From: Martelella sp. AD-3
Lineage (GTDB): Bacteria; Pseudomonadota; Alphaproteobacteria; Rhizobiales; Rhizobiaceae
Direction: 5' to 3'
DNA: 64,000 bases
Assembly (NCBI RefSeq): GCF_001578105.1
Contig: NZ_CP014275.1
Span: 682,001-746,000 of the forward strand
The position numbers were made by a program, and so were the translations under genes. The notes below the pieces were generated by a model. That model was given only the letters and a program-made list of their open reading frames with translations, was not told where the DNA came from and searched no databases. Shown piece after piece: positions 1 through 64,000 of this stretch (position 1 is the stretch's first letter; each line of letters starts with the position of its first letter).

Positions 1-1
1 G

Positions 2-781
2 CAGGCCGAATTGTTCGACATGACGATGATCTGCCACAATCTCAGCCCCAAGATCCCGACCGACGTCGCGTTCGCCGAAAGCCGCGTGCGCCCGGAAACC
101 ATCGCGGCTGAAAACGTGCTGCACGATCTCGGCGCGATCTCGATCCTTTCCAGCGACAGCCAGGCCATGGGCCGCGTCGGCGAGAACTGGGCGCGCACCA
201 TCCAGACCGCGCATTTGATGAAGGACCGGATGGGCGCCTATGACGGCGATAGGTCGGGCAATGACAACGAACGCGTTCTGCGCTTCGTCGCCAAGGTTAC
301 GATCAATCCGGCGATCGCCCAGGGCGTCAGCCATGTGATCGGCTCGGTCGAAGTCGGCAAGATGGCCGATCTCGTGCTCTGGGAGCCAGCCTTCTTCGGC
401 GCCAAGCCGAAAATGGTGATCAAGGGCGGCCTCATCTCCTGGGCGCTGATGGGCGATCCGAACGCATCGCTGCCGACGCCGCAGCCGGTTCTCTACCGTC
501 CGATGTTCGGCGCCTACGGTTCGGCGCTGCCGAAGACCCGCGTCACCTTCACATCGCTGGCAGGCTATGAGGACGGCATCGTCGACCGCTACCAGCTCCA
601 GTCGCAGGTGGTGCCGGTCTATGGCACGCGCACGATCAGCAAGAGCTCGATGGTGCGCAACAGCACGCTGCCGGAGATTGAGGTCAACCCGGAAACCTTC
701 GCGGTGACGGTCAACGGCAAGCACGCGACCGTCGAGCCGGCGACCACGATCCCGCTGAACCAGCTTCACTTCTTCAGCTGA
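2..781 (+). CDS. ureC: Urease alpha subunit, C-terminal part (5' end outside window)
   Basis: Catalytic subunit of the nickel enzyme that hydrolyses urea to ammonia and carbamate in the cytoplasm. Only the last 259 or so residues lie in the window, open at the left edge. Visible landmarks are the mobile-flap Cys-His (MICHNL, equivalent to Cys319-His320 of the Klebsiella enzyme), the Ni-ligand Asp in SSDSQAMGR, and the family C-terminus that ends in a hydrophobic residue-Phe-Ser. The residue after the flap His is Asn, whereas Klebsiella urease has His. The nickel ligands HxH, the carbamylated Lys and the other His ligands must lie upstream and cannot be checked. Accessory genes ureE, F, G and D follow on the same strand, so this is one operon. 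Family identity is certain; activity is inferred. Confidence 0.97.
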
Positions 782-788
782 TTGCGAT

Positions 789-815
789 GCCGGGCGAAGC
801 AAACCTTCGCCCGGC
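789..815 (+). promoter_or_regulatory. Intercistronic hairpin between ureC and ureE
   Basis: A perfect 11-bp inverted repeat (GCCGGGCGAAG at 789-799, CTTCGCCCGGC at 805-815) with a 5-nt loop starts 8 bp after the ureC stop. No T-run follows, so it is not a typical intrinsic terminator. It could protect the 3' end of the structural-gene mRNA or cause partial termination, which would give more subunit than accessory mRNA. The 148-bp ureC-ureE gap holds nothing else I recognise. Confidence 0.6.
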
Positions 816-929
816 CCGTCCAACAACAACGACGCCGGGGACGTTCAGCCGGAAAGCGGCATCGAGGGCCAGACAGGCTCCGGTGCATTTCGGCTCTTCT
901 TTCCAGGCGCACAGAATGCGGCGAACACC

Positions 930-1517
930 ATGATCCTTGTCGAAAAAATCCTTGGCAACCTGAAGGATGCCGACTGGCACAAACGCTCCCACGAGGCGAC
1001 GGTCGACTACCTCGCGCTCGAACAGTGGGAAGCGCCGAAGAACCGCCTGCGCAAGGCCAGCGAGGGCGGAACCGAACTCGCGATCTCGCTGGCGCGCTCG
1101 GAACATCTCCACAATGGCGATGTCCTTTATTACGACGAGGCCAGCAACACCATCATCGCTGCGAAGATTGCCCTGAAAGAGGTCATGGTGATCGAGCTCG
1201 AAGGGCTCGAAACCCTGGCGCCGCAGGAGATTCTTCGGGTGTGCTTCGAGCTGGGCCACGGGCTCGGAAACCAGCACTGGCCTGCGGTGATCAAGGGCAG
1301 CACCGTCTATGTGCCGCTCTCCGTCGATCAGAAGGTCATGGCCTCGGTGATGAAGACCCATGCCTTCGAGGGCGTGAAGAGCCATTTCGCGCCGGGCGAG
1401 GAGATCGCCGCCAAGCTCGACGCGCGCGAGGTGCGCATGCTGTTCGCCGGGGCCGACGCGACGCCGCATCACCACCATGACCATGGTCACGCCCATGGCG
1501 ACCATCACCACCACTGA
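930..1517 (+). CDS. ureE: Urease accessory protein UreE, nickel metallochaperone
   Basis: UreE carries Ni(II) to the UreDFG-apourease complex. The protein has 195 residues. The N-terminal peptide-binding domain covers about residues 1-75. The metal-binding core carries the conserved segment GHGLGNQHWP (about 108-117), which holds the interface His. The last 19 residues contain 11 histidines (HHHHDHGHAHGDHHHH) and form a classic nickel-storage tail, as in Klebsiella UreE. The ATG at 930 is used because the UreE homology begins at once (MILVEKILGNL). It sits between ureC and ureF, the order ureC-E-F-G-D. Longer than tail-less UreE proteins only because of the His-rich tail. Confidence 0.96.
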   Translation: MILVEKILGNLKDADWHKRSHEATVDYLALEQWEAPKNRLRKASEGGTELAISLARSEHLHNGDVLYYDEASNTIIAAKIALKEVMVIELEGLETLAPQEILRVCFELGHGLGNQHWPAVIKGSTVYVPLSVDQKVMASVMKTHAFEGVKSHFAPGEEIAAKLDAREVRMLFAGADATPHHHHDHGHAHGDHHHH

Positions 1518-1532
1518 TCGCGAGGCAGGGGC

Positions 1533-2255
1533 ATGGCAGATGAGAACAGCAGACGGATGCGATCGGCAGACGACATGATCCTGCTTGCGCGTCTTCTGCA
1601 GTTTTCCGATTCGACGCTTCCTGTCGGTGCATTCGCCTTTTCCAACGGGCTGGAATCGGCGATCCAGACCGGCGTCGTCGCCGATGCGGCAAGCCTGGAG
1701 CGCTTCGTCGAAACGGTGGTGCGGCAGGCCTCGGGCATGGATGGCATCGCTTTCCTCCATGCCCATCGCGCGGCCCGCCGCGGTGCCTATGACTCCGTGC
1801 TCGAGGCCGACCGGGAATTGTGGAACCGGCGCGTGGGCGAGGAACAGCAGATGATGCTCGCCCGCATGGGCCGCAAGTTCGCGGAGCTTTCCCTGAAGAT
1901 CAGCACGTTTCCCGTTCTCGAACGCTGGCTGGCCGACATCAAGGAGGGCACGACGCCCGGCTGCTTTCCGGTCGGCCAGGCGGTCGCGCTGGCGCATATG
2001 GGTGCAGATGAAAAGCAGGCCTTCGTGGTCCATCAGTACGGCGTCGCGGCGATGATCATGAGTGCTGCGGTGCGGCTGATGCGGATCGATCATCTCGATA
2101 CCCAGCGCATTCTGTTTGCCGTGCAGGCCCGCGTCGAAGACGATTATGAGCGCATCAGCGGGCTGGAACTCGACGAAATGTCCGGCTTCGCGCCGGTCTT
2201 CGATGTCCTCGTCGCCCATCACACCAAAACCCATGTCCGGCTGTTCATGAACTGA
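1533..2255 (+). CDS. ureF: Urease accessory protein UreF
   Basis: UreF bridges UreD and UreG in the activation complex and gates the GTPase of UreG. The 240-residue product has the family N-terminal signature LLQFSDSTLPVGAFAFSNGLE (about 20-40), followed by an all-helical body and a C-terminal segment rich in His and hydrophobic residues (HHTKTHVRLFMN). Normal UreF length is about 225-245. It starts 15 bp after ureE; an AGGCAGGGGC-like Shine-Dalgarno lies just upstream. Part of the ureCEFGD operon. Confidence 0.95.
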   Translation: MADENSRRMRSADDMILLARLLQFSDSTLPVGAFAFSNGLESAIQTGVVADAASLERFVETVVRQASGMDGIAFLHAHRAARRGAYDSVLEADRELWNRRVGEEQQMMLARMGRKFAELSLKISTFPVLERWLADIKEGTTPGCFPVGQAVALAHMGADEKQAFVVHQYGVAAMIMSAAVRLMRIDHLDTQRILFAVQARVEDDYERISGLELDEMSGFAPVFDVLVAHHTKTHVRLFMN

Positions 2256-2294
2256 CCGGCGCAACAAGGCCGGCGGAAAAAAAGGATTGGCACA

Positions 2295-2936
2295 ATGAAG
2301 AAAATCACGCGTATCGGCATCGGCGGCCCGGTCGGATCGGGCAAGACGGCCGTGATCGAAACCATTACCCCGCGGCTGATCGAACTCGGCGTCAAGCCGC
2401 TGATCATCACCAATGACGTTGTCACCACCGAGGACGCCAAGCAGGTGCGGCGCACGCTGAAGGGCGTCTTGGTCGAGGAGAAGATCGTCGGCGTGGAAAC
2501 CGGCGCCTGCCCGCATACAGCGGTGCGCGAGGACCCGTCGATGAACATCGCCGCGGTCGAGGAGATGGAGGAGAAATATCCCGACAGCGACGTCATCCTG
2601 ATTGAATCGGGCGGGGACAACCTGACGCTGACCTTCAGCCCGGCGCTCGCCGATTTCTACATCTATGTCATCGACGTCGCCGCCGGCGACAAGATCCCGC
2701 GCAAGAACGGCGCCGGCGTCTGCCAGTCGGATATCCTGGTGATCAACAAGACCGATCTCGCCCCTTATGTCGGCGCCGATCTCGGCGTCATGGACCGCGA
2801 TTCCAAGCTGATGCGCGGCAAGAAGCCGTTCGTGTTCACCAATTGCAAGACCGGCGAGGGCGTGGACGAACTGATGAAGCTGATCATGGATATGGCGCTG
2901 TTCGACGTGACGCCCGCCGGGCAAGCCGCAGAGTGA
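2295..2936 (+). CDS. ureG: Urease accessory GTPase UreG
   Basis: SIMIBI-class GTPase that powers nickel insertion into urease. The 213-residue product shows the P-loop GPVGSGKT (residues 11-18), the invariant metal-binding Cys-Pro-His motif (C72-P73-H74 in TGACPHTAV), the switch region ESGGDNL, and the guanine-specificity motif NKTD near residue 152. All key residues are intact. It starts 40 bp after ureF with an AAAGGA ribosome site, and ureD follows after only 4 bp. Confidence 0.98.
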
Positions 2937-2940
2937 CCCG

Positions 2941-3876
2941 ATGAGCCTTCATCAACGCCTGCGACGGATCGACGAATACCGGGAACTGAACGGGTTCCGG
3001 ACCGAGCCTCGGCAGATGCGCGCGGCCGGCCCGGGAAAGATCGGGGCGTTGCGCCTCGGCTTCTCGCAGCGTGGCGGTCGCTCCGTGCTGTCCGATCTCT
3101 ACCGGGTCACGCCGCTTCTGGTGCAGCAGGCGCTCTACTGGGACGAGGCGATGCCGGAACTGCCGATCTGCTCGATCATCTCGATCGGCGGCGGCATATT
3201 GCAGGGCGATCGCTACACAATCGATATTTCGGTGGATGAGGGCGCATGCGCCCAGGTGACCTCGCAGGGCGCGAACCGCATTCACCAGATGGATGCCAAT
3301 TACGCCTCGCAGCACCAGACGGTGACGCTTGCAAAGGACGCCTATCTCGAATTCCTGCCGGACTTCACCATCCCCTATCGGGACTCGCGCTTCATCAACG
3401 ACACCGATCTCGTGGTCCATGAAGACGCGACGCTGCTCTATGGCGAGATGATGATGACCGGCCGCAAGCATCACCACGCAAGCGAACGCTTCGGCTTCGA
3501 CCTCCTGTCGATGACCGTCAATGCCCGCCGGCCCGACGGACGCAAGCTGTTCACCGAGAAGGTGCTGATCGAGAAGGGCAACGAGACGATCGATTTTGCC
3601 GCGGTGATGGGCGGTTACGATGCCTTTGCCAACATTCTGTGCATCACGCCGCCGGCTGTTGCCGAGCGCATCCGGGAGCGGGTGAACGTCAATTTCGGCG
3701 ACGAACGGCCGCGCGCGATCTCCGGCGTCTCGACGCTTCCCAACGGCGCCGGGCTTATGCTGCGCGTGGTCGGGATCGAAAGCTACGACGTGCGCGCGGA
3801 GGTTCGGAACTTCTGGAAGGTCGTCAGGGAAGAAGCGCGCGGCAAAACGCTGCCGGAAGAGTTTCTCTGGCGTTGA
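2941..3876 (+). CDS. ureD: Urease accessory protein UreD (UreH)
   Basis: UreD is the scaffold that docks on apourease and channels nickel from UreG. The 311-residue product has the family features: GKIGALRLGFSQRGGRSVLSD near the N-terminus, the SIGGGILQGD segment (about 77-86), VTSQGANRIHQM and the FLPDFTIPYRDSRF stretch (about 139-152). It is slightly longer than the usual 270-290 residues because of the N-terminus (about 25 residues before the conserved start). It follows ureG at 4 bp, so the two are translationally coupled. Position last among the accessory genes, before the urea transporter, matches the gene order I recall for Brucella ure2. Confidence 0.94.
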   Translation: MSLHQRLRRIDEYRELNGFRTEPRQMRAAGPGKIGALRLGFSQRGGRSVLSDLYRVTPLLVQQALYWDEAMPELPICSIISIGGGILQGDRYTIDISVDEGACAQVTSQGANRIHQMDANYASQHQTVTLAKDAYLEFLPDFTIPYRDSRFINDTDLVVHEDATLLYGEMMMTGRKHHHASERFGFDLLSMTVNARRPDGRKLFTEKVLIEKGNETIDFAAVMGGYDAFANILCITPPAVAERIRERVNVNFGDERPRAISGVSTLPNGAGLMLRVVGIESYDVRAEVRNFWKVVREEARGKTLPEEFLWR

Positions 3877-3901
3877 TCACAAACTAAAAGGGGGTGCGGA
3901 T

Positions 3902-4888
3902 ATGACGGAGAAGCGCAAAGACTTTGCAACGCAATGCCTGCGCGGGGCGGGGCAGGTTTTCTTCATGGAGAACGCGCTTACGGGCGCGCTTTTCATTCTT
4001 GCAATTGGCTATGCGAGCTATGCGGGCGGCAACTGGGCGACCACGGTCGGCGCGCTTGTCGGCCTCATCGTGGCGACGCTGACCGCGCGGCTTCTCGATT
4101 GCGACGGCGACTCGATCACCTCCGGCCTGTTTGGCTTCAACGGCATTCTCGTCGGCGTCGCCATTCCCACCTTCATCAGCGTCTCGCCGCAACTCTGGTT
4201 CTACGTCGTCATCGGCGCGGCCATGAGCACGGTGGTGACGGCGGCGCTCGGGGCGATGATCACGAAGAGCTGGGGCATTCCGGGGTCCACCGGCCCGTTC
4301 GTGCTGACCGGCTGGCTGCTTGTGGCGGGCGCCTATACTTTCGGCGCGCTCGACGTCTCCGGCGACCATCCGGAACTGGTGTCGGATTATATCAAGGGCG
4401 TGACGGTGATCCCGTCTCATATCGAATTGGTCCAGATCTTCTTCCGCAATATCGGCCAGGTCTATCTTCTCGGCAACGAGATCAGCGGCGCGATCATCCT
4501 GCTCGGCATTCTGATCGCCTCGCGCGCGGCCGGCATCGCCGCCATTTGCGGTTCGCTGATCGCCATGGCGACGGCGATTGCACTGAGGGCGGAGCCGCAT
4601 TCTGTGGTGCAGGGGCTCTACGGTTTCAGCGCGGTGCTGACGGCAATGGCGGTCGGCGTGATATTCCTGAAACCGTCGCCGCGGGTGGTTGTCTACGCGC
4701 TGCTTGCTACCATCGTCACCGTGTTCCTGCAGGGGGCCTATGACGTGCTGACCGAGCCGCTCGGCTTGCCGTCCTTCACCGCGCCCTACGTGCTGGCGAT
4801 GTACCTGTTCATCGCGCCGAAGAAGCTGCTTGCACCGCATCCGCACAGCGCGGTCGGAGAGCATCTGGTCACCGATACCAACAACTAA
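3902..4888 (+). CDS. ureT: Urea transporter, UT family
   Basis: Polytopic inner-membrane channel of the UT family, which conducts urea down its gradient. The 328-residue protein shows the internal duplication of this family: the first half has GLFGFNGILVGVAIP (about 79-93) and the second half GLYGFSAVLTAMAVG (about 238-252), each following a membrane segment. About ten hydrophobic stretches are visible and there is no signal peptide. It begins 26 bp after ureD with a GGGGG-type ribosome site and is followed by an ammonium channel. The context makes the substrate (urea) convincing. Gene symbol follows Brucella usage. Confidence 0.92.
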   Translation: MTEKRKDFATQCLRGAGQVFFMENALTGALFILAIGYASYAGGNWATTVGALVGLIVATLTARLLDCDGDSITSGLFGFNGILVGVAIPTFISVSPQLWFYVVIGAAMSTVVTAALGAMITKSWGIPGSTGPFVLTGWLLVAGAYTFGALDVSGDHPELVSDYIKGVTVIPSHIELVQIFFRNIGQVYLLGNEISGAIILLGILIASRAAGIAAICGSLIAMATAIALRAEPHSVVQGLYGFSAVLTAMAVGVIFLKPSPRVVVYALLATIVTVFLQGAYDVLTEPLGLPSFTAPYVLAMYLFIAPKKLLAPHPHSAVGEHLVTDTNN

Positions 4889-4893
4889 AGAGC

Positions 4894-4916
4894 GGCGCGA
4901 CCGGGGCGGTCGCGCC
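4894..4916 (+). promoter_or_regulatory. Intercistronic hairpin between ureT and amt
   Basis: Perfect 9-bp inverted repeat GGCGCGACC / GGTCGCGCC with a 5-nt loop, followed by CAAAAAC rather than a T-run. The next gene starts 28 bp later with a strong AAAGGAG site. As at 789-815, this looks like an mRNA-processing or stability hairpin, not a full terminator. Confidence 0.5.
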
Positions 4917-4944
4917 AAAAACAAGCTTTTCAAAGGAGAAGGTT

Positions 4945-6186
4945 ATGCAAGCGATCAATGCGGGGGACACCGCGTTTGTTCTGATATGCACGGCGCTGGT
5001 CTGCATGATGACCCCGGCCCTTGCACTTTTCTACGGCGGCCTGGTCAAGCAGCGCGATGTGCTGTCGATCATGATCCAGAATTTCGTCTGCATCGGGATC
5101 GTCAGCATCATCTGGGTGTTCGGCGGTTTCAGCCTGGCCTTCGGTCCGTCGATCGGTGGGATCATCGGCGATATCCGTCCCTATTTCGGGATGTATCATG
5201 TGGGCATCAGCCCGAATGACACCTACGCGCCGCACATTCCCTTCATGATGGTGTTCGCCTATCAGATGATGTTCGCGATCATCACCCCCGCCTTGATGAC
5301 CGGTGCCTTTGTCGGTCGTTTCAAATTCGGTGCCTATCTGTTCTTCGTCGCCTTGTGGACGATCCTGGTATACCTGCCGGCAGCGCACTGGATCTGGGGC
5401 GGCGGTTTCCTGGCCAAGATGGGCGTCGTCGATTTTGCAGGCGGCATCGTGATCCACACCGCCGCGGGTTTCTCGGCCCTTGCGGCCGCCCGCTTCCTCG
5501 GCAAGCGCAAGGTCGCCGTGGGCGATCCGGAAAGCCAGCCGGCGAGCCTGCCGCTGGTGGCGCTCGGCGCGGGGCTGTTGTGGTTCGGCTGGTTCGGCTT
5601 CAATGCGGGCGGCGCCTATGCGGCGGACGCGCTTGCGGCCTACGCCTTCACAAACACCATGCTCGCCGGCGCGATTGCCATGCTGGTCTGGATGTTGTGG
5701 GAGTGGCGCGAGCACAAGCGGGTCTCCTTCTCCGGCGTTCTCGTCGGCGCGGTGACCGGCCTTGCCACGATCACGCCCGCCGCCGGCTATGTCGAGCCGA
5801 TGGCGGCGCTGCTGATCGGGGCGATCGGCGCGACGGTCTGCTACAACGCCAAATATGTCCAGGAATGGCTGAAGATCGACGACACGCTGGAAGTCTGGCG
5901 CGCCCACGGCGTCGGCGGCATGACCGGCGCGATCCTGATCGGCTTCATGGCCAGCTCGCATATCAACGCCGTTTCGGCGAGCGTGAAGCAGCTTGGCGTG
6001 CAGGTGCTGGCCGTCGTTATCGTTGCTGCCTATTCGTGGATAATCACGACGATCCTGCTAAAGATTCTCGCGGGCTTCGGCCATCTGCGGGTGGCTGACG
6101 ATATCCAGGAAGGAGGCGTCGATGAAGACATGGTTGGCGAACGCGCCTTCAATCTCTGGAACATGAAGAACGACATCAACAAGTAA
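4945..6186 (+). CDS. amt: Ammonium channel, Amt/MEP/Rh family
   Basis: Inner-membrane ammonium/ammonia channel. The 413-residue product carries the twin-histidine pore residues: H171 in GGIVIHTAAG and H321 in RAHGVGG, and the conserved recruiting Asp (D163 in VVDFAGG). Eleven membrane helices are expected. At the external Phe gate one position is Tyr106 (FAYQMMFA); the second gate Phe is present in WFGFNAGG. There is no cleavable signal peptide and no glnK beside it, unlike the second locus at 63491. Placed after ureCEFGDT and before a strong terminator, it probably handles ammonium made by urease or recaptures leaked ammonia. Confidence 0.95.
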   Translation: MQAINAGDTAFVLICTALVCMMTPALALFYGGLVKQRDVLSIMIQNFVCIGIVSIIWVFGGFSLAFGPSIGGIIGDIRPYFGMYHVGISPNDTYAPHIPFMMVFAYQMMFAIITPALMTGAFVGRFKFGAYLFFVALWTILVYLPAAHWIWGGGFLAKMGVVDFAGGIVIHTAAGFSALAAARFLGKRKVAVGDPESQPASLPLVALGAGLLWFGWFGFNAGGAYAADALAAYAFTNTMLAGAIAMLVWMLWEWREHKRVSFSGVLVGAVTGLATITPAAGYVEPMAALLIGAIGATVCYNAKYVQEWLKIDDTLEVWRAHGVGGMTGAILIGFMASSHINAVSASVKQLGVQVLAVVIVAAYSWIITTILLKILAGFGHLRVADDIQEGGVDEDMVGERAFNLWNMKNDINK

Positions 6187-6195
6187 GCTACAATC

Positions 6196-6237
6196 ACGAC
6201 AGCCGGGCGGTCTCAAGGCTGCCCGGCTGTCGTTTTG
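6196..6237 (+). terminator. Rho-independent terminator of the urease-amt operon
   Basis: A perfect 13-bp inverted repeat (6196-6208 and 6221-6233) with a 12-nt loop, ending in a TTTT tract at 6233-6236, lies 10 bp after the amt stop. It marks the end of the ure-ureT-amt transcription unit and argues that the next gene has its own promoter. Confidence 0.9.
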
Positions 6238-6264
6238 TATTTCCCGAAGACCGCCGGAGCCGCC

Positions 6265-7506
6265 GTGGATATCACCGTCATCATCTTTCTTCTGGTCTAT
6301 CTGGCGCTGGCGCTCGGCTATCTGCCGGGTTTTCGCGTTGACCGGACCGGCGCGGCGGTTGTCGGCGCGCTGGCGATGATCGGCTTCGGGCGGATCACCG
6401 ACAAGCAGGCTTGGGACGCGATCGATTACCAGACCGTCGGACTGCTGTTCGGCCTGATGATCGTCTCGGGGGCTTTCACGGTGTCCGGTTTCTATCAGTG
6501 GCTGGCCGGGCGGGTTGCCTCGCTGAAGGTCTCGCCGCCGGAACTGCTTGCGTTCCTTGTGGTCACCGGGGGCGGGCTTTCCGCCCTGCTGACCAATGAT
6601 GTCGTGATTGTCGCGATGACGCCGCTTCTGGTCTCGATCACCATGTCGCGCGGCCTCAATCCGGTTCCCTTCCTGCTCGGTTTCTGTTTCGCGACCAATA
6701 CCGGCTCGGTGGCGACGATCATCGGCAGCCCCCAGAACATGATCGCGGCGCAGACGCTCGGCCTTTCCTTCACAGGCTTCATGAAGGTGGCGCTGGTGCC
6801 GGCGGTGATCTCGCTGCCGGTGGTCTGGGGCGCGGTATGCCTGATCTATCGTAGGCGCTGGAACCTTGCTGCGGTGGAAGAGCAGCCCCCGTCCGCCACG
6901 GTCGCAGCCCCTGCCCAGAAACTCGATATCGCCGAGACCATCAAGGCGGCCATCGTCACGGTCGCCGTTGTCGCCGCCTTTGTCTTTACAGACTGGCCGC
7001 GCGAAATGGTCGCGCTTTCGGCCGCCGCCGTCATGCTGGTCAACCGTCAGGTTTCATCGAAGGAGGTCATCGGAACGGTCGACGGCAACCTTCTTCTGCT
7101 GCTGGCCGGCCTGTTCGTGGTCAATGCGGCGCTGGCCCAGACCGGAATGCCGCAGAAGGTGGTCCACGACCTTCAGAGCGCAGGCGTCGATTTCGCCAAC
7201 CCCTCGATCCTGTTCCTCGTCGCATCTGCGCTCAGCAATATCGTCGGCAACAATCCGGCGGTCATGCTGCTCGCGCCCTTCCTGCCGCATGCGGCCAATA
7301 CGGATGCGTTGGGTGCCGCCCTTGCGCTCGGCACGGGCTTTTCCAGCAACCTGATTATCTTCGGCAGCCTTGCTGGGATCATCGTGGTCGAGCAGGCGAA
7401 GGACCGGGGCGTGAAGATCGGCATGGGCGAATTCTGCCGCGCCGGCGTCCCCGTCACGCTTTTGTGCATGGTGCTCGCGCTCGCCTGGATCGCGTTTTTG
7501 ACCTGA
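6265..7506 (+). CDS. SLC13/ArsB-type anion permease
   Basis: Polytopic membrane protein of the ion-transporter superfamily (SLC13, CitM, ArsB). About 11 hydrophobic segments are visible. The family hallmarks are LSALLTNDVVIVAMTPL (first re-entrant region), ATNTGSVATIIGSPQNM (about 157-173), and in the second half SNIVGNNPAVMLLAPF and GTGFSSNLIIFGS, the two-fold repeated Asn/Thr-rich motifs that form the substrate site. The GTG at 6265 is chosen, with GGAG 7 bp upstream, because the in-frame TTG at 6235 lies inside the terminator hairpin. Product 413 residues. Substrate is unknown (sulfate, dicarboxylate, arsenite or another anion); no neighbour decides it. Confidence 0.82.
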   Translation: MDITVIIFLLVYLALALGYLPGFRVDRTGAAVVGALAMIGFGRITDKQAWDAIDYQTVGLLFGLMIVSGAFTVSGFYQWLAGRVASLKVSPPELLAFLVVTGGGLSALLTNDVVIVAMTPLLVSITMSRGLNPVPFLLGFCFATNTGSVATIIGSPQNMIAAQTLGLSFTGFMKVALVPAVISLPVVWGAVCLIYRRRWNLAAVEEQPPSATVAAPAQKLDIAETIKAAIVTVAVVAAFVFTDWPREMVALSAAAVMLVNRQVSSKEVIGTVDGNLLLLLAGLFVVNAALAQTGMPQKVVHDLQSAGVDFANPSILFLVASALSNIVGNNPAVMLLAPFLPHAANTDALGAALALGTGFSSNLIIFGSLAGIIVVEQAKDRGVKIGMGEFCRAGVPVTLLCMVLALAWIAFLT

Positions 7507-7519
7507 CGATGGCCGCGTC

Positions 7520-8518
7520 TCAGCCGTCCTTTTCGAGATAGACCGTTTGCGAGGGGAAGGCGAAGTCGGCGCCGTGGGCATGAACGATGTCGACGATTTT
7601 CAGGTAAACATCCTGCTGGATCGCCAGCCACTCGGCCCAGCGGGTCGTCTTGGTGAAGCAATAGACCATGATGTTCAGTGATGAATCGGCGAAGTCGTTG
7701 AAATAGACAAGAAGCGTCTGGTTCAGATCGATATGCTCGCTTTGATGCAGCATGGCACGGATATCGGCGACGACGGCGGCAATCTTGTCGGCATCCTCGT
7801 AGCGAAGGCCGATCGTGGTGTCGATGCGCCTGTTGCGCATCTGGCCGGGGTTTTCGACGCTGATCGAGGAGAACACGGAATTGGGAACGTAAAGCGGGCG
7901 CTTGTCGAAAGTGGTGATCCTGGTCATACGCCAGCCTATTTCCTCCACCGTGCCCTCGATGTCGCGGTCGGGCGAACGTATCCAGTCACCCAGCCGGAAC
8001 GGCCTGTCGAAATAGAGCATCACGCCCGAGAACATGTTGCTCAGGACATCCCGCCCGGCAATGCCGATGGCGATGCCGCCGAAGCCGCCGAAGGCCATCA
8101 GGCCGGAGAGGCTCAGGCCCAGATGCTCGCCGAACAGCAGCAGGAGCAACAGGACGATTGCCATTTTGAGAATACGGGCGATGCTCGTGGCGGAGGTCTT
8201 GTCGCTTCCCTTTGTCACCTGATCGGCGGTCAGGCGGTTGATCAACCGGAAGGACTGCTGCATGGCCGTCAGGCCGATCGCCACCAGCGTGATATCGTCG
8301 ATGATGTCCGGCTTGATTGCGGTGAACTTCTCCGCCGCCGCGATCTGGTCGATCGTCCTGTTGAGGAGCAGCAGAAAGCCCGTGATCGCGGCGAACAGGA
8401 GGGCGTGAAGGGAGATGCTGTGGGACCAGGCCTCTCTTTTGCGCATTCCAAGGCTGCAGGCCAGTGCGACAGCGAGAAGGGCGCCCAGAAACCCTGCATT
8501 TATCCAGTAGACGGTCAT
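7520..8518 (-). CDS. MscS-family mechanosensitive ion channel
   Basis: Small-conductance mechanosensitive channel that releases osmolytes on hypo-osmotic shock. The 332-residue protein has four predicted membrane segments before the pore helix. The pore motif is GLMAFGGFGGIAIGIAGRDVLSNMFSG (about 140-166), followed by the beta domain (DRPFRLGDWI, EEIGWRMTRITTFDKRPLYVPNS) and a C-terminal alpha/beta domain. The pattern resembles the larger YbdG-like subgroup more than the 286-residue MscS. Encoded alone on the reverse strand, its 3' end only 13 bp from the anion permease gene. Confidence 0.9.
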   Translation of the reverse strand: MTVYWINAGFLGALLAVALACSLGMRKREAWSHSISLHALLFAAITGFLLLLNRTIDQIAAAEKFTAIKPDIIDDITLVAIGLTAMQQSFRLINRLTADQVTKGSDKTSATSIARILKMAIVLLLLLLFGEHLGLSLSGLMAFGGFGGIAIGIAGRDVLSNMFSGVMLYFDRPFRLGDWIRSPDRDIEGTVEEIGWRMTRITTFDKRPLYVPNSVFSSISVENPGQMRNRRIDTTIGLRYEDADKIAAVVADIRAMLHQSEHIDLNQTLLVYFNDFADSSLNIMVYCFTKTTRWAEWLAIQQDVYLKIVDIVHAHGADFAFPSQTVYLEKDG

Positions 8519-8859
8519 AAGTTTTCAGTCCTCTGAGAACAACGGGAATGTAGCACGGCATTGACCGCCGATGGCAAGACGGAGAAAGGGAGGGAGTTTG
8601 ACATTGCGGTCGACGAGCGGAGGCCGGCCATTCGATCAGTGCGGGAATTCATCGATGGTCTCGGTTTCGGGTTCCGCGCCTGCCGGGAATGCCGCCTTTG
8701 ACGAGGCCGGTGAGGCCGCATCCTGACGCGCGTTGCTTGGGAGCCCTGAGGGGTACAGGGAGGGCGCTCCGGCTTTTCCGTCTAGTGGCTGCCGTGCTTT
8801 TTGAAAACCGTCAGGGTTGACAGTTGGCAGAGGCGCGAAGGCCGGGCTAGAACGCGAGA

Positions 8860-8887
8860 GTATGATATTCTTTCATTGATATCATAC
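8860..8887. promoter_or_regulatory. NikR-type operator upstream of the nickel ABC importer
   Basis: The sequence fits the NikR consensus exactly: GTATGA at 8860-8865, 16 nt, TCATAC at 8882-8887, embedded in a longer perfect inverted repeat with 10-bp arms (8859-8868 and 8879-8888). It lies 49 bp before the start of the ABC operon. NikR with bound nickel represses nik operons from such a site. It contains TATGAT, a possible -10 element. The rest of the 8519-8935 gap shows no gene; a TTGACA at 8817-8822 has no well-placed partner. Confidence 0.88.
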
Positions 8888-8935
8888 TTCTTCATGATAG
8901 CGTATGCGCCAATGAGCGGTCGAAGAGGAGCAATG

Positions 8936-10513
8936 ATGATCGGGAAGACCACTGCAAGGCTTGCAGCGACAGCGGTAGCCGCTGTGGCGATGTTCTCCGC
9001 CGGCGCACCGGCATCCGCCAAGTCGGAACTGATCCTTGCCATCGGCGGAGAGCCGGACAATGGCTATGATCCCCTGCTCGGGTGGGGCCGCTACGGTCAT
9101 CCGCTGTTCCAGTCGACCCTCCTGAAACGCGACGCCGATCTCAACACCGTGCCGGACCTCGCCACCGAATGGGCGCTTTCCGACGACCGCAAGGTGTGGA
9201 CGATCAAACTGCGCCCCGATGTCTTCTTTTCCGATGGAACGCCGCTGGCGGCGGAAGATGTCGCCTTCACCTTCAACGAGGCGGCAACCGCGGGCGGCGC
9301 GCTGGATCTGACGGTGATGGACAGGGCCGAAGCCGTCAATGACAGCACGGTGAAAATCTATCTCAATCGCCCCTGGGTTACATTTTCGGAAAATTTCTAT
9401 TCGCTCGGTGTCGTGCCGTCGCAGGAATATGGCCCTGGTTATGCCCGCCAGCCGGTCGGTTCCGGCCCCTACAGGCTGGTTTCGTGGACGGAGGGAGAGC
9501 AGCTTATTGTCGAGGCCAACAGCGCATATCACGGCAGGAAACCGGCATTCGACCGCCTGACCTTCGTTTTCTCCGGAGAGGATACCAGTCTCGCGGCTGC
9601 GCGGACCGGTGATGTCGACATGGTTTCCGTGCCTGCCCTGATGGCCGATGACAGCATTGACGGCTTTGACAGGATCGTCGTGCCGTCCGTCGACAATCGC
9701 GGCCTGTCCTTCCCGATCCCCCAACCGGGTGAAGTGAATGCCGAGGGGCAGCCCGTTGGCAATGCGGTCACCTCCGATCTCGCCATCCGCCGCGCCATCA
9801 ATCTCGGCGTGGATCGTGAGCAATTGGTCGACGTTGCGCTGAATGGCTACGGCCGCCCTGCCTATGGTCCGGCTGACGGGCTGCCCTGGTCGAACCCCGA
9901 TGCGGCCGTTACCTATGATCCCGATGCCGCCCGCGCCATGCTGGATGATGCGGGATGGGTGCCCGGTGCGAACGGCATTCGGGTCCGCGACGGCGTTCGT
10001 GCCGCATTCGATGTCTATTTTCCGGCTTCGGACTCCGTGCGGCAGGCGCTTTCCATCGTGGTGAGCGAGCAATTGAAGGCGCTCGGCATCGCTGCACAGC
10101 CAAAGGGCGTGACATGGGAGCAGATCGGCCGGATCGATCATCAGCAACCCGTTATGTTCGGTTGGGGCAGTCACAGCCCCGTCGAGGTCTACAGCCTCTA
10201 CAATTCCGCCTGGGGCGGCATCGATTTCTATAATCCCGGCTATTTTGCCGACAGCACCGTCGACGGTCACTTCAGTGACGCCCAGCACGCCGAAAGCCTG
10301 GAGCAATCATATCCGCACTGGCAAGCCGCCGAGTGGGACGGGAAGACCGGGTTTTCCGCACGCGGTCTGGCCGGGTGGGCCTGGCTCGTGAACCTCGATC
10401 ATGTCTATTTCGTCAATGAATGCCTGGACGTTGGCGAGACCCAGATCGAGCCGCATGGCCATGGATGGCCGATCACGGCAATGATCGAACAGTGGACATG
10501 GACGTGTGACTGA
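8936..10513 (+). CDS. nikA: Nickel/peptide-type ABC transporter substrate-binding protein (family 5)
   Basis: Periplasmic binding protein of the DppA/OppA/NikA family. Start at the second of two adjacent ATGs (8936), 5 nt after AGGAG, giving a Sec signal peptide (MIGKTTARLAATAVAAVAM, cleavage near ASA-KS) and about 525 residues. Family-5 features: GGEPDNGYDPLLGWGR, LATEWALSDDRKVWTIKLRPDVFFSDGTPL, VGSGPYRLVSW, and the DLAIRRAINLGVDRE segment. The C-terminus has HGHGWPIT, possible metal-ligand histidines. Nickel specificity is inferred from the NikR operator upstream and the urease operon nearby, not from close NikA similarity, so a nickel-chelate or metallophore substrate is also possible. Confidence 0.72.
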   Translation: MIGKTTARLAATAVAAVAMFSAGAPASAKSELILAIGGEPDNGYDPLLGWGRYGHPLFQSTLLKRDADLNTVPDLATEWALSDDRKVWTIKLRPDVFFSDGTPLAAEDVAFTFNEAATAGGALDLTVMDRAEAVNDSTVKIYLNRPWVTFSENFYSLGVVPSQEYGPGYARQPVGSGPYRLVSWTEGEQLIVEANSAYHGRKPAFDRLTFVFSGEDTSLAAARTGDVDMVSVPALMADDSIDGFDRIVVPSVDNRGLSFPIPQPGEVNAEGQPVGNAVTSDLAIRRAINLGVDREQLVDVALNGYGRPAYGPADGLPWSNPDAAVTYDPDAARAMLDDAGWVPGANGIRVRDGVRAAFDVYFPASDSVRQALSIVVSEQLKALGIAAQPKGVTWEQIGRIDHQQPVMFGWGSHSPVEVYSLYNSAWGGIDFYNPGYFADSTVDGHFSDAQHAESLEQSYPHWQAAEWDGKTGFSARGLAGWAWLVNLDHVYFVNECLDVGETQIEPHGHGWPITAMIEQWTWTCD

Positions 10514-11525
10514 ACTCCCGCTGCATTCCGCCGCCATCATGCTGACGAAACGGCTGGGACGGCTCGCCGCCGTTCTGGTCATCGTCGCGGCGGCGGCGTT
10601 CACCCTTGCCAAGCTCTCTCCCATCGATCCGGTCAATGCCTATCTCGGGATCGACATCGCACGGGTCGGCCCGGAGCAGAGGGCGCTGATTGCCGCGCGC
10701 TGGGGGCTGGACCAGCCGCCGCTTGCGCAGTTCCTCCACTGGGCCGGAAACCTTCTTCAGGGCGATCTCGGTTACTCGATGATCTACAACGCACCCGTCG
10801 CCGAGGTGATCGCCAGCCGTTTCTGGGTATCGCTGCCGCTTGTCGGCCTGGCTTGGCTCCTTTCCGGCGCGCTTGGCTTTGCGCTGGGGGTCGTCGCCGG
10901 CGCCAGTTCGGGCACTCTGCTCGATCGCGCGATCAGGCTTTACGCCTATGTTCTGGCATCCGCCCCGACGTTCTGGATCGCGATATTGCTGCTGATCATC
11001 TTTGCCGTCCTGCTTGGCTGGGCGCCGGTCTGCTGCGCGGGACCTCTCGGCGTGGTGCCGGATGACGTCACCTTCGCCGACCGGCTGCGCCATCTTGCCC
11101 TGCCGCTTGCGGCGCTGACGCTTTTCGGCGTCGCCCAGATCGCGCTTCACACCCGCGCCAAGATCATCGAAATCCTGCAAGGCGATGCGGCGCTTTACGC
11201 CCGTGCGCAAGGGGCTGGCAAATGGGACGTGGCCCTAAGGCACGGCGCCCGCAATGCGGCGCTGCCCGCCGTAACCATTCTTTTTGCCTCGCTCGGGGAA
11301 CTGTTTGGCGGATCGATACTGGCGGAGCAGGTTTTTGCCTATCCGGGGCTGGGACAGGCCGCCGTTTCCGCAGGCATCAAGGGCGATGTGCCGCTGCTTC
11401 TCGCCGTGACGCTTTTCCTCACGCTGTTTGTATCGGTCGGCAACATGATCGCCGACATGCTTTATCGGCTTGTGGACCCGCGGCTGCGCGACGAGGCCCT
11501 TTCGGCTGGAGGACAACATGGCTGA
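10506..11525 (+). CDS. nikB: ABC transporter permease, NikB/DppB type
   Basis: Inner-membrane permease of the dipeptide/nickel family. The 339-residue frame starts at GTG 10506, overlapping the binding-protein gene by 8 bp; ATG 10539 is an alternative start and would drop 11 residues. N-terminal helix, then FTLAKLSPIDPVNAYLG, a long periplasmic loop, and a C-terminal block of helices with the ATPase-docking loop AQGAGKWDVALRHGARNAALPAV (about 237-259). An unusual Cys pair lies in WAPVCCAGPLG. The overlap implies coupled translation in nikABCDE order. Confidence 0.8.
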   Translation: MTELPLHSAAIMLTKRLGRLAAVLVIVAAAAFTLAKLSPIDPVNAYLGIDIARVGPEQRALIAARWGLDQPPLAQFLHWAGNLLQGDLGYSMIYNAPVAEVIASRFWVSLPLVGLAWLLSGALGFALGVVAGASSGTLLDRAIRLYAYVLASAPTFWIAILLLIIFAVLLGWAPVCCAGPLGVVPDDVTFADRLRHLALPLAALTLFGVAQIALHTRAKIIEILQGDAALYARAQGAGKWDVALRHGARNAALPAVTILFASLGELFGGSILAEQVFAYPGLGQAAVSAGIKGDVPLLLAVTLFLTLFVSVGNMIADMLYRLVDPRLRDEALSAGGQHG

Positions 11526-12384
11526 ACTCGAGCAGCAACAGACCCTTGCCCCCCTGGTTCTGCCACGAATGGGCAACAGGATCTGGACCCTGGCTGCCGC
11601 CCTTTTCGGCTTCATGCTGATACTGCTGATACCGGTTCTGGCGGTGCTCACGGGGCCGGCTGGCGTGGCGACGGATTTTGCCGCAAGGCTTTCGCCGCCG
11701 GACTGGGCGCACTGGTTCGGAACCGACCAGATGGGACACGATCTCATGGCGCGCACGATCAAGGGGCTTCGGACGAGCCTATGGGTGGGGCTGCTTGCCT
11801 CATGCTGTTCCGTTGTCATCGCCACCGCTCTTGCCCTCGCGGCAACAACCGGCGGCCGGTGGGCGGATGCCGTCGTGTCGCTTCTGGTTGACGCGACGAT
11901 CGGGCTTCCGCATCTCGTGCTGCTCATCCTGATATGCTTTGCGCTGGGCGGCGGCCCCGTTGCCGTGACGATTGCCGTGGCGCTCACGCATTGGCCGCGC
12001 CTGACGCGCATCCTGCGCGCCGAAATTCTCCAGGTCAGGCAGGCCGATTATGTTGTCTCCGCGCGTCATTTCGGCAAATCGTGGGGGGAGATCACCTTCG
12101 GGCACATTCTGCCCCAGATCCTGCCGCAAATGCTGGTCGGACTGGTGCTCATGTTTCCACACGCCATTCTGCATGAGGCAAGCCTGACCTTTCTGGGGTT
12201 CGGCCTCGACCCGACCCGGCCGGCCATCGGTGTGATGCTGTCCGATTCGATGCGCTATCTGACGGCAGGCAAATGGTGGCTTGGCCTGTTTCCGGGGCTG
12301 TGCCTGCTGTTGCTCGTGCTCAGCTTTGATGCTGTCGGCAATGGCATGCGTCTTGTTCTCGATCCCCGGACGGCCCAGACGTGA
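11518..12384 (+). CDS. nikC: ABC transporter permease, NikC/DppC type
   Basis: Second permease subunit. The ATG at 11518 is preceded by GGAGG and overlaps the upstream gene by 8 bp; the product has 288 residues. It shows the DppC-type features: an N-terminal helix, the periplasmic HWFGTDQMGHDLMARTIKGLRTSLWVG motif (the usual LGTDxxGRDxxSR), and the docking loop ARHFGKSWGEITFGHILPQI followed by EASLTFLGFGLDPTRPAIGVML. Pairs with the preceding NikB-type subunit. Confidence 0.82.
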   Translation: MAELEQQQTLAPLVLPRMGNRIWTLAAALFGFMLILLIPVLAVLTGPAGVATDFAARLSPPDWAHWFGTDQMGHDLMARTIKGLRTSLWVGLLASCCSVVIATALALAATTGGRWADAVVSLLVDATIGLPHLVLLILICFALGGGPVAVTIAVALTHWPRLTRILRAEILQVRQADYVVSARHFGKSWGEITFGHILPQILPQMLVGLVLMFPHAILHEASLTFLGFGLDPTRPAIGVMLSDSMRYLTAGKWWLGLFPGLCLLLLVLSFDAVGNGMRLVLDPRTAQT

Positions 12385-13178
12385 CCCTGCTTTCCTTCAA
12401 CGACGTCGACGTGTCATTCCGCCGCTATTGCGGACTGCTGAAGGTCCGCGAAATGCCGGTTCTCAGCCGTATCGGCTTTTCGGTGAAGCGCGGCGAGGTG
12501 GTCGCGCTGATCGGCGCTTCCGGCGGCGGCAAGAGCCTCATTGCCCATGCGCTGTTCGGCATTTTGCCGCCCAACGCCCAGGTCAGGGGCGCTATCCATT
12601 TTGACGGGCAGCGTGTTGATGATGGCAGCCGGCCGGCGCTGCTCAGGCGGCGCATGGCACTGGTTCCGCAATCCGTCAGCCATCTCGATCCCCTGGCGCG
12701 CAGCTTTCAGCAGCTGCGCTGGGCGGCGCGCCGCGCCGGGCTTGGCGTAAAGGATGACGCGCTTATGGCGGTGCTGGCGCAATTCGGGCTCGGCGCGGAT
12801 GCGGCGCGCGCCTTTCCCCATCAGCTTTCCGGCGGCATGGCGCGGCGCATGCTGATGGCCATCGCAACGGTTGGCGACCCGGACCTGATTGTCGCCGACG
12901 AGCCGACCAGCGGTCTTGATGACGACAACGCCGCGCGTGTTCTTTCGAAGCTCAAAGACCTGGCCGAAAACGGAAAGGGCGTACTGCTGATCACGCATTC
13001 GCTGTCGGCCGCGCTTGCCTATGCCGACAGCGTCTGTCTTGTCCGTAACGGCATGGTGGAAGGCGAGGAGCGCGCCGACGCTTTTGAAGGCAGCGGAAGG
13101 CTTCTGCGTACCGGTTATGCGCGCGCCCTCTGGCAGGCGCTGCCGCAAAACGACTTTCGGGTGGGCGACGATGCTTGA
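12381..13178 (+). CDS. nikD: ABC transporter ATP-binding protein, NikD type
   Basis: First ATPase of the importer. GTG start at 12381 overlaps the permease stop by 4 bp. Walker A is GASGGGKS (about 44-51), the Q-loop VPQSVSHLDP, the signature LSGGMARRM (about 149-157), Walker B LIVADEPTSGLD and the switch His in LLITHS. The ABC signature has SGGMAR in place of the usual SGGMxQR; all catalytic residues are present. Length 265. Confidence 0.82.
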   Translation: MTLLSFNDVDVSFRRYCGLLKVREMPVLSRIGFSVKRGEVVALIGASGGGKSLIAHALFGILPPNAQVRGAIHFDGQRVDDGSRPALLRRRMALVPQSVSHLDPLARSFQQLRWAARRAGLGVKDDALMAVLAQFGLGADAARAFPHQLSGGMARRMLMAIATVGDPDLIVADEPTSGLDDDNAARVLSKLKDLAENGKGVLLITHSLSAALAYADSVCLVRNGMVEGEERADAFEGSGRLLRTGYARALWQALPQNDFRVGDDA

Positions 13179-13758
13179 GGCGAGGAATATCCATTTTCGT
13201 TATCGCGCGCGGTCGCCGGTCCTGGACGGGATCGGTCTCGCCCTTCGTCCGGGCGAGGTCGTTGGCCTGACGGGTCCGTCCGGAGGGGGGAAATCGACGC
13301 TTGGCCGTATTCTGGCCGGCCATTACCGCCCGGCATCGGGTCAGGTTCTCGTCGATGGCGCCGGGCACCCGCGGGGCTTCAACCCGGTCCAGTATCTGCA
13401 TCAGTCGCCGGTCTTCGCCGTCAACCCGCGGTGGACGGTCGGAAAGGTTCTCGCGGAGGCCTGGCAGCCCGATGCGGAGCTGCGGCGAGCGTTCGGTGTT
13501 TCGCGCTCATGGCTTGATCGCTATCCCCACGAGATTTCGGGCGGCGAGCTGCAGCGCGTCGCCCTTTTGCGGGCCTTCGCCCCGCAAACCCGCTATCTGA
13601 TTGCCGACGAGATTTCCGCGCAGCTCGATCCCCTGACCCAGGCACAGATATGGTCCGTCTTGCTCGAACAGGCCGAAAGCCGTCGTCTTGGCGTCCTCAT
13701 CATCAGCCATGACATGCCGCTTCTCGGCCGGATTGCAGAACGCGTCGTCACCATCTGA
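13171..13758 (+). CDS. nikE: ABC transporter ATP-binding protein, NikE type (short)
   Basis: Second ATPase of the importer. The ATG at 13171 overlaps nikD by 8 bp. Walker A GPSGGGKST, Q-loop LHQSPVFAVNP, signature ISGGELQRV, Walker B YLIADEISAQLD and switch His in IISHDMP are all present. At 195 residues it is much shorter than usual NikE/DppF (about 260-320), because it lacks the C-terminal extension found in oligopeptide-type ATPases. The frame ends cleanly, so this is a compact version and not an obvious truncation. Confidence 0.8.
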   Translation: MLEARNIHFRYRARSPVLDGIGLALRPGEVVGLTGPSGGGKSTLGRILAGHYRPASGQVLVDGAGHPRGFNPVQYLHQSPVFAVNPRWTVGKVLAEAWQPDAELRRAFGVSRSWLDRYPHEISGGELQRVALLRAFAPQTRYLIADEISAQLDPLTQAQIWSVLLEQAESRRLGVLIISHDMPLLGRIAERVVTI

Positions 13759-13855
13759 CGGCCGGCCGCCAACCCGTGGCCGGCGCCGGCCGCGGCTATC
13801 TTCATGTTCCGCGGCTTTCCTGCCCCCTTGCGCCGCCTTTCGGCCCGACCGGGAT

Positions 13856-15079
13856 CTAACTCCGTTTTGCCGCAAGCCAGGCGCTGGCATCCGCGACCTC
13901 CATCGGCCTGCCGAAGAGATAGCCCTGACCGAGATGCACCCTGAGCCGAAGCAGCATGGCCCGCTCCGCTTCCGTTTCCACGCCTTCCGCGATCGTGGCG
14001 GCGCCGGTCTGCTCGGCGAAATGGACCATGCCTGCAACGAGCGCCTGCTTGGCCGGGTTCACGTCAATGTCGCGGATCAGCTCGATGTCGAGCTTCAGGA
14101 TGTCGGGCTTCATGCGGAGGAGAGCGACGAGCCCGGAAAATCCGGCGCCGACGTCATCCACCGCCGTTCTGACGCCGAGCGCTTTCAGCCGGTCCAGTTC
14201 GAAGCCCAGCCGCTCGTGGTCCTCGACGATATCATGTTCCGTTACTTCCACCACCACCCGGCTCGGGTCGGCGGCACGGATGATGTCGGAAAGCACGCCG
14301 GTCGTGATGGTTTCCGGCGAGGCGTTGACGCCGATCGTCACGTCCTGGGGAAGGTCGTTGAAAAGGGCGAGCGCCCTTGAGATCGAAAGCGATTCCAGTT
14401 CGACCCGACGCCCGATTGCGCCTGCTTCCTCATACCAGACGTTCGGCGGGCGGTACGGCTCTCCGGCAAAGCGCGACAGCGCCTCGAACTTGATCGGCGC
14501 GCCGCTTTCAAGCGAAACGATCGGTTGCAGCACGATCCGCAGCGCGTCGCCTTTGAGCGCGCTGTCGATGCGGCTTGCAGCGGCGGCTGCTTCGCTTCGT
14601 CGGCGCAGCCCGGCATTGATCTGCCGGCTGGCGAGGTTGGCGAAGGTTTCCATGATCTTCAGATCGCGCTCGCCGAGCGTCGGATGGGGGGTCGAGCGCA
14701 GACAGCAGAACATGCCGAAGACCGACCCGTCCTCGCGGTGGACGGGAACGCTCAGGTGGCTGCCGATCGGAATGTTCGCGGTGATCGGCATGGATACGGC
14801 CAGCGGATGGTCCGCCGTATCGGCCATCACGCTCGGCAGGCGTCCATCGAGAATGTGCTGGCAATAGACTTCCTGCAGGCTGAGAACAGCGCCGGGGAAG
14901 GCAATCGCTTCGAAACCCGGGGCGCTGACGGCGCGAAACACGGAATTGCCGTCGACGATTTCCGACACATAGGCAACCTGCATGTCGAAATGGGTGCGCA
15001 CGGTTTCGAGAATGAGATCGAGGGTATCTCCGTTGGCGGAAGGGCCGTCGAGTTCGAGTCTGAGGGGCAGGCGGCTCAT
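13856..15079 (-). CDS. GAF-EAL domain cyclic-di-GMP phosphodiesterase
   Basis: Two-domain signalling protein: a GAF sensor domain (about residues 18-165) and an EAL domain (about 178-405). EAL landmarks are present: FEALSRF, the Asn in VNASPETI, EVTEHD, the tandem Asp in AVDDVGAGFSGL (variant of DDFGTG), the Lys in DILKLD, AEGVET and QGYLFGRP. Hydrolysis of c-di-GMP is therefore plausible. The start at ATG 15079 (407 residues) puts the GAF domain directly at the N-terminus; an in-frame ATG at 15196 and an upstream frame to 15370 give extensions of low-complexity sequence that look noncoding. No membrane segment. It stands alone between two transport operons. Confidence 0.85.
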   Translation of the reverse strand: MSRLPLRLELDGPSANGDTLDLILETVRTHFDMQVAYVSEIVDGNSVFRAVSAPGFEAIAFPGAVLSLQEVYCQHILDGRLPSVMADTADHPLAVSMPITANIPIGSHLSVPVHREDGSVFGMFCCLRSTPHPTLGERDLKIMETFANLASRQINAGLRRRSEAAAAASRIDSALKGDALRIVLQPIVSLESGAPIKFEALSRFAGEPYRPPNVWYEEAGAIGRRVELESLSISRALALFNDLPQDVTIGVNASPETITTGVLSDIIRAADPSRVVVEVTEHDIVEDHERLGFELDRLKALGVRTAVDDVGAGFSGLVALLRMKPDILKLDIELIRDIDVNPAKQALVAGMVHFAEQTGAATIAEGVETEAERAMLLRLRVHLGQGYLFGRPMEVADASAWLAAKRS

Positions 15080-15484
15080 CGTGGTTGGCCTTTTCGCTGG
15101 GGTGGCGACCGCGTCTCCTCCCGGCAGACCACGCCCTGGCTTCGTTGTTGCCGAACCGTATCCGGGGACGCGGGTTAATATCCCTTGTCCGCTCATGCGC
15201 ACCGGTTCCGTTTGGCGACAAGTATAGGCCCGCCGGAAGCTTCGTCCAGCACCATCTCTGGTAAAACAGTGGTGATCCGGCCTGTCGCCGCCCGCCGAAC
15301 GGGCAGGTTCTCCCGGAGAGAAAACCCGCCGGGATTGGCGGCATAAAGCCACAATCGCCGAATTCTGCATAAAAATCCGTGCGGAGACGATTGTGCTGGG
15401 CTAGACAGGGCGCCTGGGTTCTTCAGTCGGCGAGGGCGCATTGCTGTCCTGCCGCTGGCCTGGAAGACGGCGTGTGACGGGTGA

Positions 15485-16078
15485 ATGATGATTTTTCTGC
15501 TGGCCGCAGTTTCAATCTTTTCGCGGGTCAACGGTCCGCTGCTGGCGCTTGGTCGGTGGACGGGCGCTGCCCTCATGGGCCTGATGGTGGTCGTCATCCT
15601 GGTGCAGGTGTTCTTCCGTTACGTCCTGAACGACGCGCTTGCCTGGACGGAGGAACTCGCCCGTTTCCTGATGCTGTGGATGGTCAGCCTGATGGCGCCG
15701 ACCGCCTTTCGGAACGGTGGCTTCATCAGCATCGACACGCTCAGGCGCTTCCTGCCGGACAGGCCGGCCGCGCTCCTCAATCTGGCCCTGCTGCTCGTGT
15801 CCGCCGTGGTTTTGTGGTGGGCCGTCACGATTGGCTGGAGCGAGACGACCGGCATTGGCGGACGCTTCACCATGCCATCGCTGATGCTCCCGACCGCGCT
15901 CGATCTCTCTGCATGGATGAAGGTGCCGCGCTCGTTCATGATGGCGTCGCTCGCAACCGGCGTCACCATGATGTTTTCCGTCAACGTCGAGCTCTTGCTT
16001 CGGCTTCTCGCAGACCTTTTCGGCGCGGGCGATCGGCTGAAGCCGCTTGCCCACGCCGTCGGGCTGGAGGGCGAATGA
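15485..16078 (+). CDS. dctQ: TRAP transporter small permease, DctQ type
   Basis: Four-helix small membrane subunit of a tripartite ATP-independent periplasmic transporter. The 197-residue product carries the DctQ core VFFRYVLNDALAWTEELARFLMLWM (about 38-62), with the FRY and W(T/S)EE motifs. Its stop overlaps the large-permease start. The 114-bp gap before it shows no clear promoter. Confidence 0.9.
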   Translation: MMIFLLAAVSIFSRVNGPLLALGRWTGAALMGLMVVVILVQVFFRYVLNDALAWTEELARFLMLWMVSLMAPTAFRNGGFISIDTLRRFLPDRPAALLNLALLLVSAVVLWWAVTIGWSETTGIGGRFTMPSLMLPTALDLSAWMKVPRSFMMASLATGVTMMFSVNVELLLRLLADLFGAGDRLKPLAHAVGLEGE

Positions 16079-17367
16079 TGCTGAGCCTGTTTTTGCCGCT
16101 TTTTCTGGTGTTCCTGTTCTGTGGCCTGCCGGTGTTCTTCGCCCTGATCGCGGCACCCGCGCTGCTTCTGTGGTTCAATGGCCAGGAGCGCGATATCGTT
16201 CTGCTCTACCGCAATGTCTATAACGGCATGGACTCCTTCCCGTTGATGGCGGTGCCCTTCTTCATGCTGGCGGGCGAACTGATGAACCGCGCCGGCATCA
16301 CCGAACGGCTGGTGGAGTTCTCCCAGGCGGTCATCGGCCATTTCCGCGCCGGCCTTGCCCATGTGAACATCCTCTCCTCCATGCTGTTTGCCGGCCTTTC
16401 GGGCTCGGCCGTTGCCGATGTTTCCGCGCTCGGCGCGATGATGATCCCGGCGATGGAAAAACAGGGCTACAGCCGCAGGTTCGCCGCCGCCGTCACCGCC
16501 GCATCCTCGATCATCGGACCGATCATTCCGCCCTCCGGGATCATGATCATCTACGCCTATGTGATGGGCGAAAGCGTTGCCGCGCTGTTTCTGGCGGGCA
16601 TCGTGCCGGGCATCCTGATCGGCGTGTCGCTGATGGTGCTCGTCCGGCTGATGGCTGACCGCGAGGGACTGCCTGCCGCGACGGAAAGGGCCGGCTGGAA
16701 GACACGCGGCGAGGCGAGCCTGAAGGCGTTCTGGCCGTTGCTTACCCCGGTCATCATCATGGGCGGCATTCTGGGCGGCGTGTTCACGCCCACGGAAGCT
16801 TCGGCGATCGCGGTGGCCTATGCCTTCTTCATCGGTTTTTTCGTGCTGCGTTCGCTTCATGTGCGCGATGTTCCGGGCATCCTGATGCGCTCCGGACTGA
16901 CCGCCTCGGTGGTGCTGCTGCTGGTCGGCGCTGCCATGGCCTTCAAGACGGTGGCCTCGCTTTCGCACACGCCGGAACTTCTCGCCTCGATCCTGCTGGG
17001 CCTGACGGAAAATCCGCTGATCCTGCTGTTTCTGATCAATATCCTGCTTTTCGTCGTCGGCATGTTTCTCGATGCCGGTCCGGCGATCATCATATTGGGG
17101 CCGATCCTGGGGCCGATTTTCCTGGATATGGGCGTTGATCCGGTTCATTTCGCCATCATCATGGCGGTCAACCTGACGGTCGGCCTGCTGACGCCGCCCA
17201 TGGGGCTGGTATTGTTCGTCACCTCATCCGTCGCGCGCCTGAGCGTCGAGACCGTGGCGCGCGCCGTGCTGCCGTTTCTCGCCGTCGAGGCCGTGATCAT
17301 CTTTCTGATCACCTATATCCCCGCGATCAGCCTGACCCTGCCGCGGCTGTTCGGATTTCTGGAGTAA
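16075..17367 (+). CDS. dctM: TRAP transporter large permease, DctM type
   Basis: The ion-coupled transport subunit. GGAGG at 16066-16070 precedes two candidate ATGs (16075 and 16078); the product has about 430 residues. Family features: VPFFMLAGELMNRAGI (about 58-73), LSGSAVADVSALGAMMIPAM, ASSIIGPIIPPSGIMIIYAY, PTEASAIAVAYAF and, near the end, NLTVGLLTPPMGLVLFVTSSVA. A dozen hydrophobic segments. Ends 35 bp before dctP. Confidence 0.93.
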   Translation: MMLSLFLPLFLVFLFCGLPVFFALIAAPALLLWFNGQERDIVLLYRNVYNGMDSFPLMAVPFFMLAGELMNRAGITERLVEFSQAVIGHFRAGLAHVNILSSMLFAGLSGSAVADVSALGAMMIPAMEKQGYSRRFAAAVTAASSIIGPIIPPSGIMIIYAYVMGESVAALFLAGIVPGILIGVSLMVLVRLMADREGLPAATERAGWKTRGEASLKAFWPLLTPVIIMGGILGGVFTPTEASAIAVAYAFFIGFFVLRSLHVRDVPGILMRSGLTASVVLLLVGAAMAFKTVASLSHTPELLASILLGLTENPLILLFLINILLFVVGMFLDAGPAIIILGPILGPIFLDMGVDPVHFAIIMAVNLTVGLLTPPMGLVLFVTSSVARLSVETVARAVLPFLAVEAVIIFLITYIPAISLTLPRLFGFLE

Positions 17368-17402
17368 ACATGCGCTATAATCAAAGCAAAGGGAGGACTG
17401 AC

Positions 17403-18467
17403 ATGCTCAAGGACTTTATCAAGACGGCGCTCGTCGCGGGCGCTCTCGCCATCTCGGCGGGCCAGATTGCGGCGGCCGCCGACATCACCTTGCGCGCCAC
17501 GGCCAATTCCAACGAGAATGACGAGGATTATGACGGTCTCGTCGTCTTCAAGAACCATATCGAGAACGCCTCCAACGGCGCGATCGCGGTCGAGATTTTC
17601 ATGGGCACCCAGATCTGCGCCACGGGCGAGGAATGCCTGCAGGGCATCGCCGACGGCACGATCGACATCTATATGTCGACCTCGGGCGGCGCGGCGGGCC
17701 TTTTTCCCTATCTGCAGATTCTCGACCTGCCTTATCTGATGAATGATGACCGGGTGGCAGAGGAGGTGCTGTCCGGCCCCTTCACCACGGAACTGCGCGA
17801 TCTGGCGCTTGCCGACAGCGGCGACACGATCCGCTTGATGACGATCGGCAATACCGGCGGCTGGCGCAATTTCGCCAATACCGAGCACACGATCAAAACG
17901 CCCGCCGACATGAAGGGCATGAAGCTGCGCACCGTGCCGGCGGAACTGCCGCAGGAACTGGTGCGCGCGCTCGGCGCATCTCCGACGCCGATTGCCTGGC
18001 CGGAACTCTTCACCTCGCTGCAGACCGGCGTGGTGCAGGGCACGGCCAACGGCATTACCGACATCATGAACATGAAGTTCACCGATGCCGGGCTGAATTT
18101 CATCACGCTCGACCGCCATTCCTACATGGCCGCCTTCTGGTGGATGTCGAATGAACGCTTCCAGAGCCTGACGGACGACCAGAAGAAGATCGTCGCCGAT
18201 GCTTTCTACGCGCTGCAGCAGGCGACCTTCGCCAGCCCCAAGCGCAAGGAAATCGCGGCCTATGAAGACTTCCTGAAGGCGGGCGGCGAGATTTACGTGC
18301 CGAGCGATGCCGAAAAGGCGGAGTTCAAGGCCGCCGTGGAGCCGGTCTTCGACTGGTTCAAGACTTCGGTTCCCGGCGGCGAGGATATCTTTGCCAGCTT
18401 CACGGCGGCTGTTGACGAGGCGGAAGCCACGGTCAACGAACAGCGCGCGGTGGAAATCGCCAACTAA
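17403..18467 (+). CDS. dctP: TRAP transporter substrate-binding protein, DctP type
   Basis: Periplasmic solute receptor. ATG 17403 follows GGGAGG at ideal distance and gives a Sec signal peptide (MLKDFIKTALVAGALAIS, cleavage near AAA-AD), 354 residues. The DctP hallmark is the segment with MKLRTVPAELPQELVRALG and TPIAWPELFTSLQTGVVQG (about 175-217), containing the Arg that normally binds the ligand carboxylate. Gene order Q-M-P places the receptor last. Ligand is unknown: no catabolic enzyme sits in the operon, but the conserved Arg suggests an organic acid. Confidence 0.92.
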   Translation: MLKDFIKTALVAGALAISAGQIAAAADITLRATANSNENDEDYDGLVVFKNHIENASNGAIAVEIFMGTQICATGEECLQGIADGTIDIYMSTSGGAAGLFPYLQILDLPYLMNDDRVAEEVLSGPFTTELRDLALADSGDTIRLMTIGNTGGWRNFANTEHTIKTPADMKGMKLRTVPAELPQELVRALGASPTPIAWPELFTSLQTGVVQGTANGITDIMNMKFTDAGLNFITLDRHSYMAAFWWMSNERFQSLTDDQKKIVADAFYALQQATFASPKRKEIAAYEDFLKAGGEIYVPSDAEKAEFKAAVEPVFDWFKTSVPGGEDIFASFTAAVDEAEATVNEQRAVEIAN

Positions 18468-18484
18468 TTTTTGCTGAAGTCGGC

Positions 18485-18512
18485 GCCCCGGCCGCCCGGC
18501 CGGGGCGTTTAT
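18485..18512. terminator. Intrinsic terminator between convergent TRAP and ABC operons
   Basis: Perfect 9-bp stem GCCCCGGCC (18485-18493) / GGCCGGGGC (18498-18506) with a 4-nt loop, followed on the plus strand by GTTTATT. It lies 18 bp after the dctP stop and just beyond the stop of the convergent ABC ATPase gene, whose 3' end it touches. Confidence 0.8.
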
Positions 18513-19582
18513 TCCTCCACGGGAAAAAGATGGGCCCTGGCGGGTTCGAAGACGAGCGTGATCTTGCTGCCGGTTTCAAGCGGGCGGTCCTCCGAAAGCG
18601 CCGCGACGATGCGCCCGCCGCGCGTGAGCTCGACATTGACCACCGTCTCCGTGCCGAGGCGCTCGACCAGCGAGACCGTGCCGTGCAGCCCGCCCGCCGT
18701 GCCGTCCTCGACCACATCGAGATATTGCGGCCTGAGCCCCAGCCTGGCCTTTGAGGTTTCGGAAAAGTCAAACCGGGTCGCTGAAATCGTGACCGGGTCG
18801 AGCGCCTCCGATTGCACGGTCATCGCATCGCCGTCCCTCTCGACAATCTCGACATCCATGAAATTCATCGAGGGCGAGCCGATGAAGCCGGCGACGAAAA
18901 GGTTGGCGGGCTCGTGGTAGAGTTCCATCGGGCTGCCGACCTGCTGCACCGTGCCGTCCTTCAGCACCACGATGCGGTCGGCGAGCGTCATCGCTTCGAC
19001 CTGGTCGTGGGTCACATAGATCATCGTCGCGCCGAGCTGGTTGTGCAGCTTGCCGATCTCCATGCGCATGTCCATGCGAAGCGCCGCATCGAGGTTCGAC
19101 AGCGGTTCGTCGAAGAGGAAGACGCTCGGATTGCGCACGATCGCCCTGCCGATCGCCACGCGCTGACGCTGGCCGCCGGAAAGCTGCGAGGGGCGGCGGT
19201 CGAGCAGATGCTCCATCTGCAGGATGCGCGCCGCCCGCTGGACGGCTTCTTCCTTTTCCTTCTTGCCGACGCCGGCAATCGTCAGCCCGAAGGCGACATT
19301 CTCGCGCACCGACATATGCGGAAAGATCGCATATGTCTGGAACACCATGGCGATGCCGCGTTCCTTCGGCTGCAGGTCGTTGACGCGCCTGCCGCCGATT
19401 TCGAGCGTGCCGTCGGTAATGTCCTCCAGGCCTGCGATCATCCTCAAAAGCGTCGATTTTCCGCACCCCGAGGGGCCGACGAAGACGACGAATTCGCCGT
19501 CCTTGATCTCAAGGTCGACGCCCTTGATAACCTCGACCTTGCCGAAGGATTTGCGGACGTCCCTGAGCGCCAGTTCTGCCAT
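18509..19582 (-). CDS. Sugar ABC transporter ATPase, MalK/UgpC type
   Basis: Energy subunit for a carbohydrate importer. The 357-residue protein has an ABC domain with Walker A GPSGCGKST (about 36-44), Q-loop VFQTYAIFPHM, signature LSGGQRQR, Walker B VFLFDEPLSNLD and switch His THDQVEAMTLADR, and a C-terminal TOBE-type beta domain (about 235-350). One difference from most MalK proteins is Thr in QTYAIFP instead of QSYALFP. Last gene of the leftward operon binding protein - permease - permease - ATPase. Confidence 0.93.
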   Translation of the reverse strand: MAELALRDVRKSFGKVEVIKGVDLEIKDGEFVVFVGPSGCGKSTLLRMIAGLEDITDGTLEIGGRRVNDLQPKERGIAMVFQTYAIFPHMSVRENVAFGLTIAGVGKKEKEEAVQRAARILQMEHLLDRRPSQLSGGQRQRVAIGRAIVRNPSVFLFDEPLSNLDAALRMDMRMEIGKLHNQLGATMIYVTHDQVEAMTLADRIVVLKDGTVQQVGSPMELYHEPANLFVAGFIGSPSMNFMDVEIVERDGDAMTVQSEALDPVTISATRFDFSETSKARLGLRPQYLDVVEDGTAGGLHGTVSLVERLGTETVVNVELTRGGRIVAALSEDRPLETGSKITLVFEPARAHLFPVEE

Positions 19583-19596
19583 TTGCGTTTCTCCCC

Positions 19597-20478
19597 TCAG
19601 CCCTTGACGCCGGTAGATGCGATGGATGCGATGAAGGCGCGCTGCAGCACCAGATAGAAGGCGAGGACCGGCACGGTGATCATCGAGAGATAGGCCATCA
19701 CCTCGCCCCAGGGCACGTTGAGCTGGAAGAAATAGCCGAGCCCGACCATGATCGGCCGGTGCGCCTCGTCCTGGACCACGATCAGCGGCCAGAGATATTG
19801 TTCATTGTACATTTTCAGAGCCTTCAGGATGGCGGCGGTGGCGATGACCGGGCCCGAAAGCGGCATCACCACGCGGCGGTAGATCTGCCACCAGCTTGCC
19901 CCTTCCGCCCGCGCCGCTTCGATCAGTTCGCGCGGCAGGTCCTTGAAATACTGCACGAACAGAAAGACCGTCAGCGCATCGGCGATCCACGGGATGATCT
20001 GCACCCGGTACGTATTGAGCCAACCCCATGTGAGCCCGTCCACCCCGACCCATGGCAGGCGCGAGACGAACAGCAGAAGCGGAATGGCGATCGTCTCGAA
20101 CGGGATGATCAGCGTGGCAAGTACGATGGAAAGCACCAGCGCATTGCCGCGCCAGCGCACGAAGGTGAAGGAAAAGGCGCCGAGCGAGCACAGGAACAGC
20201 GAGGCCAGCACGGTGAGCGTGGTGATCATCACCGAATTAAAGACGAACAGGCCGATCGGCGCGCGCTCGAAGGCATCGGCATAGTTCTGCAGGCTGATGT
20301 CGCCGACGGGCAGGAAAGCCCTGAGCGACGAGGTGTCGCGCAGGAGTTGGGCATCGGGCTTGAGCGACGACATCACCATGAACAGAAGCGGCAGCAGGAA
20401 GACGAGCGCCACCAGAACCAGCACGAGGTAGCGGGTGACGAGCCTGAGGCCGTGATTGTCGCCGGAAATCGCCGCCAT
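19597..20478 (-). CDS. Sugar ABC transporter permease, MalG type
   Basis: Inner-membrane permease with six hydrophobic segments and the docking EAA loop EAARAEGASWWQIYRRVVMPLSGP (about 187-210). 293 residues, normal for the MalG/UgpE group. It ends 14 bp before the ATPase gene and begins 3 bp after the MalF-type gene, so the cassette is transcribed together. Substrate not deducible. Confidence 0.92.
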   Translation of the reverse strand: MAAISGDNHGLRLVTRYLVLVLVALVFLLPLLFMVMSSLKPDAQLLRDTSSLRAFLPVGDISLQNYADAFERAPIGLFVFNSVMITTLTVLASLFLCSLGAFSFTFVRWRGNALVLSIVLATLIIPFETIAIPLLLFVSRLPWVGVDGLTWGWLNTYRVQIIPWIADALTVFLFVQYFKDLPRELIEAARAEGASWWQIYRRVVMPLSGPVIATAAILKALKMYNEQYLWPLIVVQDEAHRPIMVGLGYFFQLNVPWGEVMAYLSMITVPVLAFYLVLQRAFIASIASTGVKG

Positions 20479-20481
20479 CGC

Positions 20482-21552
20482 TCAGTTCCTTTCCCGGGTG
20501 AAATAGCGCTGCGCCAGAGAGATCGCGAGCACCAGCACGAAGAGCACGACCGAGATCGCCGAGCCGCCGGAGATATCCTGCCGTCCATAGCCGCGCTCGA
20601 CCGCCTGGTAGACCAGCGTCTGGGTCGAATCGAGCGGCCCGCCCTTGGTCATCACGTCGATCTGGGCGAAGACGGCGAAGCATTGCATGGTGATGACGAC
20701 CAGCACGAGGACGGCGGTGTTTCTGAGCCCCGGCCAGGTCACATAGCGGAAGGTCTGCCATTTCGACGAGCCTTCGATCGCTGCGGCCTCGTAAAGCGTC
20801 GGCGGGATGGTCTGAAGGCCGGCAAGCCAGATCACCATGTGGAAGCCGACCGCCTGCCAGATCGACATGGCGATGATCGAACCGAGCGCGGTATGGGTAT
20901 TGCCGAGCCAGTCGACCGGCTGGAACAGGCCGAAGGTGAGCCCGGACAGCAGGCTGTTCAGAAGCCCGTCATTGCCGTCATAGATAAAGCGCCACAGAAG
21001 CGAGACGACGACGATCGAGACCACGACCGGCATGAAGAAGACGGCGCGGAAGACATTCACCCCGCGCAGTCGCTGGTTGATCAGAAGCGCCAGGCAGAGA
21101 GCGAGACCGGCCTGCACCGGCGCCGTGACGGCGACGAAGATCAGCGTGTTGGTCAGCGCCTTCATGAACACGACGTCGCGCGCCACCACCACATAGGCGG
21201 TATTGCCCGCATGGATGCGGAACCATTCGCGCATGCCGCGATATTGCGGATAGTCGTCGGAACGGGTGAAGGAGCGCACGCGCGGATATTCCAGCGCCCC
21301 GTCATCATCACGCAGCAATTGGCCCTCGTCATCGCGTTCGGGCTCGATGCTGATGACGTTGAGGCCGAGCAGGTCGCGGTAGTTCTCCATCCCGACATAG
21401 CGCGTCGGATTGGGGGAGATCAGCCGCTGGTCGGTGAGCGAAAAGCCGATGGCGAGAAAGAAGGGCAGAATGATGAAGAGCCCGATGAGCAGGATCGACG
21501 GCGCGGCAAAGGCCCAGCCTGCCCCATTGTTCTCCGTCAGTTTCCGGCTCAT
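20482..21552 (-). CDS. Sugar ABC transporter permease, MalF type, with enlarged first periplasmic loop
   Basis: Start at ATG 21552, where homology to permeases begins; 356 residues. The EAA docking loop is EAAAIEGSSKWQTFRYVTWPGLRN. Between the first membrane helix (about 14-38) and the TNTLIF segment (about 134-139) lies an extra, highly charged stretch (about 64-125, with ERDDEG, RDDDGAL and RSDDYPQYRG), which makes the protein 50-60 residues longer than usual UgpA/LacF-like permeases. MalF of E. coli also has a large P2 loop that contacts the binding protein, but at another place. The insertion may therefore affect receptor docking. Confidence 0.9.
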   Translation of the reverse strand: MSRKLTENNGAGWAFAAPSILLIGLFIILPFFLAIGFSLTDQRLISPNPTRYVGMENYRDLLGLNVISIEPERDDEGQLLRDDDGALEYPRVRSFTRSDDYPQYRGMREWFRIHAGNTAYVVVARDVVFMKALTNTLIFVAVTAPVQAGLALCLALLINQRLRGVNVFRAVFFMPVVVSIVVVSLLWRFIYDGNDGLLNSLLSGLTFGLFQPVDWLGNTHTALGSIIAMSIWQAVGFHMVIWLAGLQTIPPTLYEAAAIEGSSKWQTFRYVTWPGLRNTAVLVLVVITMQCFAVFAQIDVMTKGGPLDSTQTLVYQAVERGYGRQDISGGSAISVVLFVLVLAISLAQRYFTRERN

Positions 21553-21607
21553 GTGTCTGTCCTCGTATTGAGGGGTTGGCGGCAGGCCCGAACATTGGCC
21601 ACGATCC

Positions 21608-21743
21608 GATCTCCCCCCTTTAGGGGGAGATGCCCGGCAGGGCAGAGAGGGGTGAACCCTTTCCGGGAGCACGGCGTTGGCAGCTTTTGCCCGTTACCCC
21701 TCTCTGTCGCTTTCGCGACATCTCCCCCTCAAGGGGGGAGATT
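21608..21743. repeat. Palindromic intergenic repeat, copy 1 (inverted pair of units)
   Basis: Two inverted units of about 50 bp face each other across a short variable spacer. Each unit has a hairpin of the type ATCTCCCCCCTT-AGGGGGAGAT followed by a (G)CAGAGAGGGGT block; the right-hand copy includes TGTCGCGAAAGCGACA. The same composite occurs at 31620-31768 and 47937-48072, and a half at 27387-27413. It resembles the RIME/palindromic mosaic elements known from rhizobia. Confidence 0.85.
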
Positions 21744-21774
21744 GGGGGGCATCACGCCTTCGCTAACCCTTCCC

Positions 21775-21808
21775 CAACAAAACAAAGGGGCCGACCGAAG
21801 TCAGCCCC
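21775..21808 (-). terminator. Intrinsic terminator or attenuator after the sugar-binding protein gene
   Basis: Read on the minus strand, GGGGCTGAC-TTCG-GTCGGCCCC (one mismatch, UUCG tetraloop) is followed by TTTGTTTTGTT, starting 8 bp after the stop at 21816. Such a structure between the receptor gene and the permease genes would let the receptor be made in excess over the membrane subunits. Confidence 0.78.
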
Positions 21809-21815
21809 CTGCAAC

Positions 21816-23081
21816 TCAACCGTCGTGGCCGTAGCCTTGATTGCGGTCGATATCGGTGTCGATCTCGTCGACAGCGCCGTCGAGCGTGTCGGCGACATCG
21901 GCGCCGTTGGCCATGTCGGAAATCGCCTTCTGGAACACGCTGGTCTCGACCACATAGCCCGGCGTTACGGGCCGAAGCGTGCCCTGCGCGTCGGACAGGC
22001 CGTAGAAAACGGCAAGCGGCGCGCCTTCCTTGTAGTATTCGGACATTGCGGCAGCGCCTTCGGTCGCCGGAACAAGACCGATGGCGTTGGAGAATTCGGC
22101 GAGATACTTGTCCTGGAGGGCAAATTCGATGAAGGCTGCGGCCCCTTCCGGGTGTTTTGACGCGGCGGAGACGCCGAGCTGCCAGCTTGCCGCGCCGATC
22201 TTCGGGCCGTTGCCGAAATCGGGTGCCGGCAGGAAGACGACATCGTCGAAGGCGTCGAGCTTGGCGCGCGCCGTCCAGTTGCCGTTCCAGTCGATGGCAT
22301 AGGAACCGTCGATGAACCCGTTCTGGTGGTCGGCGGGGTCCTGGCTGGTGCCGGGCGCGAGGTTGCGCTCGAACACCGACTGCCACCATTCGCCGAAGGC
22401 GATCGCCTCTTCACCGTTCAGCACGCCCTCCGCGGTCTGGTAGTCGGAACGATCGACCAGATCGCCGCCGAAGGACTGAAGGAAGGGCAGGAAGGCATAG
22501 GTGTACCATTCGCCGTTGTCGGCCATGCCGAGGTTCAGCGGATACTCGAAATCGCCGCTGTCCTTGAGCTTGACGAGGATGTCGTCGAATTCCTCCTTCG
22601 TCCAAGGGTCGTCCAGCGTCGGCTTGCGGATATCGTATTTGTCGAGAGTGGACTGGCGCGTCATCATTGCCAGCGCCGCGTCCCAAAGGCCGATGGAATA
22701 GATCTGGCCGTCCCATCTGCCGATGGCGCCCGGCAGGAAGCCCTCGATCGCGCTTTCGTCGATCGGCAGCGGCTGCATGTAGCCGGACCAGGCCCAGTTC
22801 GGCATGATCGGCCCGTCGACGTCGATGATGTCCGGCAGGTTTCCGGCAAGCGCCGCAGCGGTGACGGAACTGTTGTAGGAATCTTCCGGAAAGCTTTCGA
22901 GCACGACCTCCCAGTCGTCCTGGCTTGCGTTGAAATCGGCAACGATCCCTTCGAGAATGCTCGATTCCGTCGGGTTGCCGGCGCCGTGATACCACATGGA
23001 GAGCTCTGTCGCGGCAAAGGCGCCGGCGGGCAGGGCGGCGGTCGTCATCAGTGTGGCAAGGGCCAGGGCGGTTCTCTTCAT
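21816..23081 (-). CDS. Sugar ABC transporter substrate-binding protein (family 1)
   Basis: Periplasmic receptor of the carbohydrate importer. ATG 23081 is preceded by GGAGG and gives a signal peptide (MKRTALALATLMTTAALPAGAFA) and 421 residues. Typical family-1 features: TELSMWYHGAGNPTESSILEGIVADFN at the start of the mature protein, LPDIIDVDGPIMPNW, and the INWNGNW-like segment YAIDWNGNWTARAKLD. The C-terminus is acidic and ends NQGYGHDG. First gene of a leftward operon, separated from the permeases by a terminator-like hairpin and a repeat pair. Confidence 0.92.
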   Translation of the reverse strand: MKRTALALATLMTTAALPAGAFAATELSMWYHGAGNPTESSILEGIVADFNASQDDWEVVLESFPEDSYNSSVTAAALAGNLPDIIDVDGPIMPNWAWSGYMQPLPIDESAIEGFLPGAIGRWDGQIYSIGLWDAALAMMTRQSTLDKYDIRKPTLDDPWTKEEFDDILVKLKDSGDFEYPLNLGMADNGEWYTYAFLPFLQSFGGDLVDRSDYQTAEGVLNGEEAIAFGEWWQSVFERNLAPGTSQDPADHQNGFIDGSYAIDWNGNWTARAKLDAFDDVVFLPAPDFGNGPKIGAASWQLGVSAASKHPEGAAAFIEFALQDKYLAEFSNAIGLVPATEGAAAMSEYYKEGAPLAVFYGLSDAQGTLRPVTPGYVVETSVFQKAISDMANGADVADTLDGAVDEIDTDIDRNQGYGHDG

Positions 23082-23558
23082 CGTCAATCCTCCGATTTGA
23101 ACAGTGCGGGCCTCGGTGAGGAGGCGGAAGGCGAGTGGAGGCAACCACCCGCGGAAACGGCTGTCGGGGAGGGATGTTCAGACAACGGCTTGATCGGCGC
23201 CGTCGCGCTCGGCAGGCCTTGGGGAGACGAATGCTATGCGCCTCGGGGAGCGGCCGGCCGCCGGACCGCATCGGCGGCCCGGCTTTTTGGCTGGCGGGGG
23301 CCACCCGTCGCTCAGGGCGGCGCAATGCGCCGTCCGGCGTTTACGGCATTGCCGCTGTACCCTCCCCGTACAGGGGCAATCGTGGCCTCCCCGCCGTGTC
23401 CCGTTTCAGGGACACAACTTTTAGTGAACGCTTCATTAACACGAAAGTTCCCCCGGCCTCAACCGTGAGTCTGGCGTGGTGTGGACAATATGTCGCAGGC
23501 CTGTGTTTTGTTTAGGCAATACCGGATCGCCTCGTCCGGTTCGCGGGGTTGCCGGGCT
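23082..23558. promoter_or_regulatory. 477-bp intergenic region with palindromes upstream of a leftward sugar operon
   Basis: No gene is supported here. Candidate control elements are CTGTAC/GTACAG (23355-23360 and 23368-23373), the perfect GTGTCCC/GGGACAC pair (23396-23402 and 23409-23415), and the near-palindrome TGAACGCTTCA (23425-23435), which has the shape of a LacI-family half-turn operator. No good sigma70 pair could be assigned, and no regulator gene lies adjacent. The assignment to regulation is inference. Confidence 0.35.
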
Positions 23559-24539
23559 TTATTTGTAGCCAACCACGCGATGCGGCACGTAAGGCGCCTC
23601 AAGCCTTTCGATCTCTTCCGCCGTCAGTTTCAGCGCCAGCGCGGCCTCGGCATCATCAAGATGATGCGGCTTGGAGGCGCCGACGATCGGGGCGGAAACC
23701 TCGGGCTTCGACAGCACCCAGGCGAGCGCCACGCGGGCCATCGGCACGCCGCGCTCATTGGCGATTGCGGCGACGGCATCGACCACCTTGCGGTCGGATT
23801 CAGCCGTTTCTGCATAAAGCGTCTTGCCGAACTCGTCCGTCTCGGAACGACCTGTGGTCGTGTCCCAGGGGCGCGTCAGGCGGCCGCGCGCCATCGGGCT
23901 CCAGGGAATGACGCCGATGCCTTCGGCTTTGCAGAGCGGCAGCATCTCGCGCTCTTCCTCGCGGTAGAGCAGGTTCACATAGTTCTGCATGGTCACGAAT
24001 TTCGCCCAGCCATTGGCCTTCTGGGTGGCGAGCATGGTGGCGAACTGCCAGGCATGCATCGAGGAAGCGCCGATATAGCGCGCCTTGCCGGCCTTCACCA
24101 CGTCATGAAGCGCCTCGAGGGTTTCCTCGATCGGCGTGCCGTAGTCAAAGCGGTGGATCTGGTAGAGGTCGACATAATCGGTGCCCAGGCGACGCAGCGA
24201 ATTGTCGATCTCCTGCATGATCGCCTTGCGCGACAGGCCCATGCCGTTCGGACCTTCATGCATGCGGTTCATCACCTTGGTGGCGATGACGATTTCCTCG
24301 CGCCGGGCGAAGTCCTTCAGCGCGCGGCCGACGATTTCCTCCGACGTTCCGGCGGAATAGACATTGGCGGTGTCGAAGAAATTGATCCCGTCCTCGACGG
24401 CCTTGCGGATGAAGGGACGGCTCTGCTCCTCCGTCAGCGACCATGGATGGGCGCCGGCGTCCGGCGCGCCATAGGTCATGCAGCCAAGGCAGAGGCGGGA
24501 GACATCGAGGCCGGTGCGGCCGAGCTTCACATAGTCCAT
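23559..24539 (-). CDS. Aldo/keto reductase (YajO-like)
   Basis: NADPH-dependent oxidoreductase with the (beta/alpha)8 fold. ATG 24539 begins the conserved N-terminus MDYVKLGRTGLDVSRLCLG; 326 residues. The catalytic tetrad is visible: Asp in FFDTANVYS (with Tyr two residues later), Lys in EIVIATKV, and His in DLYQIHRFD. The GASSMHAWQ and NYVNLLYREEEREMLP segments are typical of AKR12/13-like enzymes. It lies upstream of the sugar ABC operon on the same strand but 477 bp away, so it may or may not serve the imported sugar. Confidence 0.9.
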   Translation of the reverse strand: MDYVKLGRTGLDVSRLCLGCMTYGAPDAGAHPWSLTEEQSRPFIRKAVEDGINFFDTANVYSAGTSEEIVGRALKDFARREEIVIATKVMNRMHEGPNGMGLSRKAIMQEIDNSLRRLGTDYVDLYQIHRFDYGTPIEETLEALHDVVKAGKARYIGASSMHAWQFATMLATQKANGWAKFVTMQNYVNLLYREEEREMLPLCKAEGIGVIPWSPMARGRLTRPWDTTTGRSETDEFGKTLYAETAESDRKVVDAVAAIANERGVPMARVALAWVLSKPEVSAPIVGASKPHHLDDAEAALALKLTAEEIERLEAPYVPHRVVGYK

Positions 24540-24600
24540 TTTCTCGGGATCCTCGGTTTGCGGGCGTAACGCGAAGGTGACGCGACGGCTTTGTCCTGTC

Positions 24601-24631
24601 AAAGAAAAACGCCGCCGGAGGTCCGGCGGCG
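24601..24631 (-). terminator. Intrinsic terminator of the aldo/keto reductase gene 24646-25533
   Basis: Perfect 10-bp stem CGCCGCCGGA (24610-24619) / TCCGGCGGCG (24622-24631); on the minus strand it is followed by TTTTTCTTT. It begins 15 bp after the stop codon. Confidence 0.88.
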
Positions 24632-24645
24632 CTGGGAAGGCCTGG

Positions 24646-25533
24646 TCAGGCGGCGTTCTTTTCGGCGAAGGCTTTCTTGCCTTCCTCGTCAAGCGCGGCA
24701 AACTCTTCATCGGAGAGGACGATGTCCGCCGCCGCGACATTTTCCTCCAGATGCTTGACCTTGGAGGTGCCGGGGATCGGCAGCATGACCGGGCTCCTCT
24801 TCAGCACCCAAGCAAGTGCAATCTGGCTCGGCGCCGCATCGTGCTGTTTCGCAATGTCATCGAGCAGCGAACCCGAATTGGCGAGATCGCCGGCGGCCAG
24901 CGGGTGCCACGGGATGAAGCCGATATTGTTCTTTTCGCAATAATCGAGCACATCCTCGCTGGTGCGGTCGACCAGATTATAGCGGTTCTGCACTGTCGCG
25001 ACCGGGAACACTTTCTGCGCGGCCCTGATCTCGTCGACCGAGACCTCGGAGAGGCCGGCATGGGCGATCAGTCCCTCGTCCAGGAACTCCTTGATGGCGC
25101 CGAACTGTTCATCGGCCGGTACCTTGGCATCAATGCGGTGAAGCTGCCAGAGGTCGATCCTGTCGACGCCCAGATTGCGCAGGCTTTTGTGAACCTGCTG
25201 GCGCAGATATTCCGGGCGTCCGACCGGAAGCCAGACGTTGGGGCCGGTGCGGGTCAGACCGCCCTTGGTGGCGATCCTGACGTCGCCATAGGGATGCAGC
25301 GCCTCCCTGATCAGCCACTCGGAGACATCGGGGCCGTAGCTGTCGGCGGTATCGATGAAATCGACGCCCAGTTCCGGCAGCCGCTTCAGCGTCGCGATGG
25401 CGCCGTCGCGATCTGCGGGCTCGCCCCAGATGCCGCTGCCGGTGATGCGCATGGCGCCGAAGCCCAGCCGCGTAACCTTCAGCTCGCCGCCGATTGCGAA
25501 AGTGCCTGCCTTGTCAGCACGAATATCAGCCAT
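24646..25533 (-). CDS. Aldo/keto reductase (YdbC-like)
   Basis: 295-residue oxidoreductase of the aldo/keto reductase superfamily. Tetrad residues: Asp in FIDTADSYG, Tyr in the same motif, Lys in RIATKGGL, His in LWQLHRID. The C-terminal third carries [13 protein letters not shown] and the cofactor loop [16 protein letters not shown]-terminus begins [32 protein letters not shown], with no signal peptide. A strong terminator follows, and the 159-bp gap upstream separates it from the mutarotase gene, so it may be the tail of the leftward rhamnose unit or a separate gene. Confidence 0.9.
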
Positions 25534-25692
25534 GGTCTTCTCCCATGTTTGTTGGAAAAGCGCCGCGCGACAGGAGGACCAAAGCGGGTCGGGCGCGCGG
25601 CTGCAATATCGGAAAAATACACAGGGTCAGATGGTCCGGCAGAGCGGGAGTTTCAATACGGACAACGCCATTTTGTCTGCGATCGTCCTTTT

Positions 25693-26007
25693 TCAATGAA
25701 GATGGAACATCTTCTTCAGGTCCACCTCAACCGGGGAATTGTCCGGATTGGTTTCCATGATATCGGCCATGAAGGCCCACCAGCGCTTGGCGATCTCGGT
25801 ATCGGGAATTGCATCCATCCGATGATCGTCGGTGCGTTTCAGCACCGCGAACAGGTGGTGGGTCTCCTCGTCAAGCCAGATCGAATAGTCGCAGACGCCG
25901 GAATCCTTCAGGAGCGCGGCAAGCTCCGGCCATATCTCGTCATGGCGGCGCCTGTATTCCTCGGCCTGGCCGCGGTTGAGGTTCATGCGAAAGGCGATGG
26001 TTTCCAT
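25693..26007 (-). CDS. rhaM: L-rhamnose mutarotase
   Basis: Interconverts alpha and beta anomers of L-rhamnose, needed because isomerase and transporter act on one anomer. The 104-residue protein matches the family throughout: AFRMNLNRGQAEEYRRRHDEIWPEL at the N-terminus with the active-site His, YSIWLDEETHHLFAVL in the middle and KRWWAFMADIMETNPDNSPVE at the end. Called rhaU in Rhizobium leguminosarum, where as I recall it sits between rhaQ and rhaK; here it is downstream of rhaI instead. Confidence 0.95.
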   Translation of the reverse strand: METIAFRMNLNRGQAEEYRRRHDEIWPELAALLKDSGVCDYSIWLDEETHHLFAVLKRTDDHRMDAIPDTEIAKRWWAFMADIMETNPDNSPVEVDLKKMFHLH

Positions 26008-26034
26008 GGGGCTTGCTCCTCTTGGCTGCGCCTT

Positions 26035-27321
26035 CTACACGATGCCGCCGCCGGCCCCCGTGACGGCCGGGCGTTCGCCTGCGACCTTCTGCCGGTAGCC
26101 GGAAGCGCGATAGGCGGCGATCGGGTCGACCGCGCCGCCGGCGCGTTTGCGGGCCATGGCGAGGATCGGGCCGACATCGGTGCGGAAGGCGTCCTTCAGC
26201 GTTTCGGAAGCCATCATCGCATCGTTTTCCTCCTGATAGCCGGCAAGGGCGGCGCGATCGACCAGAAGCGCCTGGGCATAGGCGCGGCGGACTTCGATGG
26301 CCGAGCGCATCAGGCTTTCGATCGGGTCGGTGACATTGTGCGACTGGTCGAGCATGTGGGCGGGGTTGAAGCCGGGCGCGCCTTCCGCATCCACCAGTTC
26401 GTTGAAGACGAGGAACAGGCGGAACGGGTCGATCGAGCCCGTATCGAGGTCGTCGTCACCGTATTTGCTGTCGTTGAAATGGAAACCGCCGAGCTTGCCG
26501 AACTGGATCAGGCGCGCGACGATCATCTCGATATTGACGTTCGGCGCATGGTGACCGAGGTCGACGAGGCAGAAGGCCTTGGGACCGAGTTCCCTGGCGA
26601 TCAGGTAGTTCGTGCCCCAGTCCTGCACGACGGTCGAATAAAAGGCCGGCTCGAAGATCTTGTGCTCGGAGAAAATCCGCCAGTCATCCGGCAGCGCCGC
26701 GTAAATGCTCTTCATCGCCTCCAGATAGCGTTCGAACTGCTTTGTAAAATGGCTCTGGCCGGGAAAGTTGGAACCATCGCCGATCCACACGGTCAGCGCC
26801 TTGGAACCGAGCGCCTTGCCGATCTCTATACATTCGATGTTGTGGTCGATCGCCTGCTGGCGGGTCGCTGCATCGGTGTTGGAGAGCGAGCCGTATTTGT
26901 AGGAGTGCTCCTGGCCCGGCTGGTCCTGGAAGGTGTTGGAGTTCATTGCATCAAAGCCGAGGCCGAGCGCCGCGCCGCGCTGGCGCAGTTCGGAAAGGTC
27001 GTCCACCTTGTCCCACGGGATATGCAGCGAAACGGTCGGGGTGGCGCGCGTCAGTTGCTGGATCACAGCGCAGTCATCCAGCTTGTCGAAGATATGGCGC
27101 GGCTCGCCGGCGCCGGGAAAGCGGGCAAAGCGCGTGCCGCCGGTGCCGACGCCCCAGGAGGGCACGGCCACGCCATAGGCCGCGACCTTGGCGGTTACAT
27201 CGTCGATGCTGACGCCGCGGCGGGCGAGCTTTTCTCCGAGTGCGTTGTAGTCCCTCTCGAGGTCTTTGGCGCGCTTGTCGTTCTCTGCGGAAAGCACGCC
27301 GCCGTCGATCATCTGTTCCAT
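26035..27321 (-). CDS. rhaI: L-rhamnose isomerase, rhizobial/Pseudomonas type
   Basis: Converts L-rhamnose to L-rhamnulose. It belongs to the xylose-isomerase-like TIM-barrel group rather than the E. coli RhaA group; 428 residues. Metal-ligand regions are visible in ALTVWIGDGSNFPGQ, FSEHKIFEPAFYSTVVQDWG (Glu/His/Lys), FCLVDLGHHAPNVNIEMIV and GGFHFNDSKYGDDDLDTGS (His/Asp). Runs leftward after rhaD and before rhaM; the 114-bp gap to rhaD contains a half copy of the palindromic repeat. Confidence 0.96.
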   Translation of the reverse strand: MEQMIDGGVLSAENDKRAKDLERDYNALGEKLARRGVSIDDVTAKVAAYGVAVPSWGVGTGGTRFARFPGAGEPRHIFDKLDDCAVIQQLTRATPTVSLHIPWDKVDDLSELRQRGAALGLGFDAMNSNTFQDQPGQEHSYKYGSLSNTDAATRQQAIDHNIECIEIGKALGSKALTVWIGDGSNFPGQSHFTKQFERYLEAMKSIYAALPDDWRIFSEHKIFEPAFYSTVVQDWGTNYLIARELGPKAFCLVDLGHHAPNVNIEMIVARLIQFGKLGGFHFNDSKYGDDDLDTGSIDPFRLFLVFNELVDAEGAPGFNPAHMLDQSHNVTDPIESLMRSAIEVRRAYAQALLVDRAALAGYQEENDAMMASETLKDAFRTDVGPILAMARKRAGGAVDPIAAYRASGYRQKVAGERPAVTGAGGGIV

Positions 27322-27386
27322 GTCTTCCTCCCGTTGCAGGTGATGGGCCTGCCGAATTGGTTTGTCATCGGGGCGGTTCAGCCCAC

Positions 27387-27413
27387 AATCTCCCCTTGAG
27401 GGGAGAGATTGGC
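27387..27413. repeat. Palindromic intergenic repeat, half copy
   Basis: CACAATCTCCCCTTGAGGGG-type hairpin followed by AGAGATTGGCCGTAAGGCGGGCCC. It shares the core of the composite repeats found at 21608, 31620 and 47937 but lacks the inverted partner and the CAGAGAGGGG block. It lies between rhaD and rhaI inside the leftward rhamnose operon. Confidence 0.7.
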
Positions 27414-27435
27414 CGTAAGGCGGGCCCTTCCAAAC

Positions 27436-29535
27436 CTACCGCGGAAACGACACCGCATTCCCCGCATCCACGTTGATGATATTCCCCGTCGATTTGGCCG
27501 ACATGTCGGAGGCGAGGAAGTAGATGGCTTCGGCGATATCCTCCGGGAACACCGAACGCTTCAGCATCGAGCGCTCGCGGTAATGCGCCTCCAGATCGTC
27601 GGTCGACATCTTGTAGGCGGCGGCGCGCTGTTCCTTCCACTCGCCAGTCCAGATCTTCGAGCCGCGCAGAACGGCATCCGGATTGACGGTGTTGACGCGG
27701 ATCTGGGCGCTTGCCCCTTCAAGCGCCAGGCAGCGGGCAAGATGGATTTCCGCGGCCTTGGCCGTGCAGTATGCGGATGCGCCGGGCGAGGCGGCCAGGC
27801 CGTTCTTCGACGAGACGAACACGACATTGCCGCCGGCATTCTGGTAGCGGAACAGGCGGAAGGCCTCGCGCGAGACGAGGAAATAGCCGGTTGCCAGAAT
27901 GGCGATGTTCTTGTCCCACAGATCGAGCGTCGTCTCCTCGATCGGGGCGGAGGAGGCGAGACCGGCATTGGAGACCAGAATATCAAGCCCCCCGAACTCC
28001 ACCACCGTATCGGCAAAGCCCTTGGCAACTTCGGCCTCGTCGGTGACGTTCAGGTGAACGCCGCGCACGATATCCTTGCTGAAGACGGAGGAGAGCTCGG
28101 CCTTGGCGGTTTCAAGCGCGGCATCATCGATATCGGCCAGCACCACGCAGGCGCCTTCGCCGGCAAGCCGGAAGGCGGTGGCCTTGCCGATGCCGCCGGC
28201 GCCGCCGGTCACGAGCGCTATTCTGCCGGCAAGCGGCTTCGGTTTCGGCATCCGCTGCAGCTTTGCCTCTTCCAGAAGCCAGTATTCGATATCGAAGGCC
28301 TCCTGTTCGGAAAGGCCCTGATAGGTCGAGACCGAGGATGCGCCGCGCATGACGTTGATGGCGTTGACGTAGAACTCGGCAGAAATGCGGGCCGTCGCCT
28401 TGTCCTTGGCAAAGGAGATCATGCCGACGCCGGGCACCAGGTAGATCACCGCATTCGGATCGCGCATCGCCGGCGAATTGTCGTGCTTGCAGCGCGCGTA
28501 ATAGGCGGCATAGTCCTCGCGATAGGCGCTGATCGCCTCCGGCAGGCCTTCGACCGTCTTGTCGATATCCGGGTTTTCCGGGTCGAAATCGACGACCAGC
28601 GGACGGATTTTCGTACGGAGAAAGTGGTCGGGGCAAGATGTGCCGAGGGCTGCGAGTTCCTCAAGCCGGTTGGAGGCGACGAATTCCAGAACGGCGGGCT
28701 GATCGTCGAAATGGCCGAGCTTGCCTTCGGTTTCCGAAATCATGCCGCGGATCTTCGGCATCAGTTTTTCGGCAATGGCGCGGCGGTCTTCGGCTGCAAG
28801 CGTCTTCACCTTTGGCCCGCCAAAGACCGGGCCTTCGATCTTCGCCTCGAGCCAGGCCATCGCCTTGTTGATGATCTCGAGCGTGGTCTCGTAGCTTTCC
28901 TTCGCCGTGTCGCCCCAGGTGAAAAGGCCATGGCTTTCGAGGATGACGCCGCGCGCATCCGGGTTTTCTGCGCAGAACTTGCCGAGCCACAGGCCCAGTT
29001 CATAGCCCGGACGCTTCCACGGCAGCCAGCCGATCTCGCCGCCGAAAATTTCCCTGGTCAGCGCCTCGGAATCGGCCGAAGCGGCAATGGCGATGATTGC
29101 GTCGGGGTGCATGTGGTCGACATGCCTTTTCGGCACATAGGCATGCAGCGGCGTGTCGATGGAGGCCGCGCGGGCATTCAGGTTGAAGGTGCAGTGGGGG
29201 AGGTAGCCCACCATCTCGTCTTCGTGCTCGATGCCGCGATAAAGCCCCTTCAACGCATTCAGCTTGTCCATGTAAAGCGTTGCAAAGCCGTCCATCTTGA
29301 TGGTGCCGACATCGCCGCCCGAGCCCTTCACCCACAAGACCTCGACCTGATCACCGGTGAGCGGGTCCTTTTCCATCACCTTGGCCGAGGTGTTGCCGCC
29401 GCCGTAATTGGTGATGCGCTTGTCGGAGCCCAGAAGATTGGAGCGATAGAGCAGCAGCTCGGATTCGCTCATGCCGTCGGCCTTGCCGTCATCCCACAGG
29501 TTCTCAAGCCGGGCGGCCCGGGTGTCATTCGCCAT
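27436..29535 (-). CDS. rhaD: Bifunctional rhamnulose-1-phosphate aldolase / lactaldehyde (alcohol) dehydrogenase
   Basis: Fusion enzyme of the rhizobial rhamnose pathway: the N-terminal class II aldolase domain (about residues 1-400) should split L-rhamnulose 1-phosphate into DHAP and L-lactaldehyde, and the C-terminal short-chain dehydrogenase domain (about 435-695) oxidises the aldehyde. The aldolase metal site is seen in HVDHMHPDAI and the later LESHGLFTWGD; the dehydrogenase has the Rossmann motif TGGAGGIGKA, LVSNAGLAS and the catalytic YCTAK. ATG 29535 is chosen because GGAGG lies 5 nt upstream; the preceding ATG at 29538 is also possible. 699 residues. Confidence 0.95.
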   Translation of the reverse strand: MANDTRAARLENLWDDGKADGMSESELLLYRSNLLGSDKRITNYGGGNTSAKVMEKDPLTGDQVEVLWVKGSGGDVGTIKMDGFATLYMDKLNALKGLYRGIEHEDEMVGYLPHCTFNLNARAASIDTPLHAYVPKRHVDHMHPDAIIAIAASADSEALTREIFGGEIGWLPWKRPGYELGLWLGKFCAENPDARGVILESHGLFTWGDTAKESYETTLEIINKAMAWLEAKIEGPVFGGPKVKTLAAEDRRAIAEKLMPKIRGMISETEGKLGHFDDQPAVLEFVASNRLEELAALGTSCPDHFLRTKIRPLVVDFDPENPDIDKTVEGLPEAISAYREDYAAYYARCKHDNSPAMRDPNAVIYLVPGVGMISFAKDKATARISAEFYVNAINVMRGASSVSTYQGLSEQEAFDIEYWLLEEAKLQRMPKPKPLAGRIALVTGGAGGIGKATAFRLAGEGACVVLADIDDAALETAKAELSSVFSKDIVRGVHLNVTDEAEVAKGFADTVVEFGGLDILVSNAGLASSAPIEETTLDLWDKNIAILATGYFLVSREAFRLFRYQNAGGNVVFVSSKNGLAASPGASAYCTAKAAEIHLARCLALEGASAQIRVNTVNPDAVLRGSKIWTGEWKEQRAAAYKMSTDDLEAHYRERSMLKRSVFPEDIAEAIYFLASDMSAKSTGNIINVDAGNAVSFPR

Positions 29536-29625
29536 CATTTCCTCCTTCGGGGCCTCTCGGCCTGGTTCTTCCCCGGCAAAATCCATCCGAAAGTCGGGCT
29601 TGTCAATCATAAACGCTCAATTTCG

Positions 29626-29668
29626 ATCAAAAATGGCACTATCGCAGTGCAGCATGACTATTTTTGAT
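29626..29668. promoter_or_regulatory. Candidate RhaR operator in the rhaD-rhaR divergent promoter region
   Basis: The 179-bp region between the two divergent genes contains an inverted repeat ATCAAAAAT (29626-29634) / ATTTTTGAT (29660-29668), with a second small palindrome GCACT-N5-AGTGC (29636-29650) inside. A TTGACA at 29668-29673 could be the -35 of rhaR. DeoR-family regulators often bind repeated TTTTGAT-like motifs. That RhaR is the ligand is inferred from position. Confidence 0.55.
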
Positions 29669-29714
29669 TGACACTGATGGAAATTCGCTGAACTCTGTCA
29701 AAAAGGGAGGCCCC

Positions 29715-30515
29715 ATGCACGAGAAAGAGCGTCATCGCATCATCCTGTCGGCCGTACAGGAAAAGCCGGTTGTGACCGTTGGGGAGCTCGTCGATCTGAC
29801 GGAGAGTTCCGAGGCGACGATCCGGCGCGATATCGCGGCTCTGCATGTGGCCAAGCGCCTGCGCCGGGTGCGCGGCGGGGCGGAGGCGCTCAGCCCGCCG
29901 CAATTCGTCGGCCTTGCCGGCCGGCCCTTCAGCGTCAACCAGACGATGAACGCGCGGCAGAAGCAGGCGATCGCCAAGGCGGCCGTCGCGCTGTGCGATG
30001 ACGGTGATTCCGTCATCATCAATGGCGGCACGACCACGTTTCAGATGGTCCATCACCTCGCCAATCGCCGGCTGCAGGTGTTCACCAATTCCTTTCCGAT
30101 CGCGGAGCATCTGCTGAAGCATTCGAAGAACACGGTGATGCTGTCGGGGGGCGTGATCTACCGCGAGCAGAACGTGATCCTGAGCCCGTTTGAAAACGAC
30201 GTGACCCGAAATTTCTGGGCAAGGCGGATGTTCATGGGCGCGCAAGGGATCGGCCCGCTCGGCCTGATGGAGGCCGACCCGCTTTTGATCCAGGCCGAGC
30301 AGAAGCTGATCGACCAGGCGGAAGACCTGGTTGTTCTGGTGGATTCATCAAAATTCAAGCAGCGGTCGAGCCTTATCCTTTGCGGGCTGAAAAGAATCTC
30401 GACCGTGATTACCGATTCCGGGCTGCAGGCGTCTGACGCCCGCATGCTGGAGGAGGCCGGCGTTTCGGTGATCATCGCCGATGCGCAGGCAATGGAGGAA
30501 ACCGGTTCGGGCTGA
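29715..30515 (+). CDS. rhaR: DeoR-family transcriptional regulator of rhamnose genes
   Basis: Cytoplasmic repressor or activator. ATG 29715 follows GGGAGG and gives 266 residues. The N-terminal winged helix-turn-helix has the DeoR signature (VTVGELVDLTESSEATIRRDIAALHVAKRLRRVRGGA, about 19-55). The C-terminal sugar-phosphate-sensor domain carries INGGTTTFQM, the MFMGAQGIGPLGLMEADPLLIQ segment and VLVDSSKF. First gene of rhaRSTPQK, divergent from rhaDI. Confidence 0.93.
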   Translation: MHEKERHRIILSAVQEKPVVTVGELVDLTESSEATIRRDIAALHVAKRLRRVRGGAEALSPPQFVGLAGRPFSVNQTMNARQKQAIAKAAVALCDDGDSVIINGGTTTFQMVHHLANRRLQVFTNSFPIAEHLLKHSKNTVMLSGGVIYREQNVILSPFENDVTRNFWARRMFMGAQGIGPLGLMEADPLLIQAEQKLIDQAEDLVVLVDSSKFKQRSSLILCGLKRISTVITDSGLQASDARMLEEAGVSVIIADAQAMEETGSG

Positions 30516-30568
30516 GCCTTGGAGGAGAAGAGCCAGCCTGCACCCTGTTCATCAACCGGAGGAGAAAG

Positions 30569-31558
30569 ATGAGCATTTTGAAGAAAGTTCTCGTGGGAGC
30601 GCTGCTCTCCACCGCGCTCGTTGCGCAAGGCGCGCATGCCGCCGACAAGAAGATCGCGCTGGTGGTGAAGGCGCTCGGCATCGGCTTTTTCGAGGCCGCT
30701 GCGGAAGGCGCCGAAGAGGCCGCCAAGGAAATCGGCGATGTCGAACTGATTTACACGGGCCCGACCGATACCACCGCCGAAGGCCAGATCGACGTGATCA
30801 ATTCGCTGATCGCCCAGAAGGTCGATGCGATTGCGATCTCGGCCAATGACCCGGATGCTCTGGTGCCGGCGCTCAAACGCGCCATGCAGCGCGGCATCAA
30901 GGTCGTTTCCTGGGATTCCGGCGTCGCACCGGAAGGCCGCATGGTGCACTTGAACCCCTCGTCCAATCCGCTGATCGGTAACATGATCATCAAGCTTGCC
31001 GCCGACAATCTGCCGGATGGCGGCGAGGTCGCCGTGCTTTCGGCATCGGCGACGGCGACGAACCAGAACACCTGGATCGATGAAATGAACAAGGTGAAGG
31101 GCGACTACCCGAACATCGATGTCGTCACCACGGTTTACGGCGACGACCTGTTCGACAAGTCCTATCGCGAGACCCAGGGCCTCATCCAGTCCTATCCGGA
31201 TCTGAAGGCGATCATCGCGCCGACCTCCGTCGGCATCGTCGCCGCCGCCCAGGCCGTGACGGATGAAGGCAAGATCGGCGAGATCAACGTCACCGGCCTT
31301 GGTCTTCCGTCCGAAATGGCGGCCTATGTCGACAATGGCGCATCGAAATCCTTCGCCATCTGGAACCCGATCGACCTTGGCTATGCCGCCGTCATGCTGT
31401 CGAACGACCTGATCGACGGCGCGAAAGCCGAACCGGGGGCAGAGCTTTCCATGGGCCGCCTCGGCGATCTGACGCTCGATGACGACAATGCCGGCGCCAT
31501 GGCCGATCCCTTCGTCTACGACAAGTCGAACATCGACAAGTTCAAGGACATTTTCTGA
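30569..31558 (+). CDS. rhaS: L-rhamnose ABC transporter substrate-binding protein
   Basis: Periplasmic receptor of the ribose-binding-protein type (peripla_BP_4). Signal peptide MSILKKVLVGALLSTALVA with cleavage near AHA-AD; 329 residues. The mature N-terminus KKIALVVKALGIGFFEAAAEGAEEAAKE and the DTTAEGQIDVINSLIAQKVDAIAISANDPDAL segment are characteristic. A GGAGGAG ribosome site lies just upstream. It follows rhaR by 53 bp; the 308-bp gap after it holds a composite repeat. Confidence 0.94.
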   Translation: MSILKKVLVGALLSTALVAQGAHAADKKIALVVKALGIGFFEAAAEGAEEAAKEIGDVELIYTGPTDTTAEGQIDVINSLIAQKVDAIAISANDPDALVPALKRAMQRGIKVVSWDSGVAPEGRMVHLNPSSNPLIGNMIIKLAADNLPDGGEVAVLSASATATNQNTWIDEMNKVKGDYPNIDVVTTVYGDDLFDKSYRETQGLIQSYPDLKAIIAPTSVGIVAAAQAVTDEGKIGEINVTGLGLPSEMAAYVDNGASKSFAIWNPIDLGYAAVMLSNDLIDGAKAEPGAELSMGRLGDLTLDDDNAGAMADPFVYDKSNIDKFKDIF

Positions 31559-31619
31559 GGTTGTTCTTGCTGCGGTGAAGTCTGGCTCTGCTGATAGACA
31601 CCCAAATGCCCCTCCGAAT

Positions 31620-31768
31620 TCGATCTCCCCCCTTGAGGGGGAGATGTCGCGAAAGCGACAGAGAGGGGTAAAGGGCGCAAGCCCTAAGAGCCGCAGTCTC
31701 CGTGCTCTCGGATGGGGTTCACCCCCCCTCTGCCCTTGTCGGGGCATCTCCCCCTCAAGGGGGGAGAA
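31620..31768. repeat. Palindromic intergenic repeat, copy 2 (inverted pair)
   Basis: Composite of two inverted units: the left starts GATCTCCCCCCTTGAGGGGG, then ATGTCGCGAAAGCGACAGAG and AGGGGTAAAG; the right ends GGCATCTCCCCCTCAAGGGG. Fills most of the 308-bp rhaS-rhaT gap, within the operon. The rest of that gap (31559-31619, 31769-31866) shows nothing else. Confidence 0.87.
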
Positions 31769-31866
31769 TGCTGGTTGCCACATCTGGACAAGCCACTCCC
31801 GCAAACAATCCGGCCCGCTCCGATCTCGGCGGGTCGGCACCTCAGTAAAAACACGGCAGGCCCTTG

Positions 31867-32945
31867 ATGCCAGACGCACAGAAAAACGCCGCCATCGCCC
31901 TTGACGGCATCACCAAGACCTTTCCGGGCGTTCGCGCGCTGTCGGATGTCTCCCTTGCGCTCTATCCGGGAGAGGTGACCGCGCTTGTCGGCGAAAACGG
32001 CGCGGGCAAGTCGACGCTCGTCAAAATCCTGACAGGCATTTACCAGCCGGATGGCGGCGAGATCACTATCGACGGTGCGCCTGTCCGCTTCCCGACGGCG
32101 GAAGCGGCAAGCGAACATGGCGTCACGGCGATCCATCAGGAAACCGTATTGTTCGACGCGCTGACGGTTGCCGAAAACATCTTCATCGGTCACGCGCCGA
32201 CCAACCGTTTCGGCCTGATCGACTGGAAGCAGATCCATGATCGCGCCCGCGATATTCTCGACAGTATCGGCGCGCGCATCGATCCGCGCCATCGCCTGTC
32301 CGAGCTTGGCATCGCCAATCGCCACATGGTGGCCGTTGCCCGCGCGCTTTCCGTCGATGCCCGCGTGGTCATCATGGACGAGCCGACGGCAGCCCTGTCG
32401 CAAAAGGAAATCGAGGAGCTTTACGAACTGGTCGAGAAGCTGAAGGCGGACGGCAAGGCGATCCTGTTCATCTCCCACAAATTCGACGAGATTTTTCGCA
32501 TTGCTGATCGCTATACTGTCTTTCGCGACGGCGAGATGGTGGGTGAGGGCAGGATCGCCGAGACCGACGAGAATGCGCTGGTGGAACTGATGGTCGGGCG
32601 GCCTGTCGACCAGGTCTTCCCCAAGCAGGAGGTCGCAATCGGCGGGCCGGTGCTGACGGTGTCGGGCTATCGTCACCCGACCGAATTCGAGGATATCGGC
32701 TTCACCCTTCGGCGCGGCGAGATCCTCGGCTTCTATGGTCTTGTCGGGGCCGGGCGGTCGGAATTCATGCAGGCGCTGTTCGGCATCACCCGGCCTGCGG
32801 CCGGCGCCGTGCGGATTGATGACGAGATCGCCGTCATCCGCTCGCCCTCGGAAGCGGTGAAGCAGGGCATCGTCTATGTGCCGGAGGAACGCGGCACGCA
32901 GGGCACGATCACCGCCATGCCGATCTTCGAAAACGTCACGCTGCC
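31867..32945 (+). pseudogene. rhaT: rhaT 5' fragment: rhamnose ABC ATPase, interrupted by an insertion sequence
   Basis: N-terminal 359 or so residues of a double ABC ATPase of the RbsA/RhaT type. The first ABC domain is complete except that the usual signature is replaced by LSELGIANRHMVAVARAL, as in many RbsA-like proteins: Walker A GENGAGKST (about 40-48), Q-loop IHQETVLFDALT, Walker B VVIMDEPTAALS. The second domain starts with GLVGAGRSE and is cut after FENVTLP. Beyond 32945 the frame runs 22 bp into the insertion sequence and stops at 32967. The rest of the gene resumes at 34460 in register. ATG 31867 is preferred over the TTG 3 nt before it. Confidence 0.95.
32938..32945 (+). repeat. 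Left copy of 8-bp target-site duplication
   Basis: ACGCTGCC, the last rhaT bases before the insertion sequence. An identical octamer occurs at 34460-34467. Removing the element and one copy restores the reading frame as FENVTLPSLSKVSRRGFVRMA. Confidence 0.85.
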
Positions 32946-33033
32946 TGTTCCGTCTCAACGCCTTTGAGACAGATCTGGCTTAACGGATAAGGGAGGGTTT
33001 TGGCTCATCATAGCGCACGCAAAGGAAGCGAAG

Positions 33034-33408
33034 ATGAGACAGAAATCCGGGCAGCAGAAGCCGACGGCAGACAAGGCGATCAAGGATATCCGCCGGGCCA
33101 CACGCAAATCCTATTCGGCCGAGGAAAAGATCCGCATTGTGCTGGAAGGCCTGCGCGGCGAAGACAGTATCGCCGCGCTCTGCCGCCGCGAGGGTATCGC
33201 CGAAAGCATGTATTACACTTGGTCGAAGGAATTTCTCGAGGCCGGCAAGCGGCGCCTGGCCGGCGATACGGCTCGGGCCGCAACGACGGATGAGGTGAAG
33301 GCATTACGTCGGGAAACACGCGATCTGAAAGAGGTCGTGGCCGAGCAGACGCTGGAGCTGCGCCTGCTCAAAAAAAGCATGATCGGGGATGGGGACGCAG
33401 AAGAATGA
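33034..33408 (+). CDS. Insertion sequence OrfA, helix-turn-helix protein
   Basis: 124-residue DNA-binding protein of the transposase-8 type. Helix-turn-helix around residues 25-60 (YSAEEKIRIVLEGLRGEDSIAALCRREGIAESMYYTWSKEF), followed by a leucine-zipper-like coiled coil (ALRRETRDLKEVVAEQTLELRLLKKSM, about 88-114). The stop overlaps the ATG of OrfB by 4 bp (ATGA). No slippery A6G frameshift signal was seen at the junction, so OrfB is probably made by translational coupling. Confidence 0.92.
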   Translation: MRQKSGQQKPTADKAIKDIRRATRKSYSAEEKIRIVLEGLRGEDSIAALCRREGIAESMYYTWSKEFLEAGKRRLAGDTARAATTDEVKALRRETRDLKEVVAEQTLELRLLKKSMIGDGDAEE

Positions 33409-34385
33409 GATACCCCGCATCCGAGAAGTTGGAAATCATCCGGCTGGTCGAGCAATCGCACCTGCCGGTGAAGAAGACACTGGAGCAGCTCGCCATTCCC
33501 CGCCAGACCTTTTACCGCTGGTATGACCGTTTCCAGCGCTTTGGCGTTGAGGGGCTGGAGGACCGCTCATCCGCCCCGTCACGGGTATGGAACCGCATTC
33601 CCGATACTATCAGGGACGAGGTGATAGAGCTGGCGCTTGAAGAGCCGGAGCTCTCCCCGCGCGAACTGGCGGTGACCTTCACCGACACAAAAAGCTATTT
33701 CGTATCAGAGGCGTCCGTCTATCGCCTGCTCAAGGCGCACGATCTGATCACCTCGCCAGCCTTCATTGTCGTCAAGGCGGACAATGAATTCAGGGACAAG
33801 ACCGTTCGCCCCAATGAGATGTGGCAAACCGATTTCACCTATCTGAAGGTGATCGGCTGGGGCTGGTTGTATCTGTCCACCATCCTCGATGACTTTTCCC
33901 GATATATCGTGGGATGGAAACTGTGCACGAACATGAAGGTGGGTGATGTAACCGACACGCTGAACATTGCGCTTTCTGCATCCGGCTGCGACAGCGTCAA
34001 GGTGGAGCACAAACCGCGGCTTCTGTCGGATAATGGCGGATGCTACATCGCCGAAGACCTGGCGGACTGGCTGAAGGACAGGAAGATGGAGCAGCTTCAC
34101 GGCGCGCCCGGTCATCCGCAGACCCAAGGCAAGATCGAGCGCTGGCACCAGACGCTGAAAAACCGGATCCTGCTCGAGAATTACTTCTTCCCCGAAGACC
34201 TTGAAGCGCAGATCGGCGCATTCATCGACCATTACAACAATCGCCGATACCACGAGAGCCTCGGCAACCTCACACCGGCGGATGTCTACTTCGGCAGAGG
34301 AGACGAAATCCTGAAACAGCGAAAGAGGATCAAGCAACAGACCATTCAAAACCGACGCTTGCAACACCACGCAAACGCGGCTTAA
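33405..34385 (+). CDS. Insertion sequence OrfB, DDE transposase (rve integrase core)
   Basis: 326-residue transposase. The N-terminus has its own helix-turn-helix (LPVKKTLEQLAIPRQTFYRWYDRFQRFG) and the integrase core follows. The catalytic triad is visible: Asp in MWQTDFTYLKV, Asp in LLSDNGGCY, and Glu in GKIERWHQ exactly 35 residues after the second Asp, the DD(35)E spacing. The C-terminal HYNNRRYHESLGNLTPADVYFG is typical of IS3/IS481 enzymes. No internal stop, so probably active. Confidence 0.95.
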   Translation: MRYPASEKLEIIRLVEQSHLPVKKTLEQLAIPRQTFYRWYDRFQRFGVEGLEDRSSAPSRVWNRIPDTIRDEVIELALEEPELSPRELAVTFTDTKSYFVSEASVYRLLKAHDLITSPAFIVVKADNEFRDKTVRPNEMWQTDFTYLKVIGWGWLYLSTILDDFSRYIVGWKLCTNMKVGDVTDTLNIALSASGCDSVKVEHKPRLLSDNGGCYIAEDLADWLKDRKMEQLHGAPGHPQTQGKIERWHQTLKNRILLENYFFPEDLEAQIGAFIDHYNNRRYHESLGNLTPADVYFGRGDEILKQRKRIKQQTIQNRRLQHHANAA

Positions 34386-34459
34386 ATCAACACATCAGAC
34401 GAGCCAATCTCTCCTGATAGCCAGACCCCATTCTGTCCATAATCATTCGACGACGGACA

Positions 34460-34467
34460 ACGCTGCC
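34460..34467 (+). repeat. Right copy of 8-bp target-site duplication
   Basis: ACGCTGCC directly after the insertion sequence; identical to 32938-32945. These bases belong in register to the rhaT 3' fragment. Confidence 0.85.
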
Positions 34468-34900
34468 GTCGCTCTCCAAGGTCTCGCGCAGAGGCTTTGT
34501 CCGCATGGCCGAGGAATTTGCCCTGGCGCGGGAGTTTACCGGGCGGCTGGACCTGCGCGCGGCCTCGCTCGACCAGCCCGTCGGCAATCTCTCCGGCGGC
34601 AACCAGCAGAAGGTGGTGATCGCCAAATGGCTGGCGACCCAGCCGAAAGTGATCATTCTCGATGAGCCGACCAAGGGCATCGATATCGGTTCGAAATCCG
34701 CCGTTCATGCCTTCATGAGCGAGCTTGCGGGCAGGGGGCTCTCCATCATCATGGTCTCGTCAGAAATTCCGGAAATCCTCGGCATGTCCGACCGGGTCAT
34801 CGTCATGCGCGAGGGGCGGATCGTCGCCGAGCTTGCGCGCGATGAGATGTCGGCGGAAAAGCTGGTGCGGGCAGCAGCCGGCATCGGGGCGGCAGCATGA
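34460..34900 (+). pseudogene. rhaT: rhaT 3' fragment (C-terminal half of second ABC domain)
   Basis: Continues the reading frame of the 5' fragment after the insertion sequence (TLPSLSKVSRRGFVRMAEEF). An internal ATG at 34505 could start a 131-residue peptide with the signature LSGGNQQKVVIAKWL, Walker B VIILDEPTKGID and the switch region VSSEIPEIL. It has no Walker A, so on its own it cannot hydrolyse ATP. The stop overlaps rhaP by 4 bp (ATGA), the original operon arrangement. Base composition matches its neighbours. Confidence 0.93.
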
Positions 34901-35880
34901 TGGCGCGGATACTCAAACATCGCGAGGCGCTGCTCTTCGTCGCCATATTGATGCTCGTCGGCGCGATCGAGCTGCGTTTCCCGGGCTTCGTCGCGCCGCG
35001 CAATCTCGTCTCGATCTATAATGATACGGCGATCCTGATCATCCTGGCGCTGGGACAAGCCGCCGTCATCCTGTCGCGCGGCATCGATCTTTCCATCGCC
35101 GCCAATCTGGCGCTGTCGGGCACCATTGCCGCCCTTCTGAATGTCGCCTTTCCCGACCTGCCGGTGATCTTTCTTCTGGTGGCCGCCACCGTCAGCGGCG
35201 CGGGGCTCGGCGCCATCAACGGGCTTCTGGTTTGGCGCCTGTCGATCCCGCCCATCGTGGTGACGCTCGGCACGATGACCATTTATCGCGGCACGATCTT
35301 TCTTCTGACGGGCGGCGCCTGGGTCAATGCCCATGAGATGACCGATGCCTTCAAGGCGGTGCCGCGCGCCGTCTTTCTCGGCATTCCGGTGCTTGCCTGG
35401 TTCTCGCTGGCCGTCATTGTGGTGATGATGGCGGTGCTGGTCATGACCCGGCTTGGCCGCGCCTTTTATGCCGTCGGCGGCAATCCCCATGCGGCGGTCT
35501 ATACGGGCATTTCGGTCGGTCGCACGCATTTCTTTGCCTATCTGATCGCCGGCGCGCTCGCCGGTCTTGCCGGTTATCTGTGGACCGCGCGCTATGCCGT
35601 CGCCTATGTCGATATCGCCAATGGTTTCGAACTGGACGTGGTCGCCGCCTGCGTCATCGGCGGCATCTCGATTGCCGGCGGTGCGGGCACGGCCATCGGC
35701 GCGGTGCTCGGCGCGCTCTTCCTCGGCATCATCAAGAATGCGCTGCCGGTGATCGATGTCTCGCCCTTCTGGCAAATGGCGATTTCGGGCACGGTCATCA
35801 TCATCGCGGTTGCCGTCAACGCGCGCTCCTCGCGCGTCAAGGGCCGCGTCATCCTGAAAAAAGCGGAGCATGCGCTATGA
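34897..35880 (+). CDS. rhaP: L-rhamnose ABC transporter permease
   Basis: Membrane subunit of the RbsC/BPD_transp_2 type, 327 residues and about 8-10 hydrophobic segments. Typical features: ALGQAAVILSRGIDLSIAANLALSG (about 52-76), LSIPPIVVTLGTMTIYRG, the YAVGGNPHAAVYTGI segment and GGISIAGGAGTAIGAVLGALFLGII. The start overlaps the stop of rhaT. Downstream of the insertion sequence, so its transcription may be reduced by polarity or driven from an element promoter. Confidence 0.93.
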   Translation: MMARILKHREALLFVAILMLVGAIELRFPGFVAPRNLVSIYNDTAILIILALGQAAVILSRGIDLSIAANLALSGTIAALLNVAFPDLPVIFLLVAATVSGAGLGAINGLLVWRLSIPPIVVTLGTMTIYRGTIFLLTGGAWVNAHEMTDAFKAVPRAVFLGIPVLAWFSLAVIVVMMAVLVMTRLGRAFYAVGGNPHAAVYTGISVGRTHFFAYLIAGALAGLAGYLWTARYAVAYVDIANGFELDVVAACVIGGISIAGGAGTAIGAVLGALFLGIIKNALPVIDVSPFWQMAISGTVIIIAVAVNARSSRVKGRVILKKAEHAL

Positions 35881-36887
35881 GTGTCAGCGAAACGCGGTTT
35901 GTCCCCGACCGCCTGCATGGGCGTGGTTACCGGATGGCCCGCAGTTGGGAGAGCCTGCTGGTCGTGGTGGTGGTCGCGATCTTCATCGTCAACAGTTTCG
36001 CCTCGCCCTATTTCCTTGACGCTTGGAACCTGTCGGATGCGACCTTCAACTTCACCGAAAAGGCGCTGATTGCCTTTGCCATGGCGCTCGTCATCATATC
36101 GGGCGAGATCGACCTGTCGGTCGCCGCCATCATCGCGCTCGCCTCCACCGCCATGGGCTATGCCGCGCAGTTCGGCGCGGGAACGCCGGAACTTGTGGCA
36201 ATCGGCCTTGGCGTCGGCCTGTTGTGCGGCGCCTTCAACGGGTTTCTCATCACCGGTCTCGGCCTGCCGTCCATCGTCGTCACCATCGGCACGATGAGCC
36301 TCTTCCGCGGGCTTTCCTATGTCGTCCTCGGCGACAAGGCCTTTACCGGCTATCCGCCCGGTTTCGCCTTTTTCGGCCAGGGCTACGTGTTCTGGGTCAT
36401 CTCATTCGAATTTGTGCTGTTTGCCGTCATGGCCGTGCTTTTCGGCATCTTGCTGCATCTCACAAGCTTCGGCCGCATGGTCTATGCGATTGGCAACAAC
36501 GCCACCGCCGCCCGCTTTTCCGGCATCCGCGTGGGGCGGGTGAAGTTCCTGCTGTTCCTGATGACCGGGGTGATGTCCGGCATGGCGGCAATCTGCCTGA
36601 CCTCCCGCCTCGGCTCGACGCGTCCGTCGATCGCCTTTGGCTGGGAGCTCGAGATCGTCACCATGGTGGTGCTGGGCGGGATCAACATTCTCGGCGGCGC
36701 GGGCACGATCATCGGCGTCGTGCTCGCCGCCTTCATCATGGGGCTGGTCACCTTCGGCTTCGGGCTGATGAATGTGCCGGGAATCGTCATGTCGATCTTC
36801 ATCGGTCTTCTGCTGATTGGCGTGATCGCATTGCCTGTGCTCTATACGAGGATCGCAAGGCGGTTCAGACGGGATGAGGCGCAATGA
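35877..36887 (+). CDS. rhaQ: L-rhamnose ABC transporter permease
   Basis: Second RbsC-type permease, 336 residues from ATG 35877, overlapping rhaP by 4 bp. Landmarks: ALVIISGEIDLSVAAIIALAS, LGLPSIVVTIGTMSLFRGLSYV, YAIGNNATAARFSGIRV and GGINILGGAGTIIGVVLAAFIMG. The cytoplasmic N-terminus (about 20 residues) is hydrophilic. Pairs with rhaP as heterodimer. Confidence 0.93.
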   Translation: MSVSETRFVPDRLHGRGYRMARSWESLLVVVVVAIFIVNSFASPYFLDAWNLSDATFNFTEKALIAFAMALVIISGEIDLSVAAIIALASTAMGYAAQFGAGTPELVAIGLGVGLLCGAFNGFLITGLGLPSIVVTIGTMSLFRGLSYVVLGDKAFTGYPPGFAFFGQGYVFWVISFEFVLFAVMAVLFGILLHLTSFGRMVYAIGNNATAARFSGIRVGRVKFLLFLMTGVMSGMAAICLTSRLGSTRPSIAFGWELEIVTMVVLGGINILGGAGTIIGVVLAAFIMGLVTFGFGLMNVPGIVMSIFIGLLLIGVIALPVLYTRIARRFRRDEAQ

Positions 36888-38263
36888 GTGACATCCGCAA
36901 TGTCGCGGTCATCGATATCGGCAAGACCAATGCCAAGGTCATCCTCTATGGTCTGGAGAAAGGCCGCGAGGTCGATACGCGGTCAAAGCGCAATGTCGTC
37001 ACGGGCGATTCGCCCTATCCGCATTTCGAGGTGGACGACCTTTTCGGCTTCATTCTGGAAGCGCTTGCCGCCTTTCAGGATCAGCATGGCGTCGACGCAA
37101 TCTCCGTGACCACGCATGGCGCGACGGCGGCGCTCCTGAAGCGTGACGGAACGCTGGCGCTCCCGGTGCTCGACTACGAACATACCGGTCCCGACGAAAC
37201 CCGCGCTGACTACGAAGAAATCCGCCCGCCCTTTGCCGAGACCGGCTCGCCGCGCCTTGCCATGGGGCTCAATATCGGCGCCCAGCTCTTCTGGCAGAAG
37301 ACCAGGTTTCCCGACCAGTTCGCCGAGATCGACTGCATACTGCCCTATCCGCAATATTGGGGCTTTCGTCTCACCGGTCGGCGCGCCGGCGAGGCGACGA
37401 GCTGGGGCTGCCACACCGATCTATGGTCGCCGCGCACGAAAACCTTCTCCTCGCTGGTCGCGGAACTCGGCCTTTTCGGCAAAATGGGAGAGATCGTCAG
37501 GGCTGACGAGAAGCTGGGCGCGGTGTTGCCGGAGATCGCGAAGAAGACGGGGCTTGCCCCAAACTGCCCGGTTTTTGCCGGCATTCACGATTCCAACGCC
37601 TCGCTGCTGCCGCATCTGTGGTCGCGCGCGCAACCTTTTTCCGTGGTCTCGACAGGCACCTGGGTGATTGCCATGGCGGTTGGCGGGCATCCGCCGGCTC
37701 TGGATGAAAGCCGGGATACGCTGATCAACGTCAACGCTTATGGCGATCCGGTGCCCTCCGCGCGGTTTATGGGCGGACGGGTCTTCGAGGTGGCGGCGCC
37801 CGGCGGCGAGGTTGCCGTCACCGAAGACGACTGCAAGGCGATGCTGAAGAACCGGATCATGATGATGCCGTCGGTGCTCGGCGATACCGGGCCGTTTCAG
37901 GGGATCATCGGCGGCTGGACGGTGGACGAGCATCATCTGACGCCCGGCATGCGTCTTCTCGGCGTTTCCTGGTATCTGGCGCTGATGACGGCGATCTGCC
38001 TTGACCTGACCGGGGCTTCTGGACCGGTAATCGTGGAAGGCCCGTTTGCCGAAAACCACGACTATCTCTCCATGCTCTCGGCCGCGACCGGCCGTCCGGT
38101 GGAGAAAAGCCCGGGCAGCGGCACCAGCGCCGGCGCGGCAGGCCTTGCCGTGGGCGGCATCAAGCTCTCCGCCTTCAAGCCCCATCCCGAATCGCTGTCG
38201 GGTCTTGCCGACCTCAACGCTTACGCGGAAATCTGGCGGGAAAGGCTGCCGGAGGTGGAATGA
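36884..38263 (+). CDS. rhaK: L-rhamnulose kinase, FGGY family
   Basis: Phosphorylates L-rhamnulose. The 459-residue protein has the FGGY two-domain layout: phosphate-1 motif IDIGKTNAKV (about 10-19), VTTHGAT, the YWGFRLTG segment with the hexose-binding region, FAGIHDSNASLLPHL, and the phosphate-2/adenosine region SVVSTGTWVIAM. It overlaps rhaQ by 4 bp. In R. leguminosarum RhaK was reported to be required also for rhamnose transport, so it may interact with the importer. Ends 7 bp from the convergent regulator gene. Confidence 0.94.
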   Translation: MSDIRNVAVIDIGKTNAKVILYGLEKGREVDTRSKRNVVTGDSPYPHFEVDDLFGFILEALAAFQDQHGVDAISVTTHGATAALLKRDGTLALPVLDYEHTGPDETRADYEEIRPPFAETGSPRLAMGLNIGAQLFWQKTRFPDQFAEIDCILPYPQYWGFRLTGRRAGEATSWGCHTDLWSPRTKTFSSLVAELGLFGKMGEIVRADEKLGAVLPEIAKKTGLAPNCPVFAGIHDSNASLLPHLWSRAQPFSVVSTGTWVIAMAVGGHPPALDESRDTLINVNAYGDPVPSARFMGGRVFEVAAPGGEVAVTEDDCKAMLKNRIMMMPSVLGDTGPFQGIIGGWTVDEHHLTPGMRLLGVSWYLALMTAICLDLTGASGPVIVEGPFAENHDYLSMLSAATGRPVEKSPGSGTSAGAAGLAVGGIKLSAFKPHPESLSGLADLNAYAEIWRERLPEVE

Positions 38264-38269
38264 AGCCTG

Positions 38270-38794
38270 TCAGGCAGCGTCATCCGGCCTGCCGATGCCA
38301 TCGCCCAACAGATCCTCGACGAACCATGCGGCAAACTGGGCGCGGCCGGAAACGCCGGCCTTGGCGTAGATCCGCGTCATCTGGGCGCGCACGGTGCCCT
38401 GGGCCGCGCCGCGCAGGCGGGCGATCTCCGAGATATCAAGCCCCTTCAGCGCCAGAAGCCCGACTTCGCGTTCGGCGGGGGTCAGGCCCCAGTCGTTGAA
38501 CTGTGCGTCGATGATGCGGATGAAATCGCCGCGCGCGGTATCGAGTGCGCGTTCCTGGGCATACATGCGTTCAAGTGTCAGCCGAAGCTGCCAGCCGGCA
38601 AGGAAGATGCCGGCGACCAGCGTGACGGCGATCAGCGCCTCGATGATGGAGTGGGCGCCGGGCGGCTTCTCAAAAAGGTCGCGCGTTGCATCGGCAACGA
38701 AAAACACGGCGGCGACGGCCTGCATCAGCATGAACGCCGCAAGGGCGATCGTCTGCGATCGCCCTTGCCTTCGTGTTTCCGGCCTGTTCGTCAT
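38270..38794 (-). CDS. Membrane-anchored LuxR-type helix-turn-helix regulator
   Basis: 174 residues. Two hydrophobic segments (about 16-34 and 49-69) precede a short linker and a C-terminal LuxR helix-turn-helix (about 100-165: LTPAEREVGLLALKGLDISEIARLRGAAQGTVRAQMTRIYAKAGVSGRAQF). There is no receiver domain, so it is not a classical response regulator. It overlaps the cytochrome b gene by 4 bp and is the last gene of a three-gene leftward operon, so it may sense membrane or redox state and act from the membrane. Target genes are unknown. Confidence 0.85.
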   Translation of the reverse strand: MTNRPETRRQGRSQTIALAAFMLMQAVAAVFFVADATRDLFEKPPGAHSIIEALIAVTLVAGIFLAGWQLRLTLERMYAQERALDTARGDFIRIIDAQFNDWGLTPAEREVGLLALKGLDISEIARLRGAAQGTVRAQMTRIYAKAGVSGRAQFAAWFVEDLLGDGIGRPDDAA

Positions 38795-39435
38795 TTCGGC
38801 GGACCCTTGATCATCGGGCGGACGAGGTTTCGGCGAAGCGCGTGGCTTTCGACCGCGACGCCTGCGACGTGAATGAGCGCCAGAATGAGCATCAGGTTGG
38901 CGGCGGTTTCGTGCACCCCCTCGACGATGTCGCTCCGGGCAAGACTGTCGCCACTATCGTCCCCGGCGCTACCATTGGCAAGGCTCGACCAGTCGCCCTG
39001 TTCGACGGCAGCCTGTTCCTCCGCAATCGTGATCGGGCTCCTGGCATCGGTCATGATCAGGCCGGTGGCGATGACGACGGCGAGCATCGCCCAGAGCGCA
39101 TAGACCATCATGGCCCCTGCGGGATTGTGCGACGGATACTCACGCGGCTTGCCCCTGATGACCGAGAGCAGGTGCGAGACGGCGGCTTTCGGATGCGGCG
39201 GAAAGGCGGAAAAGCGCGCCTCGCGCGGTCCGAGAAGCCCCCAGCCCAGCCGGATCGCCAGAACCGACATGGCGATCCAGCCGACCCAGACATGGACCGT
39301 GCCGCCCGGTTTGGACAAGAGCCCGTTGATGATGACGGCGGCGGCGATCGTCCAGTGGCTGATCCGCACCAGCGGGTCCCACGGATCGGGAGGGGCGACT
39401 TCCGCCCCTCGGCCTGTCTTTGCCTTGTCGGACAT
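38791..39435 (-). CDS. Cytochrome b561 family protein
   Basis: 214-residue four-helix membrane cytochrome. Haem-ligand His candidates sit in LVRISHWTIAAAVIING (first helix), TVHVWVGWIAMSVLAIRLGWGLLGP (second), and EGVHETAANLMLILALIHVAGVAVES (fourth). A hydrophilic loop of about 35 residues with acidic and Ser/Gly content separates the third and fourth helices. The relatives are b-type cytochromes coupled to soluble or hydrogenase partners. The adjacent PepSY gene (1 bp gap) and regulator suggest an electron-transfer or stress module. Confidence 0.88.
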   Translation of the reverse strand: MSDKAKTGRGAEVAPPDPWDPLVRISHWTIAAAVIINGLLSKPGGTVHVWVGWIAMSVLAIRLGWGLLGPREARFSAFPPHPKAAVSHLLSVIRGKPREYPSHNPAGAMMVYALWAMLAVVIATGLIMTDARSPITIAEEQAAVEQGDWSSLANGSAGDDSGDSLARSDIVEGVHETAANLMLILALIHVAGVAVESHALRRNLVRPMIKGPPK

Positions 39436-39436
39436 C

Positions 39437-39697
39437 TTAGTCCTTCCCGGAAATCTTCTTTACCGCGCCGGAGGCCGGATCGATATAGATTTCCCACATC
39501 TTGTTGGACTGATCGGTGCACTTGGCCTCGATCATGCCGCCTTCGGCTTCGAATGCCCTGACGGAACAGCCGGCCTTTTCGAGGGCGGCGGTGGCGTCCT
39601 TCGGATTGGTGCCGACGACGTCGCCGACGGCCGGCATGGCGAAGGCGGAAAACGGCGAGACGAGCGTAAGGGCTGCGAGGATGGCAATGCGTTTCAT
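39437..39697 (-). CDS. Small periplasmic PepSY-domain protein
   Basis: 86 residues. ATG 39697, with AGGAG upstream, gives a signal peptide (MKRIAILAALTLVSPFSAFA) and a mature domain of about 65 residues with the PepSY pattern: AALEKAGCSVRAFEAEGGMIEAKCTDQSNKMWEIYIDPASGAVKKI. Two cysteines (about residues 44 and 60) could pair. First gene of the operon with cytochrome b561 and the LuxR-type regulator. Role is unknown; such proteins are often found beside cytochrome b561 genes. Confidence 0.82.
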   Translation of the reverse strand: MKRIAILAALTLVSPFSAFAMPAVGDVVGTNPKDATAALEKAGCSVRAFEAEGGMIEAKCTDQSNKMWEIYIDPASGAVKKISGKD

Positions 39698-39913
39698 ATC
39701 GGCTCCTGTCTGTTGGGTCGCCTTGGAGTGCGACGCTGCCGATGTGGACGGAGACAATTGCCCTCGTCCATGGCGCAAGTGCTGAAATGCGGACCCGTAA
39801 GCGTCTGCTTATAGGGTGTTCAGGTGGATGAAACGGCGCTGGATGCCTTGAAAACGGCTTGTCCCCGCACCAGTTCGATCTTCTTCGGGCAATCAATACG
39901 GGTGAAAGAACGC

Positions 39914-40624
39914 ATGGACATCAACAAGCTTCTGGAAGGCTTCCTCGGTTCAGGCTCGGGCTCGGGCGGGCCGGATGCGGCGCGGACAACGGGTGGCTCA
40001 AGCCTGCCGGGCGGGCTTGCCGGCGGCGCGGCGGCCGGCGGAGCGATCGCGCTTCTGCTCGGCACCAAGACCGGGCGTAAGCTGGGCGGCAAGGCGCTGA
40101 AATACGGCGGCATGGCTGCTGTCGGCGGACTGGCCTACAAGGCCTATCGCGACTGGCAGGAGAACAAGTCCTCCGGTCAGGAGGAGAGGTCGCTCAATTT
40201 GCCGAAGCCGCCGGCGGACAGCGGCTTTGATGTCGAGCACGACGCGGACAAGGACGGCCGGGATTTCCGGCTGGCGCTGATGCGGGCGATGATCGCGGCG
40301 GCGAATTGCGACGACCATATCGACAAGGCCGAGCATGGCCGCATCCGCGAGCAGATCGAGAAGATGGGATTCGGCGCGGAGGAAAAAGCGCTGCTTTTCG
40401 ACTATTTCGCCCAGCCATCAGATCCTGCGGCGGTCGCAAGGCTCGCGCGCTCGCGCGAACAGGGAGCCGAGCTCTATCAGGCTTCCGCTCTTGCGGTCGA
40501 TCCCGACACGCCGCAGGAAAAGGCCTATCTCGAGCGGTTGTCCGGACATCTGGACCTGCCCGAAGGTCTGCGCGGACACCTCGATCTCGAAGCGGAAGCC
40601 GCCCGCCGTCAGGTTGAGGGCTAA
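39914..40624 (+). CDS. DUF533/TerB-like protein, YebE type
   Basis: 236-residue protein with a low-complexity Gly/Ser-rich N-terminus (GSGSGSGGPDA), a Gly-rich hydrophobic stretch (about 37-80, GGAAAGGAIALLLG and GGMAAVGGLAYKAYRDW) that may insert in a membrane, and a C-terminal all-helical TerB-like domain (about 120-225; AMIAAANCDDHIDKAEHGRI, with acidic metal-binding residues). The ATG at 39914 follows GAAAGAACG and starts the family homology; an in-frame ATG at 39824 is possible but adds non-family residues. Function of the family is not known. Confidence 0.85.
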   Translation: MDINKLLEGFLGSGSGSGGPDAARTTGGSSLPGGLAGGAAAGGAIALLLGTKTGRKLGGKALKYGGMAAVGGLAYKAYRDWQENKSSGQEERSLNLPKPPADSGFDVEHDADKDGRDFRLALMRAMIAAANCDDHIDKAEHGRIREQIEKMGFGAEEKALLFDYFAQPSDPAAVARLARSREQGAELYQASALAVDPDTPQEKAYLERLSGHLDLPEGLRGHLDLEAEAARRQVEG

Positions 40625-40768
40625 CCGTTCCGGCAATGACGACGCGCTGACCTCTGCGGCCGCTGGTCCTTGTCCTGGGCGCGGTGGAGAAGCGCGTCGC
40701 CGTCCCGAGGGCGCGCCATCGCGGCGCTTGCGGCCGGTCATTGGTAGACTCGATGGTCGACGGCAAGG

Positions 40769-41695
40769 CTACTTCGTGGCGATCCTGAGGACGATGTCCT
40801 GGTCGTAATTGCCGAAGCCCTTGCCAAAGATATTGACGCCGCCGGGATGACGGGCGTCCTCGTGCACGCTGATCGAAAGGCGGATGGAGTGGTGGCGTTC
40901 AAGGCCGAGGTCGGCGAGACGGACGTCGGACATCCTGACGCCGTCTACATAGGCGCCGCTTCCGGTCACGCGGAAGCGCTTCAGCATGCCGTATTGCGAG
41001 CCCTTGAGCTTCCACCAGTCCGGCGTGAATACGCCGCGACGATCGCCGAAATCGCCCGGGGATGTCCACTGGCCGATATCGATGCCGTTGATGCCGATGG
41101 TGATGTCGGACGGCCAGTCGGGGTTGGTGCCGGGCATTTCGGAGGAGAGTTCCAGGGAGAATTCGAGCTCTTCGACGCCGCGGTTGTCGAGCCGGGCATT
41201 GTTGGGAAACTGGTATTCCACCTTGCCCCTTGTGAACCAGATCAGCCCGGCCTTCATGCGCGCCGGATCAAGGAAGGAATCGGGCACGTCGAGAAGGCCG
41301 ATAATGCCCTCGTTCGTGCACAGCCCGCAGGGCGCGCTGACGTCGAAGGCGGTGTAGAGGCCGACCGGCATCGACACCTCGATCCCGTCCCTGCGGCGTT
41401 CCTCCGCCGCATCGGCGAAAACGATCAGCACTTCATCGTAGATGCTGGTGCAGACCTTCTGGTTGCCCTTGCGGGCGCGCTGGCTCTCCGTGTGGATCAG
41501 TCCGGCCTCTTCCAGAAGCTGCACGCTGAGCGACACTGTGGATTGCGGAAGCTTCAGGAGTTCGCCGATCTCCTTGACGTTCAGCGGCCCCTTGCGGCGC
41601 AGAAGCTTGAGCACGGCAATGCGCGCCGGCGCGGCCAGACCCTTGATGACATTCATGTCCCTTTCCGGGTCAACGACGAGAAAATTGCGCGGCAT
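40769..41695 (-). CDS. ArsR-type winged-helix regulator with a large C-terminal domain
   Basis: 308 residues. The first 90 or so form an ArsR-like winged helix (MNVIKGLAAPARIAVLKLLRRKGPLNVKEIGELLKLPQSTVSLSVQLLEEAGL). The remaining 200 or so form a beta-rich domain not seen in normal 100-residue ArsR proteins, with a Cys pair at CGLCTNEG and long strands (GLIWFTRGKVEYQFPNNARL, SDITIGINGIDIGQWTSPGDFGDRRG). It is divergent from the BMP-type importer at 42031, whose promoter carries an inverted repeat, so it is the probable regulator. The ligand is unknown. Confidence 0.82.
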   Translation of the reverse strand: MPRNFLVVDPERDMNVIKGLAAPARIAVLKLLRRKGPLNVKEIGELLKLPQSTVSLSVQLLEEAGLIHTESQRARKGNQKVCTSIYDEVLIVFADAAEERRRDGIEVSMPVGLYTAFDVSAPCGLCTNEGIIGLLDVPDSFLDPARMKAGLIWFTRGKVEYQFPNNARLDNRGVEELEFSLELSSEMPGTNPDWPSDITIGINGIDIGQWTSPGDFGDRRGVFTPDWWKLKGSQYGMLKRFRVTGSGAYVDGVRMSDVRLADLGLERHHSIRLSISVHEDARHPGGVNIFGKGFGNYDQDIVLRIATK

Positions 41696-41965
41696 GGGAG
41701 AACTTTTCTACTGGCGGTCAGTGTCAGGAAACGTTCATATCAGGATTCTTGGCGCGGTCAAATATCGGTGGTCACGGCCCGCGTGCCGGGACCGCTTAAT
41801 GCGGACAATTCACAATCTGGTGCAAACTTTTGAACAGGGATTGCGCCGACTTCGGTTCGTCTGCCTTATTTGGCGATCGGTATCGCGATTCGGCCATCGG
41901 CTGCATGCACTTGAAAAAACACAAGGAAACGAGCAGGCTGCACATTTCCTGTGCATTCGTTTATC

Positions 41966-42013
41966 TTGACACAAGATTGAGCGGCTTCTAGAATTTTGAA
42001 CCAAATGGTCAAA
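41966..42013 (+). promoter_or_regulatory. Promoter and candidate operator of the BMP importer operon
   Basis: TTGACA (41966-41971), 17 bp, TAGAAT (41989-41994) is a near-perfect sigma70 promoter. The inverted repeat TTTGA(A)CCA-AA-TGGTCAAA (41995-42013) begins directly after the -10 element and would block a polymerase at the start site. The start codon is at 42031 after AGAGGGGT. The rest of the 335-bp gap (41696-41965) shows no gene, only an extra TTTTGAACA half-site near 41828. Confidence 0.75.
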
Positions 42014-42030
42014 GAGGGGTCTTTTTACAA

Positions 42031-43017
42031 ATGAAGAATGATTTTTCGCTGAGCCGTCGCGCGCTCATGGCATCCACGCTTGTTCTCGGCGCCGTCGCCA
42101 TGGCGCCTGCCGCCGGCGCTGCCGAGCCGCTGAAGGTTGCCGGCATCCACGCCTCCCCGGTGGAGAACGCCTGGAACTCGGTCATCCATCAGGCGCTCCT
42201 GGAAGCCGCCGAAGAGGGCACGATCGAATATGTCTTTTCCGAGAGCGTTTCCGGCACGGATTATCCCCGCGCCATGCGCGAATATGCCGAGCAGGGCGTC
42301 GACCTGATTATCGGCGAATCCTACGCCGTTGAATCCGAAGCGCGCGAAGTGGCCGCCGACTATCCCGATACGCCCTTCGTCATGGGCTCCTCCGGCGGTC
42401 CGTCTGGCGACAATTTCGGCGTTTTCGGCACATGGAACCATGACGGCGCATATCTCGCCGGCATGCTGGCCGGCACGCTGACGGAAAGCAATGTCGTCGG
42501 CTCGGTCGGCGCCATGCCGATCCCGGAAGTCAACATGCTGATCAATGCCTTTGCCGAAGGCGTGAAGGAAACCAATCCGGACGCCGAACATCATGTCACC
42601 TTCATCGGCACCTTCTTTGATCCGCCCAAGGCCCGTGAAGCCGGTCTCGCCCAGATCGACCAGGGCGCGGACATTCTCTTCGGCGAACGCATTGGCACGG
42701 CCGACGCCGCCAAGGAACGCGGTATTCTCGCCGTCGGATCGCTCATCGATTACACGCCGCGTTATCCCGATACCGTCTTTGCCAACGCTCTCTGGGGCTT
42801 CCGCCCGATCGTCGATGCGGCGATCGCCGATGTCGAGGCCGGCAATCCGGTCGGCCAGAATTACACGGCCTTCGGCATGCTGAAGGAAGGCGGCAGCGAC
42901 ATCGCCTTCGTTGAAGGCGTTGCCTCGCCGGAGGCGGTCGAAGCCATGCTGGCCAAGCGTCAGGAAATCATCGACGGCACGTTCGAGGTGCCGCGCAATA
43001 TGGACGAACCGAAGTAG
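42031..43017 (+). CDS. BMP-family (Med/PnrA-like) substrate-binding protein
   Basis: 328-residue periplasmic receptor of the BMP family, whose known members bind nucleosides and related compounds. The N-terminus has a twin-arginine-like motif (SLSRRALMAS) before a hydrophobic stretch and AAGAAEP cleavage site. Landmarks: VAGIHASPVENAWNSVIHQAL, GVDLIIGESYAVESEAREVAADYPDTPFVMG and NFGVFGTWNHDGAYLAGMLAG. First gene of the operon that continues with amidase, ATPase and two permeases. Confidence 0.9.
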   Translation: MKNDFSLSRRALMASTLVLGAVAMAPAAGAAEPLKVAGIHASPVENAWNSVIHQALLEAAEEGTIEYVFSESVSGTDYPRAMREYAEQGVDLIIGESYAVESEAREVAADYPDTPFVMGSSGGPSGDNFGVFGTWNHDGAYLAGMLAGTLTESNVVGSVGAMPIPEVNMLINAFAEGVKETNPDAEHHVTFIGTFFDPPKAREAGLAQIDQGADILFGERIGTADAAKERGILAVGSLIDYTPRYPDTVFANALWGFRPIVDAAIADVEAGNPVGQNYTAFGMLKEGGSDIAFVEGVASPEAVEAMLAKRQEIIDGTFEVPRNMDEPK

Positions 43018-43026
43018 GGATTGCCC

Positions 43027-44424
43027 ATGCAGGCCGACGCGACAGCGCTCGCCGCCGCGATCGGCAAGGGTGATGTTTCGGCGCGGCAGGCGATGGAAGC
43101 ATCGCTTGCGGCCTCTGATGCGTGGGCGCATCTCGGCGCCCTTTGTGGTCGCGACCCTGAAACAGGGCTCGCGGCCGCTGATCGGTTTGACGGTCTTTCA
43201 GCGGACGTAAAGGCGGCGATGACCTTCGGCGGCGTGCCGACGCTTGCCAAGGATCTCGGCGGGCCTTTCTCGGGCCTTGCCGTTACTGCCGGATCGCGCG
43301 CGCTTGTCGGCGGGGATGCCGGCGCCGACAGCGAGATCGCCGCCCGCTTTCGCGACGCCGGGTTCTCTCTTTTCGGGCTGACGACGAGCCCCGAATTCGG
43401 CCTGTCGCTCGCCAGCGAACCGGCAAAGGGCCCGATCTGCCGCAATCCGCTGGATGAAAGCCGCTCGCCCGGCGGTTCATCGGGCGGCGCTGCCGCCGCC
43501 GTCGCCGCCGGCATTGTTTCCATTGCGCATGCGACAGATGCTGGCGGCTCCATCCGCGTGCCCGCCGCCTGCTGCGGCCTCGTCGGCCTGAAACCCTCGC
43601 GCGGCGCGATGCCGGCGGGTCCCGCCTATGGCAATTATCTCGGCGGCATTGCCACCGAACTTGCCGTCTGTCGCTCGGTCCGGGATGCGGACGGTGTCTT
43701 TCGCGCGATCGCCGGCAATGCGCGCGGACCGTTTCCGCCGCCGGCTTTTGCCGACGTGCCCGAGGGCAGTCTGCGCATCGGCGTTCTGACCGAGACCGAT
43801 GTCAGCGCTGATCCGGCGCGCCTTGGCGTGGTCGAAGATGCCGCAAAAGCGCTTGAGGCGAGGGGGCATCGTCTTCGCCCTGTCGGCTGGGCCGAAATCG
43901 AAACGCCGGCAAGGGCCAGCGCTTCCGCCTTTGCCGATATTGCAGCTGCCAACCTTGCCGAGACGACCAGCCGCTTCGGCCTCGACCTTGAGATGGTTGA
44001 ACCGATGACGCGCGCCGTCATTGAACGTGGCCGGGCGATGCGGCCGGAAGGGGTCTGGTCGCTCATCAATGAGATGGCGCTGATCGCCCGCGATCTCTGG
44101 CGGCTGTTCGAAGGTATTGACTGTCTGATCTGCCCGATGCTGACCGATCAGCCGAAGCCGGTGGGCAGTTTTCCGACCGATCATGATGACTGGCCGCTGC
44201 ATTTCGAGAGGATGAGGGCTTTTGCCCCGCTCGCCGCCCTTGCCAACCTTTCCGGTTTTCCGGCAATAACATTGCCATTCGGCGCGGATGGCATCGGCCT
44301 GCCTTTGCCGGTGCAGATGATCGCGCCGATGGGGTCTGAGGCCGTTTTGCTGAAACTTGCTGCGGAACTGGAACGGGAAGCCCGCTGGCAGCACCGCTTT
44401 GCTATTGCAGGAGCTTGCGCATGA
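43027..44424 (+). CDS. Amidase (amidase-signature family)
   Basis: 465 residues from ATG 43027. The Ser-cisSer-Lys catalytic triad is present: Lys75 in LAKDLGG, cis-Ser152 in GGSSGG (149-154) and nucleophile Ser175 in DAGGSIRVPA. No signal peptide, so it acts in the cytoplasm on the imported compound or its deaminated product. It lies inside the importer operon: 9 bp after the receptor and overlapping the ATPase gene by 4 bp. A GatA role is excluded by this context and the absence of gatC and gatB. Substrate unknown. Confidence 0.9.
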   Translation: MQADATALAAAIGKGDVSARQAMEASLAASDAWAHLGALCGRDPETGLAAADRFDGLSADVKAAMTFGGVPTLAKDLGGPFSGLAVTAGSRALVGGDAGADSEIAARFRDAGFSLFGLTTSPEFGLSLASEPAKGPICRNPLDESRSPGGSSGGAAAAVAAGIVSIAHATDAGGSIRVPAACCGLVGLKPSRGAMPAGPAYGNYLGGIATELAVCRSVRDADGVFRAIAGNARGPFPPPAFADVPEGSLRIGVLTETDVSADPARLGVVEDAAKALEARGHRLRPVGWAEIETPARASASAFADIAAANLAETTSRFGLDLEMVEPMTRAVIERGRAMRPEGVWSLINEMALIARDLWRLFEGIDCLICPMLTDQPKPVGSFPTDHDDWPLHFERMRAFAPLAALANLSGFPAITLPFGADGIGLPLPVQMIAPMGSEAVLLKLAAELEREARWQHRFAIAGACA

Positions 44425-45938
44425 GAGAAACCGTGCTCGACATTTCCGGCGTTTCCAAGCGCTTCGGCGACACGCTCGCCAATGACGATATTTCGCTGAC
44501 GCTCGGCAAGGGCGAAGTGGTGGCTCTGCTCGGCGAAAACGGCGCCGGCAAGACGACGCTGATGAGCATTCTCTTCGGCCATTATGTGCCGGATGCCGGT
44601 TCCGTTGCCGTCAATGGGGCGGTGTTAACGCCCGGCAGCCCGCGCGCGGCCATCCGCGCCGGCGTCGGCATGGTGCATCAGCATTTCTCGCTGGCTCCGA
44701 ACCTTACCGTGCTGGAAAACGTGATGACCGGGACGGAGAGCCTGTTTTCCTTCGCCTCCGACACGAAATCCGCCCGCCGCAAGCTTGCCGACATCGCCGG
44801 CCGCTTCGGCCTTGCCGTCAATCCGGATGCCCGCGTCGGCGATCTTTCGGTCGGCGAACAGCAGCGCGTCGAAATTCTGAAGGCGCTTTATAACGACGCC
44901 AGAATTCTCGTACTGGACGAGCCGACGGCGGTGCTGACCGGGCCGGAAGCGGAAAAACTCTTCGCGACGCTGAAGGAGATGGCGGCGCAGGGCCTGTCGC
45001 TGATCTTCATCTCCCATAAGCTGGATGAGGTGATGACGGCGGCCGATCGCGTCGTCGTGCTGCGCGGCGGGCGACAGGTGGCCGAGCGCAAGGCCTCTGA
45101 AACCAGCAAGGCGGAGCTCGCGGAACTGATGGTCGGCCGCAAGGTGGAACGGCCCGTGCGCGAGCCGGCGACCCCCGGTCCGGTCGTCCTCGAAGCCGTT
45201 GGCATAACGGTCCGGGTCGATGGCGTCGACCGGCTGAAGTCCGTCGACTTCATGCTCCATGCCGGCGAGGTGCTCGGTATTATCGGCGTTTCCGGCAATG
45301 GTCAGGCGACGCTGGCGGCACTCCTGAGCGGCACGGCGAAACGGGCGTCGGGCGATCTCGTGCTCTTCGGTCGCGGTGTCGGCGACCTCACCGTGGCCGA
45401 GGCCATATCCGAGGGCATTGGCCGCGTGCCGGAAGACCGCAATGGCGAGGGCGCGATCGGCGAAATGGCGATCTGGGAGAATGCCGTTCTGGAGCGGATT
45501 TCCGATTATGCGAAAAACGGTCTGGTGCAGCGCGGGGCGGCCATTAATTTTGCCAGCCAGATCATCGAGACTTTCGATGTGCGCGGCGGCACGCCGACAA
45601 GCCGCACGCGGCTCTTGTCCGGCGGCAACATGCAGAAGCTCATCCTGGGGCGGAACCTGATCGAGCACCCGAAAATCCTGTTGGCGGCGCAGCCGGCGCG
45701 CGGGCTGGACGAGGGCGCGGTTGCCGCCGTGCATGAGCGCATTCTGGAGGCGCGGCGGGCAGGAACGGCGGTGCTGCTGATTTCCGAAGATCTCGACGAG
45801 GTGATGGCGCTTGCCGATCGCATCCAGGCAATCGTCGGCGGCAGGCTGTCGCCGCCGGTAGCCGCCGAAGAGGCCAATACGCAGATGCTCGGCCTGATGA
45901 TGGCCGGTGAATGGATGGAGAACGCCGATGCGGTTTGA
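44421..45938 (+). CDS. BMP-type ABC transporter ATPase (two nucleotide-binding domains)
   Basis: 505 residues with tandem ABC domains of the YufO type. First domain: Walker A GENGAGKTT (about 39-47), VHQHFSLAPNLT, signature LSVGEQQRVEIL and Walker B ILVLDEPTAVLT. Second domain: Walker A degenerated to GVSGNGQAT (about 288-296, no Lys), then LSGGNMQKLILGRNL, with the usual Walker B Asp-Glu replaced (ILLAAQPARGLD). One active and one degenerate site is normal for this family. The start overlaps the amidase stop by 4 bp. Confidence 0.92.
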   Translation: MRETVLDISGVSKRFGDTLANDDISLTLGKGEVVALLGENGAGKTTLMSILFGHYVPDAGSVAVNGAVLTPGSPRAAIRAGVGMVHQHFSLAPNLTVLENVMTGTESLFSFASDTKSARRKLADIAGRFGLAVNPDARVGDLSVGEQQRVEILKALYNDARILVLDEPTAVLTGPEAEKLFATLKEMAAQGLSLIFISHKLDEVMTAADRVVVLRGGRQVAERKASETSKAELAELMVGRKVERPVREPATPGPVVLEAVGITVRVDGVDRLKSVDFMLHAGEVLGIIGVSGNGQATLAALLSGTAKRASGDLVLFGRGVGDLTVAEAISEGIGRVPEDRNGEGAIGEMAIWENAVLERISDYAKNGLVQRGAAINFASQIIETFDVRGGTPTSRTRLLSGGNMQKLILGRNLIEHPKILLAAQPARGLDEGAVAAVHERILEARRAGTAVLLISEDLDEVMALADRIQAIVGGRLSPPVAAEEANTQMLGLMMAGEWMENADAV

Positions 45939-46977
45939 ACGGCGCGAACACCGCCCGGCCGCGCTCGTCATCGCAACGCCGTTGATCGCGGTTGCGGCGG
46001 CGCTGGCGCTTGCGGGCATCCTGATCGCGCTTGCCGGCGCGCCGGTGCCGGAAGCCTACTGGAAGATCCTCGTCGGCGCCTTCGGCTCGAAACTTTCGAT
46101 CACCGAGACCCTGACGCGGGCGACGCCGCTGATCCTCACCGGCCTTGCCGCAGCCGTCGCCTTCCGCGCCAGGCTGTGGAACATCGGCGGGGAGGGGCAG
46201 TTTTATCTGGGCGCGATCGCGACCGCCGCAGTCGGTGCGCATCTGACGGCGGGCCTGCCAGGTTTCGTGCAGATGCCGATCCTGATGGCGTCAGGCGCTG
46301 TCGCGGGCATGATCCTGCTTCTGGTGCCGCTCTGGCTGAGGCTTCGGTTTTCGGTCGATGAAGTGGTGACGACGCTTCTGCTGAACTTCGTCGCCATCCT
46401 CTTCGTTTCCATGCTGATCGACACGGTGCTGAAGGATCCGATGGCCTTCGGCTGGCCGCAATCGGAAGCCGTCGAGCGGGCCGCGCGCCTGCCGAAGCTG
46501 GTTGACCGCTCGCGGCTGCATATCGGTCTTCTCGTCGCCATCGCCTTTGCCTTCATCGTCCATTTCATCCAGTCGCGGACGACGTTTGGCATGCGCTCCC
46601 GCGCGGCCGGGCTCAACCCCAGGGGCGCCATCTTTGCCGGCGTGCCGCTCGGGCGCACGCTGGTGCTGGTGGCCATGCTGTCCGGCGGGCTTGCGGGCCT
46701 TGCCGGCAGTATCGAGGTGCTGGGCGTCAAGGGCTATGTCACGACCGACCTTTCGCCAGGCTACGGCTATTCCGGCATCGTAGTGGCGATGCTCGCCAAT
46801 CTCCATCCCATCGGCGTGGTGCTGGCCGCGCTCTTTACCGCCGTCATGTTCGTCGGCGCGGATGGCATGAGCCGTTCGCTCGGCATCCCGACCTATATCG
46901 CCGACGTCACCGTGGCACTGTCGCTGATCTCCATGCTGGTCGCCGTCTTCTTCACGCAGTACAGGGTGCGCCGATGA
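45928..46977 (+). CDS. BMP-type ABC transporter permease 1 (YufP-like)
   Basis: 349-residue inner-membrane permease of the BPD_transp_2 type. ATG 45928 overlaps the ATPase by 11 bp; an in-frame ATG at 45907 is possible. Landmarks: NIGGEGQFYLGAI (about 90-102), VDEVVTTLLLNFVAILFV, GMRSRAAGLNPRGAIFAGVPLGR and SPGYGYSGIVVAMLANLHPIGVV. Pairs with the next gene. Confidence 0.91.
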   Translation: MRFERREHRPAALVIATPLIAVAAALALAGILIALAGAPVPEAYWKILVGAFGSKLSITETLTRATPLILTGLAAAVAFRARLWNIGGEGQFYLGAIATAAVGAHLTAGLPGFVQMPILMASGAVAGMILLLVPLWLRLRFSVDEVVTTLLLNFVAILFVSMLIDTVLKDPMAFGWPQSEAVERAARLPKLVDRSRLHIGLLVAIAFAFIVHFIQSRTTFGMRSRAAGLNPRGAIFAGVPLGRTLVLVAMLSGGLAGLAGSIEVLGVKGYVTTDLSPGYGYSGIVVAMLANLHPIGVVLAALFTAVMFVGADGMSRSLGIPTYIADVTVALSLISMLVAVFFTQYRVRR

Positions 46978-47918
46978 ACGCGATTGTCGATATCCTTGCC
47001 TCCGCCGGACTCTGGGCCGCCGTGCTGCGGATCGCGACGCCGCTGATCCTCGGCACGCTCGGCGCGCTGTTGTCGGAACGCTCCGGCGTGCTGAACCTCG
47101 GCATCGAGGGCATCATGACCTTCGGCGCGATGATCGGCTGGCTTGCCGTGTTCAATGGCGCGGATCTGTGGACCGGGCTTCTGGTGGCGGCCCTTGGCGG
47201 CGCGGTCTTTGGCGCGCTGCATGCCGTGCTCACCGTCACGCTCGGGCTGTCGCAGCATGTTTCGGGCCTCGGGGTAACGCTGTTTGCCTCAAGCTTTGCC
47301 TATTACGTCTTCCGGCTGATGGTGCCGGTTTCCGGCTCGCCGCCCACGATCGAGCCGTTTCAGCCGGTCAGTATTCCGGGCCTTTCCGATCTGCCCTTCA
47401 TCGGCCCCGCCTTCCTCACCCAGACCGCGCCGACCTATCTTGCCATCGCGCTGGCGATCCTGCTGGCCTATGTGCTGGCCAAAACCCCGCTTGGCCTTGC
47501 CGTGCGCATGGCCGGCGAAAATCCGCATGCGGCGGAGGCGCAGGGCGTCAATCCTATGGTGATGCGCTATGGCGCGGTGATCGTCGGCAGCGCGCTGATG
47601 GGCGTGGGCGGCGCGTTCCTGACGCTTTCGGCCTTCAACTCCTTTTTCCCGACCATGGTGCAGGGGCGCGGCTGGATCTGCATCGCGCTCGTCGTCTTTG
47701 CCTCCTGGCGTCCGGAGCGGGCGCTGTTCGGGGCGCTGCTCTTTGCCTTTTTCGACGGCTTCCAGCTGCGCCTGCAGACCGCGCTCGATGGCGCGGTGCC
47801 CTACCAGATATTCCTGATGATCCCGTATATTCTCTCCATCGCCGCCCTTGCCGTGATGGCGCGCCGCGCCCGCGTGCCGCAGGCGCTGATGCAGCCTTAT
47901 CGACGCGGGGAAAGATGA
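46974..47918 (+). CDS. BMP-type ABC transporter permease 2 (YufQ-like)
   Basis: 314-residue permease, overlapping permease 1 by 4 bp. Features: GALLSERSGVLNLGIEGIMTFGA, LGLSQHVSGLGVTLFASSFAYYVF, VRMAGENPHAAEAQGVNPMVMRYGAVIVGSALMGVGGA and GWICIALVVFASWRPERALFGALLFAF. Completes the importer. A composite repeat and the deaminase gene follow. Confidence 0.91.
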   Translation: MNAIVDILASAGLWAAVLRIATPLILGTLGALLSERSGVLNLGIEGIMTFGAMIGWLAVFNGADLWTGLLVAALGGAVFGALHAVLTVTLGLSQHVSGLGVTLFASSFAYYVFRLMVPVSGSPPTIEPFQPVSIPGLSDLPFIGPAFLTQTAPTYLAIALAILLAYVLAKTPLGLAVRMAGENPHAAEAQGVNPMVMRYGAVIVGSALMGVGGAFLTLSAFNSFFPTMVQGRGWICIALVVFASWRPERALFGALLFAFFDGFQLRLQTALDGAVPYQIFLMIPYILSIAALAVMARRARVPQALMQPYRRGER

Positions 47919-47936
47919 GGGGATACGACAATCAAT

Positions 47937-48072
47937 CTCTCCCCTTGAGGGAGAGATGCCCCGACAGGGGCAGAGAGGGGTGAAGCCTCTCGCCATGTTC
48001 AGCGTATGCGGCTTTTGCCCGATACCCCCCTCTGCCGCTTTCGCGGCATCTCCCCCTCAAGGGGGGAGATCG
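47937..48072. repeat. Palindromic intergenic repeat, copy 3 (inverted pair)
   Basis: AATCTCTCCCCTTGAGGGAG, then AGATGCCCCGACAGGGGC and AGAGAGGGGTGAAG form the left unit; the right unit, inverted, ends CGGCATCTCCCCCTCAAGGG. Fills the gap between the importer operon and the deaminase gene (47919-48136). The inner hairpin CCCCGACAGGGG in the left unit differs from the TCGCGAAAGCGA of copies 1 and 2. Confidence 0.87.
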
Positions 48073-48136
48073 ATCGCGGCAAGGGGTCGAGACAACAGAC
48101 CGGCCGGTTTTCCGGCATTACCTAAAGGCCAAGACC

Positions 48137-49432
48137 ATGTTCGATCTCATCATCAAAAACGCCAACCTTCCCGATGGCCGCAGGGGCATGGATATCGGCA
48201 TTGCCGGCGGCAGGATCGCAGCCATTGAAGCCAATCTCGCGGCCGAGCCGGGCGCGGTCATCGACGCGACCAATCGTCTGGTCTCGCCGCCTTTCGTCGA
48301 CCCGCATTTCCACATGGACGCGACGCTGTCGCTCGGCCTGCCGCGCATGAATGTCTCCGGCACGCTGCTGGAGGGCATAGCGCTCTGGGGCGAATTACGG
48401 CCGACACTGACGAAGGACGCGCTTGTCGAGCGTGCGCTTGCCTATTGCGACCTCGCCGTCAGCCAGGGCCTTCTACATATACGCACCCATGTCGATACGT
48501 CTGATCCGAAACTGGTGACCGTTGAGGCGATGCTGGAGGTCAAGGGGAAGGTCGCGCCCTATATCGACCTTCAGCTCGTCGCCTTCCCGCAGGATGGCTA
48601 CTATCGCGCGGAAGACGGCGTCAAATCGCTGGAACGGGCGCTGGATATGGGCGTCGATGTCGTTGGCGGCATTCCGCATTTCGAACGCACCATGGCCGAC
48701 GGCGCGAAATCGGTTGAGGCGCTCTGCCGGATTGCCGCCGAGCGCGGCCTGCCGGTCGACATGCATTGCGATGAGACCGACGACCCGCTGTCGCGCCACA
48801 TCGAGACGCTTGCCGCCGAGACGGTGCGCTTCGGCCTTCAGGGCCGGGTGGCGGGTTCGCATCTGACTTCGATGCATTCGATGGACAATTACTATGTCTC
48901 CAAGCTGATCCCGTTGATGGCGGAGGCGGAAATCAACGCCATTCCCAACCCGCTGATCAACATCATGCTCCAGGGCCGTCACGACACGTTTCCGAAGCGG
49001 CGCGGCATGACGCGGGTGCGCGAGCTGCTGGCCGCCGGCATCAATGTCGCCTTCGGTCATGACTGCGTGATGGACCCCTGGTATTCCATGGGTTCCGGCG
49101 ACATGCTGGAGGTCGCGCATATGGCGGTTCATGTGGCGCAGATGTCCGGCGTCGACGACAAGCGGGCGATCTATGACTGCATCACGGTCAATTCGGCGAA
49201 GGCGCTGGGGCTTGAGAACTATGGTCTTGAGACCGGCAACCCGGCGAACCTCGTCATCCTTCAGGCCGAGGACGTGGTGGAGGCGCTGCGTCTGAAACCG
49301 ACGCGGCTTGCCGTGCTGCGCGCGGGCCGGGTGATCGCGAAGACCGCGCCGAAACTTGCCAGCCTGTCGCTGCCGGGCCGCTCGCCGGAACTCGAGCCCG
49401 GCATCAACCCGACGGGGCGGCCAGCTTTTTGA
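48137..49432 (+). CDS. CodA-like cytosine/isoguanine-type deaminase
   Basis: 431-residue amidohydrolase. The metal-site residues align with E. coli CodA at a constant offset of 4: H57 and H59 (DPHFH), H210 (DMHCDE), E213, H242 and D309 (GHDC); the ring-recognition Gln is Q152 (FPQDG). It should therefore deaminate or hydrolyse a nucleobase-like ring. It lies after the BMP-type importer with only a repeat between and no promoter seen, so it probably uses the imported compound. Exact substrate (cytosine, isoguanine, creatinine or other) is unproved. Confidence 0.88.
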   Translation: MFDLIIKNANLPDGRRGMDIGIAGGRIAAIEANLAAEPGAVIDATNRLVSPPFVDPHFHMDATLSLGLPRMNVSGTLLEGIALWGELRPTLTKDALVERALAYCDLAVSQGLLHIRTHVDTSDPKLVTVEAMLEVKGKVAPYIDLQLVAFPQDGYYRAEDGVKSLERALDMGVDVVGGIPHFERTMADGAKSVEALCRIAAERGLPVDMHCDETDDPLSRHIETLAAETVRFGLQGRVAGSHLTSMHSMDNYYVSKLIPLMAEAEINAIPNPLINIMLQGRHDTFPKRRGMTRVRELLAAGINVAFGHDCVMDPWYSMGSGDMLEVAHMAVHVAQMSGVDDKRAIYDCITVNSAKALGLENYGLETGNPANLVILQAEDVVEALRLKPTRLAVLRAGRVIAKTAPKLASLSLPGRSPELEPGINPTGRPAF

Positions 49433-49525
49433 TGATCTGAACAAATGGCCGGCGAAACCGTTTCGCCGGAGGCACGTCATTTCGGACGGGACAATCAATT
49501 TCGCAAAACCGGAAAGGAAAAGCCT

Positions 49526-50584
49526 ATGCAGTACCGCACACTCGGCCGCTCGGGCCTGAAAGTCTCCGCGCTCACGCTCGGCACCATGACCTTCGGCGGC
49601 AAGGCTGCCTTCTCCAAGACCGGCAATACCGATCTTCAAGGGGCGAAGCGCCAGATCGACATGTGTGTCGATGCCGGCGTCAACATGATCGATACGGCTG
49701 ACGTCTATTCCGCCGGCGTTTCGGAGGAAATCGTCGGCGAGGCGATCGCCGACAAGCGCGACCGCCTGCTGCTCGCCACCAAGGCGCGCTTCCCCGCTTT
49801 CGAGCAGGGGCCGAACGATCGCGGCCTCTCGCGCCATCATCTGGTGCGCGCCTGCGAGGCCAGTCTGAAGCGGTTGAAGACCGACCATATCGACATGTAC
49901 TGGCTGCACCAGTGGGACGGGCAGACGCCGCTGGAGGAAACGCTCGCAGCCCTCGACGATCTCGTCCGGGCCGGCAAGATCCGCTATGTCGGCGTGTCCA
50001 ATTTCTCCGGATGGCACCTGATGAAGACGCTGGGCATTGCCGAGAAGAAAGGGCTCGTGCGGCCCGTGGCGCAGCAGATCCATTATACGCTTCAGGCGCG
50101 TGAGGCCGAATATGAACTGATGCCGATCGCGCTCGATCAGGAGATCGGCATCGTCGTCTGGTCGCCGCTCGCCGGCGGGCTTCTCTCCGGCAAATACCGC
50201 CGCAACCAGCCGGAGCCCGAGGGCACGCGCCGCGCCGCCGAATGGAACGAGCCGCCGGTCCGCGATATCGAAGCGCTCTATGACATCGTCGAGGTGCTGA
50301 TCGACATCGCCTCCGCCAGGGGCGCGACGCCGGCGCAGGTGGCGCTTGCCTGGCTTCTGGCGCGTCCGGGCATTGCTTCCCTCATCGTCGGCGCGCGCAC
50401 CGATGCGCAACTCGCCGACAATCTCGGCGCGGCCGAACTGACGCTGGGCGAGGAGGAAATATCGCGACTTGAGGCCGTCAGCCGGCCGCCGCTTGTCTAT
50501 CCCTACTGGCACCAGGCATGGACGGCCTCCGACCGGTTGTCGAAGGCCGATCTGGCGCTGATCGCGCCGTTTCTGGAGGACTGA
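49526..50584 (+). CDS. Aldo/keto reductase
   Basis: 352 residues from ATG 49526 (GGAAAGGA upstream), starting MQYRTLGRSGLKVSALTLG. Tetrad: Asp in MIDTADVYS, Tyr in the same motif, Lys in LLATKARFP, His in MYWLHQWD. Segments VGVSNFSGWHLMK and IVGARTDAQLADNL are typical of the AKR12/13-like subset. It is the last forward gene before a convergent second aldo/keto reductase that is about half identical in pattern; the 3' ends are 4 bp apart. Confidence 0.91.
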   Translation: MQYRTLGRSGLKVSALTLGTMTFGGKAAFSKTGNTDLQGAKRQIDMCVDAGVNMIDTADVYSAGVSEEIVGEAIADKRDRLLLATKARFPAFEQGPNDRGLSRHHLVRACEASLKRLKTDHIDMYWLHQWDGQTPLEETLAALDDLVRAGKIRYVGVSNFSGWHLMKTLGIAEKKGLVRPVAQQIHYTLQAREAEYELMPIALDQEIGIVVWSPLAGGLLSGKYRRNQPEPEGTRRAAEWNEPPVRDIEALYDIVEVLIDIASARGATPAQVALAWLLARPGIASLIVGARTDAQLADNLGAAELTLGEEEISRLEAVSRPPLVYPYWHQAWTASDRLSKADLALIAPFLED

Positions 50585-50587
50585 GGC

Positions 50588-51619
50588 TCAGCGCCCGCCC
50601 TCGATCTTGCGGAAGCGCTGGGCGACGCCGGCCGGGCCGTAGGGGTAGTCCGGCATGGTCTGGGTGCTGACCTCGGTGAGCCGGCCGATCTCCGCTTCCG
50701 AAAGCTTCAGGTCTGCCGCGCCGAGATTGTCGGCAAGCTGGGCCTCCGTGCGTGCGCCCAGAATGACGGAGGTGACCGCCGGTTGGGCGGCAAGCCAGGC
50801 GAGCGCCACCTGCGCCATGCTGGCGTTGTGGGCTCCAGCGATGTCCTCCAGCGCGCCGAGCACCTCCCAGGTCACGGATTTGGCATTGTGCTTGTCGTAG
50901 GCCTCCATGCCGCGCTCGGGGTTCTCGCCAAGCCTTGTGGCGCCGGTCGGCATCTGGTCGCGCTTGTACTTGCCGGAAAGCCAGCCGCCGGCGAGCGGCG
51001 ACCAGGGCAGGAGCCCCATGCCCGCATCCTCGCAGGCCGGCACGATCTCGTGCTCGATGCCGCGCGCCAGAAGATTGTATTGCGGCTGCAGCGTTACCGG
51101 CGCCGCAAAACCGCTCGACCTGGCGATCCAGACGGCCTTGGTGAGCTGCCAGCCGATGAAGTTGGAAAAGCCGTAGTAAGCGATCTTTCCGCTCGAAATG
51201 GCGTCATCGAGAAACCGCAGGGACTCTTCCAGCGGCGTCAGCGCGTCAAAGGCGTGAAGCTGGTAAAGGTCGATCTGCTCGACGCCGAGACGCGCCAGCG
51301 AGGCATCGAGCGCCTCGGCCAGGTTCTTGCGCGAAAGGCCGATCCGGTTCGGACCGTCGCCCATCGGAAAGCGCGCCTTGGTCGCGACCACCAGTTCCCT
51401 GGTGATCCCCGGCTTCTGCTTCAGCCAGCGGCCGACGATTTCCTCCGAGAGGCCGGTCGAATAGACATTGGCCGTATCGATGAAATTGCCGCCGGCCTCC
51501 ACATAGGCATCCATCAGGCGGAAGGACGTCGCCTCGTCGGCCTCGTCACCGAAGGTCATGGTTCCGAGGCAGAGATTGGTGACGACGGCGCCGCTGTTCC
51601 CAAGTCTGCGATATTCCAT
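50588..51619 (-). CDS. Aldo/keto reductase
   Basis: 343 residues, MEYRRLGNSGAVVTNLCLG at the N-terminus. Tetrad: Asp in FIDTANVYS, Tyr, Lys in VVATKARFP, His in LYQLHAFD. Resembles the convergent neighbour (49526-50584) in the motifs ATKARFP, GLSRxxL and ILGARTEAQLADNLG, so the pair may stem from an inverted duplication. It ends the leftward ROK - Gfo/Idh - ThuA - AKR cluster, 50 bp after the ThuA-like gene. Confidence 0.91.
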   Translation of the reverse strand: MEYRRLGNSGAVVTNLCLGTMTFGDEADEATSFRLMDAYVEAGGNFIDTANVYSTGLSEEIVGRWLKQKPGITRELVVATKARFPMGDGPNRIGLSRKNLAEALDASLARLGVEQIDLYQLHAFDALTPLEESLRFLDDAISSGKIAYYGFSNFIGWQLTKAVWIARSSGFAAPVTLQPQYNLLARGIEHEIVPACEDAGMGLLPWSPLAGGWLSGKYKRDQMPTGATRLGENPERGMEAYDKHNAKSVTWEVLGALEDIAGAHNASMAQVALAWLAAQPAVTSVILGARTEAQLADNLGAADLKLSEAEIGRLTEVSTQTMPDYPYGPAGVAQRFRKIEGGR

Positions 51620-51669
51620 GATTTTCTCCTGTTAATTCGGCGCAGACTATTCTGCGCATGATTGCTCGA

Positions 51670-52311
51670 TCAGCGCGCCGCCCAGTTGGCACCGCGGCGG
51701 AAGATGGTGGCCATCTCCGGAACCTCAAACTCGCTCGCCACATGGCCGAGCGAGGAATAGAAAACCCGTCCCTTGCCGTGGCGGCGCTTCCACACCACGG
51801 GCATGACCACGCCGTCGATCCATTCGGCATGGTCGCCGGCAAAAGTGGTGGTCGCCAGCACCTCGTTGGACGGGTCGACATGCATGTAATACTGTTCTGA
51901 AGTGTAGGAGAAATCCGAGATGCCTTCCATGATCGGATCGTCCGGTTTCGTGACATTCACCCGGTAGTCGATGATGTTGCCGGGGTGGGCGACCCATTGC
52001 CCGCCGATGATGAACTGGTAGTCGACCGAATCGCGAAAGGCGTCACCCGCCCCGCCGTGATAGCCGGCAATGCCGACGCCGCTCTCGACGGCCGCCGAAA
52101 GGTTCTTCACCTCCTCCTTCTCGATCTTCGACATGGTCACGATCGGCACGATCAGGCTCAAATCCTTGATCTGCGGGTCGGCGAAGGCCTCGGTGGAATG
52201 CTCCACATAGACCTTGAAACCGTCCTCCTGCAGCATGTCGCGGATGATATGGGCGCATTCCTCCGGCTCGTGGCCGCTCCAGCCGCCCCAGACGATGAGT
52301 GCTTCGCGCAT
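51670..52311 (-). CDS. ThuA-like domain protein
   Basis: 213-residue cytoplasmic protein of the ThuA (trehalose utilisation) family with a class I glutamine-amidotransferase-like fold. Landmarks: ALIVWGGWSGHEPEECAHI at the start, GVGIAGYHGGAGDAF (about 78-92, with the conserved His), YHMHVDPSNEVLATT-like stretch YYMHVDPSN and VFYSSLGHVASEF. In rhizobia ThuA and ThuB (a Gfo/Idh protein) turn imported disaccharides into 3-keto forms. The same gene pair here, beside a sugar importer, points to a similar task with an unknown sugar. Confidence 0.88.
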   Translation of the reverse strand: MREALIVWGGWSGHEPEECAHIIRDMLQEDGFKVYVEHSTEAFADPQIKDLSLIVPIVTMSKIEKEEVKNLSAAVESGVGIAGYHGGAGDAFRDSVDYQFIIGGQWVAHPGNIIDYRVNVTKPDDPIMEGISDFSYTSEQYYMHVDPSNEVLATTTFAGDHAEWIDGVVMPVVWKRRHGKGRVFYSSLGHVASEFEVPEMATIFRRGANWAAR

Positions 52312-52376
52312 GTTTGTTCTCCTCTTGGCTTCAGCCGGCGCCGCGCCGGCCGGTTTGAATTTCTGTCGCCTTCGGC

Positions 52377-53477
52377 CTATTTGCCGAGCACGCCGTTGAC
52401 GAGTGATTCCGACAGCGGCGCAGGACGCCGGACGGATGTGCTGATCTCGACCGTCCGTCCCGTTTCGGCAGCGCGCTCAAAGGCTTCCATCACTTCCAGC
52501 ACATGCAGCGCCAGTTCGCCGTTTGCGCGATGCGGCCGGTTGTTGCGGATCGCATAGGCCATATCGGCAAGGCCGATCGAGCGGTAATTGCCGTCGGCAT
52601 AGGGTTGGTCGACGGGATAGTCCTCGAAGTCGCCGCCCTTCTTCAGCAGCGAGACCGGCCCCTTGAAAAAATTGGGGTCGGGCACCAGAAGCGTGCCCTC
52701 AGTGCCGTAGACCTCGATCGGCAGGTGCTTGTGACCGGCAACGTCGAAGCTCATCGTCACCTGCACCACCGCGCCGTTCTCGAAGGAGAGCACACCGGCG
52801 ATATGGGTGGGCACCTTCACTGAAATCATCTCGCCGCGGCGCGGCTCGCTGGTGATCGTCCGCTCCTTGCGCAGCATGGTGGCAAAACCTGCCACCTTCC
52901 TGACCGGACCGAAAAGATTGACGAGGTCGGTGATGTAATAGGGGCCCATGTCGAGCATCGGGCCGCCGCCGATATCGTAATAGAAATCGGGATTCGGATG
53001 CCAGGATTCATGTCCCGGCCGCATGAAGCTCGCCGTGCCGCCGACGGCAAGGCCGAGCGCGCCGCTGTCGACGACCGCGCGGGCCGTCTGGTGGCCGCCG
53101 CCGAGGAAGGTGTCGGGGGCTGCGCCGATCCTGAGGCCGGCTTTCTCTGCCGCTTCGGCGAGCCTTTGTCCTTCCGAAAAATTGATGCCGAGCGGCTTTT
53201 CCGAATAGGTGTGCTTGCCGGCCGCAAGCGCCTTCAGGCCCACCTCCACATGGGCGCGGGGAATGGTGAGATTGAGGATGATCTCGATCTTCGGGTCCGC
53301 CATCAACGCATCGATCGTGCTGACGGGGACGCTGAATTCAGCTGCCTTTGCTTCTGCTGCCGCCCGGTTGAGGTCGGCGACGCCGCGGATGTCGAGAATG
53401 TCGAATTCCGCCATCGCCTTCAGGTAGGCGCCCGAAATATTGCCGCATCCGATGATGCCGATGCCGACTTTTTCCAT
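52377..53477 (-). CDS. Gfo/Idh/MocA-family oxidoreductase
   Basis: 366 residues. The Rossmann motif GIIGCGNISG lies at residues 7-16, the catalytic Lys in YSEKPLG (about 91-97), and the C-terminal domain includes MLDMGPYYITDLVNLFGPV with the conserved D/H-region. NAD(P)-dependent dehydrogenase of sugars or inositols. Its partner is the adjacent ThuA-like gene; together they could oxidise C3 of an imported saccharide. It lies 39 bp after the ROK gene, with a terminator between. Confidence 0.91.
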   Translation of the reverse strand: MEKVGIGIIGCGNISGAYLKAMAEFDILDIRGVADLNRAAAEAKAAEFSVPVSTIDALMADPKIEIILNLTIPRAHVEVGLKALAAGKHTYSEKPLGINFSEGQRLAEAAEKAGLRIGAAPDTFLGGGHQTARAVVDSGALGLAVGGTASFMRPGHESWHPNPDFYYDIGGGPMLDMGPYYITDLVNLFGPVRKVAGFATMLRKERTITSEPRRGEMISVKVPTHIAGVLSFENGAVVQVTMSFDVAGHKHLPIEVYGTEGTLLVPDPNFFKGPVSLLKKGGDFEDYPVDQPYADGNYRSIGLADMAYAIRNNRPHRANGELALHVLEVMEAFERAAETGRTVEISTSVRRPAPLSESLVNGVLGK

Positions 53478-53497
53478 CTTTCACTCCTCCCGAAAGT

Positions 53498-53530
53498 AAA
53501 AAACGCCCCGCAATGCTCAAAGCGCGGGGC
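53498..53530 (-). terminator. Intrinsic terminator overlapping the ROK gene stop
   Basis: On the minus strand GCCCCGC (pairing 53524-53530 with 53505-53511) is followed by GTTTTTT at 53498-53504. The stem includes the last codons of the ROK gene. It would limit read-through from the regulator into the dehydrogenase gene, or act as an attenuator, since the dehydrogenase start is only 21 bp beyond. Confidence 0.78.
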
Positions 53531-54716
53531 CGGTTGTGCTCCATGGCGATTCATAGAGCTCGTAAAGGGCGACGGCCGCTGCCCCGCGCGCCCAGAAGAA
53601 ATCGTCGGCGTCATCGAAAACCAGTTCGCTGACATCGGCGAGGGACGGCGGGATCGCGCAGTTGAAACCTTCCGTCAGCCTGTCGATGAAGGGCTTGCCG
53701 AGGGCGAGGCTGGCACCCACCAGAATGACGCGGGGCGGGGCGAAAAGCGTGACGATATTGGCGACCGTCACGCCGACGGCCTCACCGGCGCGTTCGGCCG
53801 CGGAGATGATCTGCGTATCCTTTGCCGCAATCAGCGTCTGGGCGTGCGAAATACCGCGGCCGAGCCTGATCGCATCGGCGTAGAGCCCTCCGCGGGGGCC
53901 GTCTCCCAGGATTGCGCTCTCTCCCGCAAGGCTTGCCAGCCGGGAAATGCCGTCGGCGCTGCTGCCAAGGACGAGGTCGCCAAGATTGTGGCTGAGCCCG
54001 CCCGCGCCGCGGAAAAGCTCCCTGTTGTGCAGAACGCCGAGGCCGAGCGTGCGCTCCAGCGAGATCAGCACCATGTCGTCCAGATGCCGCGCCTTGCCGA
54101 ACCAGTGGTGGGCGAGCGTCACGGCATGGACGTCGCTTTCCACGATCGTGCGAATGCCGAAGCGCGGCGACATCACCGCGGCGAAATCCACGTTCTCGTC
54201 GCTGAAGATCGGGCTTGAGCGCACCACGCCGGTGCGGTGCTCGACCACGCCCGGAATGCCGAGGCAGATCATGTCGATCTCGGAAAGCGTCAACCCCGTA
54301 TCCATCACGCAGGCGCGCACGCCGTCCTCGACCAGATCGGCAATCACGTCGATCGGCATGCGGTCGATGCGCACCGGCAGCGAGAATTCCGACAGCACTT
54401 CGCCGGAGAAGTTGGCGACCACGAAGGTCATGCGCGTGGCGGCGATCTTTGCGCCGACGATGCGCGAGGCCTCGGGGTTGAGTTCCAGCATCACCCTCGG
54501 TCGGCCGCGGGCCGCGGCGTTGCGCAGGTCGCCTTCATGGCGCGAGAGGATGAGGCCGTCGTCGATCAGCGACGCGGTGATGGCGGAGACCGTGCTGGTT
54601 GACAACTCCGTGCGCCTGCTGATCTCGATGCGCGAAATCGGGCCGTTGCGGCGGATCGTATCCAATACGCTCAGCCGGTTGATGGCCCGCATGAGTTCCG
54701 GGTCGGCAGTTTTCAT
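53517..54716 (-). CDS. ROK-family transcriptional regulator lacking the zinc-binding cysteines
   Basis: 399 residues: N-terminal winged helix-turn-helix (about 15-70; NGPISRIEISRRTELSTSTVSAITASLI) and a C-terminal ROK sugar-binding domain (ASRIVGAKI; CLGIPGVV; ESDVHAVTLAHHWFG; VILVGASLALGKPF). In ROK proteins a GHxx...CxCGxxGCxE block binds zinc; here the region reads GLSHNLGDLVLGSSADGISRL, which keeps one His and no Cys. It is divergent from the sugar importer at 54930 and probably represses it, with an imported sugar as inducer. Confidence 0.88.
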   Translation of the reverse strand: MKTADPELMRAINRLSVLDTIRRNGPISRIEISRRTELSTSTVSAITASLIDDGLILSRHEGDLRNAAARGRPRVMLELNPEASRIVGAKIAATRMTFVVANFSGEVLSEFSLPVRIDRMPIDVIADLVEDGVRACVMDTGLTLSEIDMICLGIPGVVEHRTGVVRSSPIFSDENVDFAAVMSPRFGIRTIVESDVHAVTLAHHWFGKARHLDDMVLISLERTLGLGVLHNRELFRGAGGLSHNLGDLVLGSSADGISRLASLAGESAILGDGPRGGLYADAIRLGRGISHAQTLIAAKDTQIISAAERAGEAVGVTVANIVTLFAPPRVILVGASLALGKPFIDRLTEGFNCAIPPSLADVSELVFDDADDFFWARGAAAVALYELYESPWSTTGPAL

Positions 54717-54860
54717 GTTCCTCCCAATGCGCTCTATTTGTCCGCATCGCGAATTAAATCGCCGGAAGTTTTAGTCCCGTTTATCCTCGCCGCGCAAGGG
54801 AATTCTCGCCGATTTTCCGACAATTGCGAGGGAAGCGGAGGGAGACGTGGAAAATGGGAG

Positions 54861-54889
54861 TTGACAAAAATCCAGTCTGGCCGTTTATT
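54861..54889 (+). promoter_or_regulatory. Sigma70-type promoter of the sugar ABC operon
   Basis: TTGACA at 54861-54866, a 17-bp spacer and TTTATT at 54884-54889, 41 bp before the start codon at 54930. A GGAGGAG ribosome site precedes the start by 5 nt. The 213-bp divergent region also contains the AT-rich pieces GAATTAAATC and TTATTTAATC (around 54750 and 54885), possible ROK sites. Confidence 0.68.
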
Positions 54890-54929
54890 TAATCCGGAGA
54901 CTGAAAAAAGTGCTTTGGGAGGAGTGCAA

Positions 54930-56225
54930 ATGTCAGGACTACGCAAATGGCTGCGCCACAGCGCGGCCGTTGCCGTGAGCATTGCCGCTCTGGCAGCGAC
55001 CAGCGCGACGGCATCCGCTGATACTACCATCAGATGGCTGCATCTGGAAAACCAGGAGCCGGTCCTCGAGCTCTGGAATCAGATTGTCGATGAATACGAA
55101 CAGGCCAATCCCGGCGTGACGATCGACATGCAATTCCTCGAAAATCAGGCCTTCAAGGCCAAATTGCCGACATTGCTGCAGTCGTCGGAAGTGCCGAGCA
55201 TGTTCTATACCTGGGGCGGCGGCGTGTTGAAGGCGCAGGGTGAAACCGGCGTGCTGCGCGACATCACCCCGGCGCTCGATGCCGACGGCGGCAAGTGGCG
55301 CAACCAGCTCAATGCCTCGTCCATCGATGGCATGACGATCGACGGCAAGGTCTGGGCCGCGCCGACGCAGACGGGCGTCGTTTCCTTCTTCTACAACAAG
55401 GAACTCTTCGAGAAGGCCGGCGTGGACGGCGCCCAGATCAAAACCTGGGATGACTTCATTAGCGCCGTGAAGACGCTCAAGGATGCCGGCATAACCCCGA
55501 TCGCCGGCGGCGGCGGCGACAAGTGGCCGCTTCATTTCTACTGGAGCTACCTCGCCATGCGCGAGGCGGGCCAGGACGGCTTTGCCGCAGCCAAGGCCGG
55601 CGAAGGCGACGGTTTTGCCGGAGAACCCTTTGTCAAGGCCGGCGAGCTTGCCGCGGAACTCGGCGCGCTCGAGCCGTTCCAGAACGGCTATCTCGGCGCC
55701 ACCTGGAATGATGCGCTTGCCGCTTATGGCGATGGCCGCGCGGCGATGATCCTCTCCTTCGAGAGCACCGGCCGCACGCAGGCCAGCAATTCGACCGACG
55801 GCAAGGGGCTGGCCGAAGACAATATCGGCATCTTTCCCTTCCCGGTCATCGGCGGCGCGCCGGGCGTCGTCACAGACAATCTTGGCGGCCTGACCGGCTG
55901 GGCCGTAACCAAGGATGCTCCGCCCGAAACGGAGGGCTTCCTCGAATACTTCACCAGTCCCGATGTCGCCAAGCGCTGGAGCGCCGTCGCCAAGACCATC
56001 CCGGTGACGAAGGGCGTGGCCGAAACCATCACCGACCCCCTGCTGAAGGTCAGCGCGGAGGCGCTTGCCAAGGAGACCTGGCACCAGAACTATCTTGACC
56101 AGGATCTCGGTCCCAATGTCGGCGCCGTCGTCAACGACATGAGCGTGGCGATCATGTCCGGGCAGATTTCGCCCGAAGATGCGGCACAGCAGATCCAGGA
56201 CACGTTCGAACTGGAGAACATGTAA
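54930..56225 (+). CDS. Sugar ABC transporter substrate-binding protein (family 1)
   Basis: 431 residues from ATG 54930 after GGGAGGAG. Signal peptide (RKWLRHSAAVAVSIAALA, cleavage near ASA-DT). Mature features: TTIRWLHLENQEPVLELWNQIVDEYEQANPGVTIDM, LLQSSEVPSMFYTWGGGVL, AAPTQTGVVSFFYNKELFEKAGV and NTIGIFPFPV-like NIGIFPFPVIGGAPG. A long hairpin after the stop separates it from the permease genes. Confidence 0.93.
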   Translation: MSGLRKWLRHSAAVAVSIAALAATSATASADTTIRWLHLENQEPVLELWNQIVDEYEQANPGVTIDMQFLENQAFKAKLPTLLQSSEVPSMFYTWGGGVLKAQGETGVLRDITPALDADGGKWRNQLNASSIDGMTIDGKVWAAPTQTGVVSFFYNKELFEKAGVDGAQIKTWDDFISAVKTLKDAGITPIAGGGGDKWPLHFYWSYLAMREAGQDGFAAAKAGEGDGFAGEPFVKAGELAAELGALEPFQNGYLGATWNDALAAYGDGRAAMILSFESTGRTQASNSTDGKGLAEDNIGIFPFPVIGGAPGVVTDNLGGLTGWAVTKDAPPETEGFLEYFTSPDVAKRWSAVAKTIPVTKGVAETITDPLLKVSAEALAKETWHQNYLDQDLGPNVGAVVNDMSVAIMSGQISPEDAAQQIQDTFELENM

Positions 56226-56233
56226 GTCCGGTC

Positions 56234-56265
56234 CGCGGGTTCCGCCTGTGCGGGGCCCGCGTTTT
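56234..56265 (+). terminator. Attenuator-type hairpin after the sugar-binding protein gene
   Basis: A 12-bp stem with two G-T pairs (arms 56234-56245 and 56250-56261) and a 4-nt loop, followed by TTTT at 56262-56265, starts 8 bp after the stop. It probably allows partial read-through, so that receptor exceeds permease. The remaining gap to 56375 shows nothing. Confidence 0.72.
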
Positions 56266-56375
56266 CTGCCTTGCGGTGACCTGAATTGCTGCAGCTTTCC
56301 GCTGCGGCCTTCGGTGGTCCTGCCCAGGGAAAATGGCGCTTCCACGCCGCCGAAAAAGCTCGCGGGAACATCCAT

Positions 56376-57314
56376 ATGACGACGACCGACTCCATCCTGC
56401 CGCCGCCCGTCGGCGCTGCGCCTCCGGGCAGACCCAGAAGGCGGCGCTCGCTTGCCCACACCAAGCTGCCGGTGCTGGTCATCTTCCTGCCGCCGGCCTT
56501 GCTGCTCTTCACCGTTCTGGTGATCTTGCCGATGGGCGAAGCGGCCTGGTACTCCTTCTTCCATTGGAACGGCTACGGCGCTCCCTCGAAATGGGTCGAC
56601 TTCCGCAACTACCAGCTCATTTTCCGCAACGCCGCCTTCAAGACGGCGCTGATCAACAACTTCCTCATCATCTTCGTCTCGATCGTCATTCAGCTGCCGC
56701 TGGCGCTGTGGCTGGCGACCATGGTGACCAAACGGATCAAGGGCGCGCTGTTCTTCCGGCTGATCTTCTTTCTGCCCTATGTGCTTGCCGATGTCGCCGC
56801 CGGCATGATCTGGCGCTTCGTCTATGACGGCGATTTCGGTCTGGTCGCGGGCATCTGGCATTTCTTCGGCGCGGAGCCGCCGTTCCTGCTGGCGGATCCC
56901 GACACCGCCATGCCTGCGATCCTCGCCGTTGTCGTGTGGAAGTATTTCGGCTTTCACATGATGCTGTTCATCGCCGGCCTTCAGGCGATCGACCGCAGTA
57001 TTCTGGAGGCTGCCGATATCGACGGGGCGACCGGCTGGCAGAAGTTCCGGCTGGTGACGCTCCCGATGCTTGGCTCCACCGTCAGGCTCTCGGTGTTCTT
57101 CGCCGTCATCGGCTCGCTGCAGCTCTTCGATCTGATCATGCCGCTGACGGGCGGCGGCCCATCGAACTCGACCCAGACCATGGTGACCTTTCTCTACAAT
57201 TTCGGGGTTACCCGCATGCAGGTCGGTTTCGGCAGCGCCGTCGGCGTCATCCTGTTCGTCATCTGCGTCACGCTGGCCTTCGGCTACAAACGGATATTCA
57301 TGAAAAATGACTGA
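56376..57314 (+). CDS. Sugar ABC transporter permease, MalF type
   Basis: 312 residues from ATG 56376. A hydrophilic N-terminus rich in Pro and Arg (PPPVGAAPPGRPRRRRS) precedes six hydrophobic segments. The EAA docking loop is EAADIDGATGWQKFRLVTLPMLGS (about 210-233). No enlarged loop, unlike the MalF-type protein at 20482-21552. Overlaps the next permease by 8 bp. Confidence 0.92.
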   Translation: MTTTDSILPPPVGAAPPGRPRRRRSLAHTKLPVLVIFLPPALLLFTVLVILPMGEAAWYSFFHWNGYGAPSKWVDFRNYQLIFRNAAFKTALINNFLIIFVSIVIQLPLALWLATMVTKRIKGALFFRLIFFLPYVLADVAAGMIWRFVYDGDFGLVAGIWHFFGAEPPFLLADPDTAMPAILAVVVWKYFGFHMMLFIAGLQAIDRSILEAADIDGATGWQKFRLVTLPMLGSTVRLSVFFAVIGSLQLFDLIMPLTGGGPSNSTQTMVTFLYNFGVTRMQVGFGSAVGVILFVICVTLAFGYKRIFMKND

Positions 57315-58191
57315 GATCTCCGAAAGCGCACCGATCGATGCCGCGAAATCGGGCGGCGAGGGCCGAAAACTCTCCGTCAGCACGCAGACCTATGTCTATG
57401 TCTCGCTGTTGATCGTCGCCGGTATCGTCGTGGTGCCTCTGCTGACGACGGCGCTCGGCGGGTTCAAGACCCTGCCGGACCTGCGCGGCAATCCCTTCGG
57501 CCTGCCAGGCGAATGGCAGTGGAGCAACTACACGGATATTCTTCTGTCGCAGCGCTACTGGCTGCAGATGGGCAACTCGCTGCTGATTGCGGCGGTGACC
57601 GTGTTCCTCACTATCGTCTTTGCCGCCTGCGCCGCCTTCTGCTTCGCCCATGTGCGGTTCTTCGGCGCCGACTACCTGCTCAACTATTTTCTCATCGGCC
57701 TGATGTTTCCGGCGGCGACGGCCATTCTGCCGCTCTATATCCGCATCCGCGACCTCGGCCTGCTCGACACCTACTGGGGCGTAATCCTGCCGCAGGTCGC
57801 CTTCGGCCTCGGCATGAGCATCCTTCTGTTCCGCAACTATTTCCGCAACCTGCCGGAAGAGCTGTTCGATGCCGCCTTTGTCGATGGTTGCGGCTATATC
57901 GGCTTTTTCTGGCATGTGACCATGCCGCTGTCGCGACCGATCATCGCGACCGTCGGCATCATCGCCTTCGTCCAGAGCTGGAACAGCTACATCATTCCGC
58001 TGATCATGCTGAACACGGAAAACCGCTACCCCTGGCCGCTCGGGATCATGGTCTACAAGGGCGAGTTCGCGACCGAGTGGCAACTCGTGCTCGCCTTTAT
58101 CACGCTCACCATCCTGCCGACGGTGATCGCCTTCTTCGTCGCCCAGAAACACATCATTGCCGGGCTCACCGCCGGCGCCGTCAAGTCGTGA
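57307..58191 (+). CDS. Sugar ABC transporter permease, MalG type
   Basis: 294 residues with six hydrophobic segments. The docking loop is DAAFVDGCGYIGFFWHVTMPLSRP (about 188-211), which has Asp in place of the usual Glu of the EAA motif. It overlaps the MalF-type gene by 8 bp and is followed by the ATPase after 20 bp. Confidence 0.92.
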   Translation: MTEISESAPIDAAKSGGEGRKLSVSTQTYVYVSLLIVAGIVVVPLLTTALGGFKTLPDLRGNPFGLPGEWQWSNYTDILLSQRYWLQMGNSLLIAAVTVFLTIVFAACAAFCFAHVRFFGADYLLNYFLIGLMFPAATAILPLYIRIRDLGLLDTYWGVILPQVAFGLGMSILLFRNYFRNLPEELFDAAFVDGCGYIGFFWHVTMPLSRPIIATVGIIAFVQSWNSYIIPLIMLNTENRYPWPLGIMVYKGEFATEWQLVLAFITLTILPTVIAFFVAQKHIIAGLTAGAVKS

Positions 58192-58211
58192 ACCCGGGGA
58201 GCTTGATCAAT

Positions 58212-59288
58212 ATGGCATCCGTCACCCTCAATACTGTCAGAAAGTCCTACGGCGCGCTCGAGGTGATCCACGGCGTCTCGCTCGACATTCAGGATGGCGA
58301 ATTCGTGGCCCTTGTCGGTCCGTCCGGCTGCGGCAAGTCCACGCTGTTGCGCATGATCGCGGGGCTGGAGGAAATTACCGGCGGGGACATTTCCATCGGC
58401 GGCGAGATCGTCAACGACCTGACGCCGCGCGAGCGCAACATCGCCATGGTGTTCCAGTCCTATGCGCTCTATCCGCACATGACGGTGGCCGAGAACATGG
58501 GCTTCAACCTGCGCCTTGCCAAGCGTCCCAAGGCGGAGATCGAGGAACGGGTAGGGGAGGCGGCGCGCATGCTTGATCTGACGGCGCTTCTTGACCGCAA
58601 GCCCTCGCAGCTTTCCGGCGGCCAGCGCCAGCGCGTTGCCATGGGCCGCGCCGTGGTGCGCAATCCGGCCGTCTTCCTGTTTGACGAGCCGTTGTCGAAC
58701 CTTGACGCCAAGCTTCGGGTGCAGATGCGTTCGGAGATCAAGACGCTGCACCAGCGCGTCGAGACCACTTCCATTTATGTCACCCACGACCAGATCGAGG
58801 CGATGACGCTCGCCGACCGCGTGGTGGTCCTGAACAAGGGGCATATCGAGCAGCAGGGCACGCCGCTCGAACTCTACAAGAAACCGGCGAACCTGTTTGT
58901 TGCCGCCTTCATCGGCTCGCCGGCGATGAACCTTCTGCCGGCGATCATCGAGGCGGACGAGGGCGTGCCCTCGGTGCGCTTTTCCGATGGCACGCTGCTG
59001 CCGATCTCGAAGAGCCACCACGGCATCGCCCGCGGCCAGAAGGTGACGGTGGGACTTCGCCCCGAACATCTGAACCCGGATATCGGCAATGGCGCGGTGA
59101 TCAAGGGGACCGCGCTTCTGGTGGAACCGACCGGCGCACAGAGCCATGTCGTTTTCGAGCTTGGCGGCCAGCAGGTCACCGCGATCATCGATGGCGAGCG
59201 CGAGATCCATCACGACGACCCGTTCGAGGCGAAGATCGACCCCGAACGGGTTCACATTTTCGATGCGGAAACCGGCGCAGCGCTTTGA
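58212..59288 (+). CDS. Sugar ABC transporter ATPase, MalK/UgpC type
   Basis: 358 residues from ATG 58212. Walker A GPSGCGKST (about 37-45), VFQSYALYPHM, signature LSGGQRQRVAMGRA, Walker B VFLFDEPLSNLD, switch THDQIEAMTLADR, then a TOBE-like C-terminal region (NPDIGNGAVIKGTALLVEPTGAQSHVVFELGGQ). Fourth gene of the operon. The convergent dehydrogenase gene ends 13 bp further on. Confidence 0.93.
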   Translation: MASVTLNTVRKSYGALEVIHGVSLDIQDGEFVALVGPSGCGKSTLLRMIAGLEEITGGDISIGGEIVNDLTPRERNIAMVFQSYALYPHMTVAENMGFNLRLAKRPKAEIEERVGEAARMLDLTALLDRKPSQLSGGQRQRVAMGRAVVRNPAVFLFDEPLSNLDAKLRVQMRSEIKTLHQRVETTSIYVTHDQIEAMTLADRVVVLNKGHIEQQGTPLELYKKPANLFVAAFIGSPAMNLLPAIIEADEGVPSVRFSDGTLLPISKSHHGIARGQKVTVGLRPEHLNPDIGNGAVIKGTALLVEPTGAQSHVVFELGGQQVTAIIDGEREIHHDDPFEAKIDPERVHIFDAETGAAL

Positions 59289-59300
59289 GCGCAGGGCGGC

Positions 59301-60728
59301 TTACGGCTGCCAGCCGACAATACCCTTGATTTCGAGGAAATCGTCGATCGCCCAGTCGGCATATTCGCGGCCGTTGCCGGACTGCTTGTAGCCGCCAAAG
59401 GGGGCCATCGTGTCCCAGTCGGGGTAGTTGAGATAGACCGATCCGGCGCGGATGCGCCGGGCAACGGCCCGGGCATGTTCGAGATTGCCCGACTGGACAT
59501 AGGCGCCAAGCCCGTAAACCGTGTCATTGGCGATTGCGACGGCCTCGTCCTCGTTCTCATAGGGCAGGATTGACAGCACGGGCCCGAAGATTTCCTCGCG
59601 CGCGATCGTCATGTCGTTCTTCACATGGGCGAAAACCGTGGGGCGGACATAATAGCCGCGCTCAAGGCCTTCCGGCTTGCCGGGGCCGCCCGTGACCAGC
59701 GTCGCGCCTTCGGCAATGCCCGTCTCGATCAGGCGCTGGATCTTGTCATATTGCTGTTTCGAGACCACCGGGCCAAGCATGCTCGTCTCCGCGCGCGGAT
59801 CGCCGGTGACATGGCTCTCGGCCGCTGCCCTGGCGTAGGCCAGCGCCTCGTCGTGGCGGTCGGCGGGCACCAGCATGCGGGTGGGCGCATCGCAGGACTG
59901 GCCGGAATTCTCAAAGCAGGAGGCGACGCCGGAGCGTACGGCCGCTTCAAGATCGGCATCGGGCAGGATGATGTTCGGGGACTTGCCGCCGAGTTCCTGC
60001 GCCACGCGCTTGACGGTATCGGCCGCCGTCTTGGCAACGATGATGCCGGCGCGGGTGGACCCGGTGAAGGACACCATATCGACGTCCTTGTGGCCGGACA
60101 TGACCTGGCCGACATCGGGCCCGGTGCCCTGCACCATGTTATAGACGCCCTTCGGCGTGCCGGCCGCTTCCATCACCTCGGAGAAGATAACGCCGGAGAT
60201 CGGCGCGATCTCGGAGGGTTTCAGCACCATGGTGCAGCCGGCGGCGATTGCCGGCGCCACCTTGCAGACGATCTGGTTCAGGGGCCAGTTCCAGGGCGTG
60301 ATCAGCGCGCAGACGCCGATCGGCTCGCGCAGGATCATCGCCTTGCCGCGCGGCTTCTCGAACTCAAAATCCTCAAGCGCCCTGATCGTCGCTTCCAGGT
60401 GACCGCGCCCGGCGGCGGCCTGGGAGCCGCGGGCAAAGCCGATCGGCGCGCCCATTTCGCGGCTGACGGCCTCGGCAATATCGTCGTATCGGTCGTTATA
60501 GGCTTCAAGGATACGCCTGAGGAGGGCGAGCCGTTCGTCCTTCGTGGTCAGGCAAAAGGTTTCGAACGCCGCTCTGGCGGCGACCACCGCCCGGTCGACA
60601 TCGCCAGCCGCGCCGATGGAGATGGACGTGAAGGCCTCCTCGGTGGCGGGGTTGATCACATCCAGCGTTTTCGGCGTGATCGGGTCCACCCAGGCGCCGT
60701 CGATGAAGAATTTGAGATTGTCGGTCAT
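59301..60728 (-). CDS. Aldehyde dehydrogenase
   Basis: NAD(P)-dependent ALDH, 475 residues. Catalytic residues: Cys279 (NSGQSCDAP), Glu245 (VAQELGGKSP), Asn147 (PWNWP) and Lys170 (VLKPSE). The cofactor segment is FTGSTRAGIIVA. Related to broad-range aldehyde dehydrogenases; the substrate cannot be told from the sequence. It is convergent with the sugar importer and lies downstream of the UbiH-like gene on the same strand, after a 178-bp gap with a palindrome. Confidence 0.92.
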   Translation of the reverse strand: MTDNLKFFIDGAWVDPITPKTLDVINPATEEAFTSISIGAAGDVDRAVVAARAAFETFCLTTKDERLALLRRILEAYNDRYDDIAEAVSREMGAPIGFARGSQAAAGRGHLEATIRALEDFEFEKPRGKAMILREPIGVCALITPWNWPLNQIVCKVAPAIAAGCTMVLKPSEIAPISGVIFSEVMEAAGTPKGVYNMVQGTGPDVGQVMSGHKDVDMVSFTGSTRAGIIVAKTAADTVKRVAQELGGKSPNIILPDADLEAAVRSGVASCFENSGQSCDAPTRMLVPADRHDEALAYARAAAESHVTGDPRAETSMLGPVVSKQQYDKIQRLIETGIAEGATLVTGGPGKPEGLERGYYVRPTVFAHVKNDMTIAREEIFGPVLSILPYENEDEAVAIANDTVYGLGAYVQSGNLEHARAVARRIRAGSVYLNYPDWDTMAPFGGYKQSGNGREYADWAIDDFLEIKGIVGWQP

Positions 60729-60802
60729 GGCCTCGCTCCCTGGCGTATCGGCCCGAAAATCGGAATTGATTTTCGGAAAGCACGATGCGCAGATTCAATA
60801 GG

Positions 60803-60846
60803 CTAGAGCGTCCTTTGTGCGTCCGAATGGACGCACGGCGCTCTAG
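60803..60846. repeat. Nested palindrome upstream of the aldehyde dehydrogenase gene
   Basis: Outer arms CTAGAGCG (60803-60810) / CGCTCTAG (60839-60846) enclose inner arms GTGCGTCC (60817-60824) / GGACGCAC (60829-60836) with the loop GAAT. The whole forms one 44-nt hairpin. It is not followed by a T-run on the coding strand of the upstream UbiH-like gene. It has the appearance of a short interspersed palindromic element. The remaining 60729-60906 holds nothing else I can name. Confidence 0.7.
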
Positions 60847-60906
60847 AAAAATGCCTCGCCCGGACGAGGTGCCCGGACGCTTTGATGCGGTGTTGCTCCG
60901 GGATCG

Positions 60907-62121
60907 TCAGAGCGGCTCGCCGGCCAGAAGCTTCGGCTTGTCGTGCATGGTCCGCCCGGCGGCTTCCTCGATGAAATAGCGCTTCAGGCCGGGCATGCGG
61001 TCCACGACCCCGAGGCCGAAATCGCGGGCGACACGCAAGGGGCCGATGTCATTGGAGAAAAGCCGGTTGAGGACGTCCGTGGTCATGCCCATGCGCACCG
61101 TATCGAAGCGGCGCCAGCGCTGATAGCGCTCCAGCGTATCCATCGCGCCGATGTCGAGCCCCATCCGGTCGGCCTCGACGATGGTTTCGGCCAGCGCCGC
61201 CACATCCTTGAAGCCGAGATTGAGGCCCTGGCCGGAAATCGGATGGATGCCGTGGGCGGCATCGCCGGCAAGCGCAAGGCGCGGCGCGATGAAGGCGCGC
61301 GACAGCGTGAGGCCAAGCGGGAAGGCTCGTCTGCCGCCGGCGAGCGAGAGCTTGCCGAGATGATGTCCGAAACGGCGCTCGAGTTCGACCTCGAACACCA
61401 TGTCGTCGCTTTCGACCAGACGTTTGGCGTCGTCCGTGCGCTCGGTCCAGACCAGCGACGAACGGTTGCCCTTTAGCGGCAGGATGGCGAAGGGGCCGGC
61501 CGGCAGGAAATGTTCCTCCGCGCGGCCATTATGCGGGCGCTCATGGGAAACGGTGGTGACGATGCCGGACTGGCCGTAATCGAATTTCACCGTCTTGATG
61601 CCCGCCATGTCCCTGAGCCGCGAGCGCACGCCGTCGCAAGCGACGACGAGCCGCGTGGCGATCTCCTCGCCGCCGGCAAGCGTGATCCTCGCATGGCCGC
61701 CATTGTTCTCGAAGGCCGTGACGGCAGCCCCGTGGCGGATGGCAATACCGAGTTCGTCCGCCTTCTGCCGGAGCGCGCGGACCATGGAGACGTTCGGGAT
61801 CATGTAGGCGAAGGGTTCATTCGTCGCGGCGCGGTCGGCAAAGGTCAGGAAGACCGGCTTCACCGGCTCGCCGGTCTTCGAATCGGTGACGACCATGTCG
61901 TTGATCGGCTGGGCGTCGTCCTTGATGTCGTCCCAGAGTTCCAGCGTCTTCAGCATGTTGATCGCGGCCGCGATGATCGCCGAGGCGCGCTCGTCCTTCT
62001 GCCAGACATGCTCGGGGGCGGCTTCCATCAGCTCGATATCGAGGTGCGGCGCTGCCGTCTTGACGGCAACGGCGACGCTGAGGCCGACATAGCCACCGCC
62101 GACGATGATGATGTCCTTCAT
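60907..62121 (-). CDS. UbiH/UbiF/COQ6-family FAD monooxygenase
   Basis: 404 residues from ATG 62121 with GGGAG upstream. FAD/NADPH motifs: IIVGGGYVGLSVAVAV at the N-terminus, the DG motif ACDGVRSRLRD (about 161-171) and the GD motif ALAGDAAHGIHPISGQGLNLG (about 276-296). The family hydroxylates ubiquinone precursors. In alphaproteobacteria one enzyme may do several steps, so the position is not assigned. Divergent from the acyl-CoA thioesterase gene. Confidence 0.9.
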   Translation of the reverse strand: MKDIIIVGGGYVGLSVAVAVKTAAPHLDIELMEAAPEHVWQKDERASAIIAAAINMLKTLELWDDIKDDAQPINDMVVTDSKTGEPVKPVFLTFADRAATNEPFAYMIPNVSMVRALRQKADELGIAIRHGAAVTAFENNGGHARITLAGGEEIATRLVVACDGVRSRLRDMAGIKTVKFDYGQSGIVTTVSHERPHNGRAEEHFLPAGPFAILPLKGNRSSLVWTERTDDAKRLVESDDMVFEVELERRFGHHLGKLSLAGGRRAFPLGLTLSRAFIAPRLALAGDAAHGIHPISGQGLNLGFKDVAALAETIVEADRMGLDIGAMDTLERYQRWRRFDTVRMGMTTDVLNRLFSNDIGPLRVARDFGLGVVDRMPGLKRYFIEEAAGRTMHDKPKLLAGEPL

Positions 62122-62234
62122 TTCGCGCTCCCTTCCGGTCCTGCCGGCATTGGCTTCAGGTCTCTCGATCAGCACCTTCGAAGCTGCTATACGGCATTGC
62201 AATACGTCAAGCGGTATATAGGGAAGCGTTCCGG

Positions 62235-63125
62235 ATGTCACAGGCCAATCATGCCCAAAGCGACAGCGTGCTTGCAGATCTGCTCGATCTGGAGCGGCTG
62301 GAGGAGAATCTTTATCGCGGGCAGAGCCCTGTCACGACATGGCAGCGCGTTTTCGGCGGGCAGGTGGTGGCGCAGTCGCTCGTCGCCGCCCAGCGCACAG
62401 TTCCGGCCGGCCGCTTCGTCCACTCGCTGCATGGCTATTTCATGCGGCCTGGCGATACCAGGGTGCCGATCGTCTTCCAGGTGGAGCGCCTGCGCGACGG
62501 GCGCAGCTTTTCCACCCGCAATGTCCGCGCCATCCAGCACGGCGAGCCGATTTTCATCATGGCGGCCTCCTTCCAGATCGAGGAGGAAGGATTTGACCAC
62601 CAGGACGTGATGCCGGACGTGCCGCCGCCGGAGGAACTGGTCGCCAGCGACATCATGAACGATGCCGAACACGCGCCCGCGCCGATCCGCCACTACTGGA
62701 AGCGCGAAAGGCCGATCGAGTTGCGCCCCGTGGACCTGGAGCAGTTCCTGTGGCGCAAGAAGCGCTCGCCGCGCCAGAGCATCTGGATCCGCGGCAATGG
62801 CGCGCCGCCCAAGGGCCGCGCCTACCAGACGGCATTCCTGTCCTATATGTCAGACATGACGCTTCTCGACACGACGCTCTATCCGCACGAAAGCTCGGTG
62901 TTTTCCGACGGCATCCAGGGAGCGAGCCTCGATCACGCGGTCTGGTTCCACCGCCCCTTCGATATTTCCGACTGGCTTCTCTACGTGCATGAAAGCCCTT
63001 CGGCAAACGGCGCGCGCGGCCTTGCCTATGGCAAGATCTTCGCCCGCGACGGCACGCTCGTGGCCTCCGTTGCCCAGGAAGGGCTGATCCGGCTCAACGC
63101 GAATGTGCGGCCTTTCTACGAGTGA
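62235..63125 (+). CDS. tesB: Acyl-CoA thioesterase II (TesB)
   Basis: 296-residue double hot-dog thioesterase. Landmarks: ENLYRGQSP; RVFGGQVVAQSLVAAQRTV; HSLHGYFMRPGDTRVPIVFQVERLRDGRSFSTRNVRAIQHG (first hot-dog), and SLDHAVWFHRPFDISDWLLYVHESPSANGARGLAYGKIFARDGTLVASVAQEGLIR (second, with the catalytic Asp in the LDH segment, plus Thr/Gln sites). Hydrolyses medium and long acyl-CoA. Divergent from the UbiH-like gene; this neighbour set with glnK-amtB is, as I recall, common in rhizobia. Confidence 0.95.
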   Translation: MSQANHAQSDSVLADLLDLERLEENLYRGQSPVTTWQRVFGGQVVAQSLVAAQRTVPAGRFVHSLHGYFMRPGDTRVPIVFQVERLRDGRSFSTRNVRAIQHGEPIFIMAASFQIEEEGFDHQDVMPDVPPPEELVASDIMNDAEHAPAPIRHYWKRERPIELRPVDLEQFLWRKKRSPRQSIWIRGNGAPPKGRAYQTAFLSYMSDMTLLDTTLYPHESSVFSDGIQGASLDHAVWFHRPFDISDWLLYVHESPSANGARGLAYGKIFARDGTLVASVAQEGLIRLNANVRPFYE

Positions 63126-63378
63126 GCCTCTCCGGAGGCGCGCCGCCGTTTCGGCGCTCGCGCTCGCGCTGGAACAGCGCGATTCATGCTTGTGCAGCGA
63201 TGCGGATCGGCCGGTTCCGCGCGGGGTTTTTGCGGCCCATCCAGGTGAATGCATAAATTTTAGGCATTTGCCGTGATTTGCGCACATCCGCGTGCCAATG
63301 CCGCCGCAATTTTGCCTCTATATGGATTCGCGCATAAAATATCCATTGATATCAATTCTTTATGAGAAAACTTCGAAT

Positions 63379-63396
63379 CTGGCACGGTCTTTGTAT
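63379..63396 (+). promoter_or_regulatory. Sigma54 (RpoN) promoter of glnK-amtB
   Basis: CTGGCACG (63379-63386), GTCT, TTGTA (63391-63395): matches the -24/-12 consensus TGGCACG-N4-TTGCA with one change at -12. It lies 95 bp before the glnK start. This is the usual control of glnK-amtB under nitrogen limitation through NtrC. A possible NtrC half-palindrome GCAC-N6-GTGC is at 63282-63295. The rest of 63126-63378 is AT-rich and holds no gene. Confidence 0.78.
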
Positions 63397-63439
63397 GTCT
63401 CTTATAGGCCGCTGACGGATTCGCCTGTCCAAGCGGTAA

Positions 63440-63829
<390 letters not shown>

Positions 63830-63851
63830 GACAGCAGGGGGTAATCAGTCT

Positions 63852-64000
63852 ATGTCTTCCAAACTCAAACTCTTTGCGGGCGTCACGGCGGTTGCGGCAG
63901 CTTCCTTTGCCCTTCCCGCGCTGGCTCAGGACGAAACCGTAATCGACCTGACGACGGCAACCGGCGTTTCGCCGGCGACCGCTGAAATCCTCAACACCAT
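63852..64000 (+). CDS. amtB: Probable ammonium transporter AmtB, N-terminal part (cut by window edge)
   Basis: An open frame from ATG 63852 to the end (49 full codons) begins MSSKLKLFAGVTAVAAASF, a clear signal peptide with likely cleavage at ALA-QD, followed by ETVIDLTTATGVSPATAEIL. No membrane helix of the Amt type is yet visible, so identity rests on the position after glnK and on the cleaved signal peptide found in many AmtB proteins. Confidence 0.65.
   Translation, partial: MSSKLKLFAGVTAVAAASFALPALAQDETVIDLTTATGVSPATAEILNT

What the first reader, a model, noticed from the sequence alone, without database searches (positions are those of the whole stretch)
31867..34900. rhaT split by an intact insertion sequence
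The transporter ATPase gene is cut in its second ABC domain. Removing the element plus one 8-bp repeat restores the frame exactly, and the rest of the pathway is intact, so the insertion is recent. The strain should lack L-rhamnose import by this route unless another ATPase (e.g. those at 44421, 18509 or 58212) substitutes or the element excises.
Basis: partly seen in the sequence, partly recalled or inferred. Interest (0 to 1): 0.75.

Follow-up and report, generated by a model that had tools for sequence, protein, structure and literature searches.

The report
Rhamnose transporter gene split by IS
A common kind of jumping DNA has recently landed inside a sugar-uptake gene of a Martelella-like bacterium and very probably switched off its rhamnose importer; this is an ordinary gene-breaking event, worth a note in the annotation but not a new kind of system.

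Summary
A 1514-bp IS3-like element (32946-34459) sits in rhaT, the ATPase gene of a RhaSTPQ-type L-rhamnose importer, flanked by an exact 8-bp repeat (ACGCTGCC, 32938-32945 and 34460-34467). The flanks with one repeat copy read as one 503-codon frame that aligns without a gap at the site with nine relatives. Both parts lie in one open frame in 81 of 82 sequences examined; the window is the exception. The genome holds six full element copies, five identical over 1514 bp, and neither half of rhaT shows decay, so the insertion looks recent. It separates the second ATPase domain's Walker A from its signature motif. The next-best RhaS-like protein is 33% identical and no PF06379 permease was found. 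The rest of the pathway is open. The likeliest meaning is loss of rhamnose import, probably with lower rhaPQK expression; a Sinorhizobium meliloti rhaT::Tn5 mutant failed to grow on rhamnose but kept some uptake (PMC9025865). No phenotype is known here. The case is ordinary. Side points: 8-10-bp target duplications at some copies of this IS, and a dispersed hairpin repeat between rhaS and rhaT.

The parts
31867..32945 (+). rhaT 5' part: first ATPase domain and the start of the second, to the end of the left repeat; as it stands the frame ends at 32967 inside the element
32938..32945 (.). left copy of the 8-bp target duplication ACGCTGCC
32946..34459 (+). IS3-like insertion sequence, 1514 bp, ends TGTTCC...GGACA
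   Evidence: six full copies in the genome, five identical over 1514 bp
33034..33408 (+). orfA of the element (HTH_Tnp_1)
33405..34385 (+). orfB of the element, DDE transposase (rve), D-D-35-E; its frame is open from 33294, overlapping orfA by 115 bases
34460..34467 (.). right copy of the 8-bp target duplication
34468..34900 (+). rhaT 3' part: signature motif LSGGNQQK (34589-34612, read by eye), Walker B and C-terminus of the second ATPase domain
29664..30515 (+). rhaR-like DeoR-family regulator (open frame; true start not settled)
30569..31558 (+). rhaS, rhamnose-binding protein (TIGR02637, 461 bits, cut-off 342.25)
34897..35880 (+). rhaP-like permease (BPD_transp_2; named from gene order)
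35877..36887 (+). rhaQ-like permease (BPD_transp_2; named from gene order)
36884..38263 (+). rhaK-like FGGY sugar kinase (named from gene order)
27436..29610 (-). rhaD, bifunctional rhamnulose-1-phosphate aldolase/dehydrogenase
26035..27321 (-). rhaI, rhizobial-type rhamnose isomerase (TIGR02629, 838.7 bits, cut-off 646.75)
25699..25998 (-). rhamnose mutarotase (PF05336 rhaM), next to rhaI
   Evidence: C1:707699-707998 minus the window offset of 682000; a second match lies at C1:398464

Best explanation
An IS3-like element transposed recently, by ordinary insertion with an 8-bp target duplication, into codon 360 of rhaT in a Martelella-type bacterium. Shown: the insertion, the duplication, the two broken pieces, the otherwise open rha locus, identical element copies and no sign of decay. 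Inferred: the upstream product (366 residues, the last six or seven from the element) keeps the first ATPase domain and the second domain's Walker A but lacks the second domain's signature motif. In this protein the one standard ATP site would pair the first domain's Walker motifs with the second domain's signature, so no working ATPase is expected. Also inferred: the element lowers transcription of rhaP, rhaQ and rhaK. The expected result is no effective L-rhamnose import by RhaSTPQ.
For: Exact 8-bp duplication. Flanks read as 503 codons, gap-free at the site against nine relatives. Both parts in one open frame in 81 of 82 sequences: 80 named loci, being those kept of 497 matches, plus G007's locus; the window is the exception. 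Six full element copies; five identical over 1514 bp, the sixth across the start of contig C3 with one base fewer. No clear relaxed constraint: window against M. mediterranea DSM 17316 (G007), M. radicis and M. lutilitoris gives dN/dS 0.033, 0.044, 0.060 for the 5' part, against 0.043-0.053 among those three; for the 3' part 0.111, 0.107, 0.078 against 0.022-0.163. Private residues of the window: 0 of 358 (5'), 2 of 143 (3'). Next-best RhaS-like protein 33% identical; no PF06379 permease, while the same search rang in 2 of 14 controls. Precedent: S. meliloti rhaT::Tn5 SRmA145 did not grow on rhamnose; that insertion was polar on rhaK (PMC9025865, passages).
Against: No phenotype is known for this strain. 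The same S. meliloti mutant kept rhamnose transport above the uninduced level, so import need not be zero. Seventeen other sugar-type ATPase genes match over at least 341 of 359 residues, so cross-talk cannot be excluded. One 5'-part dN/dS value (0.060) is just above the range among relatives. The promoter scan found one weak + strand site in the element's right end (34414-34443), with 1.2 expected in the scanned region by chance, so polarity is not certain.
Confidence: 0.9

Rival explanations
1. Rhamnose import survives because another sugar ATPase of the same class works with RhaPQ.
For: 17 other genes match over at least 341 of 359 residues, the best 50% identical (C1:3837238). S. meliloti transporter mutants show residual uptake (PMC9025865, passages).
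Against: The best paralogue has its own neighbours: a binding protein whose best model is RbsB and a permease whose best model is AraH, all under the models' cut-offs. The S. meliloti rhaT mutant did not grow on rhamnose. The candidates in the window are 28-37% identical.
Confidence: 0.07
2. The two halves of RhaT are both made and reassemble into a working ATPase.
For: The 3' part has an in-frame ATG (34505) and carries the signature motif and Walker B.
Against: The second domain itself is cut between Walker A and the signature, not at a domain boundary. The ATG is an internal methionine present in all nine aligned relatives. The promoter scan found no more sites than chance.
Confidence: 0.02
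3. The insertion is an assembly artefact that places one of several identical IS copies in rhaT.
For: Six near-identical copies exist, and contig C3 starts inside one; I saw no reads.
Against: A misjoin would not be expected to give an exact 8-bp duplication with both halves of one gene in register on either side.
Confidence: 0.02

Closest known systems
RhaSTPQ-RhaK rhamnose import locus of Rhizobium leguminosarum and Sinorhizobium meliloti
   Same: Same set: regulator, binding protein, ATPase, two permeases, kinase, with isomerase and aldolase/dehydrogenase genes in a separate transcript (PMC9025865 passages)
   Different: rhaT is interrupted here; the mutarotase gene lies beside rhaI rather than between rhaQ and rhaK
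IS3-like element ISMch3 family (Methylorubrum extorquens CM4 plasmid pCMU01)
   Same: 74.0% identical DNA over 84% of the element; the same 1352-base transposase span as the M. mediterranea copy
   Different: Sequence divergence; no target duplication of 6 bp or more found at that copy
IS3 family copy on Martelella mediterranea DSM 17316 plasmid pMM259
   Same: 92.7% identical over the full 1514 bp
   Different: Different site, no target duplication

Membership tests
IS3 family insertion sequence | OrfB matches the IS3 transposase model above its cut-off | tested here: met
   NF033516 190.3 bits, cut-off 160; the IS481 model scores higher (207.1) but under its own cut-off of 224
IS3 family insertion sequence | Two overlapping frames, orfA (HTH) and orfB (DDE), with orfB in the -1 frame | tested here: met
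   orfA 33034-33408 and a -1 frame open from 33294, 115-base overlap with an A7 run; frameshifting itself not tested
IS3 family insertion sequence | D-D-35-E catalytic triad (rule recalled) | tested here: met
   35 residues between the second D and the E
IS3 family insertion sequence | Short target duplications, usually 3-5 bp (recalled, not taken from a call) | tested here: not met
   8, 9 and 9 bp at 3 of 6 copies here, the other 3 with at most 1 base; 10 bp at 1 of 3 full copies in same-genus genomes; 9 bp at 1 of 12 plasmid loci scanned. I therefore say IS3-like rather than typical member
IS481 family insertion sequence | Transposase above the IS481 model cut-off | tested here: not met
   207.1 bits against 224
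RhaSTPQ L-rhamnose ABC importer | Rhamnose-binding protein RhaS over its curated cut-off | tested here: met
   TIGR02637 461 bits, cut-off 342.25
RhaSTPQ L-rhamnose ABC importer | Complete two-domain ATPase | tested here: not met
   Interrupted at 32946
RhaSTPQ L-rhamnose ABC importer | Rhamnose uptake activity | not testable with these tools
   -

The most novel reading that the evidence does not exclude
The element belongs to a distinct group between IS3 and IS481: IS3-like orfA and -1 overlap, an OrfB that scores higher with the IS481 model, and 8-10-bp target duplications. If so, duplication length in these elements is not tied to the two-frame IS3 layout.
Probability: 0.2. Interest if true: 0.3.

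Novelty: new member of a known kind. Interest (0 to 1): 0.12.

Why it matters
For anyone using this genome it warns that rhaT is broken and that rhamnose use predicted from the other pathway genes could be wrong. It also gives a natural rhaT knock-out with the rest of the locus open. The general lesson is ordinary: resident IS copies interrupt dispensable sugar genes.

Tried and rejected
Rejected: a new gene at 34505 (its ATG is an internal methionine in all nine aligned relatives). Not supported: an outward promoter in the element (1 site found, 1.2 expected over the scanned region). Not supported: decay of rhaT since insertion. Rejected: the copy at C1:2976650 as a duplication-free insertion inside one gene. 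Its flanks read as one frame when joined, but in the 3 loci looked at (L148, L149, L150, from G005, G004, G012; two shorter matches were not looked at) the left flank continues into other sequence exactly at the boundary. So that copy appears to lie at a rearrangement junction; its right flank was not searched. The missing duplications at C1:3936339 and C3:1 were not resolved. PMC11708052 (passages) lists recombination, adjacent deletion and loss of the repeat as causes, and proposes insertion during rearrangement.

Phenotype in print: Table 1 of PMC8401316 gives L-rhamnose for ten columns as 2 positive, 4 negative, 4 not recorded (passages; the names of columns 3-10 were not seen). The two positives are M. 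soudanensis NC18 and NC20 (6.1 Mb; 3 contigs). G012, a genome of that size and contig number, has no RhaT match at E<=1e-120 (identity inferred from size only), so this test does not track rhaT simply. The search for Martelella plus rhamnose listed 12 papers; I saw passages of one of them. I did not identify the strain.

Target duplications elsewhere: of 12 plasmid-record loci scanned (TG...CA ends, repeats of 6 or more), 1 gave a convincing 9-bp repeat (Sphingobium, 14 of 20 end bases paired), 1 gave a 7-bp repeat with poorer ends (9 of 20), and 10 gave none. Shuffled flanks gave a repeat of 7 or more in 18 of 1200 trials, and in 2 of 1200 with 9 or more end bases paired. One of the 12 (L119) is the same copy as L120.

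Full report
What is there. The window lies in a 5.04-Mb, three-contig genome (G000:C1:682001-746000). Its rha genes are closest to Martelella: M. radicis and M. lutilitoris are 96% identical for the RhaT 5' part. G007, 97% identical there, carries the related IS at the same coordinates as M. mediterranea DSM 17316 plasmid pMM259 (197434-198947). The strain itself was not identified.

The locus is a rhizobial-type rhamnose locus. On the minus strand lie a mutarotase (25699-25998), rhaI (26035-27321) and rhaD (27436-29610); on the plus strand a DeoR-type regulator, rhaS (30569-31558), rhaT, rhaP (34897-35880), rhaQ (35877-36887) and rhaK (36884-38263). The frames other than rhaT are open. RhaS, RhaI and RhaD pass curated cut-offs; RhaP, RhaQ and RhaK are named from general family matches plus gene order.

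The insertion. The element occupies 32946-34459, is 1514 bp long and is bordered by ACGCTGCC on both sides. The joined flanks give 503 codons with no internal stop, and the protein aligns without a gap at the site with nine relatives. Three of the seven Martelella-type relatives start at the same ATG and have 503 codons; for the other four I counted from the corresponding position, which is not a Met. In one search both parts of rhaT lay in one open frame in 81 of 82 sequences; the exception is the window. Those 82 are the 80 loci kept (of 497 matches), G007's locus and the window; no row was dropped. In the genus search 10 of 13 genomes, this one included, have a RhaT match at E<=1e-120; in the nine others the open frame is 512 codons or more; three genomes (G003, G009, G012) have no such match.

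Age. Six full copies of the element are in the genome. Five are identical over 1514 bp; the sixth spans the start of contig C3 and lacks one base. The three full-length copies found in same-genus genomes are 91-93% identical, so the spread in this strain looks recent. Both halves of rhaT evolve about as slowly as in relatives with an intact gene: dN/dS for the 5' part is 0.033, 0.044 and 0.060 against three relatives, and 0.043-0.053 among those relatives; for the 3' part it is 0.078-0.111 against 0.022-0.163, with only 143 codons and so noisy. No decay signal is visible.

Mechanism. RhaT is a fused pair of ATPase domains. By motif reading (names recalled), the first domain has a standard Walker A (GENGAGKST) and Walker B but a divergent signature region (LGIANRHM); the second has a divergent Walker A (GLVGAGRSE) but a standard signature (LSGGNQQK, 34589-34612). 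ABC ATP sites form between the Walker motifs of one domain and the signature of the other, so the one standard site needs the second domain's signature. The element separates it from everything upstream, and the N-terminal product ends at 32967. This step is inference from established knowledge of ABC transporters.

Expected phenotype. In S. meliloti a rhaT::Tn5 mutant failed to grow on rhamnose, and a rhaP deletion gave only very weak growth after more than ten days; both kept uptake above the uninduced level (PMC9025865, passages). The same passages describe the R. leguminosarum regulator, transporter, mutarotase and kinase genes as one transcript, and RhaK as needed for transport. An insertion that lowers rhaPQK expression would thus hit transport twice. 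I found no clear back-up: the best of 12 other RhaS-like matches is 33% identical, no PF06379 rhamnose permease was found, and the best RhaT paralogue, 50% identical, has other neighbours.

The element. It is IS3-like by model score, two overlapping frames and D-D-35-E. Of the 30 plasmid records listed, 17 have an IS3 family label at the match, one is labelled IS3-like ISMch3 family, and 12 have no feature or another one. OrfB scores higher with the IS481 model, though under that model's cut-off. Target duplications are 8, 9 and 9 bp at three of six copies here, 10 bp at one of three same-genus copies (L130) and 9 bp at one of 12 plasmid loci scanned. The other three copies here have at most one matching base; one of them appears to lie at a rearrangement junction and two were not resolved. 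I recall 3-5 bp as usual for IS3; no call gave that number.

Verdict. It is an ordinary, recent IS knock-out of a sugar transporter gene; the functional loss is very likely but not measured.

Noticed in passing
31624-31767: Between rhaS and rhaT lies a long hairpin repeat (31618-31772 folds at -103.5 kcal/mol, z -9.42). A search of the genome gave 91 matches, all on contig C1 and none on C2 or C3; the repeat is palindromic, so many matches are two strands or pieces of one place. In the rhaS-rhaT gap it is present in the window, M. radicis and G007 and absent in the other 6 of 9 loci; the best matches in the two relatives are inverted. It resembles rhizobial intergenic mosaic repeats (recalled).
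   Followed up: partly
L114 (C1:2976650-2978163): An identical IS copy without target duplication appears to lie at a rearrangement junction; the joined flanks happen to read as one frame, which could mislead an annotator.
   Followed up: partly
G000:C3:1-1510: The 166,530-bp contig starts inside an IS copy that has one base fewer than the others; the last three bases of the element are at the contig's other end, as for a circular plasmid cut inside the copy.
   Followed up: no
L113 (C1:3936339-3937852): An identical IS copy with no target duplication lies in what looks by eye like another transposase gene whose frame does not continue across the site.
   Followed up: no
33370-33376: An A7 run in the orfA/orfB overlap is a candidate site for slippage; the M. 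mediterranea and ISMch3 copies are annotated as single 1352-base genes, a length not divisible by three, which fits a frameshift.
   Followed up: no
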